Source of the DNA: Buttiauxella agrestis ATCC 33320
GTDB lineage: Bacteria > Pseudomonadota > Gammaproteobacteria > Enterobacterales > Enterobacteriaceae
NCBI RefSeq assembly: GCF_000735355.1
Contig: NZ_JMPI01000022.1
Location: forward strand, 25-64,024
Reading direction: 5' to 3'
Length of the DNA: 64,000 bases
The notes beneath the pieces were generated by a model. It had not been told where the DNA came from, made no database searches, and was given only the letters and a program-made list of their open reading frames with translations. Positions 1 to 64,000 of this stretch are shown piece after piece (the first letter of the stretch is position 1; each line of letters begins with the position of its first letter). Made by a program: the position numbers and the translations under genes.

Positions 1-6
1 GGAAAA

Positions 7-1386
7 CTACGAAACCTGCAATTTCAATGTGCTCTTGCGCCAGCGCACGACATCCGCAGCAATAAATAGAAGCAGACTCACACCCATGACGGGCAAGCAG
101 TAGCCAAATACCGCCGCGATTAACATCATGGCTGCACGCCAGAAGCCGGGCAGCGCCAGCCACGCCTCGCTCAGCGTTTGTGCGGGATTGCTCGCAGAAA
201 TCGCCGGGCGTTTTAACCACCACATCCGGTATCCGAGAATAATCATCGCGCACAGGCCAAAGCCGAATGCGGCGAGTAACAGCTGGTTTGTCAGGCCAAA
301 CAGCACGCCCATATGCGCATCAATTCCCCAGCGTGTGAGTTTTGCAACCAGCGGGAAATCGGCGAAAAACGTTCTGTCGATGACTTTAAAACTGTGGGGA
401 TCGACCGCTGCGGTATCGACATGCGTTGGCCAGGCGCGGTCAATTTCAGTCACCGTCCAGGCTTTATCGGCGGCACGAGGAGGGCGAATTTCTATTTTGT
501 GCGACTCGATTCCTGCTGCGCGAGCGGCAAGCAGAACGCGATCCCAACTGTCATCTGCGGCATCGGGCATCACCATTCCCGGCATCATGCCGTGATGTTC
601 GGCATGGGGATCGTGGTGCTGATGGCCGGTTTGCGGTGCCAGTGATGTATTCACCTGCGGCGTCATCCAGCCCAGCGAACTGCGCATTTTGTCGATATTG
701 CCACCTGCCCACTGCGACCAGGTCAGCCCGGTCGCGGAGAAAAATAACAGGCCAAGCAGTAACGTTGCACCGAGGGTGATGTGCCAGTGGCGTGCTTTGC
801 GTTGCGGGGTGTGTCGCACTTTTAGCTTTCGTTTCGGACGTGAAGTCAGCCACAGCACCACACCACCCAGGGCGGCAACCCACAGCCAGGATGCTGCCAG
901 TTCGCTGTAAATTCGCCCAATATCTCCGAGCAATAATCCACGGTGGAATTGATCAATCCAGGTACGCAACGGCAGCACGCCGCTGGTGCCGTACACCGTC
1001 ATATCGCCCTGAATGGCCAGTGTGGAAGGAGAGACAAAAATGGCTCTGGACTCAGATTCTCCCAAAGAAGAATCGGCAAATTGCACGCGGGTGGTGTCTC
1101 CGGGTTCTGGTGCCGGGCGTATCGCGTAAATAGTCGCTTCTTCGCCAATATAGTGACGAGCCGCCGCTATTTGCTGCGAAAGCGAGTAGTTTTGACCTGA
1201 GTCCTGAGTGTGGATCGCGTCATGATAAAGCGCGTTCTCAATTTGCGGCGTTAAAACGTATAACGTGCCGGTGAGGGCCGCGACGAAAATAAACGGGCCG
1301 ACAAACAGGCCAATATAGAAATGCAGGCGACGCAAAAGCGTCAGCAGCGCGCCACGGTAGGCGAGCTGAGATTGATTCACAGACAT
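7..1386 (-). CDS. PepSY-associated transmembrane protein
   Basis: Encodes 459 residues of the PepSY-TM family, inner-membrane proteins often linked to iron or copper handling and siderophore receptors. Hydrophobic segments are visible near residues 22-46, 165-183, 203-222, 365-388 and 415-445, with a large periplasmic stretch between. A His/Met-rich loop at about residues 255-275 (HQHHDP, HAEHHGMMPGMVM) looks metal binding. The ATG start follows an AGAGGA ribosome site. It lies 31 bp downstream of a DUF2946 gene on the same strand, so the two are probably co-transcribed. Family membership is clear from length and layout. The metal ligand is inferred from the His/Met loop. Confidence 0.8.
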   Translation of the reverse strand: MSVNQSQLAYRGALLTLLRRLHFYIGLFVGPFIFVAALTGTLYVLTPQIENALYHDAIHTQDSGQNYSLSQQIAAARHYIGEEATIYAIRPAPEPGDTTRVQFADSSLGESESRAIFVSPSTLAIQGDMTVYGTSGVLPLRTWIDQFHRGLLLGDIGRIYSELAASWLWVAALGGVVLWLTSRPKRKLKVRHTPQRKARHWHITLGATLLLGLLFFSATGLTWSQWAGGNIDKMRSSLGWMTPQVNTSLAPQTGHQHHDPHAEHHGMMPGMVMPDAADDSWDRVLLAARAAGIESHKIEIRPPRAADKAWTVTEIDRAWPTHVDTAAVDPHSFKVIDRTFFADFPLVAKLTRWGIDAHMGVLFGLTNQLLLAAFGFGLCAMIILGYRMWWLKRPAISASNPAQTLSEAWLALPGFWRAAMMLIAAVFGYCLPVMGVSLLLFIAADVVRWRKSTLKLQVS

Positions 1387-1417
1387 GATAATCCTCTGTC
1401 GTTAAAAGAAGTGTGTA

Positions 1418-1843
1418 TTAACGAAGCAGGGCGACAGGAGGGGCGCGTGGCAGCGCTTCGGCGTCATCATGTTGGGCAAGAAGTGGGGCAATAACGGGTG
1501 GCGGAGGAATACGAGAAATGCGCCAGATTAACCAAATAAACGGAATAAATAACCAGACAATCAACGGAATATGCAGCAGCAACTGGCAATAACCGCAGGC
1601 GATATCATCCATCAACGATGCGCCTATGCCTGGCATCAGATGCGAAGGCGAGGGCATTTTCTCGCCAGCCATTTCCATCATCATGCCGCCTGAGTGGCTC
1701 ATCATATGATGCTCGCCATTCATCGCAACGCGCCGGTGCTCCAGTGATTTTGAGATCACCGGGGCGATAAAAAGCATCAGCATCGCCAATATGGCGAGTG
1801 CTGCAGGCAGTTTATGGCGTGATAAAGAGAAAAGTGATGGCAA
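1418..1843 (-). CDS. DUF2946-type small membrane protein, TTG start
   Basis: A 141-residue protein with an N-terminal hydrophobic segment (about residues 13-31), a Met/His-rich stretch (NGEHHMMSHSGGMMMEM, about 42-58), a CGYC pair near residue 83 and a second hydrophobic segment (about 88-108). This is the layout of DUF2946 proteins, which accompany copper or heme/iron genes. The only start that keeps the first membrane segment is TTG at 1841-1843, preceded by a GGATAG element. The Met and His residues resemble those of the downstream PepSY protein, which suggests both act on the same metal, probably copper. No biochemical role is firmly known to me. Confidence 0.7.
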   Translation of the reverse strand: MPSLFSLSRHKLPAALAILAMLMLFIAPVISKSLEHRRVAMNGEHHMMSHSGGMMMEMAGEKMPSPSHLMPGIGASLMDDIACGYCQLLLHIPLIVWLFIPFIWLIWRISRIPPPPVIAPLLAQHDDAEALPRAPPVALLR

Positions 1844-1905
1844 CCGGGCTATCCGTAGTACAACCGTTTTGTTGCGCGATTGTACACGGATTGATGGGGA
1901 ATGTT

Positions 1906-1931
1906 AAAACCCTCCCAGTTTGCAGAGAGGG
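1906..1931 (-). terminator. Intrinsic terminator after the alcohol dehydrogenase gene
   Basis: Read on the minus strand, a 7-bp stem (one G-U pair) with an 8-base loop is followed directly by TTTT. It lies 10 bp past the stop of the alcohol dehydrogenase gene. Confidence 0.7.
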
Positions 1932-1940
1932 GGAAAAGAA

Positions 1941-2996
1941 TCAGGCTTTCAGCGTCGCCATATCTATCACGAAGCGGTACTTCACATCGCTTTTCAGCAT
2001 CCGTTCGTAGGCTTCGTTGATATCCGGCATATTGATCATCTCGATATCGGAAACAATCCCGTGTTCACCACAGAAATCCAGCATTTCCTGGGTCTCTTTG
2101 ATACCGCCAATGCAGGAACCTGCAACGGAACGACGGCCCAGAATCAATGGCAGCGTGCTGACAGGCGGCTCAATTTTGCCCAGTAAACCCACGTACACCA
2201 GCGTGCCATTCAGCGTGAGGGTTGGCATATACGGGTTAATGTCATGGTCGTAAGGTACGGTGTCGATAATTAAATCGAACTGGTTGGCGACCGACGCCAT
2301 TTGCGCTTCATCGGTTGAAAGTACGATGTGATGCGCACCTAAACGGCGGGCATCTTCTTCTTTGCTGGCGGAACGGGTGAATAGCGTGACTTCGGCACCC
2401 ATCGCGTTAGCCAGTTTTAGCGCCATATGGCCCAGGCCTCCCAGGCCGACAACCGCCACTTTACTGCCTTTACCCACATTCCAGTGGCGCAGCGGAGACC
2501 AGGTTGTGATACCCGCGCAAAGCAGTGGTGCGGCACCTTTCAAGTCCATTCCATCAGGCATTTTCAGCACGAAATCTTGTGAGGCAACAATGGCCTGGGA
2601 ATAGCCACCGTAGGTGGGTTGGTGATCGTGGCGGTCCACACCGTTATAAGTCTGGGTGTTGCCTTCTTCGCAATACTGCTCCAGCCCTTCTTGACACGGA
2701 TGGCAGGTGCGACACGAGTCGACCATGCATCCTATTCCTGCGTAATCGCCCGGTTTAAATTTTGTGACGTTGCTACCCACTGAGGCCACGCGCCCCACAA
2801 CTTCATGGCCTGGCACCACAGGATACTGGCTGAAACCCCAGTCGTTACGTGCCTGGTGCAGGTCTGAGTGGCAAACCCCGCAGTACATCACTTCAATCAC
2901 TACGTCATCCGGACGCGGTTCGCGTCGCATAAACTCGAAGGGAGCAAGTGGAACTTCTGCGGACTGAGCCGCATAACCGAGCACTTTCATCGTCAT
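1941..2996 (-). CDS. Zinc-dependent NAD(P) alcohol dehydrogenase (YahK-like)
   Basis: A 351-residue medium-chain dehydrogenase/reductase. Visible hallmarks are the catalytic zinc site CGVCHSDLH (about residues 39-47), the GHEVVG motif (about 66-71), structural zinc cysteines in a CRTCHPCQEGLEQYC stretch, and the Rossmann motif GLGGLGHMALK near residues 184-194. The C-terminal IGGIKETQEMLDFCGEHG and YERMLKSDVKYRFVID segments match E. coli YahK closely. It should reduce aldehydes with NADPH in the cytoplasm, as known for YahK relatives. The ATG start has GGAG seven bases upstream. An ERIC element separates it from the upstream cupin gene on the same strand. Confidence 0.88.
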   Translation of the reverse strand: MTMKVLGYAAQSAEVPLAPFEFMRREPRPDDVVIEVMYCGVCHSDLHQARNDWGFSQYPVVPGHEVVGRVASVGSNVTKFKPGDYAGIGCMVDSCRTCHPCQEGLEQYCEEGNTQTYNGVDRHDHQPTYGGYSQAIVASQDFVLKMPDGMDLKGAAPLLCAGITTWSPLRHWNVGKGSKVAVVGLGGLGHMALKLANAMGAEVTLFTRSASKEEDARRLGAHHIVLSTDEAQMASVANQFDLIIDTVPYDHDINPYMPTLTLNGTLVYVGLLGKIEPPVSTLPLILGRRSVAGSCIGGIKETQEMLDFCGEHGIVSDIEMINMPDINEAYERMLKSDVKYRFVIDMATLKA

Positions 2997-3020
2997 GTTA
3001 ATTCTCCGGATTGAGAGTCT

Positions 3021-3145
3021 ATACCCAAAATAATTGAATTTGCTTCAAGGCGGCAAACTCGAGAATCCCCGGGAGCTTACTCAAGTAAGTGACTGGGGGG
3101 AGTGAGTGCAGCCAACGCAGAAGCAACTTCAAGAATGAAGGGTAT
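3021..3145. repeat. ERIC element (enterobacterial repetitive intergenic consensus)
   Basis: A 125-bp imperfect palindrome bounded by ATACCC and GGGTAT. Its core reads GAATCCCCGGGAGCTTAC followed by AAGTAAGTGACTGGGG, matching the sequences used as ERIC1R and ERIC2 primer sites. It fills the gap between the cupin and alcohol dehydrogenase genes and reaches into the cupin's 3' end. Confidence 0.92.
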
Positions 3146-3551
3146 CTTTTTTGTATTGATCGTCGCTGACGTGTTCCATCCACTCGACCGGGCTGCCGTT
3201 GAGTGATTCAGCAATGGCGATATGTGTCATCGCGTTGTCGGGTGTCGCACCATGCCAATGCTTCACGCCCTCGGGGATCCAGACAATATCGCCTTGATTC
3301 ATTTCACGGATGGCACCTCCCCATTCCTGCAACCAGCCATGACCATGAGTGATAATCAGCGTTTGCCCTAACGGATGTGTGTGCCATGCGGTGCGTGCGC
3401 CCGGTTCAAAAGTGACGGTGGCACCGCCGGTTCGGGCGGGTGGCGTGGTCTGGAAAGGTGCATCTATACGGACTCTACCTGTGAAGTAACTTTCCGGGCC
3501 CGATTGAGATGGCTGAGATCCCGCCTGGATAATTTTCATTTTTTCTTCCAT
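3129..3551 (-). CDS. Cupin-domain protein
   Basis: A single-domain cupin of 140 residues (136 if translation starts at the inner ATG at 3539; both ATGs have a purine-rich site, and relatives usually start MKIIQ). The metal-binding cupin motif is visible as [15 protein letters not shown] near residues 56-70, with a second histidine motif at EGVKHWHGA. Such proteins bind a metal ion and act as small dioxygenases, isomerases or unknown enzymes, so the substrate cannot be named. The last codons (TLHS and the stop) lie inside the ERIC element, so the natural C-terminus was probably replaced. It heads a presumed two-gene unit with the alcohol dehydrogenase. Confidence 0.82.
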
Positions 3552-3775
3552 TTTTTCCTCGATTCGACGTTTATAGTCGGAGTTAGATGGACAACAGTGA
3601 CTCTGAAGTATAGGAAACTCACCCAGGCTTGCCGTGTTATCCGAAAATGAAACTCTATCACCGCGCCCGCAAGGGGATTAGCTCACCTGATACGGCAGGG
3701 TCTATGAGCTGAATTCATGAATGGGAATTGCGGCTAAAGGAGGGGGCTTCCTCTTTTGCAAGAGGAAACAAATTG

Positions 3776-4333
3776 TTAGTGGCTCTGGATGAGCGGGTGA
3801 ATCGAAAGATTACGCATGTAATATTCGTTGAAATTTGAAAAGCCACTTTTTCTGATCGCGACTTGCTTATGATGGCTGACAGTTTTAATCGAAATACCTA
3901 ACTTATCGGCAATGCTTTTATGTGGCATTCCTTCGAGTAGCAACGAAACGATTTCTACTTCGCGATGAGAATGCGTATTGCGATAATAAAAATTTGAGTT
4001 GAGTTCATTTGTGCTTTTGTTGGGTTTTAATAAAATGGACTGTAATTCACTAATTGATATCGTAGGAGGAATAAGGACTCCACGCGGCGAAAAGTTATGT
4101 GATTTTAAAATATAAAAAACATGTCGTTCAGCAATAAAGTAGTTAAACGTGTGAGGGTCATTTTTCTGATCGCTAAGCTGGGTTAACAGGCCGAGAAGCT
4201 GGCTGTTAGGGATTTGCCTGACCGTGAGTACAGCATTTGGCTCATGAAAATTAGAAAGGGCCTTTTCGACACCCGGCAACAAAAAGCGGTTGTCACTAAG
4301 AATATAAATAACCTTGTTTGATAATACAGTCAC
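3776..4333 (-). CDS. LuxR-type HTH transcriptional regulator
   Basis: A 185-residue protein whose C-terminal part is a GerE/LuxR helix-turn-helix: THSHREVEIVSLLLEGMPHKSIADKLGISIKTVSHHK spans about residues 119-155. The N-terminal part (VIYILSDNRFLLPGVEKAL) resembles the receiver-like domain of BglJ/RcsA-type regulators but lacks an obvious phospho-acceptor pattern. It is AT-richer than its neighbours, as is common for acquired enterobacterial regulators that work with RcsB or antagonise H-NS. No co-directional partner gene is near (225 bp upstream of the cupin, 227 bp from ybdK). Target genes are unknown. Confidence 0.78.
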   Translation of the reverse strand: MTVLSNKVIYILSDNRFLLPGVEKALSNFHEPNAVLTVRQIPNSQLLGLLTQLSDQKNDPHTFNYFIAERHVFYILKSHNFSPRGVLIPPTISISELQSILLKPNKSTNELNSNFYYRNTHSHREVEIVSLLLEGMPHKSIADKLGISIKTVSHHKQVAIRKSGFSNFNEYYMRNLSIHPLIQSH

Positions 4334-4560
4334 AATATAAATCCTTTTAATAAGATGTATTACTGGTTAAAGTTAGAGGAGAGTGTAGTTTGCGGCTGAA
4401 ATAAAATGTTACCAGTCACTTTATCATGTTTTTTGTGTTAATAAATGGCTGGCATCATTAGTTATAATTAAGGGGGTATTTAGCAATGCTAAATACATTG
4501 AAATGTCATAGGCTTCGATGAGTGCAAGAATATTCTCAATCCTATTTTGGACAAAATAAT

Positions 4561-5679
4561 TTATTCATTCGCCCATATTTCAGAATGTTCACGCATCAAT
4601 TCGGTTAAAAGACCTCCATCGGCGATAAACTGTCGAATGCGTCGGGTATCACTCTCGTTATTACGCACATAGCGCTCAATGGACTCTAACGCTGAAAACC
4701 CCTTAAGTTGCGTGGCGTACGGAGCAAGGGTATCAAGCAGCGGTAAAATATCTTCCGCCATCGTGCGTTGTTCACCGCTGCGCACATCCGTCAGCACACC
4801 TTCAAATCCAAAACGGCAGGCTTGAAAACGATTGAAGCGGTAGAGCAGATAATCTTCTGAACGCGGTACGAATGGTCGTTCGGTTAACAACCAGTGAGCC
4901 AGTGCCTGAAGAAACCCGGCAATATTCACCGCGCGAGTGATGGTCAGGGGAGTGTCCATGACGCGCACTTCAACCGTGCCAAATTTTGGGCTGGGGCGAA
5001 TATCCCAATGCAGGTCTTTCATGGATTGCACAATGCTGCTGGACTCAAGGCGTTGATACATCCATTTGAATTCGTTCCAGTCACTCACAAATGGCGCGGG
5101 GCCGTTATCCGGGAATGCGGAGAAGATATTCAGGCGTGACGAGGCATAAGTGGTGTCAGCCCCCTGGATATAGGGCGATGATGCGGACAGCGCAATCACA
5201 TGCGGTACAAACCGCGACAACCCGTGCAGCAAATAAATGGCATCTTCTTCGTTATCACAGCCGATATGCACATGCTGACCAAACACGGTCGCCTGCTTCA
5301 TTAAATAACCGTAAAGCTCCAGAGTCTGGTTATATCGTTCACTCTGGCAAACTTCCTGGCGCTGCCATTTCTGGAAGGGGTGAGTGCCACCACCGCAAAT
5401 AGCCACATGATGTTGGCTTGCTGATTGCAAAACCTGCGTGCGTAAACCGGAAAGTTGGGCATAAGCCTCTGTGATATCACCGCACACTCCGGTGGCAATT
5501 TCGAGCATGCTTTCAGTGATGTCATGTTTGACTTCACCCTCAGTCACCGCCTCTTTCAGTGAACTAATCAGCAGGGAAGAATCCTGGCTCAGATCGTTTC
5601 CCGGCGGATTGATTATCTGCAATTCCAGCTCCACCCCGAGGGTGTACGGGTCGGAATGAACAAAATCTCCTAAAGGCAT
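4561..5679 (-). CDS. ybdK: Putative glutamate--cysteine ligase 2 (carboxylate-amine ligase)
   Basis: A 372-residue protein, exactly the length of E. coli YbdK, with matching blocks such as [43 protein letters not shown] and [21 protein letters not shown]. The family uses ATP to join glutamate to cysteine weakly and its physiological substrate is uncertain. The start was chosen at the ATG at 5677-5679 (protein start MPLGDF), which has GAGAAG upstream. A TTG five codons earlier is possible but unlikely. It is divergent from ybdG. In E. coli both genes also lie close together, in a ybdG-nfsB-ybdF-ybdJ-ybdK group. Confidence 0.93.
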
Positions 5680-5905
5680 GCTGTCTTCTCGCAACTGAAC
5701 CCTACGTGAATTCAGTATAGCCAGCAGCAGGAGAAATGTTTGTGGTATTAGCTGATTTTATCTCATTATTCTTGTTGAGAATTATCCAATACCCATTATT
5801 GCAACGAAAATATTGTAAAGAATATTCAGGATATTAAAAATGCCTTAATAGTTGCACATGAATTCATCAGCCATCATTATATGCGCTGATTCGGAAGGAG
5901 ATGTT

Positions 5906-7153
5906 ATGAAAGATTTGGTTTCACTTTTTAGCAAATTTGGAATTGTCATTGACCAGACAACTTCCATATTTGTGGTTCTGTGTATTATTTTTGTATTTTC
6001 ATTAATAGTCCATTTTATTCTGCACAAAGTTGTTCTGCGCACCTTTGAAAAACGTGCAAACTCAAGCCAGCATTTGTGGCTGCAAATTATCACGGAAAAC
6101 AAGTTATTTCATCGGGTTGCGTTAGCGCTGCAAGGTATCATCGTTAATGTTCAGGCGGTACTGTGGTTGCAGAAGGGTACGGATGTCAGCACGATTCTGA
6201 TTATCTGCGCGCAGCTATGGATTATGCTCTATTCCTTGTTGTCGTTATTTTCCTTGTTGGATGTTATTTATAACTTCTCACAGAAATTTACCGTTGCCTC
6301 AAATATTCCGCTTAAAGGCATATTCCAGGGAGTGAAATTAATCAGCTCGATAATCATTGGTATCATGATGATTTCGAGAGTCATCGGCCAATCGCCAGCG
6401 ATTCTTATCAGCGGCCTGGGTGCGATGGCGGCGGTATTAATGTTGGTATTTAAAGACCCTATTCTGGGGCTGGTGGCGGGGATTCAGCTTTCGGCAAACC
6501 GCATGTTAAAGCTAGGTGACTGGTTGGAAATGCCAAAGTTCGGCGCAGATGGTGCCGTTACCGATATCGGCCTGACCACCGTTAAAGTCCGCAACTGGGA
6601 TAACACCATTACCACTATCCCAACCTACGCGCTGGTTTCAGATGCCTTTAAAAACTGGAGTGGGATGTCGCAATCTGGCGGCCGTCGTATTAAGCGCAGC
6701 ATTAATATTGATACCACCAGTATTCATTTTCTCTCAGAGGATGAAATTCAGCGTTTAACCCATGCGCGTTTATTAAAACCGTATATAGATTCACGCAGTA
6801 AAGAAATTGAAGACTATAACCGTACGCATAATAGCGACGGGACTTCAGTGCTTAACGGACGCAGAATGACGAATGTTGGCACGTTCCGCGTTTATCTGAC
6901 TGAATATCTGCAAAACCATCCGCGTATTCGCAAAGACATGACCTTAATGGTTCGCCAGCTTGCGCCTGGTGCTGAAGGATTACCGATAGAGATTTATGCC
7001 TTTACCAATACCGTGGCATGGCTGGAATATGAAGCCATTCAGGCTGATATTTTCGAGCATATTTTCGCGGTCGTTGACGAGTTTGGTTTGCGTATTCACC
7101 AGGCACCAACCGGCAATGATATTCGTTCGATTGTGTTGCAGAAGGCTTTGTAG
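5906..7153 (+). CDS. ybdG: Mechanosensitive channel of miniconductance (MscM-type)
   Basis: A 415-residue protein, the same length as E. coli YbdG, with the MscS-family core [18 protein letters not shown] (pore helix) and [14 protein letters not shown] (beta domain). Hydrophobic segments near residues 20-43, 70-88, 98-120 and 145-165 precede the pore helix. It opens on membrane stretch to release solutes after hypo-osmotic shock, with small conductance. The ATG at 5906 follows an AAGGAG site. An upstream in-frame ATG at 5852 would add 18 residues not found in homologues. A REP palindrome abuts its stop codon. Confidence 0.94.
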
Positions 7154-7182
7154 GTCGGTTACGCGTAGCGTCAACCGACACA
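7150..7182. repeat. REP palindrome
   Basis: GTAGGTCGGTTACGCGTAGC followed by GTCAACCGAC is a REP-type hairpin overlapping the ybdG stop codon. Related copies lie at about 15822, 22263 and 41533. It sits between convergent ybdG and ybdJ. Confidence 0.75.
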
Positions 7183-7192
7183 AATAACCTTA

Positions 7193-7444
7193 TCAATCAC
7201 GGTCAATCGAAAACCAACGCTTCCAGATAAAGCGAATCACGAAGTATTCGATTGCACCTAACGCCAGGAACCACAGGCAGAAAATAATGGTGTAGAGCTG
7301 GTTCATATCCAGCAGGTGAAACATCGTGATGAGCTTTTGCGCCAGTTCAATCGTCAGCGCCGGAGCCGGAAGCAGCAGGCAGGAGAAAAAGGCCAGCAGC
7401 AAAATACTGCCAGCGCTCATCAGGGTTTCAAGGGGGTGTTTCAT
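7193..7444 (-). CDS. ybdJ: DUF1158 inner-membrane protein YbdJ
   Basis: Encodes 83 residues beginning MKHPLETLMSAGSILLLAF. The tail QLYTIIFCLWFLALGAIEYF then FVIRFIWKRWF matches what I recall of E. coli YbdJ (DUF1158, 82 residues). Two membrane helices are visible (about 10-28 and 50-70). ATG at 7444 is chosen over the adjoining ATG at 7447 and over an upstream TTG/ATG extension that would run through the fdn terminator. Its function is unknown. Near ybdK and ybdG it is part of the conserved ybd neighbourhood, although the order differs from E. coli. Confidence 0.82.
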   Translation of the reverse strand: MKHPLETLMSAGSILLLAFFSCLLLPAPALTIELAQKLITMFHLLDMNQLYTIIFCLWFLALGAIEYFVIRFIWKRWFSIDRD

Positions 7445-7520
7445 CATTATTGTTACGCCGGAAGTCAGGTGAAAATAGCCAAAAAGGCTATTGTCCGGGA
7501 AAATAACGGCTGATACAAAT

Positions 7521-7540
7521 CCCCGGCGCAAACGCCGGGG
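7521..7540 (-). terminator. Terminator hairpin after fdnI
   Basis: An 8-bp perfect GC stem (CCCCGGCG / CGCCGGGG) with a 4-base loop lies 18 bp past the fdnI stop. It is followed on the minus strand by ATTTGT, a weak U tract. Confidence 0.7.
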
Positions 7541-7557
7541 ACAGCAGGGCGAATCCA

Positions 7558-8214
7558 CTACAACCCTTCAGTGCTTTCTTTCTTCGCTTCTTTCGCCAGA
7601 ACCGCCCGATACCAGCGCGGATGGTGTTTCTGCGCCCAGCGGCGGCTAACTTTGCCGACGATCATGCCTTTTATCGAACCTTTCACCCAGAACGCCATGT
7701 ACATATGAATCAGGATGGCGTGAATCAAAATAATGGCGACAGTGGCGTGAATCAGCAGGCTGTAGCGCACCAGTTTGATGGGAAAGTACGAGGCAAAATA
7801 AGGCCGCCAGATAATTACGCCCGTCACCAGCAGCACGAAAATCATGCTCATAATGGTCCAGAACATCATCTTCTGACCGGCGTTATATTTGCCGACATCC
7901 GCCACTTTATGCTCGTTGCCTTTCAGCACTTCGACAATATTTTTCACCCACGGCCAGTCCTGCTTTTCCGGGATATTGTGATGCACGAAACGCGCAAACA
8001 TAAACATCAGCGCCACGAAAATCAGCACCCCAAAGAACGGATGCAAAATGCGCCCCATTTGCGGTGTGCCGAAGGTTTCGGTCAGCCATTGCAGTGTCGG
8101 GAAGAACAGCGCAATACCCGAGAGCGACACCAGGAAGAAGCAAATCACTACCGTCCAGTGGCAAGCGCGGTCGATAAACTTCGTCCTGACAATTGATTTG
8201 CTCTGCTTAATCAT
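7558..8214 (-). CDS. fdnI: Formate dehydrogenase-N gamma subunit (cytochrome b556)
   Basis: A 218-residue membrane protein that anchors formate dehydrogenase-N and passes electrons through two b hemes to menaquinone. Four hydrophobic segments are visible (about 17-36, 53-72, 112-132, 149-170), with heme-ligand histidines in RACHW, ILHPFFG and [12 protein letters not shown], matching E. coli FdnI nearly residue for residue. The start is the ATG at 8214 (MIKQSK), which overlaps the end of fdnH by 8 bp and has GAGGA upstream. The 11-codon longer frame has no support. It is the last gene of fdnGHI, before a terminator hairpin. Confidence 0.95.
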
Positions 8215-9091
8215 GATGTTCGTCCTCGTCTTCATCCACTTCTTCATTCGGCCCGACGCCGATGTAATGGAAAATCAGCCCGGCGAAGGTGGCGATAAAA
8301 CCTGCCGCCGACAGCGGTTTGAGGATCCCTTTCCACAGGTTGATTGGCGTGTCGATTTGCGGATCTTTCGGCAGATTGTGATACAGCTCCGGCTGGTCGG
8401 CGTGGTGCAGCACATACATCACGTGCGTGCCGCCCACCGCCTGCGGATTGTAAAGCCCGGCGTGCGGATAGCCGCGCTTTTGCAGCTTCGCCACGCGCTC
8501 GTCGGCCACGTCTAACATCTCCTTTTTGGTGCCAAAATGAATGGCACCCGTCGGGCAGGTTTTCACGCAGGCTGGCTCCTGGCCGACGCTGACGCGATCC
8601 ACACACAGCGTGCATTTGTAGACGCGGTTATCGTCTTTATTCAGGCGCGGAATATTGAACGGGCACCCGGCGATGCAATACCCACAGCCAATACAATGTT
8701 CCGACTGAAAATCGATGATCCCGTTAGCGTACTGAATGATGGCGCCCGCCGACGGGCAGGCCTTCAGGCAGCCCGGATCTTCACAGTGCATGCAGCCATC
8801 CTTGCGGATAAGCCACTCCAGCTTGCCGTTTTGCGTGGTTTCGCTAAAGCGCATTAACGTCCAGGATTTGGCGCTCAAATCGGCGGGGTTATCGTAAACC
8901 CCGACGCAATGACCGACTTCATCGCGGATGTCGTTCCACTCCGAACAGGCGACCTGGCAGGCTTTGCAGCCGATACAGCTTGAGACGTCAATTAGCTTGG
9001 CGACTTCTTCTTTGAAGTCACGAGCCTGCGGCGGCGGCGTAAAGCCGTTGGTAGCCGAACGCTTGATAATATCCTGAGATTGCATGGACAT
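8207..9091 (-). CDS. fdnH: Formate dehydrogenase-N beta subunit (4Fe-4S)
   Basis: Encodes 294 residues, the E. coli FdnH length. Four cysteine clusters for [4Fe-4S] centres are visible: [37 protein letters not shown] and CTLCVDRV...CVKTCP. A single C-terminal membrane helix ([16 protein letters not shown]) anchors it, and the tail is acidic/histidine-rich (EDEDEHHD). It relays electrons from the molybdenum subunit in the periplasm to the cytochrome. It lies 11 bp after fdnG and overlaps fdnI. Confidence 0.96.
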
Positions 9092-9102
9092 GAGTTCGCT
9101 CC

Positions 9103-12100
9103 TTACGCCTTCTCAATGTTGACCAGAAACGCCTTGTACTCTGGCGTTTGCGAGTTAGCGTCACCGACGGACGGCGTTAGCGTATTGGCGAGATAGCCTT
9201 TACGCGCCGCGCCTTCAAAGCCCCAGTGCAGCGGAATACCGACGGTTTCCACTTCCTGCCCGCCAGCGTTCAGCGTTTGCAGGCGCTGCGTGACCACCGC
9301 AACGGCGCGAATAAACCCGCGTTTGCTGCTGACTTTCACGTGGTCGCCGTTGGCAATACCTTTGCTTTTCGCAAGCGCCACGCTGATTTCCACAAACTGC
9401 TCGGGCTGCGCAATCGCGTTAAGCCGCGAGTGTTTAGTCCAGGTATGGAAATGCTCCGTCAGGCGATACGTGGTGCCGACATACGGGAACTCATTGCGTT
9501 TGCCCATGCGTTTAGCGTCAGCTTCATACAGGCGAGCTGCCGGATTCGACACCACATTTGGGTGCAGCGGGTTGGTGCCCAGCGGCGTTTCAAACGGCTC
9601 GTAATGCTCAGGGAACGGGCCTTCCGCCATTTTGTCGATGGCAAACAGGCGGCCTAAACCTTCCGGCTGCATGATAAACGGCCCCACGCCGCTGCCCGGT
9701 GCGGCAGTGTTGTAGTCCGGTATATCGTTGCCGACCCACTTCGCCCCGTTCCATTGAATCAACATGCGTTTCGGGTCCCACGGCTTGCCCTGTGGGTCAG
9801 CTGACGCGCGGTTGTAGATAATGCGGCGGTTGAGCGGCCACGCCCAGGCCCAGCCGAGCGTGTTACCCAGCCCGGACGGATCGGCGTTATCGCGGTTCGC
9901 CATCTGGTTGCCTTTCGCCGTCCAGCTCCCGGTATAAATCCAGCAGGCAGACGCGGTAGAACCGTCGTCACGTAACAGCGCAAACGAGTCCAGAAGCTGG
10001 CCTTTCTTCGCCAGCAAATTCCCAGCCGGATCGTAGAGATCTTCCAGCGCGTAGCCGTTGTTCTCTTTAGCGACTTCTTCCGATTCAGGATGGTCAGGCT
10101 GCTCGTAATGCCAGCCCATTTTCAGCAACGGCTCAGCGCCTTTACCGCCTTCGGTGCGATAAAGCTGGCGGATTTGATGGTAAATCCCGGCCAGAATTTC
10201 TCCGTCGTTACGCGCTTCTCCCGGTGCATCTGCCCCTTTCCAGTGCCACTGCAACCAGCGCCCGGAGTTGGCAATCGAACCGTCTTCCTCGGCAAAGCAG
10301 GTGGACGGCAGGCGGAACACTTCGGTCTGAATCGCCGCCGGGTTCACGTCGTTCATCTCGCCGTGGTTCTGCCAGAAGTTAGACGTTTCGGTGACGAGTG
10401 GGTCGATAATCACCAGATATTTCAGCTTGCTAAGGCTTGCGACAATTTTGTTTTTATCCGGGAACGACGCCACCGGGTTAAAGCCCTGGCAGATGTAACC
10501 CGTGACTTTATTGCGGTCCATCATGTCGAAATACTTCAGCACGTCGTACGCCTGGTCCCACTTCGGTAGCCAGTCAAAGCCCCAGTTGTTATCTTTACGC
10601 GCATCGTCGCCATAGAACGCTTTCATCAGGCTGACGAAGAACTTCGGATAGTTGCCCCAATAGTTCACCTGGCCCGGCAGCGTGGCTTTTGGCGTGTTTG
10701 CCGTCAGATAAGTTTGCAGGTCGGTGTGCTTTTCAGAAGGCAGCGTCAGATAACCCGGGAGGCTTGTGGACAGCAGGCCGAGATCGGTCAACCCCTGAAT
10801 GTTGGAGTGCCCGCGCAAGGCGTTCACACCGCCGCCCGCCATGCCCATATTGCCGAGCAATAACTGGATCATCGCCATGGTGCGAATGTTCTGCGCGCCC
10901 ACGGTGTGTTGCGTCCAGCCCAGGGCGTACAAGAAAGTGGTGGTGCGATCGGCGGCACTGGTGGAAGCCAGCACTTCACACACTTTCAGGAAATCGGCCT
11001 GCGGCGTGCCGCAAATATGCTCGACCATTTCCGGCGTATAGCGGGAAACGTGCTCTTTGAGCAGGTTCCACACGCAGCGCGGGTCGGTTAGCGTATCGTC
11101 GCGTTTCGCATAACCGTTTTCGTCGAACTGATAGTTCCAGCTGGTTTTGTCGTACTGGCGTTTTTGCTCGTCATAGCCGCTAAACAGGCCATCATCGAAG
11201 CTAAAATCGTCACGCACCAAAAGGCTGGCATTGGTGTAATGCTTTACGTATTCGGCGTTGATTTTGTTATTGGAAATCAGGTACAGCAGCACGCCCGACA
11301 GGAAAGTAATGTCGGTGCCGGAGCGGATTGGCGCATAAATATCCGCCACCGATGCGGTGCGGGTAAAGCGCGGATCGACCACAATCAGTGTGGCGTCGTT
11401 GTTGTTTTTGGCTTCCATCGCCCAGCGGAAACCCACCGGATGCGCTTCTGCGGCGTTGCCGCCCATCACCATCACAACGTTGGCGTTTTTGATATCAACC
11501 CAGTGGTTGGTCATCGCACCGCGACCAAATGTTGGAGCAAGACTTGCTACCGTTGGTCCGTGTCAGACGCGTGCCTGGTTATCTACCGCTAACATGCCCA
11601 GCGAGCGGACAAATTTCTGTGTCAGCATGCCGGTTTCGTTGCTGGCCGCCGACGCACATAACATGCCGGTGGAGAGCCAACGGTTTACCGTGACGTTTTG
11701 CTCATTCTTCTCAACGAAATTGGCATCGCGGTCATCTTTCATCAGGCGAGAAATACGCGCGAACGCATCTTCCCAACTGATGCGCTGCCATTTATCGGAG
11801 CCTGGCGCGCGGTATTCCGGGTAACGCAGGCGGCTTTCGCTGTGGATATAATCCAGCAGACCCGCGCCTTTTGGGCATAATGCCCCACGGTTTACCGGGT
11901 GATCCGGGTCACCTTCAATATGGAAAATGCTGGATTTAGCGTTTTTCGAGCCATCGCCCAGGCTGTACATCAACAAACCACAGCCTACGGAGCAGTATGT
12001 ACAGGTATTGCGGGTTTCTTTGGCACGCAAAAGCTTAAAGTTGCGTACCTCGGCAAGTGCCGCTTTGGGAGAAAATCCCAGAACTGCGGCGGTAGTCCCT

Positions 12101-12150
12101 GCCATCCCGCCGGCACAGATCTTGAAAAATTTTCTGCGACTGACGTCCAT
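9103..12150 (-). CDS. fdnG: Formate dehydrogenase-N alpha subunit, selenocysteine protein
   Basis: One gene of 1,015 residues interrupted by an in-frame TGA at 11563-11565, read as selenocysteine 196 in the context [16 protein letters not shown], exactly as in E. coli FdnG. It oxidises formate to CO2 in the periplasm with bis-MGD molybdenum cofactor. The N-terminus has a Tat signal (SRRKFFK, then a hydrophobic stretch ending PKAALA), and [13 protein letters not shown] near residue 50 provides the proximal [4Fe-4S] cluster. Total length equals E. coli FdnG. A hairpin matching the SECIS position follows the UGA. FNR and NarL/NarP boxes upstream fit nitrate-induced anaerobic control. Confidence 0.97.
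11525..11565 (-). promoter_or_regulatory. SECIS-like hairpin downstream of the fdnG UGA
   Basis: Immediately 3' of the UGA codon the minus strand reads CACGGACCAACGG, then a stem-loop GGTAGCAA-GTC-TTGCTCC. This matches in place and shape the bacterial SECIS that recruits SelB in fdnG and fdhF. Confidence 0.8.
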
Positions 12151-12212
12151 CGTAACCTCACTGTTATGACGTTTGAATGGTCGCGAAAATACCCATATTT
12201 ACCGGTTGGTTA

Positions 12213-12226
12213 TTGAGCAAAATCAA
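12213..12226 (-). promoter_or_regulatory. FNR box upstream of fdnG
   Basis: On the minus strand TTGATTTTGCTCAA matches the FNR consensus TTGAT-N4-ATCAA with one mismatch. It lies about 70 bp before the fdnG start, compatible with a class II position near -41 relative to a TATTTT -10 element at about 12186-12191. Confidence 0.75.
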
Positions 12227-12250
12227 GTCGCTAAACATTGGATAGCCAAT

Positions 12251-12266
12251 TACCCCTTCATGAGTA
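12251..12266 (-). promoter_or_regulatory. NarL/NarP 7-2-7 site upstream of fdnG
   Basis: TACCCCT-TC-ATGAGTA is an inverted pair of TACYYMT heptamers spaced by 2 bp, the preferred NarL/NarP arrangement. A third heptamer (AGGGGTA) overlaps at 12266-12272. It lies upstream of the FNR box, as in E. coli fdnG. Confidence 0.72.
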
Positions 12267-12314
12267 GGGGTAATGGCGGGGGATTAACCATAACGAGATA
12301 ATGATTGGCGATAT

Positions 12315-13223
12315 TTAGCGCAGAGTCCCTCGCCACTGCTCATCCGTGGCAAACCACTCCACCAGATAATCCAGCATCGCGCGCAGCGTGGCAGGCATCT
12401 GTTTGCGGGTGGTGTAAATGCCGTAGATCCCCATCGCCTGCGGTTGGTAGCCTGGCAATAGTTCTACAAGTTCACCTTTTTCCAGTAGCGGGGCGGCAGA
12501 ATAGTACGGTTGGAGCGAAATCCCCGCGCCCTGTAGCGTCCCCGCCAGCAGCACCACCGATTCATTAGCGCTGAGATTACCGCTCACCGCCACGGCAGAT
12601 TTTTCCCCTGCACGGTCAAAATGCCACAGGCTTTTGCCGAACCAGTTGTAAGTCAGGCAATTATGGCTGGCGAGATCTTCCGGATGATTCGGAGTGCCGT
12701 TTGCCGCCAGATAAGCAGGAGCGGCGCATACCACCGAGGCGCAGGTGGAAAGCGGGCGGGCAATCAAATTCGGGTCCAGTTCATTGGTGATACGCAGTGC
12801 CAGATCGATCCGTTCTTCCACCAGATTTACCGTGCGGTTGTTCATTTGCAGATCGACGCTCACCTGAGGGTGGCGTTTCAGAAACTGCGTCACGGCCCCC
12901 GCCAGCGCGGTTTGCCCCAGCGACTGGGAGCAGGTGATGCGCAGCAGGCCGCGTATTTCCTCGGTCTGATTATCCTCGACCAGATCGATGGCTTCGGCGA
13001 CCGCGAGCATTTTGCGTGACAGGCTCAGGGTTCTTTCGCCCGCATCGGTCAGGCTCAGTTTGCGCGTGGTGCGGTGCAGTAGGCGTGCGCCCGTCCACTC
13101 TTCCATCTGCGCCAGATAACGCGTCACCATGGCTCGCGACATCTCAAGATGGTCTGCGGCGGCAATCATACTGCCCAGATCGACAATGGTGACAAACACC
13201 CGTGCGGAGGTAATGCGATCCAT
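12315..13223 (-). CDS. LysR-family transcriptional regulator
   Basis: A 302-residue LysR-type regulator. The winged HTH is at residues 1-60 (FVTIVDLGSMIAAADHLEMSRAMVTRYLAQME), followed by the linker helix and a LysR substrate-binding domain (about 92-290, GLLRITCSQSLGQ onward) of the CrgA/DmlR-like group. It is transcribed away from the metallo-beta-lactamase-fold gene, which it probably controls together with the DsbA-like gene. The 105-bp gap between the two coding regions carries a 10-base direct repeat ATTTATGCAA. The inducer is unknown. Confidence 0.87.
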   Translation of the reverse strand: MDRITSARVFVTIVDLGSMIAAADHLEMSRAMVTRYLAQMEEWTGARLLHRTTRKLSLTDAGERTLSLSRKMLAVAEAIDLVEDNQTEEIRGLLRITCSQSLGQTALAGAVTQFLKRHPQVSVDLQMNNRTVNLVEERIDLALRITNELDPNLIARPLSTCASVVCAAPAYLAANGTPNHPEDLASHNCLTYNWFGKSLWHFDRAGEKSAVAVSGNLSANESVVLLAGTLQGAGISLQPYYSAAPLLEKGELVELLPGYQPQAMGIYGIYTTRKQMPATLRAMLDYLVEWFATDEQWRGTLR

Positions 13224-13233
13224 TATTCGTCCG

Positions 13234-13286
13234 ATTTATGCAATGAATAGTTGCTCATTATCCGGTTTTTGTATCAATTTATGCAA
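13234..13286. promoter_or_regulatory. Direct-repeat element between LysR and MBL genes
   Basis: ATTTATGCAA occurs at 13234-13243 and again at 13277-13286, 43 bp apart start to start, i.e. four helical turns. It lies in the divergent promoter region and is a candidate binding site for the LysR regulator. Confidence 0.4.
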
Positions 13287-13328
13287 CGTAAGATGTGCCT
13301 ATCATTAAGACAATTAGGGACATCTGCT

Positions 13329-14195
13329 ATGTTTAAAAAATCTGTACTTACTCTGACTCTCGCAAGCATTACGACTCTGGCGCACGCCACCAGTCCGTTA
13401 ACGATGGAAGTTTACAATCCCGGTGAGAAAAGCGTGTTCCCGGTGTCATCCGAGATAGTCAGCGGCGAGAAAGAAGTGGTGCTCATTGATGCGCAATTCC
13501 AGGGTAACGACGCCGAGCAGCTGATTCAGAAGATCAAAGCGACCGGCAAAACGCTGACCACCGTTTACATCAGCCATTCTGACCCGGACTTCTACTTCGG
13601 TCTGGACAAAATTAAGGCCGCGTTCCCGCAGGCAAAAATCGTCGCCACGCCGGAAACCATTGCGGCGATTAATGCCTCGAAAGAGGGCAAACTGGCTTAC
13701 TGGGGACCGATCCTCAAAGAGAACGCGCCACAATCGGTGGTGGTGCCGCAGCCGCTTCAGGGCAACAGCTTCATGGTTGACGGCCAGAAAATCGAAGTAA
13801 AAGGCCCAACGCCAGACCGCACCTATGTGTGGATCCCCGCGCTAAAAGCGGTGGTGGGCGGGGTGCCAGTGGCGGGCAATAATATTCATCTGTGGGTGGC
13901 TGATACTCAAACGCCGCAATCGCGTGCCGACTGGCAGCAAACGCTGGAAAGCATCAAAGCCCTGAAACCGGAAGTGGTGGTTCCAGGCCATTTCCTGCCG
14001 GGCGCACCGCAAACGCTTGAGTCGGTCACGTTTACGCAAAACTATCTGACGAGGCTGGAAAACGCGTTGCCGAAAGCCAAAGATTCAGCTCAACTGATTG
14101 CGGCGATGAAAAAGCAGTATCCGGGCCTAAAAGATGAGTCGAGCCTTGAGCTAAGTGCGAAAGTGCTGAAAGGTGAGATGAACTGGCCGCAGTAA
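13329..14195 (+). CDS. Exported metallo-beta-lactamase-fold hydrolase
   Basis: Encodes 288 residues with a Sec signal peptide (MFKKSVLTLTLASITTLAHA, cleavage after about residue 20). The ATG at 13329 is preceded by AGGGAC. An in-frame ATG/TTG extension upstream would hide the signal. The MBL core is recognisable (VVLIDAQFQGNDAEQL, TVYISHSDPDFYFG, VVVPGHFLPG), but the usual HxHxDH zinc motif is altered to HSDPDFYFG, as in a subfamily of secreted MBL proteins of unknown substrate. It is followed 12 bp later by a DsbA-like gene, so both may form one unit under the divergent LysR regulator. Not a proven beta-lactamase. Confidence 0.82.
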   Translation: MFKKSVLTLTLASITTLAHATSPLTMEVYNPGEKSVFPVSSEIVSGEKEVVLIDAQFQGNDAEQLIQKIKATGKTLTTVYISHSDPDFYFGLDKIKAAFPQAKIVATPETIAAINASKEGKLAYWGPILKENAPQSVVVPQPLQGNSFMVDGQKIEVKGPTPDRTYVWIPALKAVVGGVPVAGNNIHLWVADTQTPQSRADWQQTLESIKALKPEVVVPGHFLPGAPQTLESVTFTQNYLTRLENALPKAKDSAQLIAAMKKQYPGLKDESSLELSAKVLKGEMNWPQ

Positions 14196-14207
14196 CCAGG
14201 AGGCAAA

Positions 14208-14858
14208 ATGACAACTCACACTCTGCATTACATTTTCGACCCGCTCTGTGGCTGGTGCTACGGCGTGGCACCGCTGGTGAAGGCGGCGCGTGCGGTCAAA
14301 GGTCTTTCCATTGCTCTGCATGGCGGCGGCATGATGGTGGGAAACCACCGTCGCACCATAGACGCGCAGTGGCGCGGGCATGTTATCGAGCATGATGCGC
14401 GGATTGCCGCCATGACCGGGCAGCCGTTCGGTGATGCGTATATCAATGGCTTGCTGTTGGATACCACGGCAGTGATGGACTCGGCCCCGCCCACCTGCGC
14501 GATTCTTGCGGCGCAAAAGCTGGCCGGGCGCGGGCTGGATATGCTCCATCTTATTCAGGTGGCGCACTACCAGCATGGCAAGCGTGTGGCAGATTTACCG
14601 GTTCTGGAAGCGTTGGCCCTGGAACTTGGCTTATCGGCCCCGCCTTTTAGCGCAGAAATGCAGGCCATCGACGGTGAAATCCTGAATCAGCATATTGCTG
14701 AAAGCCGTGCGCTACTGGCGCAGCTTGGTGGCCGTGGTTTCCCCACTTTTGCGCTTGAGAATAACGTCGGGCAGTTACAGGTGCTGGATGCCGGACATTA
14801 CCTGGGCGATGTTCCAGCCTGGCAGGAGATGTTGCTGCGAAGCGTGGCTAGGGCTTAA
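14208..14858 (+). CDS. DsbA-family (FrnE/thioredoxin-fold) protein
   Basis: A 216-residue thioredoxin-fold protein with the redox motif CGWC at residues 14-17 (FDPLCGWCYG) and the cis-proline region GGRGFPTFAL near residue 174. This matches the DsbA-like COG3531 group (FrnE relatives), which lack a signal peptide and act in the cytoplasm. The start has AGGAGG about 7 bases upstream. It is probably co-transcribed with the MBL-fold gene 12 bp upstream. Its last 4 bp overlap the convergent AllS-like regulator. The redox partner is unknown. Confidence 0.85.
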   Translation: MTTHTLHYIFDPLCGWCYGVAPLVKAARAVKGLSIALHGGGMMVGNHRRTIDAQWRGHVIEHDARIAAMTGQPFGDAYINGLLLDTTAVMDSAPPTCAILAAQKLAGRGLDMLHLIQVAHYQHGKRVADLPVLEALALELGLSAPPFSAEMQAIDGEILNQHIAESRALLAQLGGRGFPTFALENNVGQLQVLDAGHYLGDVPAWQEMLLRSVARA

Positions 14859-15784
14859 CCCCGAACCAACAAATCCCCATAAATTTCAGCCAGCAACCCA
14901 CCTGCGGCGAACTGTTTTTTAATCCACTGCGTGACCTGCCCGGTGGCGGCGTGTTGGGTTGCTAACAGCATGCGCGAATCCTGGCGCGGGTTGTTAATCT
15001 GGCGCGTCACCAGCAGGCCGCTTTCCTGGGCCTCGCGCACCATGTAATCCGGTAAAAAACCGACGCCTTCGCCCAAAATCTGACACTGACATTTGGTGTT
15101 GAAATCCGGCACCAGAATCGCTTCCTGCCCGTGCAGCAACCATCCCACTTTTTTATTCAGCGTCAGCGCCGTGTCTTCCACCATGATGTTGGGATACAGG
15201 CGCAGCTGGCTCTCGGAAATCGGCTCCGGCATAAACGCCAGCGGGTGCGTCGGGGCGATGGCAAATTCCCAGCGAATCGCACCAATTTCGGTGTAATCAA
15301 TACCGCCGCCGTCGAGCAGCGTATCCGGCGCACCAATCGCGATATTGGCCTGGTTATTAATAATGGCGTCCCACACGCCGTTATACACCTCGGTGGTGAC
15401 GGTTATCAGGCAGGTGGGAAACTGTTTTTTGAGGATTTGCAGGAGCTTCGCGGTATGGCGCGGCGTGTAAAGCAGCTGATTGATACAGATGCGTACTTTC
15501 ACTTCAATGCCTTGCGAGATGGTATCCACGCCGCGTTTAATGGCATGGAAGTCGTTCAGCAGTTCAGTCGCTTTGCGATAGAAGTAGTAGCCAGATTCGG
15601 TCAATTCAATGCTGCGCGTGTTGCGCACAAACAGCACCACATCGAGGTACGTCTCGATTCTTTTGATGGTGTAGCTAACGGCAGAGGTGGTGATCCCCAG
15701 TTCGACAGCAGCCTTACTAAAACTGGAAAGCCGCGCCGTGGTGGTGAAGGCCAGCAGGTTCTCTTCGGTAAAAATAGAATTCAT
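14855..15784 (-). CDS. LysR regulator of the AllS type
   Basis: A 309-residue LysR-type regulator with an N-terminal winged HTH (LAFTTTARLSSFSKAAVELGITTSAVSYTIKRIE). Its effector domain resembles E. coli AllS, the activator of the allantoin genes: compare VRICINQLLYTPRH, VYNGVWDAI and MVEDTALTLNKKVGW. ATG at 15784 has an ideal AGGAG six bases upstream; the 32-codon longer frame runs into a REP element. It is divergent from the ankyrin/FdrA cluster, which it most likely activates. Candidate operators with the core ATTGTTGAAT lie at 15889 and 16105-16129. Confidence 0.87.
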   Translation of the reverse strand: MNSIFTEENLLAFTTTARLSSFSKAAVELGITTSAVSYTIKRIETYLDVVLFVRNTRSIELTESGYYFYRKATELLNDFHAIKRGVDTISQGIEVKVRICINQLLYTPRHTAKLLQILKKQFPTCLITVTTEVYNGVWDAIINNQANIAIGAPDTLLDGGGIDYTEIGAIRWEFAIAPTHPLAFMPEPISESQLRLYPNIMVEDTALTLNKKVGWLLHGQEAILVPDFNTKCQCQILGEGVGFLPDYMVREAQESGLLVTRQINNPRQDSRMLLATQHAATGQVTQWIKKQFAAGGLLAEIYGDLLVRG

Positions 15785-15821
15785 GTGCCGCTCCTGTCTG
15801 TCCTTTCGGTGGATGTTTTTT

Positions 15822-15853
15822 GGTGGATGACGCCTGCGGCTTATCCACCCTAC
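15822..15853. repeat. REP palindrome
   Basis: GGTGGATGACGCCTGCGGCT then TATCCACC forms a REP-type hairpin followed by CTAC. It is nearly identical to the right half of the BIME at 22263-22330. Confidence 0.8.
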
Positions 15854-16104
15854 AAATCCCATAACCAACCGTAACGCCATTCGACGCTATTGTTGAATGT
15901 ATTTGTATTCCTTATGATCCGCGACTTTGTCTTGAACCATATTTAACACTGCCGTTACAAGTGATTTGAAGAGTATCACACTTCTTGAATCCCATTTCCC
16001 CCGCGTTCCGCAAGGCCTCGTGGCATGCTCGCCAGTGGGTACTAAAGCCTGCTGAAAGCGGTTCTATCATAGGTAAAATATTGCGCTGACCCACATTTTT
16101 CTCA

Positions 16105-16129
16105 CATTGTTGAATACTATTCAACAATG
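16105..16129. promoter_or_regulatory. Perfect palindrome, candidate operator of the AllS-like regulator
   Basis: CATTGTTGAAT-ACT-ATTCAACAATG has two perfect 11-bp arms around a 3-bp centre. The same ATTGTTGAAT core recurs at 15889-15898, close to the regulator's own start. Two copies placed on either side of a divergent promoter region is the usual arrangement for LysR-type control. Confidence 0.6.
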
Positions 16130-16227
16130 CTGTCATTAACGATGAATGATTTTTAAACGGATGTTAAAGCATCGACAGTGTTGCTATTCTCAATTCATCG
16201 GAAATAGCAAAGTATGGGAGTATGGAT

Positions 16228-16833
16228 ATGTCTCAGAAAGAACTCATTGCAGAATTTCTAAATGCAGCAGAACTTGGGCATCTGGAAAATCTAAAACAAT
16301 GCCTCAGTGATGGCGCGGATATTAACGCCACCAATCGCCAGGGTCGCACTGCAATTACTCTTGCCAGTCTGCACAAAAAATATGACTGTGTGGAATATTT
16401 AATTAAGGCCGGAGCAGACGTTAATAAGCAAGATCAAACCTGTTTTAACCCTTTCTTACTCAGTTGCCTGAATAACGACCTGACATTATTACGCCTGATA
16501 TTACCGGCAAATCCGGATCTAAATTGTTTATCCCGTTTTGGTGGCGTGGGTATTACTCCGGCTAGCGAAAAAGGCCATGTCGAAATTGTTCGCGAATTGG
16601 TGACGCAGACCGATATTAACGTCAACCACACTAATTTCGTTGGCTGGACGCCGCTACTCGAAGCCATCGTGTTGAACGACGGTGGGGCGAAACAGCAGGA
16701 GATTGTCAAACTGCTGCTCGACCATGGTGCTAACCCGCACATGACCGATAAATACGGTAAATCGCCGCTGACGCTGGCACGCGAAAAAGGGTATCACGAG
16801 ATTGCCGAGCTGCTGGTCAAAGCCGGAGCTTAA
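16228..16833 (+). CDS. Ankyrin-repeat protein
   Basis: A cytoplasmic protein of 201 residues made almost entirely of ankyrin repeats. At least five units are visible, for example LGHLENLKQCLSDGADINA, RQGRTAITLASLHKKYDCVE, KGHVEIVRELVTQTDINVN, GWTPLLEAIVLNDGG and KYGKSPLTLAREKGYHEIAE. ATG at 16228 is preferred because GGGAG lies 7 bases upstream, whereas the ATG at 16222 is too close to it. It begins the cluster leading to DUF2877, FdrA and DUF1116, 17 bp before the next gene. A scaffolding role for the carbamoyltransferase complex is a guess from position. No catalytic motif is seen. Confidence 0.85.
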   Translation: MSQKELIAEFLNAAELGHLENLKQCLSDGADINATNRQGRTAITLASLHKKYDCVEYLIKAGADVNKQDQTCFNPFLLSCLNNDLTLLRLILPANPDLNCLSRFGGVGITPASEKGHVEIVRELVTQTDINVNHTNFVGWTPLLEAIVLNDGGAKQQEIVKLLLDHGANPHMTDKYGKSPLTLAREKGYHEIAELLVKAGA

Positions 16834-16850
16834 AACACAGGAGATGCACT

Positions 16851-17771
16851 ATCGCCGGATATCAGCTGCGGCAGTGCCTCCTGGCAAAAACGGCAGACAG
16901 CGCGTTTTATGCGCCAGAATTACAAGTTGATACAGTTGGTTATATCGAGCAGGTGTTTTCCAGAGCGGTGAATATTCACCTCCCTGAAAAAGAACAGATT
17001 TTAACCCTGCTCAGTGCCGACTGTGATAACGCACCCAACAGCTGCCGTTTAGCCCTTGAGCATTGCCTGAATATTTTTAAGCCTGGTGAACAGGTGAGTT
17101 TTAAACACAGCGGCATCGAGATTGGCACCGATAAACGTATTGATTTCTCAAGTTGCACTCGCTGGCAACCTGATGCGCTGTTTATCACGCAACAACAAAT
17201 AAACCAGACCGACTGGCAAAACCTTGCCCGAATTATTCAGGCATCGGTCGAGCAAAGTTCGTCATTATTTTATTTTTGCGGTGACAACATTTTTTATCAG
17301 GAAATGAGTCGCCAGCTTCAACACCATCGCCGGGAGCTAATTTCAGCATTATGCACAGGGAACGGCAGTGCGATTAAAAATGAAATTAACGGTTTATTGG
17401 GTTTAGGAATTGGCTTAACCCCTACCGGGGATGATTATCTCGCCGGGTTAAGTGTGGTTTTATTTATAGCCGGGCATCCGGCAGTGAAGTATTGCGAAAT
17501 ATTTAAATCTACGCTGGAAGCGGGTAAGCATAAAACCACATTATTAAGTGTAATTACGCTGCGCGAAGCGATTAATCAGCGTTATCGCGAAAGTATTTAT
17601 GATTTTATTCATCAGATACTGATGGGTGATGTAGAAAATATTCATCCATTTATAAATGAAATTAAAAAAATAGGGTCAAGTTCGGGTTGCGACATGCTTT
17701 GCGGCATGGCGGACGCCTTCGCTTTGACCAAAATTAACGGAGGAAATTATGTCGACCAGGATTGTAATTAA
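16851..17771 (+). CDS. DUF2877 protein (AllH/YlbF-like), start codon unclear
   Basis: The reading frame from about 16851 to 17771 encodes roughly 306 residues with the DUF2877 signature LGIGLTPTGDDYLAG (about residues 186-200). In E. coli, AllH (YlbF) with AllF (FdrA) and AllG (YlbE) forms oxamate carbamoyltransferase, from what I recall of recent literature. The coding frame clearly extends upstream of the GTG at 16953 (AGYQLRQCLLAKTADSAFYA is protein-like), but no ATG, GTG or TTG exists there. A strong AGGAG at 16839-16843 is spaced 7 bases from an ATC codon at 16851. The ATG at 16844 is in another frame that ends after 28 codons. Its 3' end overlaps fdrA by 23 bp. Confidence 0.7.
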   Translation: MAGYQLRQCLLAKTADSAFYAPELQVDTVGYIEQVFSRAVNIHLPEKEQILTLLSADCDNAPNSCRLALEHCLNIFKPGEQVSFKHSGIEIGTDKRIDFSSCTRWQPDALFITQQQINQTDWQNLARIIQASVEQSSSLFYFCGDNIFYQEMSRQLQHHRRELISALCTGNGSAIKNEINGLLGLGIGLTPTGDDYLAGLSVVLFIAGHPAVKYCEIFKSTLEAGKHKTTLLSVITLREAINQRYRESIYDFIHQILMGDVENIHPFINEIKKIGSSSGCDMLCGMADAFALTKINGGNYVDQDCN

Positions 17772-19299
17772 AAAGAACACCTATTTTGATTCGGTCTCAC
17801 TGATGTCCATTTCAACCAAAGCTAACCAGCTTGAAGGCGTTGAACAGGCGTTTGTCGCGATGGCGACCGAAATGAACAAAGGGGTGTTAAAAAACCTCGG
17901 CCTGTTAAACGACGAACTCGAACAGGCCAAAAATGGCGACCTGATGATTGTTATCAAAGGCGCGAGCGATACAGCAAACGACGCCACGCTTGAAGCCATT
18001 GAAGGTCTGTTCACCCGCAAAGACAGCGGCAATTCACGCCACGAAGCGCGTTACGCAACCCTTGCCAGTGCGCATCACAATATCCCTGAAAGTAACCTTG
18101 CTGTGATTTCCGTCAACGGCGCTTTCGCGGCCCGTGAAGCGCGTCAGGCGTTGGAAAACGACCTGAACGTGATGCTGTTTTCCGATAACGTTTCTCTTGA
18201 TGATGAACTGGCACTCAAGCAACTCGCCCACAGCAAAGGGTTGCTGATGATGGGGCCGGATTGCGGCACCGCGATTATCAACGGCGCAGGGCTGTGTTTT
18301 GCCAATGAAGTGCGCCGCGGCTCCATCGGAATTGTTGGCGCATCCGGCACTGGCAGCCAGGAATTAAGCGTGCGCATTCACGAATTTGGCGGCGGTATTT
18401 CCCAGCTTATCGGAACTGGCGGGCGTGATTTAAGCGAGAAAATCGGCGGCATTATGATGCTCGATGCCATCCAGATGCTGGAAAATGACGCACAAACCGA
18501 AGTGATTGTGCTGGTATCTAAACCGCCTGCTGAAACCGTGGCGCGTAAAGTGCTGGAACGTGCGCAGGCTTGCCGCAAACCCGTCGTGGTTTGCTTCCTC
18601 GGTAACGGCGAAACACGTGCCGACGAACCGGGTTTGCAGTTTGCCCGTGCCACTAAAGAAGCGGCGCTGAAAGCCGTGCTGCTGACCGGCATCAAAAAAG
18701 AGTCGCTGGATTTACATCCGCTCAACTGGCCGCTGATTGAAGAAGTGCGTGCGCGCCTGAAGCCTGAGCAGAAGTACATCCGTGCGCTGTTCTGCGGCGG
18801 CACCCTTTGCGATGAAGCGATGTTTGCAGCGCTGGAAAAATACCCGGACGTCTACAGCAATATCCAGCCGAATCCTGAATACCGCCTCAAAGACGTGAAT
18901 GTCAGCATCGCACACACCTTCCTCGATTTCGGTGACGACGATTTCACCAACGGCAAACCGCACCCAATGATTGACCCGACCAACCGCATCAGCCGCCTGC
19001 TGCAAGAAGCGCGTGATCCGGAAGTCGGCGTGATCGTGATGGATTTTGTGCTGGGCTACGGCTCGCACGAAAACCCGGTTGGCGTGATGCTGGATGCCAT
19101 CAAAGAAGCCAAAGCCATTGCCGCCCGCGACTCGCGCAACCTGGAAATTCTGGGCTACGTGCTCGGCACCGATTTGGACACGCCATCGCTTGATGCGCAG
19201 TGCCAGATGTTGACCGATGCCGGGGTGATTTGGGCAAGCAGCAGCACCAACACCGGGCTGCTGGCGCGTGAGTTTGTCTGCAAGGAGAAAGCACAATGA
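17749..19299 (+). CDS. fdrA: FdrA family protein (AllF, oxamate carbamoyltransferase component)
   Basis: Encodes 516 residues related to the alpha chain of succinyl-CoA synthetase. A CoA-binding-like fold is visible around GIVGASGTGSQELSVRIHEF (about 192-211), and the family motif MMGPDCGTAIINGAGLCFA lies just before it. E. coli FdrA (AllF) is about 555 residues and works with AllG and AllH in carbamoyl transfer between oxalurate and phosphate, giving oxamate and carbamoyl phosphate. GGAGG precedes the ATG, which lies inside the end of the DUF2877 gene. The DUF1116 gene follows with a 4-bp ATGA overlap, a sign of coupled translation. Confidence 0.9.
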   Translation: MSTRIVIKKNTYFDSVSLMSISTKANQLEGVEQAFVAMATEMNKGVLKNLGLLNDELEQAKNGDLMIVIKGASDTANDATLEAIEGLFTRKDSGNSRHEARYATLASAHHNIPESNLAVISVNGAFAAREARQALENDLNVMLFSDNVSLDDELALKQLAHSKGLLMMGPDCGTAIINGAGLCFANEVRRGSIGIVGASGTGSQELSVRIHEFGGGISQLIGTGGRDLSEKIGGIMMLDAIQMLENDAQTEVIVLVSKPPAETVARKVLERAQACRKPVVVCFLGNGETRADEPGLQFARATKEAALKAVLLTGIKKESLDLHPLNWPLIEEVRARLKPEQKYIRALFCGGTLCDEAMFAALEKYPDVYSNIQPNPEYRLKDVNVSIAHTFLDFGDDDFTNGKPHPMIDPTNRISRLLQEARDPEVGVIVMDFVLGYGSHENPVGVMLDAIKEAKAIAARDSRNLEILGYVLGTDLDTPSLDAQCQMLTDAGVIWASSSTNTGLLAREFVCKEKAQ

Positions 19300-20708
19300 G
19301 TCTGTTTAACCAACCGCTGAATGTGATTAACGTCGGCATTGCGATGTTTAGCGATGATTTGAAAAAGCAGAGCGTTCCCGTTACGCAACTGGACTGGACG
19401 CCACCGGGGCAGGGCAATCTGGCTGTGGTGAATGCACTGGATGCGATTGCCGCCCCAGAGCTTGCCGAAAAAGTCGCCGCCGCCAACAAACTCGCCGTAG
19501 AACGCATCATTCAGTCGCAGCCGGTTTTAGTGGGTTATGACCAGGCGATTAACGTGGTGCCGGGCATGACGCGCAATACCATTTTGCACGCCGGGCCGCC
19601 TGTCGCCTGGGAAAATATGTGCGGCGCGATGAAAGGTGCCGTCACCGGGGCGCTGGTGTTTGAAGGCCTGGCGGCGAATATTGATGAGGCCGTGCAGCTT
19701 GCCGCTTCCGGCGAAATCATCTTCTCGCCATGCCACGAACACGACTGCGTGGGGTCTATGGCGGGCGTGACGTCGGCCTCGATGTTTATGCATATCGTCG
19801 AAAACAAAACCTACGGCAACCGGGCTTACACCAACCTCAGCGAGCAAATGGCGAAAATCCTGCGCATGGGAGCGAACGACCAGAGCGTGATCGACCGCCT
19901 TATCTGGATGCGCGACGTGCTCGGCCCAATGCTGCGTGATGCGATGAAGCTCGCAGGCGAAATTGACTTACGTTTGATGTTGGCGCAGGCGCTGCATATG
20001 GGCGACGAGTGCCACAACCGCAACAACGCAGGCACCACGTTGCTGATTCAGGCGCTGACGCCGTGGATTATTCAGACCCACTTCACCGTCGCGCAGCAAA
20101 AAGAAGTGTTCGATTTTGTCGCCAGCAGCGACTACTTCTCCGGCCCAACGTGGATGGCGATGTGCAAAGCGGCAATGGACGCGGCGCACGGCATCGAATA
20201 CAGCACCGTCGTTACCACCATGGCGCGTAACGGCGTGGAGTTTGGCCTGCGCGTCAGCGGCCTGCCGGGGCAGTGGTTTACCGGCCCGGCGCAGCAGGTC
20301 ATCGGCCCGATGTTTGCCGGTTACAAACCGGCAGATTCCGGTCTCGATATTGGTGATAGCGCGATCACGGAAACCTACGGCATCGGCGGTTTTGCGATGG
20401 CGACGGCTCCTGCGATTGTCGCGCTGGTGGGCGGTACCGTGGACGAGGCGATTGATTTCTCACGCCAGATGCGCGAAATCACGCTCGGTGAAAACCCGAA
20501 CGTCACCATTCCGCTGCTGTCGTTTATGGGCATCCCGACCGCCATCGACATCACGCGCGTCGGCGACAGCGGCATTTTGCCGGTGATCAACACGGCTATT
20601 GCCCACAAAGACGCGGGTATTGGCATGATTGGCGCCGGGATTGTGCATCCGCCGTTTGAATGTTTTGAGAAGGCTCTGCTCGCCTTTGGTGAGCGTTACT
20701 CTTTCTGA
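19296..20708 (+). CDS. ylbE: DUF1116 protein (AllG/YlbE-like)
   Basis: Encodes 470 residues covering the whole DUF1116 family. Conserved blocks include NVVPGMTRNTILHAGPPV, SPCHEHDCVGSMAGVTS, MGDECHNRNNAGT and VTTMARNGVEFGLRVSGLPG. In E. coli this is the AllG subunit of oxamate carbamoyltransferase. Unlike E. coli K-12, where the gene is annotated as split in some records, this copy is intact. It overlaps fdrA by 4 bp and is followed 11 bp later by the permease gene. Acid/histidine-rich blocks (CHEHDC) may hold a metal, which is inferred. Confidence 0.88.
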   Translation: MSLFNQPLNVINVGIAMFSDDLKKQSVPVTQLDWTPPGQGNLAVVNALDAIAAPELAEKVAAANKLAVERIIQSQPVLVGYDQAINVVPGMTRNTILHAGPPVAWENMCGAMKGAVTGALVFEGLAANIDEAVQLAASGEIIFSPCHEHDCVGSMAGVTSASMFMHIVENKTYGNRAYTNLSEQMAKILRMGANDQSVIDRLIWMRDVLGPMLRDAMKLAGEIDLRLMLAQALHMGDECHNRNNAGTTLLIQALTPWIIQTHFTVAQQKEVFDFVASSDYFSGPTWMAMCKAAMDAAHGIEYSTVVTTMARNGVEFGLRVSGLPGQWFTGPAQQVIGPMFAGYKPADSGLDIGDSAITETYGIGGFAMATAPAIVALVGGTVDEAIDFSRQMREITLGENPNVTIPLLSFMGIPTAIDITRVGDSGILPVINTAIAHKDAGIGMIGAGIVHPPFECFEKALLAFGERYSF

Positions 20709-20719
20709 GGGATACCCCG

Positions 20720-22258
20720 ATGACAAACGTTAAGCTTGAGTGGAAACGCGGTGACTGGGCGGCATATTTCGGGTTGATGACCAATAACCTGACTAACTTG
20801 CTGACCATGATGGGGTTACTCATTTTTGTGGTGGGTATTCCGACGGAGATTGTTTACGGGCGCATTGCGCCAGCCTTCGGGTTGGCGGTGCTGGTGGCGA
20901 GTATTTGCTACGCGTGGTTCGGCCTGCAACTGGCAAAAGAGACAGGGCGCAAAGATGTGACCGCGCTGCCTTCCGGGCCAAGTGCACCGTCCATCTTTAC
21001 CGTGACGTTTTTGGTATTGATGCCGGTCTACCAGCAAACCGGCGACGCTGAGTTTGCGATTCAGATTGGCCTGGTGTGGTGTTTTGTTGAAGCGATGATT
21101 CTGGTGGGCGGTTCGTTCCTGGGCGAAACCATCCGCAAGATGATCCCGCGTACCGTGCTGCTGTCGTGTTTGTCGGGCTTAGGTTTGTTGCTGCTGGCGA
21201 TGAACCCGATGCTACAGGCATTTGAAGCGCCGACGGTTTCCTTCATTGTGCTGCTGCTTATCTTCATTAACTGGTTTGGTAAAAAACCGATGTTTGCGCG
21301 CATTCCAACCGGCTTATTGCTGCTGGTTGCGGGTACGGCGCTGGCGTGGATTTCTGGCCTGCAAACCCCGGAAGCCATCAAAGCGTCGATGTCCTCGTTC
21401 GGTTTTAACCCGCCATCAATTCATGTTGATAGCTTCCTGCAAGGCTTGCCGCATGCGCTGCCTTACCTGGCCTCGGCGGTTCCGTTGGGGTTGGCGAACT
21501 ACATTTTCGACCTGGAAAACATCGAAAGCGCCCACGCAGCGGGTGATGAATACAACACGCGTAAAGTGATGCTGACCAACGGCCTTGCCTCCACGCTCGG
21601 TTGCCTGATGGGGAACCCGTTCCCAGTCACGGTGTACGTCGGCCATGCGGGTTGGAAAGCGATGGGCGCGAGCATCGGTTACACGCTGGCGTCTGGCGTC
21701 ACCATGTTTATCGTGCCGCTGTTTGGCCTTGGGGCGTTCATGCTCGCCATTATTCCGATGACCGCGATTGTGCCGATTCTGGTGTTTATCGGCGTGGTGA
21801 CGGCAAACCAGGTGGTGCGCGAAACGCCGAAAATAGAGGTACCGGTTATCTTCATCTGCTTGTTCCCGTGGATAGCCAACTGGGCGCTGACCATGGTGAA
21901 TAGTGTGATGGCCGCAGCGGGCACAACGGCGGCGAAAATCGGCCCGGAAGCGCTGGCGCACAAAGGGGTGTTTTATCAAGGCCTGGTGCATCTGGGGAAT
22001 GGTGCGCCGCTTGCCAGTATGTTGTGGGGTTGCGTGGCGATTTTCGCGATTATCAACAAACCGTTACGCGGCGCGGTTGCAGCCGTAGTCGGTGCATTGC
22101 TGGCGCTGTTTGGCGTGATACACGCGCCGGTGGTCGGCTTTGCACAGGGTAGTTCGCTGATGTTCGTTACCGCGTATTTGATGATGGGCGCGATGTTTGT
22201 GGTGAAGCATGTGCTCGACCGTCGTGAAGCGGCATCCGAGGTTGTGACTTCGGTATAA
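20720..22258 (+). CDS. NCS2-like (xanthine/uracil/AzgA-related) permease
   Basis: A 512-residue membrane protein with about 12-14 hydrophobic segments, beginning WAAYFGLMTNNLTNLLTMMG and including ALPSGPSAPSIFTVTF, PYLASAVPLGLANYIFDLENIESA and GNPFPVTVYVGHAGWKAMGA. The EN-ESA motif in the central segment resembles nucleobase carriers of the NCS2/AzgA group. Placed within the FdrA cluster, it probably imports the nitrogen-rich ring compound or ureide broken down here. GAGGG sits 8 bases before the ATG. A REP pair separates it from the carbamate kinase gene, which may reduce downstream expression. Confidence 0.83.
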   Translation: MTNVKLEWKRGDWAAYFGLMTNNLTNLLTMMGLLIFVVGIPTEIVYGRIAPAFGLAVLVASICYAWFGLQLAKETGRKDVTALPSGPSAPSIFTVTFLVLMPVYQQTGDAEFAIQIGLVWCFVEAMILVGGSFLGETIRKMIPRTVLLSCLSGLGLLLLAMNPMLQAFEAPTVSFIVLLLIFINWFGKKPMFARIPTGLLLLVAGTALAWISGLQTPEAIKASMSSFGFNPPSIHVDSFLQGLPHALPYLASAVPLGLANYIFDLENIESAHAAGDEYNTRKVMLTNGLASTLGCLMGNPFPVTVYVGHAGWKAMGASIGYTLASGVTMFIVPLFGLGAFMLAIIPMTAIVPILVFIGVVTANQVVRETPKIEVPVIFICLFPWIANWALTMVNSVMAAAGTTAAKIGPEALAHKGVFYQGLVHLGNGAPLASMLWGCVAIFAIINKPLRGAVAAVVGALLALFGVIHAPVVGFAQGSSLMFVTAYLMMGAMFVVKHVLDRREAASEVVTSV

Positions 22259-22262
22259 AAAA

Positions 22263-22330
22263 TGGCGGATGACGCGTACTTATCCGCCCTACGGTTTTGT
22301 AGGGTGGATAAGCCGCAGGCGTCATCCACC
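22263..22330. repeat. BIME: two inverted REP units
   Basis: The first unit is GGCGGATGACGCGTACTTAT plus CCGCC (about 22264-22288). The second, inverted, is about 22299-22330 (GGTGGATAAGCC...GTCATCCACC). It lies inside the cluster between permease and kinase genes. Confidence 0.85.
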
Positions 22331-22357
22331 GGCCCTTGCCCTACAAGGATAAAAACA

Positions 22358-23308
22358 ATGAAACAACTCGTGGTCGTGGCAATTGGCGGCAACAGCATCA
22401 TCAAAGATAACGCCAGCCAGTCAGTTGAACATCAGCAAATCGCGGTAAAAGAAGTCGCCGAAACGGTGCTGGAAATGCTCTCGTCGGACTACGACATCGT
22501 GCTCACTCACGGCAACGGCCCGCAGGTTGGTCTTGATTTACGCCGGGCGGAAATCGCCCATGAGAAAGAAGGGCTGCCGCTTACGCCGCTGGCAAACTGC
22601 GTGGCGGATACCCAGGGCGGCATCGGCTATTTAATCCAGCAGGCACTCAATAACCGCCTCGGGAAATGCGGCGACAAAAAAGCCGTGACCGTGATTACTC
22701 AGGTGGAAGTGGACAAAAACGATCCTAATTTCACCCATCCGACCAAACCGATTGGCGCATTCTTTAGCGCGCAGCAGTGCGAAGCGCTGAAAGTCGCGCA
22801 CCCGGACTGGCGATTTGTTGAAGACTCCGGGCGCGGATACCGCCGCGTGGTGGCCTCGCCGGAACCGAAGCGCATTGTCGAAGCGGATGCCATCAGCGCG
22901 CTTATCAAGCAAGGTTTTGTAGTGATTGGCGCAGGCGGCGGCGGGATTCCGGTAGTTCGCAGCGAACAGGGCGATTACCAGAGTGTGGATGCGGTTATCG
23001 ATAAAGATCTTTCCACCGCGCTGCTGGCTCGCGAAGTGAATGCTGACATTCTGGTGATCACCACTGGCGTGGAGAAAGTGTGTATTCACTTTGGCAAACC
23101 TGAGCAACGTGCGATCGATGAAGTCACCGTCGAACAAATGGCGCGTTTTAGCGAAGAAGGGCATTTCCCGCCGGGCAGCATGCTGCCAAAAATTACTGCC
23201 AGCCTTGCGTTCCTGCGCAACGGCGGCAAACGCGTGATTATCACCACCCCTGAAAAATTACCCGCCGCACTGCGCGGTGAAACTGGCACCCATATTGTTA
23301 ATGATTAA
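22358..23308 (+). CDS. arcC: Carbamate kinase
   Basis: A 316-residue amino-acid-kinase-fold enzyme. The N-terminal VVVAIGGNSI and THGNGPQVGL motifs, SGRGYRRVVASPEPKRIVE and AVIDKDLSTALLA are typical of carbamate kinases. It converts carbamoyl phosphate and ADP to ATP, CO2 and ammonia. The ATG at 22358 has AAGGAT upstream; the longer frame would start within the BIME. In E. coli, YbcF (AllK) plays this part beside fdrA. Here it closes the energy-yielding end of the proposed oxalurate/ureide pathway. Confidence 0.93.
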   Translation: MKQLVVVAIGGNSIIKDNASQSVEHQQIAVKEVAETVLEMLSSDYDIVLTHGNGPQVGLDLRRAEIAHEKEGLPLTPLANCVADTQGGIGYLIQQALNNRLGKCGDKKAVTVITQVEVDKNDPNFTHPTKPIGAFFSAQQCEALKVAHPDWRFVEDSGRGYRRVVASPEPKRIVEADAISALIKQGFVVIGAGGGGIPVVRSEQGDYQSVDAVIDKDLSTALLAREVNADILVITTGVEKVCIHFGKPEQRAIDEVTVEQMARFSEEGHFPPGSMLPKITASLAFLRNGGKRVIITTPEKLPAALRGETGTHIVND

Positions 23309-23323
23309 GAGTGGGAGAACTCG

Positions 23324-24712
23324 ATGAATAATGCAGAAAAAAGCCGCCGTGAATTTCTTAGCGGCGGTGGCAAAGTGGCGGCGGCTTGTGCGCTCTTTGG
23401 CGCGACCGGTTCGATGGCGTATGCTGCTAAACCAGCTTCCATCGCCTGTGAAACGGACAATCGTATGAGCGCTATCAAAGAATCCCATTACTATCTCGAT
23501 AACGTGTTGCTAGAAGCCGGTTTTGCACGCGACGGGCAGACGATTGTCGGCACGCAAACCGAGCTGAAAACGCTGGAAATTAAAGACGGCAAAATTGCGG
23601 CATTGCTCGCAAATAAACAACACCCGGACGCCACGCTCGCCCATTACGATGCGTCAGGAAAACTGTTGCTGCCAGCGATGCGCGATATGCATATTCATCT
23701 CGACAAAACCTTCTACGGTGGCCCGTGGCGCGTGCATAACCGCCCAGCGGGAACCACGATTCTGGATATGATTGCCCTGGAGCAAAAACTGCTGCCTGAG
23801 CTGCAACCGGTCACGCAGGAACGTGCCGAAAAGCTGATTGATTTGATTCAGTCGAAAGGCTCGACTATCGCCCGCAGCCATTGCAACGTGGAGCCGGTTT
23901 CCGGCCTGAAAAACCTCGAGAATCTGCAAGCAGTTCTGGAACGCCGTAAGTCTGGTTTTAGCTGTGAAATCGTTGCGTTTCCGCAGCACGGTTTGCTGCA
24001 CTCGAACTCCGTTGCGTTGATGCGTGATGCAATGCAAGCGGGCGCTCACTACGTCGGCGGGCTTGACCCGACGAACGTCGATGGCGCGATGGAAAAATCC
24101 TTAGATACCATGTTCCAGATAGCCATCGACTACAAAAAAGGCGTTGATATTCACCTGCATGAAACCAGCCCAGCCGGGATTGCGGCGGTGAACTACATGG
24201 TAGAAACGGTGGAGAAAACCCCGGAGCTGAAAGGTAAAGTCACCATCAGCCACGCGTTTGCGCTGGCGATGATGAACGAACAAGAAGTGGATGCCATCGC
24301 TACGCGCATGGCGGCACAGCAAATCACCATCGCCTCCACGGTGCCGATTGGCACCCTGCATATGCCGCTCAAACAGTTACAAGACAAAGGTGTGTTTGTG
24401 ATGACCGGTACCGACAGCGTGATCGACCACTGGTCGCCGTATGGCCTGGGCGACATGCTGGAAAAAGCTAACTTGTATGCGCAACTTTATATGCGGGTGA
24501 GCGAGCTGAATCTTTCACGATCCCTTGCGATTGCCACCGGCAACGTGCTGCCGCTGAACGACAAAGGCGAGCGCGTATGGCCAAAAGCGCAGGATGACGC
24601 GAGCTTTGTGCTGGTGGATGCTTCATGTTCGGCCGAAGCGGTGGCGCGTATTTCGCCTCGTACCGCCACGTTCCATAAAGGCAATTTGGTGTGGGGTGCG
24701 CTTAGCGCGTAG
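23324..24712 (+). CDS. Tat-exported amidohydrolase (cytosine deaminase-like)
   Basis: A 462-residue metal-dependent amidohydrolase with an N-terminal twin-arginine signal (SRREFLSGGGKVAAACALFG, signal end near SMAYA). Metal ligands are visible: HIH (His123 and His125 in DMHIHLDK), His in VDIHLHET, His in ISHAFA and Asp in MTGTDSVID. The arrangement follows the CodA/cytosine-deaminase group. Export to the periplasm is unusual for such enzymes and suggests that ring opening or deamination happens before uptake. It lies 15 bp after the carbamate kinase with GGGAG before the ATG. The substrate is unknown; a cyclic ureide is a plausible guess. Confidence 0.85.
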   Translation: MNNAEKSRREFLSGGGKVAAACALFGATGSMAYAAKPASIACETDNRMSAIKESHYYLDNVLLEAGFARDGQTIVGTQTELKTLEIKDGKIAALLANKQHPDATLAHYDASGKLLLPAMRDMHIHLDKTFYGGPWRVHNRPAGTTILDMIALEQKLLPELQPVTQERAEKLIDLIQSKGSTIARSHCNVEPVSGLKNLENLQAVLERRKSGFSCEIVAFPQHGLLHSNSVALMRDAMQAGAHYVGGLDPTNVDGAMEKSLDTMFQIAIDYKKGVDIHLHETSPAGIAAVNYMVETVEKTPELKGKVTISHAFALAMMNEQEVDAIATRMAAQQITIASTVPIGTLHMPLKQLQDKGVFVMTGTDSVIDHWSPYGLGDMLEKANLYAQLYMRVSELNLSRSLAIATGNVLPLNDKGERVWPKAQDDASFVLVDASCSAEAVARISPRTATFHKGNLVWGALSA

Positions 24713-24729
24713 TTTTTTGTTTTAGTAAG

Positions 24730-24768
24730 AAACATCCTGCATGATGCTCATGCCGTGCAGGTATGTTT
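24730..24768 (+). terminator. Terminator hairpin after the amidohydrolase gene
   Basis: AAACATCCTGCA pairs with TGCAGGTATGTTT (one bulged base) and ends in TTTTA, 18 bp past the stop. It marks the end of the FdrA cluster. Confidence 0.6.
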
Positions 24769-24889
24769 TATGTTGAACGAATAAATAGTTGCAATAATTC
24801 ATCTAATTCAGTATTCATTAATTGCTCTACAGAGTCCTCCTTTTTTGCTCCCCTCTAAATACCTTTGATTAACCAGAGTTTTTCTTGAA

Positions 24890-24922
24890 GTTTGATTATA
24901 TCAATATTTTATATAATCAAAC
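24890..24922. promoter_or_regulatory. 33-bp palindrome upstream of the first MFS gene
   Basis: GTTTGATTATAT and ATATAATCAAAC form perfect 12-bp arms around a 9-bp AT centre, about 95 bp before the MFS start. The right arm contains TATAAT and could be a -10 box. ATATAATC also occurs upstream of the second MFS gene (about 26555), of the dehydrogenase (about 29138) and, inverted, at the LysR gene start (about 28936). The rest of the 304-bp gap (24713-25016) shows only the terminator hairpin and AT-rich DNA. Confidence 0.5.
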
Positions 24923-25016
24923 CTGGATGATAACTAAAAATAAACAATCATAATCAATTCCTGTAACGCTAATAATAATCTTACCACCCTACAAACCGCA
25001 CAGAGGATCTCCTCTT

Positions 25017-26327
25017 ATGTCTACAGAACTCGAAACACGGGTACTGCGAAAAATAACGCTTCGCATTATTCCCTTTATCATGCTGCTCTATTTTATTGCT
25101 TTTCTGGATAGAGTAAATATTGGCTTTGCGGCATTAACAATGAATCAGGAATTAGGTTTTTCACCCACTGTTTTTGGTATCGGTGCGGGGATATTTTTCC
25201 TCGGTTATTTTTTGTTTGAGGTTCCGTCTAATCTAATTCTCAATAAAGTGGGAGCCAGGATCTGGATTGCTCGCGTCATGATTACATGGGGACTGGTTTC
25301 TGGGGGAATGGCTTTTGTTCAGGGCACGACAAGTTTCTATATTTTACGATTCTTGTTGGGTGTAGCGGAAGCTGGATTTTTCCCTGGTATTATTCTGTAT
25401 TTAAGCTTTTGGTTCCCCATGAAACGCCGCGCTCAAGTGACGGCTATCTTCATGGCTGCGGCACCGCTATCGACAGCTCTGGGTTCACCCATTTCCGGAG
25501 CATTGCTTGAATTACACGGCTTTCTTGGTTGGTCGGGCTGGAAATGGATGTTTGTGCTGGAGGCGATTCCCGCAGTGATTTTGGGCTGTGTGGTGTTGTT
25601 CTGGCTCACCGATCGCCCTGCTAAAGCAAAGTGGTTAACTGATGAAGAACGTGACTGGCTTATGCAGACACTTGCTGCCGAACAAAATACCAAAGCGGGT
25701 TCCTCTCACGTGAGCGTCTGGAAAGGGCTGGCAGATAAACGCGTTATTGCCTTATCACTCGTTTATTTCGGGACTTCTGCCGGTTTATATACTCTGGGGA
25801 TTTGGTCACCACAGATAATAAAAGCATTTGGCATGAGTTCCTTGCAGGTCGGCTTATTAAACGCTATCCCAGCTATTATTGCCGTAGTTGCAATGGTACT
25901 TTGGGCAAGGCATTCCGATAAAAAAGTGGAGCGCACCTGGCATATTATCGGTGCTTGTATGCTGGCGGCAGTAGGGTTGATTTATGCTGGTATGGTTACC
26001 ACCGTAGTGACAGCAATTATCGCCTTAACTCTGGTTAACGTGGGTATCAGTGCCTCCAAGCCGCCACTGTGGAGTATGCCGACGATGTTCTTATCAGGAT
26101 CTGCGGCAGCGGCGGGGATTGCCACCATAAATTCTATCGGCAATCTGGGTGGGTTTGTTGGGCCGGTAATGATTGGTGTTATAAAAGAACACACTGGAAG
26201 TTTTACGGGCGGGCTGCTCTTTGTCGCCGCGTTACTGTGTTTGTCGTCGATTCTTGTATGGTTACTTTCAAAAAGTGCAAACCGACAAAATAGCGCTTAC
26301 CGGGCTTCTCATTCGAAGTCTTCCTGA
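25017..26327 (+). CDS. MFS transporter, anion:cation symporter family (tartrate/galactonate type)
   Basis: A 436-residue major-facilitator protein with 12 hydrophobic segments and the ACS-family opening IPFIMLLYFIAFLDRVNIGFAAL, followed by GIFFLGYFLFEVPSNLIL, FPMKRRAQVTAIFMAAAP and SASKPPLWSMPTMFL. Relatives (TtuB, GudP, DgoT) import sugar acids and tartrates. It is a tandem paralogue of the MFS gene at 26676. Its ribosome site AGAGGA can pair with TCCTCT two bases later, so access for ribosomes may be modulated. The substrate is inferred from the downstream tartrate-type enzymes. Confidence 0.85.
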   Translation: MSTELETRVLRKITLRIIPFIMLLYFIAFLDRVNIGFAALTMNQELGFSPTVFGIGAGIFFLGYFLFEVPSNLILNKVGARIWIARVMITWGLVSGGMAFVQGTTSFYILRFLLGVAEAGFFPGIILYLSFWFPMKRRAQVTAIFMAAAPLSTALGSPISGALLELHGFLGWSGWKWMFVLEAIPAVILGCVVLFWLTDRPAKAKWLTDEERDWLMQTLAAEQNTKAGSSHVSVWKGLADKRVIALSLVYFGTSAGLYTLGIWSPQIIKAFGMSSLQVGLLNAIPAIIAVVAMVLWARHSDKKVERTWHIIGACMLAAVGLIYAGMVTTVVTAIIALTLVNVGISASKPPLWSMPTMFLSGSAAAAGIATINSIGNLGGFVGPVMIGVIKEHTGSFTGGLLFVAALLCLSSILVWLLSKSANRQNSAYRASHSKSS

Positions 26328-26675
26328 AAGTGAAACGGTTACCGATTCAGGTAGCCGTTCTTAGTCATCGAGTAAATGCCTGATATTTGAAGCACATCAC
26401 AAATACCATTTTCAGTTCCCCACTTAATCTCCATACATTCATACTGGCTTTTAACGCAGTGCCCATGTTCCTTTTGTGTCTAGCCCGCTAGCTACATGAT
26501 CTGTCACGTTTTTTTAACGAAACTTTTCCCTTGAGAACATTATTGCATTTTTTTATATAATCACGACTTGATGACTCATCCTGAACGACAGCGCATATTT
26601 CAATGACTGGCCTGATGCTATTTCGAACGATAACAACAGGCGGCCGATTATTTATTAAAATAATGGAAATATGCT
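26328..26675. other. Intergenic region between the two MFS genes
   Basis: 348 bases without a gene. A 10-bp hairpin (AACGGTTACC-GATTCA-GGTAGCCGTT, 26334-26359) follows the first MFS gene and looks like a terminator with a weak T tract. Near 26532 a TTGAGA and a TATATAAT 17-19 bases later suggest a separate promoter for the second MFS gene. Nothing else stands out. Confidence 0.45.
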
Positions 26676-27971
26676 ATGACTCATTCAATAGAACATCTTA
26701 CCCTCAAAAAAATAACCTGGCGAATTGTCCCGTTTGTCATGTTTGCCTATTTTATTGCTTTCTTTGATCGAATTAATATTGGTTTTGCAGCGTTAACCAT
26801 GAATCAAGATTTGGGATTTTCTTCAACGGTATTTGGTATTGGCGCGGGCATGTTTTTTATAGGTTATTTTCTTACTGATATTCCCTCTAATATTATTTTG
26901 CAAAAAGTGGGGCCACGGATTTGGCTGGCACGTATTATGGTGAGTTGGGGGGCGATTGCTGCCTGTATGATGTTTGTAGAAACCGCAACTGGGTTCTACA
27001 TTTTGCGTTTTCTGCTGGGCGTTGCAGAGGCGGGCTTTTTCTCAGGGATTATTCTCTATTTAAGTACCTGGTTTCCTGTTAAGCGTCGTGCACAAGTTAT
27101 CGCATTTTTCATGGCGGCGGCGCCAATATCGGCAATGTTGGGTTCGCCGCTTGCTGGGACTATTTTGAGTTTACATGGCGCATTGGGTTTGAAAGGCTGG
27201 CAATTAATGTTCCTGATTGACGCCGTCGCTGCCATTATATTGGGTGTTTTCACCCTTTTTTATTTAAACGATAGGCCTGAAAAGAATCGCTGGCTCTCTC
27301 AAAAAGAGACGGAATGGCTTATCACTACGCTTGCGCAAGAACGCAGCGGGCAGGGCCATCAGGCAAAAACCAGCATCTGGAAAGGGCTGACTGATGCGCG
27401 CGTGTTAACGCTGGCCGTTGTCTATTTCGGAACCTCGGCAGGTTTGTATTCACTCAATATTTGGTCGCCGCAGTTTATAAAATCGTTTGGCTTAAGCACA
27501 TTTCAAATTGGTTTTGTGAATGCGATTCCGGCAGCGCTTTCAGTGGTTGCGATGATCCTGTGGGCGAAGCATTCTGATAAAACTAAAGAAAGAACCTGGC
27601 ACGTCGTTAGCGCCTGTTTATTAGCGTGTGTTGGGTTTATTCTTGCCGGTTCAGTTCATTCGTTGCCGCTGGCTATATTTGCCCTGATTTTGGCGAATAT
27701 TGGTATCTCCTCTTGCAAGCCACCGCTGTGGAGTATTCCGTCGCTATTCCTTAACGGCCCTGCCGCTGCCGCAGGACTTGCAGCAATAAATTCTATCGGC
27801 AACTTAGGTGGTTTTGCTGGGCCAGCGGTGATTGGCTGGTTGAAAGAGACCACGGGCGATTTTTCACTGGCGCTCTATTGTGTTGCGGGGATGCTGGTGG
27901 TTTCGGCATTGCTTACGTTATCTATTGAGATTAACCGCAAACGTAGGGAGTTGAAAAACTCTTTGGCGTAA
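26676..27971 (+). CDS. MFS transporter, tartrate-type, second tandem copy
   Basis: Encodes 431 residues, clearly paralogous to the 25017 gene over the whole length (IVPFVMFAYFIAFFDRINIGFAAL, GMFFIGYFLTDIPSNIIL, SSCKPPLWSIPSLFLNG). It has twelve membrane segments of the ACS family. GGAA lies about 8 bases before the ATG. It ends 37 bp from the convergent LysR gene with a shared terminator. Keeping two copies may give carriers for different tartrate stereoisomers or for import and exchange. That is inferred from duplication alone. Confidence 0.85.
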   Translation: MTHSIEHLTLKKITWRIVPFVMFAYFIAFFDRINIGFAALTMNQDLGFSSTVFGIGAGMFFIGYFLTDIPSNIILQKVGPRIWLARIMVSWGAIAACMMFVETATGFYILRFLLGVAEAGFFSGIILYLSTWFPVKRRAQVIAFFMAAAPISAMLGSPLAGTILSLHGALGLKGWQLMFLIDAVAAIILGVFTLFYLNDRPEKNRWLSQKETEWLITTLAQERSGQGHQAKTSIWKGLTDARVLTLAVVYFGTSAGLYSLNIWSPQFIKSFGLSTFQIGFVNAIPAALSVVAMILWAKHSDKTKERTWHVVSACLLACVGFILAGSVHSLPLAIFALILANIGISSCKPPLWSIPSLFLNGPAAAAGLAAINSIGNLGGFAGPAVIGWLKETTGDFSLALYCVAGMLVVSALLTLSIEINRKRRELKNSLA

Positions 27972-27980
27972 ATGTGGGCA

Positions 27981-28008
27981 AAACAGCGCCTGGTTAATGG
28001 CGCTGTTT
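27981..28008. terminator. Bidirectional terminator
   Basis: AAACAGCGCC-TGGTTAAT-GGCGCTGTTT is a perfect 10-bp stem with T runs at both ends. It lies between the convergent MFS and LysR genes and touches the LysR stop codon. Confidence 0.88.
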
Positions 28009-28922
28009 TAGTATTGCTGAGAAATAACCTCTAATTCCTGCATGACAACTGCCATCATATTATCGCGAGTCTCATCACGTGAATCTTTTACCCATACCGC
28101 AGACAAGGGCAGTTTTTGCCTGATATTAATATATTCCTTCGCCAGCGGTATAAATTTTACATTTAACGCAGACATCCTGGTTACCCACTTGGGCATAATG
28201 GCTGCACCTAATTCCGCGGCAACCATATTAATAATGGTTTGTTTCTCATCCGCAATTTGAACTAGTCGCGGTTTAAAACTGGCGTTATCAAATAGGTCTA
28301 ATGTTAAATCATAACTATGTGGCCGAACTCGTCTTTCGGGTACGATCATCGGCACATTTTCTAGATCGCTGACAACTATTTCACCGCATTGAGCAAGGCG
28401 ATGTTTATCCGATATTGCCAACACAACATCTTCATAAAAAAGGAATTGGTTTTCCAGAACATCATCCATTTGATCTGTCGGGCGGATAAAGATTAAATCC
28501 AGACGACCCGACTTTAATTTTGGCAGCAACTTTGATGACTTATCTTCCACAATCTGGATGTCAACTTCAGGCCATCTCTCACGGAAAATATGCAGGACAT
28601 GCGGGACCAAATTGATAGTTGCACTATCGATAGCACCTATGCGCAAACGCCCAGAGTTTTGCCGAGCCAGCTTCTTAAAACGCTGTTGGAGTTGATCGGC
28701 TTTGGCGACAATTTCTTTTGCATCACCAAGGAATAAAGCCCCGTGAGCCGTTAGAGAAACGTTACGTGTAGAGCGCGATAGTAACCGTGTGCCAAGATCT
28801 TCTTCCAGCAATTTGATGTATCGACCTAATGCCGAGGGGAGCATATCCAGCTTTTGTGCAGCATGCCCAAAGTGCAGTTCTTCGGCCACGGCAATGAAAC
28901 ATCTCAGCTGATTAAGTTCCAC
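28008..28922 (-). CDS. LysR-family regulator of the tartrate-like cluster
   Basis: A 304-residue LysR-type regulator. The HTH is at the start (MELNQLRCFIAVAEELHFGHAAQKLDMLPSALGRYIKLLEEDLG), and the effector domain begins about residue 90 (GRLRIGAIDSATINLVPHVL). The HFGHAA form is typical of the BenM/CatM-like subgroup, which respond to small carboxylates. It is divergent from the dehydrogenase gene, with an 8-bp-arm palindrome GTCATTAG-AAAA-CTAATGAC in the promoter region. It probably activates the dehydrogenase-kinase operon and perhaps the carriers. Its -10 (TATAAT) lies about 15 bp before the start. Confidence 0.87.
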   Translation of the reverse strand: MELNQLRCFIAVAEELHFGHAAQKLDMLPSALGRYIKLLEEDLGTRLLSRSTRNVSLTAHGALFLGDAKEIVAKADQLQQRFKKLARQNSGRLRIGAIDSATINLVPHVLHIFRERWPEVDIQIVEDKSSKLLPKLKSGRLDLIFIRPTDQMDDVLENQFLFYEDVVLAISDKHRLAQCGEIVVSDLENVPMIVPERRVRPHSYDLTLDLFDNASFKPRLVQIADEKQTIINMVAAELGAAIMPKWVTRMSALNVKFIPLAKEYINIRQKLPLSAVWVKDSRDETRDNMMAVVMQELEVISQQY

Positions 28923-29098
28923 ATTTCCCTCTCAGGATTATATCAATTTTTTGCATAAACAGATGCGAGTGATAGTAATGAGTTTCTGTGCATAATGATA
29001 GTTGTCCGGCGTTAATAATTAATGGAAATCCACTAGATTGTGACGCACATAAAATAATTAAAATATAAACCTGCGAATTTTTATTTTTTGAATAATAG

Positions 29099-29118
29099 GT
29101 CATTAGAAAACTAATGAC
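29099..29118. promoter_or_regulatory. Palindrome in the dehydrogenase promoter
   Basis: GTCATTAG-AAAA-CTAATGAC has perfect 8-bp arms. It ends about 20 bp before a TATAAT (29139-29144), so it sits at or just upstream of the -35 region, where LysR activators usually bind. Confidence 0.55.
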
Positions 29119-29164
29119 GCCAATGAACTGACCAAAAATATAATCATTGTAAGGAGTCTTACCC

Positions 29165-30232
29165 ATGCGTAACTACAAAATTGCTGCAATTCCTGCTGAC
29201 GGTATTGGTACTGAAGTTATTTCAGCAGGCGTCAGTGTTCTTGAATGTTTGCAAAAGAAAGTGGGCGATGTGACCTTCCAAATTGAACATTTTGACTGGG
29301 GATCTGATTATTACAAAAAGAACGGTGTGATGATGCCTGAAAATGGTTTGGAAAAACTGAAATCATTTGATGCTATTTATTTTGGCGCGGTGGGTGCACC
29401 AGATGTGCCGGATCATATTACACTTTGGGGGCTGCGTTTGCCTATTTGTCAGGGTTTTGACCAATACGCTAATGTGCGCCCTACAAAAATTATGGCCGGT
29501 ATTCAGTCGCCGCTGCGTAATGCTGGTCCAGGCGATTTGGATTGGGTGATTGTGCGTGAGAACTCCGAAGGCGAATACTCAGGACACGGCGGGCGGGCGC
29601 ACCGTGGTTTACCGGAGGAAGTCGGTACTGAAGTGGCTATTTTCACTCGTGCCGGTGTCACTCGCATCATGCGTTATGCTTTCAAGCTAGCACAGTCACG
29701 CCCACGTAAACTATTGACTGTGGTAACAAAATCCAACGCTCAACGCCACGGGATGGTTATGTGGGATGAGATTGCTGCCGAAGTGGCAACTGAGTTTCCT
29801 GATGTGAGCTGGGATAAAATGCTGGTTGATGCTATGACGGTGCGCATGACGCTGCATCCAAAATCCCTGGATACCATCGTGGCGACTAACCTCCATGCTG
29901 ACATTCTCTCAGACCTTGCTGGCGCACTCGCCGGGAGCCTAGGTGTCGCGCCTACGGCAAATATCGATCCGGAGCGTCGCTTCCCTTCAATGTTTGAACC
30001 TATTCATGGGTCCGCATTTGATATCACAGGTAAAGGTATCGCCAACCCTGTTGCGAGCTTCTGGACGGCGGCACAAATGCTGGATCACCTGGGTGAACAT
30101 GATGCTTCAGCTTTGCTGATGTCGGCAGTAGAAGAAGTGTGCGCAACCGGTGTCAAAACGCCAGATGTCGGTGGTAGAGCAACAACTCGTGAAGTCACCG
30201 ATGCAGTTATTGCTGCCATCATGAAGCGCTAA
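29165..30232 (+). CDS. Tartrate dehydrogenase/decarboxylase or D-malate dehydrogenase (TtuC/DmlA family)
   Basis: A 355-residue beta-decarboxylating dehydrogenase of the isocitrate/isopropylmalate dehydrogenase family. Visible features are the N-terminal IPADGIGTEVI, the substrate loop region LRLPICQGFDQYANVRP, VRENSEGEYSGHGGR, and the metal/NAD part DAMTVRMTLHPKSLDTIVATNLHADILSDL. E. coli DmlA and plasmid TtuC both oxidise D-malate or tartrates with NAD+ and Mn2+, and some convert meso-tartrate to D-glycerate and CO2. With glycerate kinase 15 bp downstream, the tartrate route is the better reading. The ATG has AAGGAG eight bases upstream. D-malate remains a possible substrate. Confidence 0.88.
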   Translation: MRNYKIAAIPADGIGTEVISAGVSVLECLQKKVGDVTFQIEHFDWGSDYYKKNGVMMPENGLEKLKSFDAIYFGAVGAPDVPDHITLWGLRLPICQGFDQYANVRPTKIMAGIQSPLRNAGPGDLDWVIVRENSEGEYSGHGGRAHRGLPEEVGTEVAIFTRAGVTRIMRYAFKLAQSRPRKLLTVVTKSNAQRHGMVMWDEIAAEVATEFPDVSWDKMLVDAMTVRMTLHPKSLDTIVATNLHADILSDLAGALAGSLGVAPTANIDPERRFPSMFEPIHGSAFDITGKGIANPVASFWTAAQMLDHLGEHDASALLMSAVEEVCATGVKTPDVGGRATTREVTDAVIAAIMKR

Positions 30233-30247
30233 AAATCAGGGGGAATA

Positions 30248-31519
30248 ATGGCTACGTGGACGAACGAAACAGCGAAAAGTGCGTTGCTTGAAATGTTCAG
30301 TGCGGCGATTAAAAGTGCAGACCCTCATGCTGCATTGCTTGATGCGTTGCCAGAAAAACCCCCTGGCCGATGTATTGTGGTGGGAGCCGGTAAGGCTTCC
30401 GCTGCAATGGCGGCAGCATTGGAAGCCGCATGGCCCGATGTGCCGCTTTCAGGTGTCGTGGTCACTCGCTACGGTCATGCGGTTCCCACTCGGAAAGTAC
30501 GAATTATTGAGGCGGCGCACCCGGTGTCAGATTCCATGAGCGAAGTGGCATCGATGTTGATTCTGGAATCACTCAAGAACCTGACTCCTGATGATTTAGT
30601 GATTGCCCTGATTTCAGGTGGCGGTTCGGCTCTGATGGCATTGCCACGCACCGGCATTACGCTTGCGGATAAGCAAGCCGTGAATAAAGCACTGCTGCGA
30701 AGTGGAGCCACGATTCAAGAAATGAATGCCGTTCGGAAGCACTTCTCGGATATTAAAGGTGGCCGCCTGGCACTGGCGGCACTTCCGGCAAAAGTGGTGA
30801 CGTTAGTTATTAGCGATGTGCCAGGAGACAACCCTGAAGATATTGCTTCAGGGCCAACTCTTCCTGATAACAGTACTATCGAGCAGGTCAGAGAAATACT
30901 GCATCGCTATCAAATTGAATTACCTGAACATGTGTCACAAGTGCTTGCTGAAAAAAGAGAAACTGTAAGTGCTAAAGCTATTCAAGTTGATGTACGCATG
31001 ATTGCCACACCGTCAAAAGCATTACTCAGTGCGGCAGCTGTCGCGAGGAAAATGGGGATAGCCCCTGTGATTCTTGGGGATGCGCTTGAGGGGGAAAGTG
31101 CGCAACTTGGGATAGTCATGGCAGGCATTGCGCGTTCCGTTAAGCACCATGGACTGCCAGTCAAAACGCCAGCAGTATTGCTCTCCGGCGGCGAAACCAC
31201 GGTAACTATCGGGAGCTGTTCTGCAAAACGTGGGGGGCGCAATACTGAGTTTTTGTTAAGCCTGGTGAACGCCCTGGCAGGGGAAACACATATTTGGGGC
31301 ATGGCGGGAGATAGCGACGGTATCGATGGTACTGAGGATGCTGCTGGGGCATTTATTTGTCCTGATACTCTCAGCCGCGCGCAGGAAAAAGGCGTAAGTG
31401 GAAAACAGATGTTGGAAGAGCATGACAGTTATAGCTTCTTTGCGGCGCTAAATGACCTCATTAAAACGGGACCTACGCTGACGAACGTTAATGATATTCG
31501 GGCGATTTTAATCGTTTAA
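30248..31519 (+). CDS. Glycerate 2-kinase / hydroxypyruvate reductase-type (TtuD, MOFRL family)
   Basis: A 423-residue protein of the DUF4147-MOFRL family. The N-terminal domain (about 10-245) carries VVGAGKASAAMAAALE and ISGGGSALMALP, and the C-terminal MOFRL domain (about 300-418) carries LLSGGETTVTI, KRGGRNTEFLLS and GMAGDSDGIDGTEDAAGAF. Members phosphorylate D-glycerate to 2-phosphoglycerate. The Agrobacterium homologue TtuD was named hydroxypyruvate reductase. Coupled with the dehydrogenase upstream it sends tartrate-derived glycerate into lower glycolysis. AGGGGG precedes the ATG, and an intrinsic terminator follows. Confidence 0.88.
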   Translation: MATWTNETAKSALLEMFSAAIKSADPHAALLDALPEKPPGRCIVVGAGKASAAMAAALEAAWPDVPLSGVVVTRYGHAVPTRKVRIIEAAHPVSDSMSEVASMLILESLKNLTPDDLVIALISGGGSALMALPRTGITLADKQAVNKALLRSGATIQEMNAVRKHFSDIKGGRLALAALPAKVVTLVISDVPGDNPEDIASGPTLPDNSTIEQVREILHRYQIELPEHVSQVLAEKRETVSAKAIQVDVRMIATPSKALLSAAAVARKMGIAPVILGDALEGESAQLGIVMAGIARSVKHHGLPVKTPAVLLSGGETTVTIGSCSAKRGGRNTEFLLSLVNALAGETHIWGMAGDSDGIDGTEDAAGAFICPDTLSRAQEKGVSGKQMLEEHDSYSFFAALNDLIKTGPTLTNVNDIRAILIV

Positions 31520-31532
31520 TAAAGAACGCAAT

Positions 31533-31564
31533 CCCGGCGATTCACCGCCGGGGTATTTGTTTTT
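31533..31564 (+). terminator. Intrinsic terminator after the glycerate kinase gene
   Basis: A CCCGGCG/CGCCGGG 7-bp stem with a 6-base loop is followed by GTATTTGTTTTT. The T tract touches the stop codon of the convergent trkG-like gene. Confidence 0.8.
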
Positions 31565-33023
31565 AACTCCTCCAGAACGTCCTCGAGAATAAAATCAGCA
31601 CCGGATATATCTCAAGTCGCCCCAATAACATCGCGGCGCACATCAAATATTTAGCGCTATCACTTAACGTGCCAAAACCTGCCGCAGTCTCGCCAAAGCC
31701 TAATCCCATATTGTTAATACAGGCTGCAACGGTGGCGAAAGAGGTTAATAAGTCATAACCCTGCAAGTTGAGCATCCAGATAAAGAAACAGGTGCACACC
31801 ACGTAGAGGAAGAAAAAGCTCCACACCGAGCGCAGCACTCTGTCGTTTATCGGCGAATTTCCGACGCGAATACTCATCACCGCGCGGGGGTGGGCGAGCT
31901 GGTGTACTTCATGACGCGTCTGCTTAAATAGTACCAGGAAACGCAGCGCTTTGATCCCACCACAGGTTGAACCTACGCAGCCGCCAAAGAAGCTGGCTGA
32001 AAGCAGCAGTACGATGGTGTGTACCGGCCACGAGGCGTAATCGCCGGGAGAAAGCCCGTTGTCGGTAATCATTGAGCTGGTGAGGAAAAAGGCATGCACG
32101 AACGAGGCCGGAAGGGCGTACATTCCGGCTCGCCAGACTTCGAGAGTGATGATTAAAATCACCACACTGGCGACCAGCAGGAAGAATCGCAGCTCGGCAC
32201 TTTTGAGGAAAGGTTTAATGCTGCGGCGTGCGATGGCGACAAAATAGAGCGTGAAGTTAATGGCTGAGAGCAAGGAGAATGCCCCCGCAACCAGCTCTAT
32301 CGCGTAGCTATCATAAAAGCCGATGCTTTCTGTGCGGGTCGAAAATCCACCTAATGACACAGTAGACAGGCCGTGGCACAGCGCGTCGAAAAATGGCATT
32401 CCTGCGAGCTTGTACGCAAGAGTACATGCGCCGCCCAGCAGTAAATAAGTTAACCACAGGCTTTTGGCGGTATCCGCAAGGCGTGGGGTGAGTCTCTCTT
32501 CTTTAAAAGGCCCAGGCATTTCGGACTGATAAAGTTTCATCCCCCCAATACCGAGCAGCGGAAGCACCGCAACCGCGAGCACGATAACACCGAGACCGCC
32601 GACGAAATTTAGCTGCGCCCGGTAATAAAGTATCGACTTGGGGAGAAGGGAAACATCATTGAAAACGGTCGCTCCAGTGGTGGTAATCCCTGAAACGCCT
32701 TCAAATATCGCATCAGCTAAAGAGACATTGTAGCTGTCATCAAGCCACAGCGGCATGGCGCTGATCACTGAAAAAAGTAACCAAAACAATACGATGATGA
32801 TAAAACCATCGCGCGTTTCGAGCTGAATATTCGACCGCCCGGTCACCGCCCAGCACACACTTCCGAGAGTAAAAGTGATGATAAAGGTATAAAGAAACCC
32901 AAACAGGCTGCGTTCTTTTTCGACTAAAGCCAACAACATTGGCGGGATCATGGTCAAACTGTACAGAACGACCAGAAACGAACAAAGGTGAAGAACAATT
33001 CGGAATCGTGTTGATATATACAT
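31563..33023 (-). CDS. trkG: Trk potassium uptake protein, TrkG type
   Basis: A 486-residue K+ translocating subunit with the four-repeat TrkH/TrkG pore architecture. Pore loops are visible as GITTTGATVF, LSTVSLGGFSTRT, SSMITDNGLS and AACINNMGLGFG, with GCVGSTCGGIKALRF before the third inner helix. Long blocks match E. coli TrkG (485 residues), which lies on the Rac prophage, more closely than TrkH. It needs TrkA for activity. The ATG at 33023 gives the TrkG length; a TTG at 33062 would add 13 residues. No phage genes are visible around it here. Confidence 0.9.
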   Translation of the reverse strand: MYISTRFRIVLHLCSFLVVLYSLTMIPPMLLALVEKERSLFGFLYTFIITFTLGSVCWAVTGRSNIQLETRDGFIIIVLFWLLFSVISAMPLWLDDSYNVSLADAIFEGVSGITTTGATVFNDVSLLPKSILYYRAQLNFVGGLGVIVLAVAVLPLLGIGGMKLYQSEMPGPFKEERLTPRLADTAKSLWLTYLLLGGACTLAYKLAGMPFFDALCHGLSTVSLGGFSTRTESIGFYDSYAIELVAGAFSLLSAINFTLYFVAIARRSIKPFLKSAELRFFLLVASVVILIITLEVWRAGMYALPASFVHAFFLTSSMITDNGLSPGDYASWPVHTIVLLLSASFFGGCVGSTCGGIKALRFLVLFKQTRHEVHQLAHPRAVMSIRVGNSPINDRVLRSVWSFFFLYVVCTCFFIWMLNLQGYDLLTSFATVAACINNMGLGFGETAAGFGTLSDSAKYLMCAAMLLGRLEIYPVLILFSRTFWRS

Positions 33024-33130
33024 CAGAGGTACCCAGATACCTGCGTTATTCAGGGTTATCAATCACCCAGGACGACGAAGTATAGGGTATTTATGCCGAT
33101 CAGAACATGGGAAGCGTTGGAAGAGGGCAG

Positions 33131-33161
33131 AATGGGCAACGCACAGGTTGCCCATTTTTGA
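33131..33161. terminator. Hairpin between the trkG and DUF1471 genes
   Basis: AATGGGCAAC-GCACAG-GTTGCCCATT is a perfect 10-bp stem. A T run follows only on the plus strand, so as a terminator for the minus-strand DUF1471 gene it is weak. It may also protect the 3' end. Confidence 0.5.
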
Positions 33162-33177
33162 TTAACTGATGTGTCGC

Positions 33178-33456
33178 TTATTTCTTGTTGTATACATCTG
33201 CGGTGCCGTGAATTTTATTCTCGGTATCAGCAGAGGTCACAACGTAAAACTTGCCGCCAAGCTCATCGGCTTTCTTAGAAAGTTCTTCTTTTGCATCACT
33301 CGGTGACGTTTCGCCACTGGTGGTGATAGTGCCGACTTTCACATATTCATCTTTGTGGTCGTTGTAAGCTTCCTTCGTCAACAGCTCAGCAGAGAACGCA
33401 CCAAACGATACTGCACCCAACGTTAATGCTACCAACATGCCCTTAACTATCTTCAT
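33178..33456 (-). CDS. DUF1471 (YhcN/BhsA-type) periplasmic stress protein
   Basis: A 92-residue protein with a Sec signal peptide (MKIVKGMLVALTLGAVSFGA, cleaved near FSA-EL) and a DUF1471 body (YVKVGTITTSG, DAKEELSKKADELGGKFYVVTSA, IHGTADVYNK). Family members such as BhsA, McbA and YhcN are small periplasmic or outer-membrane proteins induced by acid, peroxide, metal or biofilm growth. ATG at 33456 is chosen because GAGG lies 10 bases upstream and it gives a proper signal peptide. It stands alone, about 520 bp from the next gene. The specific stress is unknown. Confidence 0.88.
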   Translation of the reverse strand: MKIVKGMLVALTLGAVSFGAFSAELLTKEAYNDHKDEYVKVGTITTSGETSPSDAKEELSKKADELGGKFYVVTSADTENKIHGTADVYNKK

Positions 33457-33977
33457 GACGAACCTCATCTTTGATTATGGAAGATAAATGTTTTCCTTAC
33501 CCATAGACTATGGTTCAAAGAACTGTTTCTTGCCACTTTAGGGAAGGGAGCATTTGTGCTTTTTTTTTGTCATTAATCAGTCACAAACAATAAGGCTGCA
33601 CCCGTTCTGCCCTTGTAAGTTGGCATGGTTATATAAAAATTATGTTTTTTTATAAATAAAAAATAAATTGCGTTGATATAGGCTACGCGTTGAATATGCG
33701 CTGCGATTTCTGTAGCTATCTGTTTATTGAATCGGTTTTTTAGCTTTATGGTGAATATTTAACTGTTGATCGTTGTTGCCGTAAGTCGCGCGTATTGCAA
33801 TAACCCTTGTTTATTCTATCCTCAATTAACGGATGGCATTCAATAAACATCTCATGCTTTTATATTACTGAAGTTGTTGAAACTTATTCTAACGGAGTAC
33901 GAGTTAATTCGCGGGCTTAGTATTTATGCTGCCCACGGATACGTGCGATTGTCACCATCACCTGGAATAACGTCATC
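33457..33977. other. AT-rich divergent intergenic region
   Basis: 521 bases with no supported gene. It must hold the DUF1471 promoter at the left and the promoter of the efflux operon at the right. AT-rich tracts around 33630-33670 suggest H-NS-like binding. A plus-strand frame at 33874-34056 runs into the AI-2E gene in another phase and is not credible. No RNA gene or strong palindrome was recognised. Confidence 0.4.
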
Positions 33978-35090
33978 ATGGAAATTAATGATACCTCGAA
34001 TGCCGAGAAAAGGCTGGTTGCCCGATTTCTCGATATGTTCATCAAGTTTGGATTAATCCTCGCCCTGGGTTCTTTCTGTTTTACCGTCATCTCACCTTTT
34101 ATGAATATGCTGCTGTGGGCGCTTATTCTGGCGGTAACGTTATATCCATTGCATCAACGTTTTGCTTCACGCATGGGGAATAAGCAGGGGCTGGCGGCAA
34201 CAGTGCTGGTTCTGCTGGGCGTGCTCCTTATCGTACTCCCGACCATCGCTATGATCACCTCGTTGGGAGATAGCGTGAGTGCGCTGATTACCCGGGTGAG
34301 CAGCGATAGCCTGGTTATCCCGCCGCCTTCAGACCGCGTGATGGTGATTCCTGTTGTCGGTGAAAAAATATATGTCGTGTGGATGAAAGCCTCGACGGAT
34401 TTGCCCGGCTTAGTAAAAAGCTACGGCCCGCAATTAGGGGAAATCACTCGCCACGTGCTGACCATTCTCGCCAGTATGAGCGGCGGCCTGATTGGCTTTG
34501 TGTTCTCGTTTATTGTGGCGGGAATCATGATGGCCTGGGGCGCAGCCGGTGCGGTGAGTGCTACCAATATCGCCACACGTATCACTGATGAAAGAAAAGG
34601 CCCGGCGTTAACTCGCCTGTGTACCAGCACGATTCGAGCGGTGGCAATGGGGGTTATCGGCGTTGCGTTCATTCAGGCATTGTTAGCGGGTATCGTGATG
34701 GCGATTGCGGGTATTCCTGCCGTAGGGATTTTCTTCGTCCTCGCGCTGATTCTGGGTATTGCCCAGGTGCCGGTCATTCTCGTTACCGCTCCGGCAATCG
34801 CCATTATGTGGATGACAGGCGACCACGGAACGGCGATGAATATCGTCTTCACCATTTTGCTGATTATCGCGGGTATGGCGGACAACGTGCTCAAACCTGT
34901 TCTGCTGGGACGCGGTGTGGATGTGCCCATGCCTGTGGTGCTGCTGGGCGCGCTGGGCGGTATGGCAACCAACGGGATTCTCGGTATGTTTATCGGTGCG
35001 ACGCTGCTTTCGATCGGTTATCGAATCTTCATGGCATGGGTCAATGAAGGCCCCTCTGGCCCAACGTTGAGCGGACAAGATGCTCTGTGA
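33978..35090 (+). CDS. AI-2E family (PerM/YdiK-like) membrane protein
   Basis: A 370-residue inner-membrane protein of the AI-2E/UPF0118 family, the length of E. coli YdiK. Paired N-terminal helices (about 22-65), a soluble domain (about 95-150) and a C-terminal membrane block with GVAFIQALLAGIVMAIAGIP, DNVLKPVLLGRGVDVP and GGMATNGILGMFIGATLLSIGYR are visible. Members export small molecules or ions (AI-2, Na+(Li+)/H+). It overlaps the next gene by 11 bp and so starts a tightly coupled five-gene operon with a tripartite efflux system. The ribosome site is weak (GGAATAACG upstream). Confidence 0.83.
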   Translation: MEINDTSNAEKRLVARFLDMFIKFGLILALGSFCFTVISPFMNMLLWALILAVTLYPLHQRFASRMGNKQGLAATVLVLLGVLLIVLPTIAMITSLGDSVSALITRVSSDSLVIPPPSDRVMVIPVVGEKIYVVWMKASTDLPGLVKSYGPQLGEITRHVLTILASMSGGLIGFVFSFIVAGIMMAWGAAGAVSATNIATRITDERKGPALTRLCTSTIRAVAMGVIGVAFIQALLAGIVMAIAGIPAVGIFFVLALILGIAQVPVILVTAPAIAIMWMTGDHGTAMNIVFTILLIIAGMADNVLKPVLLGRGVDVPMPVVLLGALGGMATNGILGMFIGATLLSIGYRIFMAWVNEGPSGPTLSGQDAL

Positions 35091-36633
35091 GGAGAGAATC
35101 AGGCGTCTTCTGTTAACAGGAGGCGCCAGTCTGGTTTTAACCGCTTGTACTACTTTGGGGCCAGACTATAAAACACCGCAAGTTCCTGAAATCACTCAAT
35201 GGCAGCCGACGACGAAAACCATGTCTGCCCAGGTTTCTGCGCAAAATTATGACCAGTGGTGGAGGCAACTTAACGATCCGACATTAACGATGCTGATCAA
35301 TGAAGCCTTGCGCAAAAATCCCGACGTCAAAATTGCCGGGCTGCGTCTGTTGGAGTCGCGGGCGCAATTAGGCATTGCGGAGAGTTTACGCAGCCCGCAG
35401 GCCACCATCGGGAACGGCGAAGTGCTCACCGGCGGGCAGCAGCGCAACGGCAAATATATCGCCAGCACCACTTATGGCGCGGGTTTCAATCTGGGCTGGG
35501 AAATTGATTTCTGGGGTAAATTCGAGCGTGGCGTGGAGTCGGCAGATGCGAGCTATTTCGCAACGCTTGCCCAGTACGACGATATTCAGGTGTTGATGGC
35601 GGCACAGGTCGCGCAAATTTATATGAACATCCGCACCCTGGAAGCCCGGCTGGCGATCACCGACAGCAACGCCAGAATCCAGCGCCGGAGCCTGCAAATC
35701 ACGGAACGCCTGTTCCTGAGTGGCAACAGCGCGGAGCTGGATGTGCAGCAGGCGAAAACACAATATCTTTCAACCCTTTCCAGTATTCCACAGCTTGAAA
35801 CCACGCTGCGGCAAAACCAAAACGCACTTAGCGTGATTCTGGCGCGAAAGCCGGGCCCATTGCCAGAAATGGCAGGCAATACCGGCGTGTTGCCGAAAGC
35901 GAATCTCGCTCTGGTTTCTGAATTACCCGCGGATTTACTACGCCGTCGGCCAGATGTGCGAGTAGCCGAGCGGCAACTGGCTGCTCAGTCAGCGCTGATC
36001 GGTGTGGCGGAAACTGAGCTTTATCCTTCGATTTCACTTATTGGCAGCGTTGGCATCAGCGGGCGCAACGGCGACAGCAGCACGTTGTCCTGGGTTGCAG
36101 GGCCAACGTTTAGCTGGAATTTGCTCGACCAGGGGCGTCTTGGGAACCAGGTGTTAGTGCAGGATGCGCGTTTCCTGCAACTGCATGAACGCTATCGGGA
36201 TACGGTGTTTCAGGCCGCTCGCGATGTTGATGACGCCGCCGTCGCTTATGCCAATGATAAGCAGGAAATCGAGCTGCTGACGCAAACTGGCGAGGCCGCG
36301 AGCCGCTCACTTGAGATTGCCAACACACAATATCGCGAAGGTATGGCTGATTTTCAGCGCGTGCTGGACTCTCAAAGGGCTTTGTTTAATCAACAGGAAA
36401 GGCTGGTTAACAGCCAGGGCGCCTTGATGCGCGATTTGATCACCCTCTACAAAGCACTCGGTGGCGGCTGGGAGAAAGGGCGAGAGCGCCCGCTGGTTGA
36501 CCCGCAAACCGAGGCTCATTTACGCCAGCGAGACGACTGGGTGCCTTTGCTGGACGAACCTTTGCCGCCCGCACCGCGTCCACCAGAAACGTATCCCCCA
36601 AAAACCATGCCTACAGAAGGTAAACAGCAATGA
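35080..36633 (+). CDS. Outer-membrane efflux lipoprotein (NodT/OMF family)
   Basis: A 517-residue outer-membrane factor with a lipoprotein signal peptide (LLLTGGASLVLTAC, lipid-modified Cys23, then TTLGPDYKTP). Two OEP repeats are visible, with signatures such as LGWEIDFWGKFERGVESADA and SADLLRRRPDVRVAERQLAAQSA-type text around residues 285-310, and a proline-rich C-terminus (PPAPRPPETYPPKTMP). It forms the trimeric exit duct joined to the HlyD adaptor that follows with a 4-bp overlap. ATG at 35080 is the only start keeping the whole signal peptide. The Shine-Dalgarno sequence is poor, so translation is probably coupled to the upstream gene. Confidence 0.9.
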   Translation: MLCEERIRRLLLTGGASLVLTACTTLGPDYKTPQVPEITQWQPTTKTMSAQVSAQNYDQWWRQLNDPTLTMLINEALRKNPDVKIAGLRLLESRAQLGIAESLRSPQATIGNGEVLTGGQQRNGKYIASTTYGAGFNLGWEIDFWGKFERGVESADASYFATLAQYDDIQVLMAAQVAQIYMNIRTLEARLAITDSNARIQRRSLQITERLFLSGNSAELDVQQAKTQYLSTLSSIPQLETTLRQNQNALSVILARKPGPLPEMAGNTGVLPKANLALVSELPADLLRRRPDVRVAERQLAAQSALIGVAETELYPSISLIGSVGISGRNGDSSTLSWVAGPTFSWNLLDQGRLGNQVLVQDARFLQLHERYRDTVFQAARDVDDAAVAYANDKQEIELLTQTGEAASRSLEIANTQYREGMADFQRVLDSQRALFNQQERLVNSQGALMRDLITLYKALGGGWEKGRERPLVDPQTEAHLRQRDDWVPLLDEPLPPAPRPPETYPPKTMPTEGKQQ

Positions 36634-37724
36634 CCGAATCCTCATCCCCGGCAGGGCAAGCTAGCCGTCGTGGCGTGATCACTCTGCTGGTGGCGATTGT
36701 GGTGTTGTTCTGCTGGTATTTAGCGGCGGACCGGCTCACGCCCTACACTTCGCAGGCCAGAATCCAGGCATTTGTCATCCCGATTTCTGCTGAGGTAGCG
36801 GGGCAAATTCAGAAGGTCTACGTGGTTGATAATCAGGAAGTCGCCCCGGGCGACCCGCTGTTTGAACTTGACCCGGAACCGTACGACATCGCGCTGGCAA
36901 AAGCGCGGTCGGATTATGAAACGGTGCTCAGTTCCGTCAACGCGAATAAAGAGACGATTATGGCGGCTAAAGCTGGGCTACAGGCCGCCACTGCCGCCTA
37001 CCAAAATGCCGCGAAAGATGCTGAACGCCAGGAGCGTTTGTATCGTGAAGATCCCGGTACCATTTCCGTTCGTCGCCTCGAGGTGGCGCAAGCGACACGC
37101 GAAACCGCACGCAGCCAAATGGCGGCGGCAGCGGCAGATGTGCGTCGGGCGACTGAAGCGGCGGGCGTTGCCGGGGACAATAACTCGCAGTTGCTGAGTG
37201 CGCGTTCTGCGGTACATAAAGCGGAACTCGACCGCAAAAATACCATCGTGGTGGCGACCAACCGCGGCCTGGTCACGGATTTAAACACCGATATCGGCCA
37301 GTTTCTTGGGGCTGGAGCACCAGTGATGACGCTGGTTGCGATGAGTGATGTCTGGATTAGCGCGGATATGACTGAAAATAACATCGGCAATATTAATGCC
37401 GGTGATGAAGTGGCGATTTTGCTCGACAGCCTGCCCGGTCACATTTTCAAAGGACAGGTGCGCAGTATCGGCTATGGCGTGAGTACGGCGCCCGGCCAGC
37501 CCGCAGGCGTTTTACCGACGGTGGACAATAACCGTGACTGGCTGCGTCAGGCCCAGCGTTTCCCGGTCAAGATTGCCTTTGTGAAAGACGATTTCCCTCC
37601 GGTCAAAAACCTTCGCGTTGGCGGACAGGCTGATGTGTTGGTTTACGCCAACGGCGGCGGTTTGATGAGCTTCTTCGGTAGCATTTACATACGGTTAATG
37701 AGCTGGTTCTCGTATATCTACTGA
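36630..37724 (+). CDS. HlyD-family membrane fusion protein
   Basis: A 364-residue periplasmic adaptor with one N-terminal membrane anchor (about 14-32, VITLLVAIVVLFCWYLAADR), a biotinyl-lipoyl half motif (FVIPISAEVAGQIQKVYVVDNQEVAPGDPLFELDP), a long alanine-rich coiled coil (about 85-190) and the second lipoyl/beta-barrel part (GLVTDLNTDIGQFLGAGAPVMTLV). It resembles the EmrA/AaeA group. It should link the DUF2955 inner-membrane pump to the outer-membrane lipoprotein. It overlaps the upstream gene by 4 bp and precedes DUF2955 by 8 bp. Confidence 0.9.
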   Translation: MTESSSPAGQASRRGVITLLVAIVVLFCWYLAADRLTPYTSQARIQAFVIPISAEVAGQIQKVYVVDNQEVAPGDPLFELDPEPYDIALAKARSDYETVLSSVNANKETIMAAKAGLQAATAAYQNAAKDAERQERLYREDPGTISVRRLEVAQATRETARSQMAAAAADVRRATEAAGVAGDNNSQLLSARSAVHKAELDRKNTIVVATNRGLVTDLNTDIGQFLGAGAPVMTLVAMSDVWISADMTENNIGNINAGDEVAILLDSLPGHIFKGQVRSIGYGVSTAPGQPAGVLPTVDNNRDWLRQAQRFPVKIAFVKDDFPPVKNLRVGGQADVLVYANGGGLMSFFGSIYIRLMSWFSYIY

Positions 37725-37732
37725 GGTGGGCC

Positions 37733-38755
37733 ATGCATAACGCAGACCGTGCGGTACTGAGAATTGGGTTTGGCATCGGCATCACCACGTTTGCGTGTTA
37801 CGGCCTCGCTCTGCCCATGCCCCATCTGGGCTGCATCATGGCGTGGATTGTGCTTTGCCAGGGCAAACCGTTACCCATCAAAAAAGGGGTGATCGTCGGC
37901 TTAATGCTGATGGTGACCATGATTGGCGGGGTATTGATGGTGCCGCTGCTGACACATTACCCGTTACCCGCAATGTTGTTTACGGCGCTGCTGCTCTATT
38001 GGCTGATGCTGATGGGGCTGAGTGGGAAGTCAACGCAGGCCATGCTTTTGATTGTCGCAGTAACCATTATTCCGATTGCCGGGCTTATCGAGCAGTCGCT
38101 GGCGATAGGCATCGCCCAAATGATGGGGCTGGGAATTATTATCGGCTCCGTCGTTAATCGCCTGGCGCTGGTGTTATTCCCGCCGCAAGCCACGCCTGCC
38201 GGGGGCGCGAAAGTGGCTCTTGCGCCTGAGTCGCCGTACAGGTTAGCCCTGCGCGCGGTGGTTATTGTGTTGCCGGTGTGGCTGCTGGCACTCAGCAACC
38301 CGGCGTTTTATATCCCGGCGGTGATGAAAACCGTGATGCTGGCTCAACAGGCCAACACGCTGGTGGCAAAGCAAGCCGGGCGAGAATTAGTGTTTTCGAC
38401 GGTGATGGGCGCGTTACTCGCAGCGGTGCTCTGGCTGGCGCTGAGTATCTGGCCTTCACTATTAATGCTGGTATTACTGACGGCGCTGATGACTCTGTGG
38501 GTGGCGCGGCGCCTGGTGCGGCTCGCCATCAGTCGATTTACACCTTCTTTCTGGAGTAACGCCTGGATTACCTGCCTGATTCTGTTTGGCCCCGCCATTC
38601 AGGACAGCGCTTCGGGTAAAGATGTCTGGCTGGCGTCGGCGATGCGTTGCTCTTTATACATTGCGGTTGCCCTCTACGGTTGGGCGTGTGTGGTGGTTCT
38701 TGAACGCTGGCACTTGCGTAGTCGTCCAGCCGTCGAAACCTGGTCTGGAGATTAA
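37733..38755 (+). CDS. DUF2955 inner-membrane transporter (aromatic-acid-exporter-like)
   Basis: A 340-residue integral membrane protein with about ten hydrophobic segments in two blocks (about 8-150 and 170-330), separated by a short loop rich in Ala and Pro. It matches the DUF2955 pattern, which always sits next to HlyD-type adaptors and resembles FUSC/AaeB exporters. GAGGTGG stands just before its ATG. With the adaptor and outer-membrane factor it completes a tripartite export system. The exported compound cannot be told from the sequence. Confidence 0.8.
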   Translation: MHNADRAVLRIGFGIGITTFACYGLALPMPHLGCIMAWIVLCQGKPLPIKKGVIVGLMLMVTMIGGVLMVPLLTHYPLPAMLFTALLLYWLMLMGLSGKSTQAMLLIVAVTIIPIAGLIEQSLAIGIAQMMGLGIIIGSVVNRLALVLFPPQATPAGGAKVALAPESPYRLALRAVVIVLPVWLLALSNPAFYIPAVMKTVMLAQQANTLVAKQAGRELVFSTVMGALLAAVLWLALSIWPSLLMLVLLTALMTLWVARRLVRLAISRFTPSFWSNAWITCLILFGPAIQDSASGKDVWLASAMRCSLYIAVALYGWACVVVLERWHLRSRPAVETWSGD

Positions 38756-38756
38756 A

Positions 38757-39182
38757 ATGTTACTGGTTTTGCTCACGGGAATGCCGGTCATTCTGTGTAA
38801 TATGCTGCTGCAATCGTTGGTGTCAGTTTGGTGTATTCGTTTTTATATCAAACACTTTCACCAGCGCGAAGGCATGCTGGTGGGTGTATTGGCGCTCTTC
38901 GGAATTATCATTATCGTGCTGATGGGCAATTTGCTGCAAATCATGCTCTGGGGAATATTGTTCCTCTGGCTGGGTGAATTTTCTAATCTGCAAGAGGCGG
39001 TTTATCACTCGGGCGTCAACTTTGCCACGCTGGGGTATGGCGATATCGTGATGAGCGCGAAATGGAAACTGCTTGGCCCGCTGGAAGCCGTAAACGGTGC
39101 GCTGATGATTGGTTTATCCGGGGCGAGTATGCTGGCGGTGTTACAGCACCATATTCGCAAGCAGGTTGGCAAAATAAATTAA
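38757..39182 (+). CDS. Small potassium-channel-like protein
   Basis: A 141-residue membrane protein with two or three hydrophobic segments (about 3-28, 40-72, 105-130) and the exact K+-channel selectivity signature TLGYGD at residues 91-96 in SGVNFATLGYGDIVM. It belongs to the Ion_trans_2-like two-helix group and would be a homotetramer. The start is the ATG at 38757, one base after the DUF2955 stop, with GGAG seven bases upstream. A longer in-frame extension into DUF2955 is not needed. It is the last gene of the efflux operon, an unexpected partner that may balance charge or membrane potential. Confidence 0.85.
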   Translation: MLLVLLTGMPVILCNMLLQSLVSVWCIRFYIKHFHQREGMLVGVLALFGIIIIVLMGNLLQIMLWGILFLWLGEFSNLQEAVYHSGVNFATLGYGDIVMSAKWKLLGPLEAVNGALMIGLSGASMLAVLQHHIRKQVGKIN

Positions 39183-39310
39183 CATTTTCCCGGTGCGGAC
39201 CAACTGAATATATTGACGTTTATGCTGACAACGTCGTTTACCGGGCGCGGTAATTTCATTATTTCTCTAAATGTGATTTAACACCCTCACCAACCTGTGA
39301 GGAATTTTTG

Positions 39311-39892
39311 ATGCGCGCATTTAACAACATGGTCAGCGGTGAAAGCTATAACATTAATGACCCGGAATTAATTGAAATTCGCTACCGAACCCGCGATAAC
39401 GTGGATGAATTCAATGCGTTGAGTGCTCGCGCCGTAACGGAAAAAGATCGCCTGGTTCGCACGATATTTGGCCGCGTCGGCGAAAATGTGCATTTCGAAA
39501 AAGGGATGCGCATTGATTACGGATGTAACACGCATATCGGCAATAACGTGTTTATCAATTTCAATTTTGTCTTACTCGACTGCGCTCGAGTGACTATCGG
39601 TAATAACGTCTTTATTGGCCCGGATGTTCAGGTTTATACCGCGCAGCATCCGCTCGACCCTGAAACCCGCAATCGACATATCGGCAGCGCCCGTCCGGTC
39701 ACGATTGGGAATGATGTCTGGATTGGCGGGGGCTGCATTATTTTGCCCGGCGTGACCATTGGCGATGGCTCAACGATTGGTGCGGGCAGCGTGGTGAAGC
39801 ACGATATTCCCGCAGGCGTCATCGCGGCAGGGAATCCATGCCAGGTAAAACGACTTTGTGCAGCAGATAAGTTGTCAGAAATCATCGAGTGA
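39311..39892 (+). CDS. Sugar O-acetyltransferase (maltose/galactoside acetyltransferase type)
   Basis: A 193-residue left-handed beta-helix acetyltransferase. Hexapeptide repeats are visible from about residue 70 (GCNTHIGNNVFINFNFVLLDCARVTIGNNVFIGPDVQVYTAQHPLD in short), including the catalytic histidine in YTAQHPLDPETR and the end VIAAGNPCQVKRL. It transfers acetyl from acetyl-CoA to a sugar hydroxyl and is related to Maa and LacA. ATG at 39311 follows GAGGA. It stands 129 bp after the efflux operon, so it likely has its own promoter. The sugar is unknown. Confidence 0.87.
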   Translation: MRAFNNMVSGESYNINDPELIEIRYRTRDNVDEFNALSARAVTEKDRLVRTIFGRVGENVHFEKGMRIDYGCNTHIGNNVFINFNFVLLDCARVTIGNNVFIGPDVQVYTAQHPLDPETRNRHIGSARPVTIGNDVWIGGGCIILPGVTIGDGSTIGAGSVVKHDIPAGVIAAGNPCQVKRLCAADKLSEIIE

Positions 39893-39937
39893 ACCTAATC
39901 TCAAAGTAGGAATTTGTGTGGGATAAAAGGGTGAGGA

Positions 39938-41533
39938 TTGATGAGAAAGGTTGCCATTATCGGTGCAGGGCCAACGGGGATTTATACCTTTTACTCCCTT
40001 CTTAAACATAACGAACCGCTGTCTATTGCTGTCTACGAACAGGCCCGTGAAGCCGGTGTGGGCATGCCTTACAGCGATGAAGAGAACTCGCGAATGATGC
40101 TGGCCAATATCGCCAGTATCGAAATCCCGCCCATTTTTTCGACCTACATTGACTGGCTCAGAAGCCGAAGTGAAAGCAATCTGGCGCGATATGGCGTGGA
40201 GCATTCTTCCCTGCATATTCGGCAATTTTTGCCGCGTATTTTGCTGGGGGAATATTTCCGCGACCAGTTTTTGCAGTTGGTCGAGCAAGCCAGAAAACAG
40301 GGTTTTGATATCCAGGTGCATGAGTCTTGCCAGGTCACGGACATTGAAGTGGCGGCAGATGGCGTCAGATTGTGGGCGCAAAACGGCCCGGAACCAGCAC
40401 TCTTTGAATATGCCGTGATTGCCACTGGCCACGTCTGGCCTGAAGAAGACCCGACGGTGCGCACTTTCTTCCCCAGTCCGTGGTCCGGGCTGATGGAGGC
40501 CAAAATTCCGGCGAGCAAAGTGGGCATTATGGGCACCTCTCTTAGCGGCATTGATGCGGCAATGGCGGTGGTGATTCAGCATGGTGATTTCGTAGAAACC
40601 GACGACGAAAAGATTGAATTCAGGCCAGACCAGGGATGCGAGGGGCTTAAGATTGTATTGATGTCGCGCTCTGGCATTCTGCCGGAGGCTGATTTCTACT
40701 GTCCGATTCCTTATGAACCGCTGGCTATTGTGACTGAACAGGCGATTAAACAAGAAATTGCCAACGGCGAAAATGGCCTGCTCGACCGGGTTTTTGAGCT
40801 GGTGAAAAAAGAAATTGAACAGGCCGACCCGGCATGGAGTGCGCATATTTCGCTGGAAACGCTTGATGCGGATAGTTTTACCGAGGCCTGGTTTGCCGAT
40901 CGCCATGAGAACGGCCCGTTTCGCTGGGCGGAGTCCAACCTGCAAGAAGTTGAACGCAACAAACGCGATCGCAAGACCGTGCCCTGGCGGTACGCCATCC
41001 TGCGTTTGCATGAAGCCGTTCAGGAAATTGTGCCGCATCTTACTGAGCGAGATAGCGAAAGGTTCAATGCCGGGCTGGCGCGCGTGTTTATCGATAATTA
41101 TGCGGCGATCCCCTCGCAATCTATTCGCCGATTACTGGCATTGCGCGAAGCCGGGATTATCAGCATTCTCGCTCTCGGGCAGGATTATAAGCTGGACATT
41201 AAAGAGCGCCAGACGGTGATTTCGACCGATGAAAATGTGTATGAGTTTGACGTTTTTATCGACGCGCGCGGGCAGAAAGCATTAAAAACAAAAGACCTGC
41301 CGTTTCCTTCGCTACGCAAGCAACTTGAAACCACTGGCGATGACATTCCTGAGGTCGGGGACGACTACACGTTACTGGAACCTGCCAGTGTGCGGGGGCG
41401 CATTGCGTTTGGCGCGTTGCCTTATCTTATGCACGACAAGCCTTTCGTTCAGGGGCTGACGGTATCCGCAGAAATGGGGGAGGTGATGGCGAAGGCAATT
41501 TTAAAGCCCGTGAGACAGCCCACGAGCTTTTAG
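39938..41533 (+). CDS. ydhS: FAD/NAD(P)-binding protein YdhS
   Basis: A 531-residue flavoprotein-like protein. The dinucleotide-binding motif VAIIGAGPTGIYTFYSLL is at the N-terminus, a second region IATGHVWPEEDPTV and GIMGTSLSGIDAAMAV (about 195-211) follow. Sequence agreement with E. coli YdhS (534 residues) is high throughout (RQFLPRILLGEYFRDQFL, PYEPLAIVT, LARVFIDNYAAIPS). The reaction is unknown. In E. coli the gene is near the anaerobically induced ydhYVWXUT genes, which are absent here. Opposite it runs a 414-codon minus-strand frame that is only a shadow. A BIME follows its stop. Confidence 0.92.
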   Translation: MMRKVAIIGAGPTGIYTFYSLLKHNEPLSIAVYEQAREAGVGMPYSDEENSRMMLANIASIEIPPIFSTYIDWLRSRSESNLARYGVEHSSLHIRQFLPRILLGEYFRDQFLQLVEQARKQGFDIQVHESCQVTDIEVAADGVRLWAQNGPEPALFEYAVIATGHVWPEEDPTVRTFFPSPWSGLMEAKIPASKVGIMGTSLSGIDAAMAVVIQHGDFVETDDEKIEFRPDQGCEGLKIVLMSRSGILPEADFYCPIPYEPLAIVTEQAIKQEIANGENGLLDRVFELVKKEIEQADPAWSAHISLETLDADSFTEAWFADRHENGPFRWAESNLQEVERNKRDRKTVPWRYAILRLHEAVQEIVPHLTERDSERFNAGLARVFIDNYAAIPSQSIRRLLALREAGIISILALGQDYKLDIKERQTVISTDENVYEFDVFIDARGQKALKTKDLPFPSLRKQLETTGDDIPEVGDDYTLLEPASVRGRIAFGALPYLMHDKPFVQGLTVSAEMGEVMAKAILKPVRQPTSF

Positions 41534-41608
41534 TAGGTCGGATAAGCGTAGCGTCATCCGGCAGCTGGCACATCTTTGGTGGATGACGCTGTCGCTTATC
41601 CCCCCTAC
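41533..41608. repeat. BIME: two REP units
   Basis: The first unit GTAGGTCGGATAAGCGTAGC plus GTCATCCGGC and an inverted second unit (GGTGGATGACGCTGTCGCTT plus ATCCCCCCTAC) lie between the convergent ydhS and PTS EIIC genes. Confidence 0.85.
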
Positions 41609-41620
41609 GAAACTATTTTA

Positions 41621-42985
41621 CTAAGAAGTAATCTGCTCAGTAACCGGCGTAACCGTCGCTTCTTTCTGTGATTTACTCGCCTGCTCTTCGCGGTATTTCA
41701 GGTTATCCCAGATGCGGAAGAACGGGTAATACATCACCAGCGAAATCCCGAGGTTCACAATTTGCAGTATCGAACCTGAAATATGCCCGCCGGTTGCAAG
41801 GTATCCGCTGACCACAATTGGCGTGGTAAACGGCAGGGCGATCCCCGCAGGTTTTGCCACCAGTCCAGTGGTCATCGCGATGTAAGAAACAATCACCAAT
41901 ACCACAGGCGTCAGAATAAACGGCACCACCAGATAGGGGTTCATGACGATTGGAATGCCGAACACCATCGGTTCGCTGATGTTAAACAGGCTGCCAGGGG
42001 CTGCGATTTTACCGAGCTGTTTCATCTGCGCACTGCGGCTGCGGATAAGCATAAATATCACCAGACCTAACAACGCGCCAGTGCCGCCAGGGGCAATCCA
42101 CAAGTCGTAAAATTGCTGCGTGATAATGTGCGGAATCGGCAGACCGTTCTGAAACGCTTCCAGGTTTTCAGACATATTGCTCAACCAGACCGGGCGGATA
42201 AAGACCAGCACGATAGTGTCGCCGTGCAGGCCCAGCATCCACAAAATCCCAATCAGCAATACCGAGATAATCATGCCAGGCAAGGAGCCGCCAACATGGC
42301 TCATCGGAATGCCAACCAGATCGGTAATCATGGTGTTGATGTCGCCAAACGGGGTGGCTTCAACCAACAGGCGCAGCGCCAGAACCACCGCCAAAACGCA
42401 GAAGCCAGGAATCAGTGCCAGGAATGATTTTGCCACCGCAGGCGGCACGCCTTCCGGCATACGGATAACCAGGTTGCGGTTGTGAATAAAACGATAAATT
42501 TCGGTGGAGAGCAGGGCGATAATAATCGCGACGAACAGCCCCTGGCTGCCAATCTGGCCCATAGGCATCACGCCTTTCACCAGTTGCGCCGCGCCACCCG
42601 CTGCCGGAGTAAACATAATATGCTGCGGAATAGTCATCACAAACGCGACCAGCGACACGGCGCCTGCCGTTAGCGGGTCGATAGTGCGATATTTTTCTGC
42701 CAGGCGATACGCGATACCAAAGGCGGAGATGAGCGCCATGATGTCGTAAGTCGCTTTAACCGGGTAGAGCACCTTTTCCTGCCACGTTGGGCCGAAAAGG
42801 TTGGTCATCATCTGCCCGTATCCGGGCACCGGAAGATAGGCAAAAATCAGGAAAAACGAGCCGATAAGCATAAACGGCATATTCAGAATGATACCGTCAC
42901 GCACCGACAGCACGTGCTTTTGCCCGGCGATTTTAAGCGCGGTTGGCAGCACGTATTTTTCGATAATAGATTTACTCACAGACAC
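41621..42985 (-). CDS. PTS beta-glucoside (cellobiose/chitobiose) EIIC permease
   Basis: About 454 residues with ten or so hydrophobic segments, of the lactose/cellobiose EIIC family: MPFMLIGSFFLIFAYLPVPGYG, EAFQNGLPIPHIITQQFYD, FNISEPMVFGIPIVMNPYLVVPFI. The last is the family's conserved NEPVxFGxP-like loop. It imports and, with EIIB, phosphorylates a beta-glucoside. Three in-frame GTG codons start the gene (42991, 42985, 42979). AGGGGG is best spaced for the second, so that one is used here. It follows the GH4 gene in a B-glucosidase-C order without an EIIA. Confidence 0.87.
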   Translation of the reverse strand: MSVSKSIIEKYVLPTALKIAGQKHVLSVRDGIILNMPFMLIGSFFLIFAYLPVPGYGQMMTNLFGPTWQEKVLYPVKATYDIMALISAFGIAYRLAEKYRTIDPLTAGAVSLVAFVMTIPQHIMFTPAAGGAAQLVKGVMPMGQIGSQGLFVAIIIALLSTEIYRFIHNRNLVIRMPEGVPPAVAKSFLALIPGFCVLAVVLALRLLVEATPFGDINTMITDLVGIPMSHVGGSLPGMIISVLLIGILWMLGLHGDTIVLVFIRPVWLSNMSENLEAFQNGLPIPHIITQQFYDLWIAPGGTGALLGLVIFMLIRSRSAQMKQLGKIAAPGSLFNISEPMVFGIPIVMNPYLVVPFILTPVVLVIVSYIAMTTGLVAKPAGIALPFTTPIVVSGYLATGGHISGSILQIVNLGISLVMYYPFFRIWDNLKYREEQASKSQKEATVTPVTEQITS

Positions 42986-43050
42986 AGACACCCCCCTTTC
43001 CGGCGCAGGATTTAGCGCCGGGTATTGTTTTTATATTTGGTGAAAAGCCA

Positions 43051-44352
43051 TTACTGATTGAACTGCGGTAACCACGCTTTGTTAATGCTTAATACTTCTT
43101 CGACCAACGTTTGTGCCAGATTGACATCAGCTACCAGCGGGTTTGCGACCAACGCCAGCAGCGCTTTTTGCTTATCGCCGTGAACCGCGGCTTCTATGGT
43201 CAGGCGTTCAAAATCTTTCACTTGCTGCGTCAAGCCATTCATCAGCAGCGGCAATTTGCCAAAGGCCAGCGGATGCGCGCCCAGGGCATCAATCAGGCAA
43301 TTGGTTTCGATTACTGCGTCGTCCGGCAAGCCCTGAATCGCCCCGTTATTGGCGGTGTTGACCACCATTTCAACGCCGAGATTATTGTGCAGCGCATTGA
43401 TCAATTGCACCGCGACTTCGGAATAGAACGATCCGCCGCGCTGGCTGAGTTCTTCTGGCTTTTTATCCAGATTCGGGTCGGCGTACAGCTTAAACAGCGA
43501 CTCTTCCACCTTCATCACCAGCTCGGCACGCGTACCTTTGGTGTCTGCGTCTGCCAGTTCATCTTCGAGCATGGTGCGGGTTTGCCAGAAATAGCGGTGA
43601 TACGGGCAGGGAATAGCATGCAGGGCGCGCAGCAAATCCGCAGGCCACGGAATCGCTTTAATATTGTTCATGGAAAGCTGCTCGCCGTCGCACAGCATTT
43701 CGATCACTTCGTCGGTGGCATCGCGTCCGTCGGCCAACACTTTATGTACCCAAACCATATGATTCAGGCCCGCAAAACGTAGCGACACTTTGTCGTGAGG
43801 CAGTTTCAGCATATCGGCAATCATGTGATGCATGGTGACGGGCACATTACACAGGCCGATAATTTTGGCCTTGCTGTAGCGCGAAACCGCTTCGGTCACA
43901 ATGCCAGCCGGATTGGTGAAGTTGATAATCCATGCGTCGGGAGCCAGGCGCTCCACGCGTTTCGCAATATCCATCATCACCGGAATGGTACGCAGTGCTT
44001 TGGCAAAACCGCCTACGCCCGTGGTTTCCTGGCCGAGCAGCTTGTGGCTTAAACCGAGACGTTCATCGGCGGCGCGCGCGGGAAGTTGCCCGACGCGCAA
44101 TTGCGTTAAGACAAAACTGGAGCCTTTTATCGCCTCGTTGGCATCAAAATGCACCGAGACTTTTATCGCTTCCAGGCCATTACGATCCAGCATACGGCGG
44201 GCGAGGGCGGCGATAATATCAACTTTATGGCGACCGGCTTCGACATCCACCAGTGCCAGCTCCGCCATTGGCAGTGAAACGTGGCGCTCAATCAAACCTT
44301 CAATCAATTCCGGGGTGTAACTGCTTCCCCCGCCAACAACGGTAATTTTCAT
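43051..44352 (-). CDS. 6-phospho-beta-glucosidase, glycoside hydrolase family 4
   Basis: A 433-residue GH4 enzyme. The NAD+-binding start MKITVVGGGSSYTPELIEG, the LRVGQLPARAADERL segment, the metal ligands in IIGLCNVPVTMHHM (Cys) and FAGLNHMVWV (His), and QRGGSFYSEVAVQLINAL are diagnostic. It cleaves 6-phospho-beta-glucosides through an NAD+- and Mn2+-dependent redox mechanism in the cytoplasm. It is placed between EIIB and EIIC genes, 17 bp after EIIB, and cleaves the sugar phosphate made by that transporter. Similar to E. coli ChbF but in a different gene order. Confidence 0.9.
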   Translation of the reverse strand: MKITVVGGGSSYTPELIEGLIERHVSLPMAELALVDVEAGRHKVDIIAALARRMLDRNGLEAIKVSVHFDANEAIKGSSFVLTQLRVGQLPARAADERLGLSHKLLGQETTGVGGFAKALRTIPVMMDIAKRVERLAPDAWIINFTNPAGIVTEAVSRYSKAKIIGLCNVPVTMHHMIADMLKLPHDKVSLRFAGLNHMVWVHKVLADGRDATDEVIEMLCDGEQLSMNNIKAIPWPADLLRALHAIPCPYHRYFWQTRTMLEDELADADTKGTRAELVMKVEESLFKLYADPNLDKKPEELSQRGGSFYSEVAVQLINALHNNLGVEMVVNTANNGAIQGLPDDAVIETNCLIDALGAHPLAFGKLPLLMNGLTQQVKDFERLTIEAAVHGDKQKALLALVANPLVADVNLAQTLVEEVLSINKAWLPQFNQ

Positions 44353-44369
44353 GCTGTTCTCCGCGGGCC

Positions 44370-44675
44370 TCAGGCCATCAGTTGAATGGCTTTATCCAGC
44401 ACGCGGTCACCGCGCATGGTGCCGTAATCCATCATGTCTATCACCGCCACAGGCAAGCCTCGCGGGGTGGAAAGTTCTGTCAGGCGTTGTAATTCAAACT
44501 GCACTTGCGGGCCAAGCAGCACCACATCGGCGTGGTGAAGTTGGTTTTCAATTTCAGCCACCGGAAACGCTTCAATTTCTACGTCCATTGACCGCTTTGC
44601 CGCTTCGGCACGCATTTTCTGCACCAGCATGCTGGTGGACATTCCCGCAGCGCAACACAACATGATTTTTTTCAT
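44370..44675 (-). CDS. PTS beta-glucoside (cellobiose/chitobiose) EIIB
   Basis: A 101-residue lactose/cellobiose-type EIIB. The phospho-cysteine loop is at the start: CAAGMSTSML with Cys8 (compare E. coli ChbB CSAGMSTS). ALLGPQVQFEL-type text (VVLLGPQVQFELQRL) follows. The ATG at 44675 has AGGA about 9 bases upstream; a nine-codon extension is not supported. First gene of the EIIB-GH4-EIIC operon, whose promoter faces the RpiR gene and holds RpiR-like palindromes. Confidence 0.9.
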   Translation of the reverse strand: MKKIMLCCAAGMSTSMLVQKMRAEAAKRSMDVEIEAFPVAEIENQLHHADVVLLGPQVQFELQRLTELSTPRGLPVAVIDMMDYGTMRGDRVLDKAIQLMA

Positions 44676-44703
44676 TACAACAATCCTCTCGTTTGAAAAC
44701 ATA

Positions 44704-44750
44704 TTTCATACATTAGCCGTTTTAATTAGCATGTATGAAAATTATTTTCA
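44704..44750. promoter_or_regulatory. Inverted repeats in the PTS/RpiR promoter region
   Basis: TGAAAAT-T-ATTTTCA (44736-44750) is a perfect palindrome of the TGAAA...TTTCA kind often bound by RpiR regulators. It overlaps a second, wider repeat TTTCATACA (44704-44712) / TGTATGAAA (44732-44740). Both are just upstream of the EIIB start. Confidence 0.6.
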
Positions 44751-44948
44751 TGAGTGTGATCGCAGTTGGATAATTGCTCAGGCAAGGCACAACAGGGTGA
44801 AAATGTGATCTGTATAAGAAAAATGGAACTCACTGATAATCAAAACGATGAAAAGAAGCTCATCAGGCTGGATGGATTGAAAAATAATTTCAATAATTTA
44901 TGATGTATTTAACGAGCAGAAAATGCCGACATTAGGACACCTCCTGTT

Positions 44949-46034
44949 ATGGATATTGTTTACCAACTGGTGCATGGGTTATCGGGTCTGCCCGCGCAAG
45001 AATCACGGCTTGCGCGCTTTTTCCTCGACAATTTTGCGCAGATCCCAGACGCGACGATGGAAGAGCTGGCGGCCAAAGCGGGTGTCAGCCCGGCAACATT
45101 GCAGCACTTCGCCCGGAGCATTGGCTGTGACGATATCAATGATTTTATCGGCCAGGTGCGCCACCAACAGCAGGAGAGCAGCCAGCAAACGCCAGCCGCG
45201 CCGATGCTGGGTGATGCGGCCTGGATGGATCCCAGCACACTGCAAGCGCTGGCTAAAAATGCCGGAGTGGGTAGCGAAATACTCGAGCGTTTTTCGCACT
45301 CCATCGGGCGCGAAAGTAGCAGCGATATTCTTGGCCAGATCCGCAATCGCCTGAATGACTTCAGCCAGCAGGAATCGCGCGTCGCGCAGACCATTCTTGA
45401 AGATGTCTCGTTTGCGGCTTCTGCAACCATCGATCAACTCGCGACGGCGGCAGGCGTCAGCCCGGCTACCATCACTCGTTTTGCTCGCGCCGCTGGCTGC
45501 GACGATATTCGTGATTTGCGCATGAAACTGGCGCAAGCCAGCACGCCGGTTTCTGCGGGCGATATGCCTGCTCCGTGGCGCGAAAAACTGGGCAATGTGC
45601 AACATGCGTTAAATTCCCAGTTGTGCGAACTGCTGCCCTCCGCGATGAACCAGGCGATTGCACGGTTAAAACAGGCGAAGGCGGTGCATATTTTTAGCGC
45701 CAGCGCGGCCGATACGCCCTTTGCCAGCCTGTTGCAATATCGCCTGCTGACTCAGGGTTATCCGGCCAATATTTGCCAGGATGGAGCGATGATGAGTATC
45801 ACTGCTTCGATGCTGGGGAAAGGGCAGGTGTTGGTTATTTTCGCCGCAAGTGCGCCAGAAAACTCGCTGATTGCGGCGTCGCATCAGGCGCGTCGGCTGG
45901 GGGCTGAGTTAGTGATTATCGGCCAGGAAGTGGGTGCGTTTATCCATCGCGAAGATATTCATCTGCCGCTTAAAGACACGCGGTACGGCGCATTGTTAGT
46001 GATTGATTTGCTGTGCGAAGGGATTGATAGCTGA
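44949..46034 (+). CDS. RpiR-family regulator with repeated HTH modules
   Basis: Encodes 361 residues, against about 280 for ordinary RpiR proteins. A full RpiR HTH module lies at residues 1-71 (AQESRLARFFLDNF, then ELAAKAGVSPATLQHFARSIGCDDI). A partial second one is at about 97-131 (LQALAKNAGVGSEILERFSHSIG), and a full third at about 132-196 (QQESRVAQTILEDV, then QLATAAGVSPATITRFARAAGCDDI). A SIS domain follows (about 220-355, IFSASAADTPFASLLQYRLL). It is divergent from the beta-glucoside PTS operon, which it most likely controls through the palindromes between them, sensing a sugar phosphate with the SIS domain. Confidence 0.87.
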   Translation: MDIVYQLVHGLSGLPAQESRLARFFLDNFAQIPDATMEELAAKAGVSPATLQHFARSIGCDDINDFIGQVRHQQQESSQQTPAAPMLGDAAWMDPSTLQALAKNAGVGSEILERFSHSIGRESSSDILGQIRNRLNDFSQQESRVAQTILEDVSFAASATIDQLATAAGVSPATITRFARAAGCDDIRDLRMKLAQASTPVSAGDMPAPWREKLGNVQHALNSQLCELLPSAMNQAIARLKQAKAVHIFSASAADTPFASLLQYRLLTQGYPANICQDGAMMSITASMLGKGQVLVIFAASAPENSLIAASHQARRLGAELVIIGQEVGAFIHREDIHLPLKDTRYGALLVIDLLCEGIDS

Positions 46035-46048
46035 GTTATTGGCAAAAT

Positions 46049-46080
46049 TGTCGGATGTCGCTGACGCTAATCCGACATTT
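46049..46080. terminator. Hairpin between convergent genes
   Basis: TGTCGGAT and ATCCGACA flank a 13-base loop and are followed by TTT. It may be a degraded REP unit used as a terminator for the RpiR gene. Confidence 0.55.
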
Positions 46081-46091
46081 GTTCTGATGGA

Positions 46092-47312
46092 TCAGAACGC
46101 CGTTTCTAAGGTTTCCAGAACCTGATAGCCATCATCCACCAGATACAGCGCTTTCCATTTGTCGAATGTCAGACACGGATGCGAGGTGCTGAAGACCAGA
46201 ATATCCCCCACCTGTACATCGGCACCTGGTTTGAGTTTCAGCATCGCGTGCTGGTCCATAATTCCGGTCGTTTCGATAGTATCAGCGGCATTTTCCAGCG
46301 CTTTACCGGCACGATAATGGGCGATGGGTTGCGGTAATCCGGCATCAAAGGCGCTGTCGCGCTTGCCGAAATTCACAATCGCGCGGCCGCTCTCCGGCAC
46401 CGATTGCACCATGGCGACCAGTTCCAGCGCGGAAGCCAAATCCCCACCTAAATCGCAGGCGACCCTATCCCGCGCCATTAGCTCGTCCTGCGCTTGCTGG
46501 TAAATTCCGGCATCGTGCGTGATGTAACACCCGGGGCGAATGACCACACGGCAGTTCGCTGGCTTCTTCGCTTCCAGCCAGACATTGCAGACCACGTCAT
46601 ACCAGACGGAACCCGCGCCGGTGAGGATAAATTCCCCGTAGACATAGTGCTCGAGTTTGCAGGCCAGCGCAGCGGCTTCACGCAGCAGTGCTTCGACTTT
46701 TGGCTGTGGGTTTTCGCCATGCAGCACGCCTTCGTACAGTTCCAGCCCGCGTAAACGTAGCGCCGGAAGCGCAGAGATTTCTTCGGCTAACGCCAGCGCT
46801 TGTTCCGCCGTGCGGCAACCGCAGCGCCCACCGGGCACGCCCAGTTCCAGTAAAATATCGAGCTGCTGGTTTTGTGCGGCAAAGAAGGCGGAAAGTGCTT
46901 TTGCGTTCTCAATGCTATCAACACAACACAGATAATCGGCGTCGGGATAGTGTGTTTTGAGCTGCGAAACCAACTGCATATTCGCTTTGCCAACCAGTTG
47001 GTTGACCATCAATACGCGCTTGATTCCGCTGACCATTGCAATGCTCGCTTGCCAGGCGCTACCCACGCCAATCGCCCAGGCTCCCGCTTGCTGTTGTTGC
47101 TGGAAGATCCACGGCGTCATGGTCGTTTTGCCGTGCGGGGCCAGCGACACGCCGCGGGTATCAGCGTAACGCTGCATCCACTGAATATTGTTCTCAAGAG
47201 CCGTTTTTTTGATGACCGCAGCAGGCAGGCAAACGTCTTCATTGAGGATGTTAGCCGGGGAAAATAGCGTGGCAGATTTGTGTGGGACGATGTTACTTTT
47301 CTGGTATTTCAT
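46092..47312 (-). CDS. PLP-dependent D-amino-acid dehydratase/deaminase (DSD/D-threonine-aldolase-like)
   Basis: A 406-residue alanine-racemase-fold PLP enzyme. The PLP lysine is Lys62 in SLAPHGKTTMTP. ELGVPGGRCGCRT, LTGAGSVWYDVV and the C-terminal metal-site region STSHPCLTFDKW are typical of the D-serine dehydratase-like group, where His and Cys bind zinc. Enzymes of this type remove ammonia from D-beta-hydroxy amino acids. Some are annotated as amino-acid deaminases. It is divergent from an N-acyl-D-amino-acid deacylase, and a RidA gene and KDGal kinase/aldolase genes follow, so a 2-amino-2-deoxy-sugar-acid dehydratase is a sensible proposal. Confidence 0.83.
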   Translation of the reverse strand: MKYQKSNIVPHKSATLFSPANILNEDVCLPAAVIKKTALENNIQWMQRYADTRGVSLAPHGKTTMTPWIFQQQQQAGAWAIGVGSAWQASIAMVSGIKRVLMVNQLVGKANMQLVSQLKTHYPDADYLCCVDSIENAKALSAFFAAQNQQLDILLELGVPGGRCGCRTAEQALALAEEISALPALRLRGLELYEGVLHGENPQPKVEALLREAAALACKLEHYVYGEFILTGAGSVWYDVVCNVWLEAKKPANCRVVIRPGCYITHDAGIYQQAQDELMARDRVACDLGGDLASALELVAMVQSVPESGRAIVNFGKRDSAFDAGLPQPIAHYRAGKALENAADTIETTGIMDQHAMLKLKPGADVQVGDILVFSTSHPCLTFDKWKALYLVDDGYQVLETLETAF

Positions 47313-47514
47313 AACATTATTCCTTGAGGGTTAACTTTTCTTTCAGACTTGGTATCAATTTTAAGTTATTGATAAATTTATTAATTAACTTGATGGTGTA
47401 TTTGTGTTGAATAAAAGTATCATAAATTCATATGCATTTTGCGTAGTCTTCCACTGTTTTTTACGCTTGTAAATGGTTAACTTTAATCCAGAACACAACG
47501 GGGGTCAGGAAGCC

Positions 47515-48945
47515 ATGAAGTTCGACTATTTGTTTAAAAATGTCACCGTCATCGATGGAAGCGGGGGCGCGGAGTATCGCGCTGATGTGGCGGTGCAGGG
47601 CGAAAGGATTGCACAAATCGCGCCGTCGATTAGCGAATCGGCGCATCATGAAATCGACGGCACAGGCCGCGTGTTGGCTCCCGGTTTTATCGACGTCCAC
47701 ACTCACGATGACATCAACGTGATTCGTATGCCGGAGTACTTGCCGAAAATCAGCCAGGGCATCACCACGGTGATTGTCGGCAACTGCGGAATCAGTGCCG
47801 CAACAGCGACCATGAAAGGCGCGGTGCCAGACCCGATGAACTTACTCGGTGACGCGGCACAATTTATCTACCCAACGGTTGCCGCCTACGCAGAGGCGGT
47901 GGAGCAGGCGAAACCCGCTGTTAACGTCGGCACGCTGATTGGTCACACCGCACTGCGCAATAACCATATGGACGATTTGTTCCGCGAAGCCACGCGTGAG
48001 GAAATTAGCGCGATGCGAGAACAGCTCCGTCTGGCCTTGCAACAAGGCGGGCTGGGATTGAGCACCGGCCTTGCCTACGCCAGCGCATTCCATTCCACTA
48101 CTGAAGAAGTGATGGCGCTGGCGGAAGAGTTGGCTGCGGGCAATGGGATTTACACCACTCACTTGCGCTCTGAGTTTGAACCGATTCTCGAGGCGCTCGA
48201 CGAGGCGTTCCGCATTGGCCGCCACGGTAAAGTGCCGGTGGTGGTTTCGCACCATAAATGTGCCGGGGCGAAGAACTGGGGGCGCACAGTCGAAACGCTG
48301 AAATTATTCGATAAAGTTCGCCAGCAGCAGGATGTTTCCTGTGATTGTTACCCGTATTCCGCCAGCTCATCGACGCTGGATGTGAAACAAATTACCGAAG
48401 ATTTCGACATCATCATTACCTGGTCGCAGACGCATCCTGAAGTCGCCGGACAGTCGCTGAAGCAAATTGCGGAAAGCTGGGAGATGACGCTGGTTGAGGC
48501 AGGGAAACGGCTGATGCCCGCAGGGGCGATTTACTACAACATGGACGAGCAGGACGTGCGACGCGTGTTGAGTTACCCGGTGACGATGGTCGGTTCTGAT
48601 GGATTGCCAAACGATCCGATGCCGCACCCGCGCCTGTGGGGCGCGTTCCCTCGCGTGCTCGGCCATTACAGCCGTGACGAGAAATTATTCCCATTGACGG
48701 TGGCGGTGCATAAGATGACGGGCATGTCGGCGGCACGTTTCCAGCTTGCCGAGCGCGGCCTGGTAAAATGCGGCTATTATGCTGATTTAGTGATGTTTGA
48801 TCCTGAAACCGTGCGCGATGTGGCGAGCTTTAGCCATCCACAGCAGCCAGCAGCGGGGATTGAAGCCGTGATGGTTAACGGTGTCATGAGCTATGGTCGG
48901 GATAAGAAAGTGATTGGGCGTGCCGGGCGTTTTTTACGTCGGTAA
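47515..48945 (+). CDS. N-acyl-D-amino-acid deacylase
   Basis: A 476-residue amidohydrolase-superfamily enzyme. The metal motif HTHDD (His62, His64) lies in FIDVHTHDDINV, and GNCGISAA, YTTHLRSE, VVSHHKCAGAKNWG and GSDGLPNDPMPHPRLWGAFPR are the D-aminoacylase signatures. It removes the acyl group from N-acyl-D-amino acids with zinc. ATG at 47515 follows AGGA; an upstream TTG-type extension of 14 codons is unsupported. First gene of the run deacylase - ridA - symporter - kinase - aldolase. The true substrate may be an N-acetyl amino-sugar acid. Confidence 0.9.
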   Translation: MKFDYLFKNVTVIDGSGGAEYRADVAVQGERIAQIAPSISESAHHEIDGTGRVLAPGFIDVHTHDDINVIRMPEYLPKISQGITTVIVGNCGISAATATMKGAVPDPMNLLGDAAQFIYPTVAAYAEAVEQAKPAVNVGTLIGHTALRNNHMDDLFREATREEISAMREQLRLALQQGGLGLSTGLAYASAFHSTTEEVMALAEELAAGNGIYTTHLRSEFEPILEALDEAFRIGRHGKVPVVVSHHKCAGAKNWGRTVETLKLFDKVRQQQDVSCDCYPYSASSSTLDVKQITEDFDIIITWSQTHPEVAGQSLKQIAESWEMTLVEAGKRLMPAGAIYYNMDEQDVRRVLSYPVTMVGSDGLPNDPMPHPRLWGAFPRVLGHYSRDEKLFPLTVAVHKMTGMSAARFQLAERGLVKCGYYADLVMFDPETVRDVASFSHPQQPAAGIEAVMVNGVMSYGRDKKVIGRAGRFLRR

Positions 48946-48962
48946 ACAATTAAGGAGCAACA

Positions 48963-49352
48963 ATGAGCATTAAACGTTATGGCGTCGGCGGCAGTACCGG
49001 GACGGGCGGGCAGAAACTGCCTTTTGCGAAAGCCGTAGAGGCGGGCGGGTGGCTGTATGTATCCGGCCAGACGCCGATGAAAGATGGCGAAGTTGTCGAA
49101 GGCGGGATTATCGAGCAGTCGCGCCTGGCGATTCAGAACTGTGTAGACATCATGCAGGACGCGGGTTACACCCTGGCCGATGTGGTGCACGTAAAAGTTT
49201 TCCTCACCGATGCGCGTTATTTCCAGTCATTTAACAAAGTGTTCGCTGAATTCTTTTCTGACCATCCGCCAGCACGTGTGTGCTGCGTGGCGGATTTGGT
49301 GGTGGACTGCAAAGTGGAAGTGGATTTGACCTGTTATCGGGCGGATCGTTAA
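48963..49352 (+). CDS. RidA/YjgF-family enamine/imine deaminase
   Basis: A 129-residue RidA-family protein with YVSGQTPMKDGEVVEGGIIEQ, NCVDIMQDAGYTLADVVHVKVFLTD and the C-terminal PPARVCCVADLVVDCKVEVD, where the arginine after PPA is the substrate-binding residue. Members hydrolyse reactive enamine or imine intermediates released by PLP dehydratases. That fits the divergent D-amino-acid dehydratase. It lies 17 bp after the deacylase gene with AAGGAG before its ATG. Confidence 0.93.
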   Translation: MSIKRYGVGGSTGTGGQKLPFAKAVEAGGWLYVSGQTPMKDGEVVEGGIIEQSRLAIQNCVDIMQDAGYTLADVVHVKVFLTDARYFQSFNKVFAEFFSDHPPARVCCVADLVVDCKVEVDLTCYRADR

Positions 49353-49357
49353 GGCCA

Positions 49358-49402
49358 CTCTCACCCCGACCCTCTCCCCGGGAGCGGGTTAGGGTGAGGG
49401 CG
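49358..49402. repeat. Long imperfect inverted repeat (CTCACCC...GGGTGAG)
   Basis: CTCACCCCGACCCTCTCCC pairs with GGGAGCGGGTTAGGGTGAG with about three mismatches. This type of hairpin is scattered in many enterobacterial and pseudomonad genomes between genes. It lies just after ridA. Confidence 0.65.
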
Positions 49403-49440
49403 ATAATTCCGCATCTAAAAAACTAAATTAAAAATAACGC

Positions 49441-49462
49441 GGCATGTTCTCAGAAACATGCC
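49441..49462. promoter_or_regulatory. Palindrome before the symporter gene
   Basis: GGCATGTT-CTCAGA-AACATGCC has 8-bp arms, about 67 bp before the symporter ATG, and a TTTTTT run 18 bases later. It could be an operator or an attenuating hairpin. Confidence 0.4.
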
Positions 49463-49528
49463 AACGGGTTTCCTGTGTCTTTTTTCAGGCGGCTAATTTC
49501 ATCTTTATTATTAACCTGGAAGTGAGCC

Positions 49529-51019
49529 ATGAATAATATGTCTTTTCTGATTTGGTTTGCGATATATGCCTGCGCGATGATTACTCTCGGCTGGTATGTC
49601 TCCCGTCACCAAAAAAATGGTGACGACTTTTTATTGGGTGGCCGTTCAATGCCATTGATTTTAACCCTCGGCTCAACCGTTGGCACCATGGTGGGTACCG
49701 GTTCAAGCGTAGGTGCAGTGGGCTTTGGCTACACCAATGGCTGGGCGGGGATGCTATATGGCCTGGGCGGCGCGATAGGTATTTTGCTGGTGGCCTGGCT
49801 ATTTGCGCCGGTGCGTAAAATGCGCTTTATGACCATGAGTGAAGAAATATCTTATTACACCGGTGGCAGTAAAATTATTAAAAATGTGGTGGCGATATTA
49901 ATTTTTATTGCGTCCATTGGCTGGCTCGGTGCGCATATTTTAGGTGGCGGTTTATATCTGGCATGGGCAAGTGGCATTGATATTAATACGGCGAAAATTA
50001 TTATTGCTGCGGCTTTTATTGTTTATGTCGGCATTGGTGGATATTCCGCTGTGGTGTGGATTGACACCGTTCAGTCATTAATTCTATTTATTGGCTTTAT
50101 CCTGATGGCTGTTCTGGCGGTGCACCATGTTGGCGGCTGGAGCCATATTCAGCAGGCCGTTGACCCGGCAGCGCAAAGTCTGTTTGCCGTTGATAAGTTA
50201 GGTATTTTACCGGCGTTCTCGCTGGCCATGGTGATTGGCGTCGGCGTGCTGGCTACCCCTTCATATCGCCAACGTATTTACTCGGCAAAATCCGTGGCAA
50301 CTGTGCGTAAATCCTTTGTTATTACAGGTCTTTTATACCTCGGCTTCTCCTTCCTGCCCGCTATTATTGGTATGGCGGCGTACACCATGAACCCAGGGCT
50401 GGATAACAGTGGTTTTGCTTTCTTGTTTGCGACGCAAGTCCTGCCGCCCATGCTGGCGATGCTGGTATTGATTGCCGGGATGTCGGCGAACATGTCCTCG
50501 GGCAGCTCGGATGCGATTGCTGCGGTGTCTATCGTGCTGCGCGATTTGTACACCTTAATTACCGGCCATATGCCTGCGCCTGAAAAAGCGATTCGTATGT
50601 CGCGTATTTTCCTGGTGTTGGTGATTGGCCTGGCGCTGCTGTTCGCACTGACCTCGAACGACATCATTAGCTACATCACCAAAATGATCTCCATGATCAT
50701 GTCCGGCATGTTTATCTGCTCGATTCTGGGGCGTTTCTGGACGCGCTTTAACTGGCAAGGTGCGCTGGCAGCGCTGCTAGGCGGGGCAGGTACCTCCATG
50801 ATTTTGCTGGCAAACGAAAGCTGGATGAGTTTCTGGGGCAACCCGTGCGTGCCTTCCGTGTTGGCAAGCCTGGTGTTGTCTGTGGTGGTCACGCTGGTGA
50901 CACCGGCCAGCAAAATGAGCCGCGAAGAAGCACTGGAAATGATCACCCGCGAACGTGAAAACCAGCCGGAAGCCGTACCCGTACCATTGGGAAAACGTGC
51001 GACAGGTGGTGCGCGATGA
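49529..51019 (+). CDS. Sodium:solute symporter (SSS family)
   Basis: A 496-residue membrane protein with about 13 hydrophobic segments. The SSS signatures are visible: DDFLLGGRSMPLILTLGSTVGTMVGTGSSVGAVGFGY near the start, and IAGMSANMSSGSSDAIAAVSIVLRDLY around residues 312-338. It co-imports a small solute with Na+. Within this cluster the likely cargo is the N-acyl amino acid or amino-sugar acid handled by the deacylase. The ATG has GGAAG upstream. It overlaps the kinase gene by 4 bp. Confidence 0.88.
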   Translation: MNNMSFLIWFAIYACAMITLGWYVSRHQKNGDDFLLGGRSMPLILTLGSTVGTMVGTGSSVGAVGFGYTNGWAGMLYGLGGAIGILLVAWLFAPVRKMRFMTMSEEISYYTGGSKIIKNVVAILIFIASIGWLGAHILGGGLYLAWASGIDINTAKIIIAAAFIVYVGIGGYSAVVWIDTVQSLILFIGFILMAVLAVHHVGGWSHIQQAVDPAAQSLFAVDKLGILPAFSLAMVIGVGVLATPSYRQRIYSAKSVATVRKSFVITGLLYLGFSFLPAIIGMAAYTMNPGLDNSGFAFLFATQVLPPMLAMLVLIAGMSANMSSGSSDAIAAVSIVLRDLYTLITGHMPAPEKAIRMSRIFLVLVIGLALLFALTSNDIISYITKMISMIMSGMFICSILGRFWTRFNWQGALAALLGGAGTSMILLANESWMSFWGNPCVPSVLASLVLSVVVTLVTPASKMSREEALEMITRERENQPEAVPVPLGKRATGGAR

Positions 51020-51879
51020 ACGGCAATTACATCGCCGTTGACTGGGGCTCCACGCATTTGCGCGCCTGGTTATACCGCGACGGACAATGTGTTGACAGCC
51101 TGCAACAGCCTTGCGGCGTCAGCCGTCTGGCTGAGCAAACGGTGCGCCAGGTGTTTGATCGATATGTTGAACCGTGGCGCAAAGAGCATGCCATTCCCGT
51201 GGTGATGGCAGGAATGATTGGCAGCGATGCGGGCTGGCAGCCCGTGCCCTATCTGGCTTGCCCGTTTTCACTGTATCAACTCAGCGCGCAGCTTTGCGAA
51301 GTGGCTGAAAACGTATGGATTGTGCCAGGGCTGAAAACCGCGCAAAACGTGATGCGCGGCGAAGAAACGCAGCTGCTGGGTGCGATGCATCTGGCGCCTG
51401 CCGGGTGCTATGTGATGCCAGGCACCCACAGCAAATGGGTGCAGGTCGATAATGGTGTGGTGCGTGAATTTGCCACCGCGATGACCGGCGAGTTGCATTA
51501 TCTGCTGATGAACCACTCGCTCATCGGCAAGGGTTTGCCAGAGCAACGTGCCAATGACGATGCAGTTCAGGCCGGCTTGCAACGCGGGCTGGATTCCCCT
51601 TCGCTGGTAAGCCGTTTATTTGAGGCGCGTGCTTTGCGGCTTCTGGGAGAAATACCGGCGGAGTCGGTCAGCGATTGGCTTTCCGGCCTGTTGATTGGCG
51701 CAGAAGTGGCGGCGCTCAGTCGTGAGTTCGCTATAAACAACGTGACGCTAGTGGGCAGCGAATCGCTATGCAGCCGCTATCGCCAGGTGCTGGCGCAAGC
51801 CGGGATCACTGCTGATGAAATTGCAGGCGATGCTGCATTCCAGCAAGGCATAAGGAGCATTTTAGATGCAAGACGCTAA
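51016..51879 (+). CDS. dgoK: 2-dehydro-3-deoxygalactonokinase (DgoK family)
   Basis: A 287-residue kinase with the sugar-kinase start YIAVDWGSTHLRAWLYRDG (phosphate-binding loop), MAGMIGSDAGW, MPGTHSKWVQV and the C-terminal GLLIGAEVAALSREF...VGSESLCSRY of DgoK. It phosphorylates 2-keto-3-deoxy-galactonate at C6 with ATP. Start and stop overlap both neighbours (4 and 14 bp), showing translational coupling with the aldolase. No galactonate dehydratase is present in this cluster, so the keto-deoxy acid must come from another source, probably the dehydratase at 46092. Confidence 0.92.
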   Translation: MNGNYIAVDWGSTHLRAWLYRDGQCVDSLQQPCGVSRLAEQTVRQVFDRYVEPWRKEHAIPVVMAGMIGSDAGWQPVPYLACPFSLYQLSAQLCEVAENVWIVPGLKTAQNVMRGEETQLLGAMHLAPAGCYVMPGTHSKWVQVDNGVVREFATAMTGELHYLLMNHSLIGKGLPEQRANDDAVQAGLQRGLDSPSLVSRLFEARALRLLGEIPAESVSDWLSGLLIGAEVAALSREFAINNVTLVGSESLCSRYRQVLAQAGITADEIAGDAAFQQGIRSILDARR

Positions 51880-52468
51880 ACTTTTGGTCGCCATTCTACG
51901 GGGCATTCACCCGCATGAAACCAGCGCCCACGTCGGCGCGCTGATTGAGGAAGGGTTCCGCTATATCGAAATCCCGCTTAACTCACCCGACTGGCAACAG
52001 AGCATTCCGCAAATGGTCAGCCTTTATGGCGAACAAGCCTGTATCGGCGCGGGAACGGTGCTGAATGTGGAGCAGGTCGATTTCCTGGCGCAAGCGGGAG
52101 CCAAACTGGTGGTTACGCCGAATACCAACCCGACGGTGATACGCCGGGCCGTCGATGCCGGAATGCTGGTGTGCGCAGGTTGCGCCACGGCAAGTGAAGC
52201 GTTTAGCGCGCTGGACGCGGGCGCTCAGTGCCTGAAAATATTCCCGTCATCGGCATTTGGCCCTGCTTATATTTCGGCGTTAAAAGCCGTGTTGCCCCCA
52301 ACCGTGCCGGTGCTGGCGGTTGGCGGCGTGACGCCAGAAAATATTGGGGAATATTTACAGGCCGGTTGCGCGGGGGCAGGGCTGGGCGGAGATTTATACC
52401 GCGCCGGGCAGAGTGTTGAAACTACGCGCGTTCAGGCGAAACGATTTATGGCGGCGTTTATGCTGTAA
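51866..52468 (+). CDS. dgoA: 2-dehydro-3-deoxy-6-phosphogalactonate aldolase (DgoA family)
   Basis: A 200-residue class I aldolase with the KDPG/KDPGal aldolase layout: IEEGFRYIEIPLNSPDW (catalytic Glu), CIGAGTVLNVEQV, KLVVTPNTNPTVI, and the Schiff-base lysine in CLKIFPSSAFGP. It splits KDPGal to pyruvate and glyceraldehyde 3-phosphate. The first 14 bp overlap the kinase gene. The gene ends 1 bp from the convergent RpiR regulator. Confidence 0.93.
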   Translation: MQDAKLLVAILRGIHPHETSAHVGALIEEGFRYIEIPLNSPDWQQSIPQMVSLYGEQACIGAGTVLNVEQVDFLAQAGAKLVVTPNTNPTVIRRAVDAGMLVCAGCATASEAFSALDAGAQCLKIFPSSAFGPAYISALKAVLPPTVPVLAVGGVTPENIGEYLQAGCAGAGLGGDLYRAGQSVETTRVQAKRFMAAFML

Positions 52469-52469
52469 C

Positions 52470-53333
52470 TTAATCACCTAAAGGTTGCCTGTCAGCGCCA
52501 CCCCGGTGGCTATCAAGTGCCAGCTTGATACGACGCAGGCGGTCTTTTGCCTGGCTTTTATTCGCCATCGCCAGCTCCGTTGCCAACACATCAACCATCG
52601 CTAACATCGCGTAGCGCGAGGTGCTCGGCTTAAAGATGTAGTCATTTTCGCGCACAATCAGCGGCAGCACGATATCGGCCGTTTGTGCGAGCGGTGTTTC
52701 AGCGGGCGTGATGGCGATAACCTTTGCACCGTACTGGCGGGCAATCGCCGCGCTTTCAATAATTTCTGGCGTATAGCCCCCCAGTGAAAGCGCCAGCACG
52801 GCATCGCCTGGGACCACGGCAGAACACATCATTCTCACCAGCAAACCATCGCTCTGGCTGACAACAGGCAGGCCGAGTCGAAACAAGCGAAACTGGACTT
52901 CCTGGGCGCAAATCGTTGACCCGCCGCCCATGCCTATGGCGAGGATCTGCCGGGAATTGCTCAACCATTCCACTGCTTTTTTCAGCGACTCAGGATTGAG
53001 TGCGCGACGGTTAATATCCAGCACATTAATGATAGTTTCATAAATCCCCTGCACGCCTTCGAGGTCCGGCACATCCAGAATAAAGCGTTGCCCAACCGCC
53101 AGGGACTGGGCCAGTTTCACCTTCAGCTCGCGCACATCTTTACAGCCAATCGCGCGTGCAAAGCGGGTGATTGATGCCTGGCTGGTCTCGGTAAGTCTTG
53201 CCATCTGGGCAATGGGCAAGGTTGCGGCGGATTGCACGTCATCAAGAATGAACTGCGCGATACGTTTTTCTGTGGCGGTCAGTTCCACAAAACGGTCAGT
53301 GATACAGGAGATAATGTCGATGGAAACAGGCAT
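52470..53333 (-). CDS. RpiR-family transcriptional regulator
   Basis: A 287-residue RpiR/MurR regulator of normal size. The N-terminal HTH (about 1-75, TEKRIAQFILDDV then QMARLTETSQASITRFARAIGCKDVREL) is followed by a SIS domain (about 120-255, ILAIGMGGGSTICAQEVQFRL). It probably senses KDPGal or another sugar phosphate and represses the deacylase-to-aldolase operon. The palindrome TGGTAC-TTT-GTACCA at 53364-53378 just upstream may be its own operator. It is convergent with dgoA. Confidence 0.9.
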   Translation of the reverse strand: MPVSIDIISCITDRFVELTATEKRIAQFILDDVQSAATLPIAQMARLTETSQASITRFARAIGCKDVRELKVKLAQSLAVGQRFILDVPDLEGVQGIYETIINVLDINRRALNPESLKKAVEWLSNSRQILAIGMGGGSTICAQEVQFRLFRLGLPVVSQSDGLLVRMMCSAVVPGDAVLALSLGGYTPEIIESAAIARQYGAKVIAITPAETPLAQTADIVLPLIVRENDYIFKPSTSRYAMLAMVDVLATELAMANKSQAKDRLRRIKLALDSHRGGADRQPLGD

Positions 53334-53363
53334 GCGCGTCCCTGAAAATGGTAAATAAATGGC

Positions 53364-53378
53364 TGGTACTTTGTACCA
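53364..53378. promoter_or_regulatory. Palindrome before the RpiR gene
   Basis: TGGTAC-TTT-GTACCA, perfect 6-bp arms, 31 bp before the RpiR start. Likely an autoregulatory operator. Confidence 0.45.
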
Positions 53379-53422
53379 TAGAACGCGTTATTTGTGGCAG
53401 ACAATAGCCAGGTGTTTTTGAG

Positions 53423-53821
53423 TTAAACGGTCGTGAATTCCAGTGCCAGGCCAAGGAGAGTCATATTTTGCACCGAAGGCTCTCCGGTCGCTGCTATCAA
53501 TGTCCCTTGAAATTTCAGCTTCTTAAATGGCCCATTGATGATGAGCCTTGCGCGCAAACTTGGCATGCTCAGAGAATTGACGGGATAGACAATTCGCCCT
53601 TTGATGGCGACAGGGATTTTTCGTAGATCGATGCACTGGCGCACGCCAACCGTGGAGTAGAGGACGGCAACCGGTGTGACAGAGGCCAGAGGCTGTTCGG
53701 ATACGCTGATAAAATCCAGCAGTAACTCAGGTTGCAGAAAATGCAGGCCACCATGTGGGACGGTCACGCCTGGGATCTCAGGCATCGGGAATGTTTGAGG
53801 AAGGTGGAGTGAATCAGTCAT
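53423..53821 (-). CDS. Hypothetical protein, 132 residues
   Basis: A 132-residue frame with ordinary codon use. The predicted protein has no signal peptide or membrane helix. Segments such as LHFLQPELLLDFISVSEQPLA, IAVAIKGRIVYPV-like text (IPVAIKGRIVYPV) and LRARLIINGPFKKLKFQGTLIA suggest a small beta-rich protein. No family is recognised. It stands alone between the RpiR and LacI regulators. The ribosome site is weak (GATGATG before ATG). It is probably a real gene, judging from length and protein-like composition, but this is not certain. Confidence 0.5.
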   Translation of the reverse strand: MTDSLHLPQTFPMPEIPGVTVPHGGLHFLQPELLLDFISVSEQPLASVTPVAVLYSTVGVRQCIDLRKIPVAIKGRIVYPVNSLSMPSLRARLIINGPFKKLKFQGTLIAATGEPSVQNMTLLGLALEFTTV

Positions 53822-53976
53822 TTTTCATCATCCATTAAAAGGGAAACTCAGCGAAATCGCCCACGTTCTGCCCTGGTACATCTGATAAAGGTAGTCCAGT
53901 TTAGTGATATGCTCGGCGTGGTTCTGGGTTGTTGTTCACGAAGAATTTACGTTCCTCATCTCAATACAGTGAATAT

Positions 53977-54981
53977 ATGGCGACAATGAAAGAGGTGGCG
54001 CTGTTGGCGGGTGTGTCAACGGCGACGGTATCCCGAGTAATTAATCAAACTTCATACGTTGAACCTGTTACGCAGGAACGTGTGGAAAAAGCGATGCGTG
54101 AGCTGAACTATCGGCGCAATGCTGCGGCGTTGGCTCTCGCCAAACGCAGCGGCAACATGCTGGGTTTGTTAACCGGCAATCTTGCCGACCCATTCTTTGC
54201 AAGGCTTGCCAGAGGTGTTGAAGAAATTGCCCGTCATCAGGGTTTTCGCTTAATGGTGTGCAGTGGCGGGCATCAGGCAGAGCTTGAAAAGTCAGGCTTA
54301 GACTTTTTGATTAACCAGGGCTGCGAAGCCATTGTTGTTCACGCCACCCGTTTGCCCGATCAAGATTTGATTCGCTACAGCGCTCATACCCCGGCCATGA
54401 TTATTGTTAACCGCTACATTCCTTCGATAGCGCCACGCTGTGTATGGCTCGATAACCAAAGTGCTGCGCACAAAGCGACGCGGCATTTGCTGGAAAATGG
54501 TCATCGTTGCATTGCCTGTATTACCTCCGATTTACCGATTGATGATCGGCGGCAGCGTCTGGACGGTTATCGTTCAGCGCTGGCTGAATATGGAATTACG
54601 CCTGAGAAAAGTTGGATTATTAGCGTGCCGTTTAACGAAGAGGGCGGGGAAAGCGCCGCGCGAAAGTTGCTCGATAGTGGTGTTCCTTTTACTGCGGCAT
54701 TTACCTTCAATGATGTGATGGCGGCCGGTATGATGCGCGCCCTTCATCAGCGTGGGATTAAGCTCCCTGAGCAATTGTCGCTGGTGGGGTTTGATGATGT
54801 CGTTCTTGCGCGTTACCTGTTCCCGGCGTTAACCACCATGCACTATCCCATTGAACGGATGGCCCGGCGTGCGGCACTGCTCGCTATTCAGTTGTATCAG
54901 CAACATACGCCGCCGCCGCGCTCATTACGCTTTGATGCCGAACTTATCGAACGAGATTCAGTGATTAAGAATCGAAAGTGA
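53977..54981 (+). CDS. LacI-family regulator
   Basis: A 334-residue LacI/GalR regulator starting MATMKEVALLAGVSTATVSRVINQ (HTH and hinge region to about residue 60), then a periplasmic-binding-protein-like sensor domain (MLGLLTGNLADPFFARLARGVEE, and VGFDDVVLARYLFPALTTM near residue 270). The start is the ATG at 53977; an upstream ATG/TTG at 53929 adds unlikely residues before the HTH. It stands upstream of the NhaC and MalY-type genes in the same direction, 145 bp from NhaC, with an inverted repeat in the gap as a likely operator. The inducer is unknown. Confidence 0.9.
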   Translation: MATMKEVALLAGVSTATVSRVINQTSYVEPVTQERVEKAMRELNYRRNAAALALAKRSGNMLGLLTGNLADPFFARLARGVEEIARHQGFRLMVCSGGHQAELEKSGLDFLINQGCEAIVVHATRLPDQDLIRYSAHTPAMIIVNRYIPSIAPRCVWLDNQSAAHKATRHLLENGHRCIACITSDLPIDDRRQRLDGYRSALAEYGITPEKSWIISVPFNEEGGESAARKLLDSGVPFTAAFTFNDVMAAGMMRALHQRGIKLPEQLSLVGFDDVVLARYLFPALTTMHYPIERMARRAALLAIQLYQQHTPPPRSLRFDAELIERDSVIKNRK

Positions 54982-55029
54982 AATCAGATCGTCAACGGCA
55001 TTTTTGTGATGTATGTCGTAATTTCATAT

Positions 55030-55051
55030 GCCATGTATGCGGTTACATGGC
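55030..55051. promoter_or_regulatory. Candidate LacI-type operator before the NhaC gene
   Basis: GCCATGT-ATGCGGTT-ACATGGC has perfect 7-bp arms, about 76 bp before the NhaC start. It is the natural candidate site for the adjoining LacI-family repressor. Confidence 0.5.
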
Positions 55052-55126
55052 AGCATCCCGCCCGTCACATTTGCCTCGCACTGTTCCCCCTATTCTGAGC
55101 GTACCAACAATACCTGGAACATAATC

Positions 55127-56593
55127 ATGAAAGCGAATGAACGACACAGCGATAAAAAAACGCTCTCTTTTGGACTGGCTTTGCTCCCCATCGTCATGAT
55201 GCTGGGTTTGCTTATCGTCGGCTACGGCGTGATGGGCTTACGCATTGAACCGCTGCTGCTTTGTTCTGCGGCCATTGCCGCAGGTCTTGCCTGGTGGCAG
55301 GGATACAGCTGGGACGATGTGATTACGTCCATCGTGGCAAAACTGGCTAAAGCGATGCCCGTCATTATGATTTTGATTTGCGTCGGTGGGCTTATCAGCA
55401 CCTGGATGTTCAGTGGCACCATTCCTTATATGGTGTATTGGGGGCTTAAACTGATAAGTCCCCAATACATTCTGATTGCGGCGTTTTTCCTGACAAGCGT
55501 GGTTTCAGTGTGTACCGGAACGTCATGGGGATCGGCCGGAACGGTAGGGGTGGCGCTGATGGGGGTTGCTGCAGGGCTTGATGTTCCGCTGGCTGCTGCC
55601 GCAGGTGCCGTCGTTTCCGGTGCCTACTTCGGAGATAAAATATCTCCACTTTCAGACTCAACCAACTTTGCAGCGATTGTTGCGGATACGACGCTGTTCG
55701 AGCATATCCAGCATTTGATGTACACCACCATCCCGAGTTTCATTCTGGCCACGATTGTTTACCTTGTGGCAGGACACAGCAGCATGATGGGTGAAGTTGC
55801 CACTCCGCAGCGTGTAACAGATATCATCAGCGCGTTAGATGGCCTCTATAATTTCAATATCGTCTTGATTTTGCCGCCGATTATTGTGCTTTGGGGGGCT
55901 ATCAGCAAAAAGCCAGTGATCCCATTGATGCTGATTGCCTGTGTCTTAGCCATTATTTTGGGCATCTTGTTGCAGGGTTTAAGCCTGAAGCAAGGGCTGG
56001 ATGCGTTTATGGACGGCTTTAACATCAGCATGTTCCCGCAAGGGACTGACGGGATTATCGCGGATGTCCCACGTCTGCTGAATCGCGGTGGTTTGTTCTC
56101 GATGATGAGCACAATCTTGCTGGTTTTCTGTGCCTTCTCTTTTGCCGGAGCGCTCACGCTCACGGGCGCACTCACCATTATTATCAACCGCTTATTGACG
56201 GTGATTCATAGTGTAGGGCAACTGATCGCGGCCACTATCGGCACGACGATTCTGGTTACAGCGGCAACGAGCGACGGCAAACTGGCGCTGTTGGTTCCTG
56301 CTGAGCTTTATCAAGATGCCTATCGCCGCATGGGGTTAGATACCAAAAACTTGTCCCGTACCATCGAGGATGCCGGCACCGTTATTGAACCACTGATTCC
56401 GTGGACAGCGGCTGGTGTCTATATGGCATCCACGCTTGGCGTGAGCACTCTGGATTTTTTACCGTGGGCTGTTCAGTGCTACTCCGCCATTTTCTTTGCG
56501 CTGATTTACGGTTTTACCGGATTTGGAATCGCAAAAGCACCGGTTCTGGCAACCGCGCCAGTAGAGAGTTCTGAGCAGGGAGTCGCACGATGA
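55127..56593 (+). CDS. NhaC-family carrier
   Basis: A 488-residue membrane protein of the NhaC Na+/H+ antiporter family with about twelve hydrophobic segments. Typical blocks are VCTGTSWGSAGTVGVALMGVA, GAVVSGAYFGDKISPLSDSTNFAA and TIEDAGTVIEPLIPWTAAGVYMASTLG. Some members exchange organic molecules (e.g. malate/lactate, arginine) rather than only Na+ and H+. The following MalY/PatB-type gene overlaps by 4 bp, so this carrier may import a sulfur amino acid. ATG at 55127 is chosen with GGA upstream; the longer frame would cover the operator palindrome. Confidence 0.87.
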   Translation: MKANERHSDKKTLSFGLALLPIVMMLGLLIVGYGVMGLRIEPLLLCSAAIAAGLAWWQGYSWDDVITSIVAKLAKAMPVIMILICVGGLISTWMFSGTIPYMVYWGLKLISPQYILIAAFFLTSVVSVCTGTSWGSAGTVGVALMGVAAGLDVPLAAAAGAVVSGAYFGDKISPLSDSTNFAAIVADTTLFEHIQHLMYTTIPSFILATIVYLVAGHSSMMGEVATPQRVTDIISALDGLYNFNIVLILPPIIVLWGAISKKPVIPLMLIACVLAIILGILLQGLSLKQGLDAFMDGFNISMFPQGTDGIIADVPRLLNRGGLFSMMSTILLVFCAFSFAGALTLTGALTIIINRLLTVIHSVGQLIAATIGTTILVTAATSDGKLALLVPAELYQDAYRRMGLDTKNLSRTIEDAGTVIEPLIPWTAAGVYMASTLGVSTLDFLPWAVQCYSAIFFALIYGFTGFGIAKAPVLATAPVESSEQGVAR

Positions 56594-57771
56594 AAACAAA
56601 CTTTGACCAGGTAATTAACCGCCATGCGACCGGCTCGGTAAAATGGGATTTTATCGACCGTTATCAGAATATGGACACTGAAAACTTACTCCCGATGTGG
56701 GTTTCTGATTACGATTTTGCATGCCCACCTAATGTACTGGAAGCGCTCCACAAACGTGTTGAGCACGGTGTGTTTGGTTACAGCGAACGGGACGAAAAAT
56801 ACTACTCGGCGCTGACCGGATGGTTTGAGCGCCGCCACCAACTCACGATTAAGCCTGAATGGATTTGCAGTATTGAAGGCGTGGTGCCTGGGCTTTCGCT
56901 GCTAGTGCAGATGCTGAGTCAGGTGGGGGACAACGTCGTTGTTCAGGGGCCGTATTACGGATCGTTTGCCAAAATAATCCAGCTCAATCAGCGAAAGCTA
57001 CTCGAAAACCCGCTGCAAGAAGATTTGGAAGCGGGATATGTGATGGATCTCGCGCAGCTTGAAATGCTTTTTAGTGAATATCGCCCGCCACTGTTTATTT
57101 TGTGCAATCCCCACAATCCTACTGGGCGTTGCTGGAGTAAAGAAGAGCTAACCCAGCTTTTGGCATTGTGCGAAAAGTACGATGTCATGGTGCTTTCAGA
57201 CGAGATTTGGGCTGATTTGCTATTACCTGGCTCAACGTTTACCTCCGTTTTGCATCTTGACGCTCGCTGGCATTCAAGAGTGATTGCCGCAACATCAGCC
57301 AGTAAAACCTTTGGCCTTTCATCGCTGCGGATTTCAAATTTCCTGATTCCCAATTCAGGTTTAAAAGGACAATTTGTTGATCGTTTAAATGCCCATGGTC
57401 TGGATGTATTTAATGCGCTGTCAATGGAGGCGGCAACTGCGGCATATAACGGGGCAGAACAATGGCTTGATGAATTACTGGCTTATCTGGCCGCTAACCG
57501 TGACTGGTTTGTTTCCGAGGTAGAACGTTATTTACCCTGGCTGCGGATTGTTCCCGCGCAAGGCACATATTTAGTTTGGATAGATTGCCGGGCGCTGGGG
57601 TTAGACGATGAACAATTAAAACATGTCATGACTGATATCGCCGGAATCGCGCCTTCCATGGGTTGTGGATTTGGCCCTGGTGGTTCTGGTTTTATCCGTA
57701 TCAATCTGGGGTGCCCGCGCAGCTATCTTGAACAAGCAATTAACGGGTTGTTGAGGATTGGGGCGCAATAA
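56590..57771 (+). CDS. MalY/PatB-type PLP beta-C-S lyase (aminotransferase class I fold)
   Basis: A 393-residue fold-type I PLP enzyme. It has the MalY/PatB opening VKWDFIDRY...LPMWVSDYDFACPPNVLEAL, the NPHNPTGR motif (173-180), SDEIW (203-207), the PLP lysine Lys239 in SASKTFGLSS, and a C-terminal FIRINLGCPR arginine. Such enzymes cleave cystathionine or other cysteine conjugates to pyruvate, ammonia and a thiol. Translation is coupled to the NhaC gene by an ATGA overlap. The unit LacI - NhaC - lyase suggests uptake and use of a cysteine S-conjugate. No malX neighbour is directly attached, so the symbol malY is not assigned. Confidence 0.87.
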   Translation: MKTNFDQVINRHATGSVKWDFIDRYQNMDTENLLPMWVSDYDFACPPNVLEALHKRVEHGVFGYSERDEKYYSALTGWFERRHQLTIKPEWICSIEGVVPGLSLLVQMLSQVGDNVVVQGPYYGSFAKIIQLNQRKLLENPLQEDLEAGYVMDLAQLEMLFSEYRPPLFILCNPHNPTGRCWSKEELTQLLALCEKYDVMVLSDEIWADLLLPGSTFTSVLHLDARWHSRVIAATSASKTFGLSSLRISNFLIPNSGLKGQFVDRLNAHGLDVFNALSMEAATAAYNGAEQWLDELLAYLAANRDWFVSEVERYLPWLRIVPAQGTYLVWIDCRALGLDDEQLKHVMTDIAGIAPSMGCGFGPGGSGFIRINLGCPRSYLEQAINGLLRIGAQ

Positions 57772-57795
57772 TTGTTGCTGTGAATTTCAGACATA

Positions 57796-57820
57796 AAAAA
57801 AGACGCCTTCGGGCGTCTTT
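57796..57820. terminator. Bidirectional intrinsic terminator
   Basis: AAAAGACGCC-TTCG-GGCGTCTTTT, a strong stem with a stable TTCG tetraloop and T/A tracts on both sides. It serves the lyase gene on the plus strand and tRNA-Arg on the minus strand. Confidence 0.93.
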
Positions 57821-57836
57821 TCTCTTCGAATCGAAA

Positions 57837-57913
57837 TGGTACGCCCTACAGGGCTCGAACCTGTGACCTACGGCTTAGAAGGCCGTTGCTCTATCCAACT
57901 GAGCTAAGGGCGC
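57837..57913 (-). tRNA. argU: tRNA-Arg (anticodon UCU)
   Basis: The 77-nt minus-strand sequence starts GCGCCCTTAGCTCAG and ends GGTTCGAACC, TGTAGGGCGTACCA. The cloverleaf is complete, with D arm GCTCAGTTGGATAGAGC, anticodon loop CTTCTAA (UCU) and encoded CCA. It reads AGA/AGG codons. It is divergent from folD. In E. coli the same tRNA gene next to folD is the DLP12 prophage attachment site. No integrase is present beside this copy. Confidence 0.97.
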
Positions 57914-58100
57914 ACTGTATTCCTTTCGGAAGCATTGCGGACTCGGATTATACGGTCAGTACCTTTTGAGTCAATGGCTTTTCAATCACCTGCCGGACAT
58001 TTGAGCATAAAGGCTTAACAATGCCTGACAGCGAGCCTGGCTTCTGACAAAATAGAAACAATCCCCCTCCTTTTTGATTACAGACGGAATCCTCTGACTG

Positions 58101-58967
58101 ATGGCAGCAAAGATTATTGACGGTAAAACGATTGCGCAGCAGGTACGGCTTGAAGTTGCTGAAAAAGTAAAAGCCCGAATTGCCGCTGGAAAACGTGCTC
58201 CTGGACTCGCTGTTGTACTGGTTGGCGAGAACCCTGCATCGCAAATTTATGTGGGTAGCAAACGTAAGGCTTGTGAAGAAGTGGGCTTTATTTCCCGCTC
58301 TTACGATTTGCCGGATTCCACTTCCGAAGCAGAACTTCTGGAATTGATTGATACGCTCAACGCGGATAACGAAATCGACGGCATTCTGGTGCAGCTGCCG
58401 TTGCCTGCGGGTATCGACAACGTAAAAGTGCTGGAGCGTATTGACCCGGATAAAGACGTGGATGGTTTCCATCCGTACAACGTAGGCCGCCTGTGCCAGC
58501 GTGCGCCGCGTCTGCGTCCTTGTACGCCGCGCGGTATCGTGACGCTGCTTGAGCGTTACGGCATTGATACTTACGGCCTGAACGCCGTGGTGATTGGCGC
58601 ATCCAACATTGTCGGTCGCCCGATGAGCATGGAACTGCTACTGGCGGGTTGCACTACAACCGTCACGCACCGCTTCACCAAAAACCTGCGTCAACACGTC
58701 GAGAACGCCGATTTAGTCATCGTCGCGGTTGGCAAACCTGGCTTTATTCCGGGTGAGTGGATCAAGGAAGGGGCGATTGTCGTGGACGTCGGTATTAACC
58801 GTCTGGAGAGCGGCAAGGTGGTTGGCGACGTAAATTATGATGAAGCCGCCGTCAAAGCCTCGTATATTACGCCGGTTCCGGGTGGCGTTGGCCCAATGAC
58901 CGTCGCCACTCTTATCCAGAATACCTTGCAGGCTTGCGAGGAATATCATGATGTCGATGGAGAGTAA
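58101..58967 (+). CDS. folD: Bifunctional methylenetetrahydrofolate dehydrogenase/cyclohydrolase
   Basis: Encodes 288 residues, the E. coli FolD length. Visible are [37 protein letters not shown] (catalytic lysine in SKRKACEE), [14 protein letters not shown], the NADP site [17 protein letters not shown] and the closing [19 protein letters not shown]. It interconverts 5,10-methylene-, methenyl- and 10-formyl-tetrahydrofolate for purine and fMet synthesis. It is adjacent to ybcJ, with start one base after its stop. Confidence 0.98.
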
Positions 58968-58968
58968 T

Positions 58969-59181
58969 ATGACAACCTTCTCATTAGGTAAACACCCACA
59001 CGTTGAATTATGCGATCTGCTGAAGCTGGAAGGCTGGTGTGAAAGCGGCGCACAGGCGAAAGCGGTGATTGCCGAAGGTCTGGTGAAAGTTGACGGTGTT
59101 GTTGAAACCCGCAAACGCTGCAAAATCGTTGCAGGTCAGACGGTGGTTTTTGAAAGTCTGAGTATTACGGTTCAAGCGTAA
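58969..59181 (+). CDS. ybcJ: S4-domain RNA-binding protein YbcJ
   Basis: A 70-residue S4-like protein (LGKHPHVELCDLLKLEGWCES, GAQAKAVIAEGLVKVDGVVETRKRCKIVAGQTV), the same length and pattern as E. coli YbcJ, an RNA-binding protein of unknown role. ATG at 58969 follows the folD stop by one base and has GGAGAG upstream; the frame open upstream inside folD is not used. A terminator follows. Confidence 0.96.
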   Translation: MTTFSLGKHPHVELCDLLKLEGWCESGAQAKAVIAEGLVKVDGVVETRKRCKIVAGQTVVFESLSITVQA

Positions 59182-59190
59182 TTTCTCACC

Positions 59191-59220
59191 GAAACCGGCC
59201 CTTTACGGGCCGTTTCTTTT
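59191..59220 (+). terminator. Intrinsic terminator after ybcJ
   Basis: GAAAC-C-GGCCC-TTTAC-GGGCC-GTTTC stem followed by TTTT, 10 bp past the ybcJ stop. Confidence 0.88.
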
Positions 59221-59270
59221 TGGCAAATCTGATCTATTCTCCATTTCTCACTCACAAACCTACGCAACTT

Positions 59271-59798
59271 ATGCCAACCATAATTACCCACGCAGCCGTT
59301 CCCATTTGTTTAGGATTGGGGTTTGGCAAAAAAATTATTCCACCTCGTTTGTTGCTCGGCGGTATTGTGCTGGCGATGTTGCCTGATGCCGACGTACTGG
59401 CGTTCAAATTTGGGGTGGCATATGGCAATGCTTTTGGGCATCGAGGTTTCACTCATTCATTATTGTTTGCGTTCGTGGTGCCTTTGCTGTGTTTATTCGG
59501 TTATCGCTGGTTCCGGGCGGGCATTTTGCGTGTCTGGTTATTCCTGACCGTTTCGCTGCTTTCGCATAGCTTGCTGGACTCGGTAACGACCGGTGGCAAA
59601 GGTGTTGGCTGGTTGTGGCCGTGGTCAGATGAACGCTTTTTTGCCCCCTGGCAGGTGATTCGTGTCGCACCTTTTGCGCTTTCACGCTATCTCCAGCCGA
59701 GCGGGCAGGCCGTCATCTGGTCAGAAATTCAGTGGGTCTGGCTGCCGGGATTGTTGATGGCATTTTTAATTTTCGTTCTGCGTAAAAATCTTCGCTAA
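59271..59798 (+). CDS. ybcI: DUF457 family (YbcI-like) inner-membrane metal-dependent hydrolase
   Basis: A 175-residue membrane protein matching E. coli YbcI (MPTIITHAAVPICLG, AMLPDADVLAFKFGVAYGNAFGHRGFTHS, LLSHSLLDSVTTGGKGVGWLWPWSDERFFAPW). The PDAD, GHRGxTHS and HxxLD motifs are the metal ligands of the LexA-regulated/YdjM-like membrane hydrolase family. ATG at 59271 agrees with E. coli. It follows ybcJ, as in E. coli. The biological substrate is unknown. Confidence 0.93.
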   Translation: MPTIITHAAVPICLGLGFGKKIIPPRLLLGGIVLAMLPDADVLAFKFGVAYGNAFGHRGFTHSLLFAFVVPLLCLFGYRWFRAGILRVWLFLTVSLLSHSLLDSVTTGGKGVGWLWPWSDERFFAPWQVIRVAPFALSRYLQPSGQAVIWSEIQWVWLPGLLMAFLIFVLRKNLR

Positions 59799-59905
59799 AT
59801 CCCCACAACTGCGCAGGTTAAAACCTGCGCAACTTCAAATATTCGATAACAGTATGGCTACAACTCAGATTTTAGTTGCCGGACAAAAAACGTTTCGCCA
59901 GTATA

Positions 59906-59935
59906 GGTAGAACGTTCTAGTAGAACGTTCTACCT
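59906..59935. promoter_or_regulatory. Double palindromic operator (MalI-type) before the PTS gene
   Basis: TAGAACGTTCTA occurs twice (59908-59919 and 59921-59932), one base apart. The whole block AGGTAGAACGTTCTA-G-TAGAACGTTCTACCT is also one large perfect inverted repeat. The AACGTT centre resembles the MalI operator (AAAACGTTTT). It lies about 60-90 bp before the PTS start and is the likely target of the LacI-family regulator at 61582. Confidence 0.8.
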
Positions 59936-59995
59936 AGCATAAAAACGCGTAAATTCAGAAAACGCGATAGCGGCGTCAACACCGGGGGATTGTCT

Positions 59996-61495
59996 ATGAG
60001 TTTGTTATCCAGTATTACAAAATCGTTATCTAAGTTGTCGATGATAGGCCGCGCATTAATGTTGCCTATCTCATTGCTACCGGCTGCGGGTCTGTTGCTG
60101 GCCTTTGGCGATAAATTCCATTTACCGTTAATGATGAACGCGGGCGGGGTGATTTTCGACAACCTGCCGATGCTGTTTGCCATTGGTTCGGCGGTCGGTC
60201 TGGCGGCGGAATCTGGGATTGCCGCGCTGTCGGCGGCGGTGTCGGTGTTTATCATTAACGTGACTATTGGCACTGTTTTACACATCACGCCGGAAATGGC
60301 GGCGGCGGGTGGAAAATACGCCATGGTGGTCGGTATTCCGACCTTGCAGATGGGCGTATTTGGTGGCCTGATTTCCGGCATTCTGGCGGCGTGGTGCTAC
60401 AACAAATTCCACACCATGCAGTTGCCTGAATTCCTCGGCTTCTTCTCGGGTAAGCGCTTTGTGGCTATCGCGACCGCATTCTTGTCGTTCCTACTGGGTA
60501 TGGCGCTGCCGTGGGTCTGGTCATACATTCAGTCGGGGATTGATTCGCTGTCGGTAATTGTCAACGGAGACAATCAGGCACTTTCCACGTTTATCTTTGG
60601 GCTGGTTGAACGCGCGCTGATCCCGCTGGGTTTGCACCATATCTGGTATCCGTCATTCTGGTATTCGTTTGGTGAATACACCACAAACGCAGGCCAGGTC
60701 ATTCACGGCGATCAGACAATCTGGTTCAAAATGTTGGAGGAGGGTGTGAAATCCTTTAGCAGCGATAGCTACCACAACGCCGGTAAATTCATGCAAGGTG
60801 AGTTCCCGTTGATGTTGTTCGCGCTGCCGGCGGCATGTCTGGCGATGTACCATGAAGCGAACACCAAAAATAAGAAAATTGCCTCCGGTATTTTGTTCTC
60901 TGCGGCGCTGACCTGTTTCCTGACGGGCATCACCGAACCGGTAGAATTTACCTTTATCTTCGTTGCGCCAATTCTGTATGTGTTCAACGCGATTATGGCC
61001 GGGCTGTCTTATATGTGTATGTATTTGCTGCATGCGCATATCGCCAAGTCGTTCTCCGCAGGGATGATTGACTACATTTCCTTTGGTATTTTGCCTTCGT
61101 TCAACGGTTATCAGACTAACTTCCTGTCGGCTGTGATTGTCGGTATCCCAATGGCGTTGATTTACTACTTCACATTCCGCTACGTGATTCGCCGTTTCGA
61201 CGTGAAAACGCCGGGCCGTGCGGATGTTACCGCTAACGCGAATGACAAAACGGACACCGAACTGGCGGGGGATATTATCGGCCTGCTGGGGGGCGCGGAG
61301 AACATTAACTCCGTCGGTTCTTGCATCACACGTCTGCGTCTGGAAGTGGAAAAAAGCGAGCATGTCGATAAAGACGGCCTGAATAGTCTCGGTGCGCGCG
61401 GCGTGGTGTTTGTCGGTGATTCGGGTATTCAGGTGATATTTGGTGCTCGAGCGCAGTTTATCGCACAGACGATGTCCACAATGATTGGCAAATAA
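59996..61495 (+). CDS. PTS EIICB permease, glucose/maltose superfamily (MalX-like)
   Basis: A 499-residue fused EIIC-EIIB. The EIIC part (about 1-390) has the GRALMLPISLLPAAGLLLAFG opening, GLHHIWYP, and the family's TGITEPVEFTFIFVAP loop. The EIIB part ends the chain with the phospho-cysteine Cys443 in GSCITRLRLEV and GVVFVGDSGIQVIFG. It belongs to the MalX/PtsG/NagE group and needs an EIIA from elsewhere (Crr in enterics). ATG at 59996 follows GGGGGA. The operator block upstream and the repressor gene downstream make a self-contained unit like malX-malI. The sugar is unknown. Confidence 0.88.
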   Translation: MSLLSSITKSLSKLSMIGRALMLPISLLPAAGLLLAFGDKFHLPLMMNAGGVIFDNLPMLFAIGSAVGLAAESGIAALSAAVSVFIINVTIGTVLHITPEMAAAGGKYAMVVGIPTLQMGVFGGLISGILAAWCYNKFHTMQLPEFLGFFSGKRFVAIATAFLSFLLGMALPWVWSYIQSGIDSLSVIVNGDNQALSTFIFGLVERALIPLGLHHIWYPSFWYSFGEYTTNAGQVIHGDQTIWFKMLEEGVKSFSSDSYHNAGKFMQGEFPLMLFALPAACLAMYHEANTKNKKIASGILFSAALTCFLTGITEPVEFTFIFVAPILYVFNAIMAGLSYMCMYLLHAHIAKSFSAGMIDYISFGILPSFNGYQTNFLSAVIVGIPMALIYYFTFRYVIRRFDVKTPGRADVTANANDKTDTELAGDIIGLLGGAENINSVGSCITRLRLEVEKSEHVDKDGLNSLGARGVVFVGDSGIQVIFGARAQFIAQTMSTMIGK

Positions 61496-61512
61496 TTTCC
61501 CCGTCATCCTTC

Positions 61513-61541
61513 AAGCCGCCGATATGTTTATGGGCGGCTTT
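61513..61541 (+). terminator. Hairpin between the PTS and repressor genes
   Basis: AAGCCGCC-N12-GGCGGCTT, perfect 8-bp stem with a short T tract (CTTTA). It may reduce read-through into the repressor gene. Confidence 0.55.
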
Positions 61542-61581
61542 ATGGTATTGATAACAAGGATATTTGGTGCAAAGGAACGGG

Positions 61582-62598
61582 ATGAAAAAGGTCAATATTA
61601 TTGATGTAGCACAACTGGCTGGAGTTTCTGTCTCCACCGTTTCTTTGGTGCTGCGCCAAAAAGGGAAGATCTCCGAGGCGACCATCGAAAAGGTCAATGC
61701 TGCGATTAAACAACTTGGCTATGTCCATAATGTCGCGGCGGCGAATCTGCGTTCCAGCACCTCCAATCTCATCGGCCTGATCATCCGCGATTTTAACGAT
61801 TCTTTCTGCGTTAATGTGATGGCAAGTGTAGTTCACTACCTTGAGAAACAAGGTTATATGGTGTTTCTCGGCCATCCGCAGGATGACACGCAACAGCTTC
61901 AACAATGCTTAACGTCGTTCACGCAACAAGGTGTGGCTGGGGTGATTTACCTGGATGCCAACCACCGTTTAGCCTCGATTCCGTCACTTATTTCTGAATG
62001 CCCGTTGCCGACGGTGATTATCGCGGAGTCCACGGTGAGCAGCCATCGCGACGTGATTGGGCGAGACAATCGCCAGGCCGGGAACCAGGCGACGCGCTAT
62101 CTGCTCGATCGCGGCCACCGCAATATCGCTTATCTGGGCGGTACGGCGGCAAATCTCATGCGCGAGGAACGCTTGCTCGGTTATCGCAACGCGCTGGCGC
62201 AGTACGATTTACCGTTCCGTGAAGAGTGGGCGCCAGTTTGTGAAAATGATACGGAAGCGGCGGCCCGTTTAACGCGCCAGTTGCTTGAGAAAAACAGCAA
62301 AATCACCGCCATGCTTTGCCATTCCCCCTCGGCCATTATTGGCTGCCTGAATGGGATTGCGCAGGTTGGGCGTACCGTCGGTAAAGACGTGTTTTTAACG
62401 CAGCAGGTTTCGTTGATTGGTTTTGAAGACATGATGAACATTAATCTTACTTCGCCACGGTTTACCTACGTTTCGGCATCCAGTGAAGAAGCGGGAAGAC
62501 AAGCCGCAACGCTGATTGTGAACAAGATTAAAGAGCCGACGTTACCGCCGCAGAAGATTATTATTTCCGGGGAGTTGGTTCAGCGGGAATCGGCTTAA
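61582..62598 (+). CDS. LacI-family repressor, MalI-like
   Basis: A 338-residue LacI/GalR regulator. The HTH and hinge VNIIDVAQLAGVSVSTVSLVLRQKGKISEATIEKVNAAI are closest to E. coli MalI (IHDVALAAGVSVSTVSLVL), and the sensor domain shows LIGLIIRDFNDSFCVNVMAS, IGRDNRQAGNQATRYLLDRGHRNIAYLGG and QQVSLIGFEDMMNIN. ATG at 61582 follows AAGGA; TTG/GTG codons six or fewer codons upstream are weaker. It probably represses the upstream PTS gene through the double palindrome at 59906-59935. The effector is unknown. Confidence 0.9.
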   Translation: MKKVNIIDVAQLAGVSVSTVSLVLRQKGKISEATIEKVNAAIKQLGYVHNVAAANLRSSTSNLIGLIIRDFNDSFCVNVMASVVHYLEKQGYMVFLGHPQDDTQQLQQCLTSFTQQGVAGVIYLDANHRLASIPSLISECPLPTVIIAESTVSSHRDVIGRDNRQAGNQATRYLLDRGHRNIAYLGGTAANLMREERLLGYRNALAQYDLPFREEWAPVCENDTEAAARLTRQLLEKNSKITAMLCHSPSAIIGCLNGIAQVGRTVGKDVFLTQQVSLIGFEDMMNINLTSPRFTYVSASSEEAGRQAATLIVNKIKEPTLPPQKIIISGELVQRESA

Positions 62599-62940
62599 CT
62601 AAATGAGCAAAAAACACATCCTCCAAAGCATCGTTTAGCATAAGGTAGTGAGGGGGTTATATGATAATGCCTTTCACTACTTATTCAGAAAAAGATGTTG
62701 TTGGATACAAAAATGTGAGTCATGTTGCATTCATGTAATAAAAGTTTTTGTTAAGTCAAATTTAAAACCTATATGAAATTCTTTATAAACTAGATGTCAA
62801 TTAAGGATATGTATTCTAATTTTCCTTGAGTAAGGAGAAGGAGTAAGATAGATAAATCATAAAAAAACACTTCAAATGGCCACTCACTACACCGAGTGGG
62901 GGATGATTTTGTCATCCACTAAAACAACGTACTGGAATCT
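62599..62940. other. AT-rich intergenic region before the DUF4011 gene
   Basis: 342 bases with no supported gene and clearly lower GC than the left flank. At 62642-62687 an imperfect repeat (GGTAGTGAGG / CCTTTCACTACTT) may terminate the repressor gene. At 62880-62899 and 62901-62917 two neighbouring hairpins (CCACTC/GAGTGG and GGATGA/TCATCC) lie within the last 60 bp before the next start. An AAGGAGAAGGAG-like purine run at about 62834 has no frame behind it. Confidence 0.4.
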
Positions 62941-64000
62941 ATGTATATGTCTGATAATGAAAGTTCACCTTTTCAAAATGGCAGCTTATCGTTAGAACAA
63001 AAGCTTGACCGAGCACGTACAGAACTTCTTGACCTAACAGCACGTAACAAACTTCTCAATATTCCACGGACTAAAACAGCTAAGCAACTTGAGATCGTGG
63101 ATGAGCGTTCTGATGAAATCTATCGGTTGCTGGTGAAAGAAGGACGAGCGTTTACTTTTCTTCCTGGCCGAGCAGGAAAAAAAGGTGAAGTGATTGACGA
63201 TAACGATGCTGAAGGCAGTAATGAAGAGTCGGATGAACAGACATATGATTTTGACGTCAACTACGATAATTATGAACTAAAAGCTGAACATCAAGATACA
63301 AAATTCCAGACTCGCCTAACGTCAAAGGGCTTACAGAAGCGGTTGCTCGATCTGTACCATGACTCAAGGACTCTTGAGGAAGATCAGGGTGTAAACATTC
63401 TGTTCCTAACTCTGGGTTCTCTCAAATGGATCGATCCTAACAATAAAGAAAATCTTCGGTATGCACCGATAGTTTTGTTGCCTGTAAATCTCGAACGTGG
63501 CACAGCCAGAGAAAGATTTAAACTAACAATTAGGCAAGACGATATAATTCCAAATTTATCATTGGAAACTTATTTAGAGCGGGTACATGAAATTATTTTA
63601 CCTGAAATGAATATGGATGATGATTTTGATATCTCTAGTTATATGTCCCAAGTTGCCGACTCTATTGTTATAAAAAAAGATTGGGAAGTATTGGAGAATG
63701 ATATCACTCTTGGTTTTTTCTCCTTCTCAAAATTTCTAATGTATCGCGACCTTGATCCTGCAAACTGGCCTGAGAACGAACGCATAACAGATCAACCAAT
63801 TATCCAATCTCTTATGGTTAATGGTTTTGATTGTAGAGATGAAATGTTCCCGGATGATGCACCAATAGATTCGTTAATTCCACCGCGTGATATGCTGCAT
63901 ATCATGGATAGCGATACATCACAAACATTAGCTATACATGATGTTCGTAAAGGTAAAAGCCTTGTTATTCAAGGTCCTCCGGGAACGGGGAAGTCTCAGA
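62941..64000 (+). CDS. DUF4011-type superfamily 1 helicase/ATPase, 5' part (cut by window end)
   Basis: An open frame from ATG 62941 (or ATG 62947) runs 353 codons without a stop to the window edge. The N-terminal DUF4011 domain is visible: LDRARTELLDLTARNKLLNIPR (about residues 22-43 in part), VNILFLTLGSLKW and RYAPIVLLPVNLERG. It is followed at the edge by a Walker A motif, VIQGPPGTGKSQ with Lys351. Proteins of this kind are 1,300-2,000 residues long, with an SF1 helicase core and often a C-terminal Vsr- or Mrr-like nuclease plus DUF3320. One such protein (HheA) is a reported single-gene phage-defence system. The gene is AT-richer than its left neighbours, a sign of transfer. The ribosome site is poor. 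Confidence 0.88.
   Translation, partial: MYMSDNESSPFQNGSLSLEQKLDRARTELLDLTARNKLLNIPRTKTAKQLEIVDERSDEIYRLLVKEGRAFTFLPGRAGKKGEVIDDNDAEGSNEESDEQTYDFDVNYDNYELKAEHQDTKFQTRLTSKGLQKRLLDLYHDSRTLEEDQGVNILFLTLGSLKWIDPNNKENLRYAPIVLLPVNLERGTARERFKLTIRQDDIIPNLSLETYLERVHEIILPEMNMDDDFDISSYMSQVADSIVIKKDWEVLENDITLGFFSFSKFLMYRDLDPANWPENERITDQPIIQSLMVNGFDCRDEMFPDDAPIDSLIPPRDMLHIMDSDTSQTLAIHDVRKGKSLVIQGPPGTGKSQ

What the first reader, a model, noticed from the sequence alone, without database searches (positions are those of the whole stretch)
62941..64000. Truncated DUF4011-helicase gene at the window edge: probable anti-phage defence island
The last kilobase encodes a clear DUF4011 N-terminus (LLDLTARNKLLNI) leading into GPPGTGKSQ of a superfamily 1 helicase. 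Established knowledge: DUF4011-helicase-Vsr proteins (HheA) give phage defence, and such genes cluster in defence islands. Seen here: low GC, no homologous neighbour to the left, and a start right after the core-type PTS/LacI pair. Inference: an accessory defence locus begins here and continues past the window.
Basis: partly seen in the sequence, partly recalled or inferred. Interest (0 to 1): 0.85.

Follow-up and report, generated by a model that had tools for sequence, protein, structure and literature searches.

The report
Lone anti-phage helicase-nuclease gene
The gene cut off at the window edge is complete in the genome and belongs to a known type of bacterial anti-phage protein, but it sits alone between ordinary housekeeping genes rather than opening a defence island.

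Summary
In detail: window 62941-64000 is the start of an intact 1857-codon gene that ends 4.5 kb past the window. It carries DUF4011, a split SF1 helicase, an MTES_1575 (Vsr-type) nuclease and DUF3320, with the active-site motifs intact. Its best defence profile is PADLOC's candidate PDC-S37 (1868 bits). It passes NCBIfam's 'anti-phage protein ProA' cut-off (1630 vs 1500), though that profile's first ~346 positions have no counterpart here, and fails the Hhe cut-off (1111 vs 2000). The 'defence island' inference fails: the right-hand neighbours are rnk, a GntP permease and other metabolic genes; PADLOC touches 2 of 10 flanking proteins, both by generic or weak matches. In the genus (closest named match Buttiauxella sp. 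B2), 2 of 12 genomes carry it at this site; in 8 of 12 lacI and rnk are 30-273 bases apart. GC3 is 32% against 57-60% for three neighbours. It is a horizontally acquired, single-gene defence-type cargo: a new member of a known kind. Phage resistance was not tested.

The parts
62941..64000 (+). 5' part of the DUF4011-SF1 helicase-MTES_1575 nuclease gene (PDC-S37 / ProA-like); the whole gene is 1857 aa and ends at the contig position that corresponds to window coordinate 68514 (L002:2966-8539)
63022..63576 (+). DUF4011 domain, residues 28-212
   Evidence: Pfam PF13195, 143.5 bits
63973..63999 (+). Walker A / helicase motif I, GPPGTGKSQ, residues 345-353; eight of its nine residues invariant and the ninth nearly so in 53 sequences; the rest of the helicase, the nuclease (residues 1527-1624) and DUF3320 (1687-1734) lie beyond the window
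62599..62940 (+). A+T-rich (32.5% GC) gap of 342 bases between lacI and the gene; no promoter-like match; one terminator-like hairpin on the + strand at 62883-62900; by blastn only its last 17 bases align with the G010 copy
61579..62598 (+). left flank: LacI-family regulator, 30-273 bases from rnk in 8 of 12 genomes of the genus (empty sites)
59990..61495 (+). left flank: PTS EIIC-EIIB permease

Best explanation
It is a single-gene anti-phage helicase-nuclease of the DUF4011 / SF1 / MTES_1575 class (PADLOC PDC-S37, close to NCBIfam ProA), acquired horizontally as a bare gene between lacI and rnk. Likely working: the UPF1/Dna2-like SF1 motor (motif I at 345-353, motif II at 1230-1233) loads on phage DNA that exposes ends or single strands, helped by DUF4011 at the N-terminus, a large helical arm (about residues 400-1190) inserted inside the first motor domain, and two C-terminal winged helices. 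ATP-driven translocation brings the Vsr-type nuclease (E1571, D1573) onto the DNA, which is cut. Shown here: domains, intact motifs, solitary accessory placement. Inferred: that it restricts phages, that DNA is the target, the end/single-strand trigger, and the order of steps.
For: PDC-S37 1868 bits; ProA 1630 bits over a 1500 cut-off; DUF4011, MTES_1575, DUF3320 and AAA_11/AAA_12 by Pfam. Walker A, Walker B, motifs III, V, VI and the nuclease E-C-D core are invariant or nearly so in 53 sequences, this one included. C-terminal model: best PDB match by E-value Dna2 nuclease-helicase (7e-10), then Aquarius, SETX, IGHMBP2 and UPF1 helicases; two C-terminal helix/strand-hairpin units at pLDDT about 90, which fits the 'wHTH overlapping DUF3320' and 'Vsr REase' of PMC3710099 (passages read). 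Patchy: 2 of 12 genomes of the genus, 6 of 295 of the family at 57% identity or more, with empty sites in 8 of 12. GC3 32% versus 57-60%.
Against: No phage test exists for this protein. PDC-S37 is only a candidate class (meaning of 'PDC' recalled). The first ~346 positions of the ProA profile have no counterpart here, and the tree places clear ProA proteins on another branch. No clear defence gene lies beside it. Models have pTM 0.40 and 0.42 and the Dna2 match has a TM-score of only 0.21 and rmsd 15, so the fold match rests on local similarity and the domain arrangement is unreliable; the N-terminal model has no PDB match at E <= 0.001.
Confidence: 0.75

Rival explanations
1. It is the first gene of an anti-phage defence island.
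For: In P. aeruginosa a DUF4011 gene flanks core defence hotspot 1 in every isolate (PMC10250203, section 17 read). Some relatives lie next to an integrase (G156) or what look like integrases and transposases by eye (G193, G096, G217). Three of 106 nearest neighbours of homologs are C5 DNA methylases.
Against: Flanks on both sides are metabolic or regulatory genes; of 10 flanking proteins only an ArsR-type HTH protein (Csa3 models) and an aldo/keto reductase (E 0.0006) hit PADLOC at E <= 0.001. The same flanks are continuous in 8 of 12 relatives. Among 106 nearest neighbours of homologs no PADLOC family matches more than 3 at E <= 1e-10; 80 families match at least one, of which 25 are listed, so how many neighbours have some defence match is not known.
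Confidence: 0.04
2. It is an Hhe (DUF4011-helicase-Vsr) protein proper.
For: Same order of DUF4011, helicase and MTES_1575; Hhe NCBIfam 1110.8 bits; 33% identity over 1643 columns to annotated E. coli Hhe.
Against: Below the Hhe cut-off of 2000 bits while E. coli Hhe scores 2739; PADLOC Hhe 794 bits against 1868 for PDC-S37; separate branch in a quick tree. The E. coli Hhe showed no DUF3320 at E <= 1e-8, this protein has one at 3e-17.
Confidence: 0.05
3. It is a DNA-repair or anti-plasmid helicase-nuclease rather than an anti-phage one; phage defence would be incidental.
For: Nearest solved folds are Dna2, SETX, IGHMBP2, UPF1; in some rhizobia a homolog is followed directly by a Mre11/Rad50-like pair (Metallophos + AAA_27).
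Against: Patchy, horizontally moving, low-GC gene, unlike a repair gene; defence profiles of NCBIfam and PADLOC fit it best. The rhizobial pair usually occurs without it: AAA_27 protein in 33 of 81 genomes of one genus (E <= 1e-100), this gene in 7 of 81 (E <= 1e-300), both in 6.
Confidence: 0.16

Closest known systems
PADLOC PDC-S37 (PDLC05009), candidate anti-phage protein
   Same: Best-scoring PADLOC profile (1868 bits); covers DUF4011, helicase, nuclease and C-terminus
   Different: The profile is 1550 long and fits 1577- and 1591-aa short-form proteins nearly end to end; this protein is of a long form with about 265 more residues in the helical insert
NCBIfam NF058533 'anti-phage protein ProA' (perhaps the protein of the system called Prometheus; that link is recalled and came from no call)
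   Same: Above the curated cut-off (1630 vs 1500); aligned from profile position 347 to 1902
   Different: Lacks the ~346-position N-terminal part that the 1974-aa G161 protein has (2194 bits); 31-35% identity to G161; other branch in the tree
Hhe (DUF4011-helicase-Vsr; NF042953)
   Same: Same order of DUF4011, SF1 helicase and MTES_1575 nuclease
   Different: 1111 bits, cut-off 2000; 33% identity to annotated E. coli Hhe; that Hhe showed no DUF3320 match at the threshold used
Dna2 / UPF1-like SF1 helicases
   Same: Motor motifs, and best Foldseek E-value for the C-terminal half (7e-10 to Dna2, TM-score 0.21)
   Different: Motor interrupted by about 800 mostly helical residues before motif II; nuclease at the C-terminus and of Vsr type

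Membership tests
ProA (NF058533) | Whole-protein score above curated cut-off 1500 | tested here: met
   1630.3 bits
ProA (NF058533) | Full-length match including the N-terminal ~346 profile positions | tested here: not met
   matches start at profile 347; G161 matches 2-1882
ProA (NF058533) | Groups with clear ProA proteins in a tree | tested here: not met
   G161, G084, G363 on another branch (quick tree with long-branch warnings)
PDC-S37 | PADLOC profile PDLC05009 as best match over most of the profile | tested here: met
   1868.2 bits in three stretches; only the best one's range is shown, 934-1846 on profile 640-1543 of 1550
PDC-S37 | Confers phage resistance | not testable with these tools
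   needs plaque assays
Hhe (NF042953) | Score above curated cut-off 2000 | tested here: not met
   1110.8 bits
SF1 helicase | Motifs I, II, III, V, VI intact | tested here: met
   from residues 345, 1230, 1251, 1423 and 1461; conserved in 53 sequences; motif names recalled
Vsr/MTES_1575 PD-(D/E)XK nuclease | Domain above Pfam cut-off with intact acidic core | tested here: met
   126.3 bits (cut-off 38.2); D1559, E1571, D1573 invariant in 53 sequences; that these are the catalytic residues is inferred
Defence island | Further defence genes adjacent | tested here: not met

The most novel reading that the evidence does not exclude
The 1857-aa long form is a separate single-gene defence family, neither Hhe nor ProA, defined by an internally repeated helical module in the arm that interrupts its motor (AFGTDW at 818-823 and 965-970), and in some lineages it spreads as a bare gene without any integrase, dropped between ordinary chromosomal genes by recombination, so that searches based on defence islands would pass it over.
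Probability: 0.3. Interest if true: 0.45.

Novelty: new member of a known kind. Interest (0 to 1): 0.28.

Why it matters
It settles that the window ends in a complete, accessory defence-type gene and not in an island. Solitary placement between chromosomal genes in a few strains, with clean empty sites in the others, is a natural comparison for testing what this poorly studied helicase-nuclease class does, and it shows that a member can stand without defence neighbours.

Tried and rejected
Island hypothesis: tested by flanking gene content and PADLOC; rejected for this locus. Mobile element: no flanking direct or inverted repeats that stand out and no tRNA in L002-L004; the only tRNA of the window (Arg, 57837-57913) is 5 kb away. 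Obligate partner: 661 neighbours from 65 loci clustered; the widest cluster spans 7 organism labels, all Mesorhizobium or Microvirga (AAA_27 protein), the next 6 (its Metallophos partner), then 5 (integrase-like). In 81 genomes of that rhizobial genus the AAA_27 protein is in 33 and this gene in 7 (at different E limits). Leader RNA: over L002:2500-9200 Rfam finds only the known rnk leader on the other strand; the hairpin before the start codon, seen here and in G010, is not evident in the other 17 upstream regions folded, and one part of it scores as terminator-like (2 such sites found in 600 bases, 0.4 expected); I drew no conclusion from it. N-terminal model against PDB: coiled-coil proteins at E above 0.001, UPF1 only at E 0.1. 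Literature: ten searches. No paper holds PDC-S37. In the listings I saw no title or abstract start that ties ProA to a helicase; those papers' ProA passages were not opened. Two papers hold both DUF4011 and phage: of PMC10250203 I read passages and section 17; PMC6589727 I did not open. Passages in PMC12629846, PMC12447246, PMC12390725 and PMC12846349 name Prometheus as a defence system without saying what protein it is. PMC9519451 and PMC13092281 held no DUF4011. The ProA-Prometheus link stays recalled.

Rows dropped: of 68 loci, four (L036, L038, L051, L056) gave no ORF match in my gene finder. The motif count used 53 distinct proteins of 58 over 1500 aa. The neighbour tally used one locus per organism label: 58 loci, 106 nearest neighbours of at least 150 aa within 3 kb, out of 390 collected within 4.5 kb. 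The tree used 22 of those 53 proteins (23 ids named, L063 was not among them) plus 16 fetched ones, 38 rows.

Mended on checking: gap length 342 not 343; long-form excess about 265 not 310 residues; gene DNA identity to G010 taken over the gene alone.

Full report
What is there. The window maps to G000:C22:25-64024 of a 4.73-Mb genome. The frame that opens at window 62941 runs on past the window and closes at L002:8539, window coordinate 68514: 1857 aa, no internal stop.

Domains. Pfam gives DUF4011 (28-212), AAA_11, AAA_12, AAA_19 and AAA_30 helicase matches (around 327-387 and 1222-1481), MTES_1575 endonuclease (1527-1624) and DUF3320 (1687-1734), all above their curated cut-offs. Helicase motif I is at 345-353, motif II DEAS at 1230-1233, motif III at 1251-1262, motifs V and VI from 1423 and 1461 (motif names recalled); the nuclease core has D1559, E1571 and D1573. 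These are invariant or nearly so in 53 distinct sequences. Before motif II lie about 800 residues, almost all helical in the model (pLDDT 79, pTM 0.42), with a weak internal repeat (24% over 144 aa; AFGTDW at 818 and 965). The C-terminal model (pLDDT 69, pTM 0.40) matches Dna2 and UPF1-type helicases by E-value, with TM-scores near 0.2, and ends in two well-predicted helix-and-hairpin units. PMC3710099 (passages read) describes in MTES_1575 an SF-I helicase, Vsr REase and two wHTH, the wHTH overlapping DUF3320.

Which family. PADLOC: PDC-S37 1868 bits, Hhe 794. NCBIfam: ProA 1630 (cut-off 1500), Hhe 1111 (cut-off 2000). The ProA profile aligns only from position 347 on; the G161 protein, 1974 aa, matches it from position 2 and scores 2194. 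In a quick tree of 38 proteins the window protein falls with 14 other long-form proteins in one group (support 100); the short-form proteins I labelled (1566-1727 aa) lie beside it, and ProA-type (G161, G084, G363) and Hhe proteins on separate branches. The tool warned of long branches, so the deep order is unsure. I therefore call it PDC-S37, long form, related to ProA; not Hhe.

Context. Left: folD, YdjM-type protein, PTS EIIBC, LacI regulator. Right: rnk, GntP permease, alpha/beta hydrolase, ArsR-type HTH protein, aldo/keto reductase, RNase T2, then anion-transporter-like and citrate-lyase-like genes (read by eye, not profiled). PADLOC at E <= 0.001 hits 2 of these 10 proteins: the HTH protein (Csa3 models, in my reading a generic HTH match) and the aldo/keto reductase (E 0.0006). 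No island.

Distribution. In the genus 2 of 12 genomes carry it (own and G010, 84% identity). rnk is found in 12 of 12 and the lacI ortholog in 10 of 12; in the eight genomes with lacI but without this gene, the lacI and rnk matches lie 30-273 bases apart. In G002 and G011 no such lacI lies by rnk. In the family, 35 of 295 genomes match at E <= 0.001; 6 of these (own included) at 57% identity or more, one of them (G193) lacking the first ~346 residues; the other 29 are weaker or partial matches. The five others lie at unrelated places: G115 between a YidB-like and an EamA gene, G156 with an integrase nearby, and G193, G096 and G217 with what look by eye like transposases or integrases. The ProA family search over the order gave 9 of 295 genomes above the cut-off and 0 of 14 control genomes above it. 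On plasmids 357 records match at E <= 1e-30, of which 5 cover 80% of the query; phages: 1 of 50,697 records at E <= 1e-10. With the last 2137 bases as query, 284 of 5426 E. coli genomes match and none over 80% of the query; the 15 rows shown cover 56 bases and are annotated Hhe or AAA protein.

Acquisition. GC 41.7% and GC3 32% against 51-56% (four neighbours) and 57-60% (three). The G010 copy is also low (42.8%, flanks 49%). Own and G010 share the gene and its right-hand junction, but by blastn their upstream gaps align only in the last 17 bases. Over the gene alone DNA identity is 78.0%, against 84.6-87.2% for five flanking genes. The nearest relative by flank identity, G005 (89-90%), has an empty site. 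Either an old insertion was lost several times, or the gene moved between species, perhaps by recombination in the flanks; the data do not decide.

Mechanism. Best reading: an ATP-driven SF1 motor that recognises exposed DNA ends or single strands of a replicating phage and feeds DNA to a Vsr-type nuclease. This follows from the domains and from analogy with other helicase-nuclease defences (titles and abstract starts seen: Hna, Druantia III, Gabija); nothing here shows phage restriction, polarity or substrate.

Verdict. Observation confirmed, protein kind right, island wrong. A new member of a known kind, of modest interest.

Noticed in passing
L047:15187-19913 (also L008, L041, L045, L064): In several Mesorhizobium and a Microvirga the long-form gene is followed within 72-245 bases by a Metallophos + AAA_27 pair (Mre11/Rad50-like). 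In 81 genomes of L047's genus the AAA_27 protein is in 33 (E <= 1e-100), the helicase-nuclease in 7 (E <= 1e-300), both in 6, side by side in 5, four of these identical copies. L014's genome has the helicase-nuclease and no AAA_27 match.
   Followed up: partly
L129 (G193:C1:1716000-1733500): A 72%-identical copy lacks its first ~346 residues and has what look by eye like transposase genes directly upstream: a decayed relative.
   Followed up: no
L002:9059-9167 (-): Intact Rfam rnk leader (RF01771) upstream of rnk, on the strand opposite to the inserted gene.
   Followed up: no
window 59990-62598: The PTS-lacI block is itself absent next to rnk in 2 of 12 genomes of the genus (G002, G011), so the folD-rnk interval has varied more than once.
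   Followed up: partly
L140 (G386): A 1959-aa DUF4011 relative has a second stretch near its N-terminus (39-157) that matches the C-terminal nuclease, as if the nuclease were present at both ends.
   Followed up: no
window 62883-62900: A terminator-like hairpin on the + strand lies 40 bases before the start codon, inside the gene's own leader; whether it attenuates expression was not examined.
   Followed up: no
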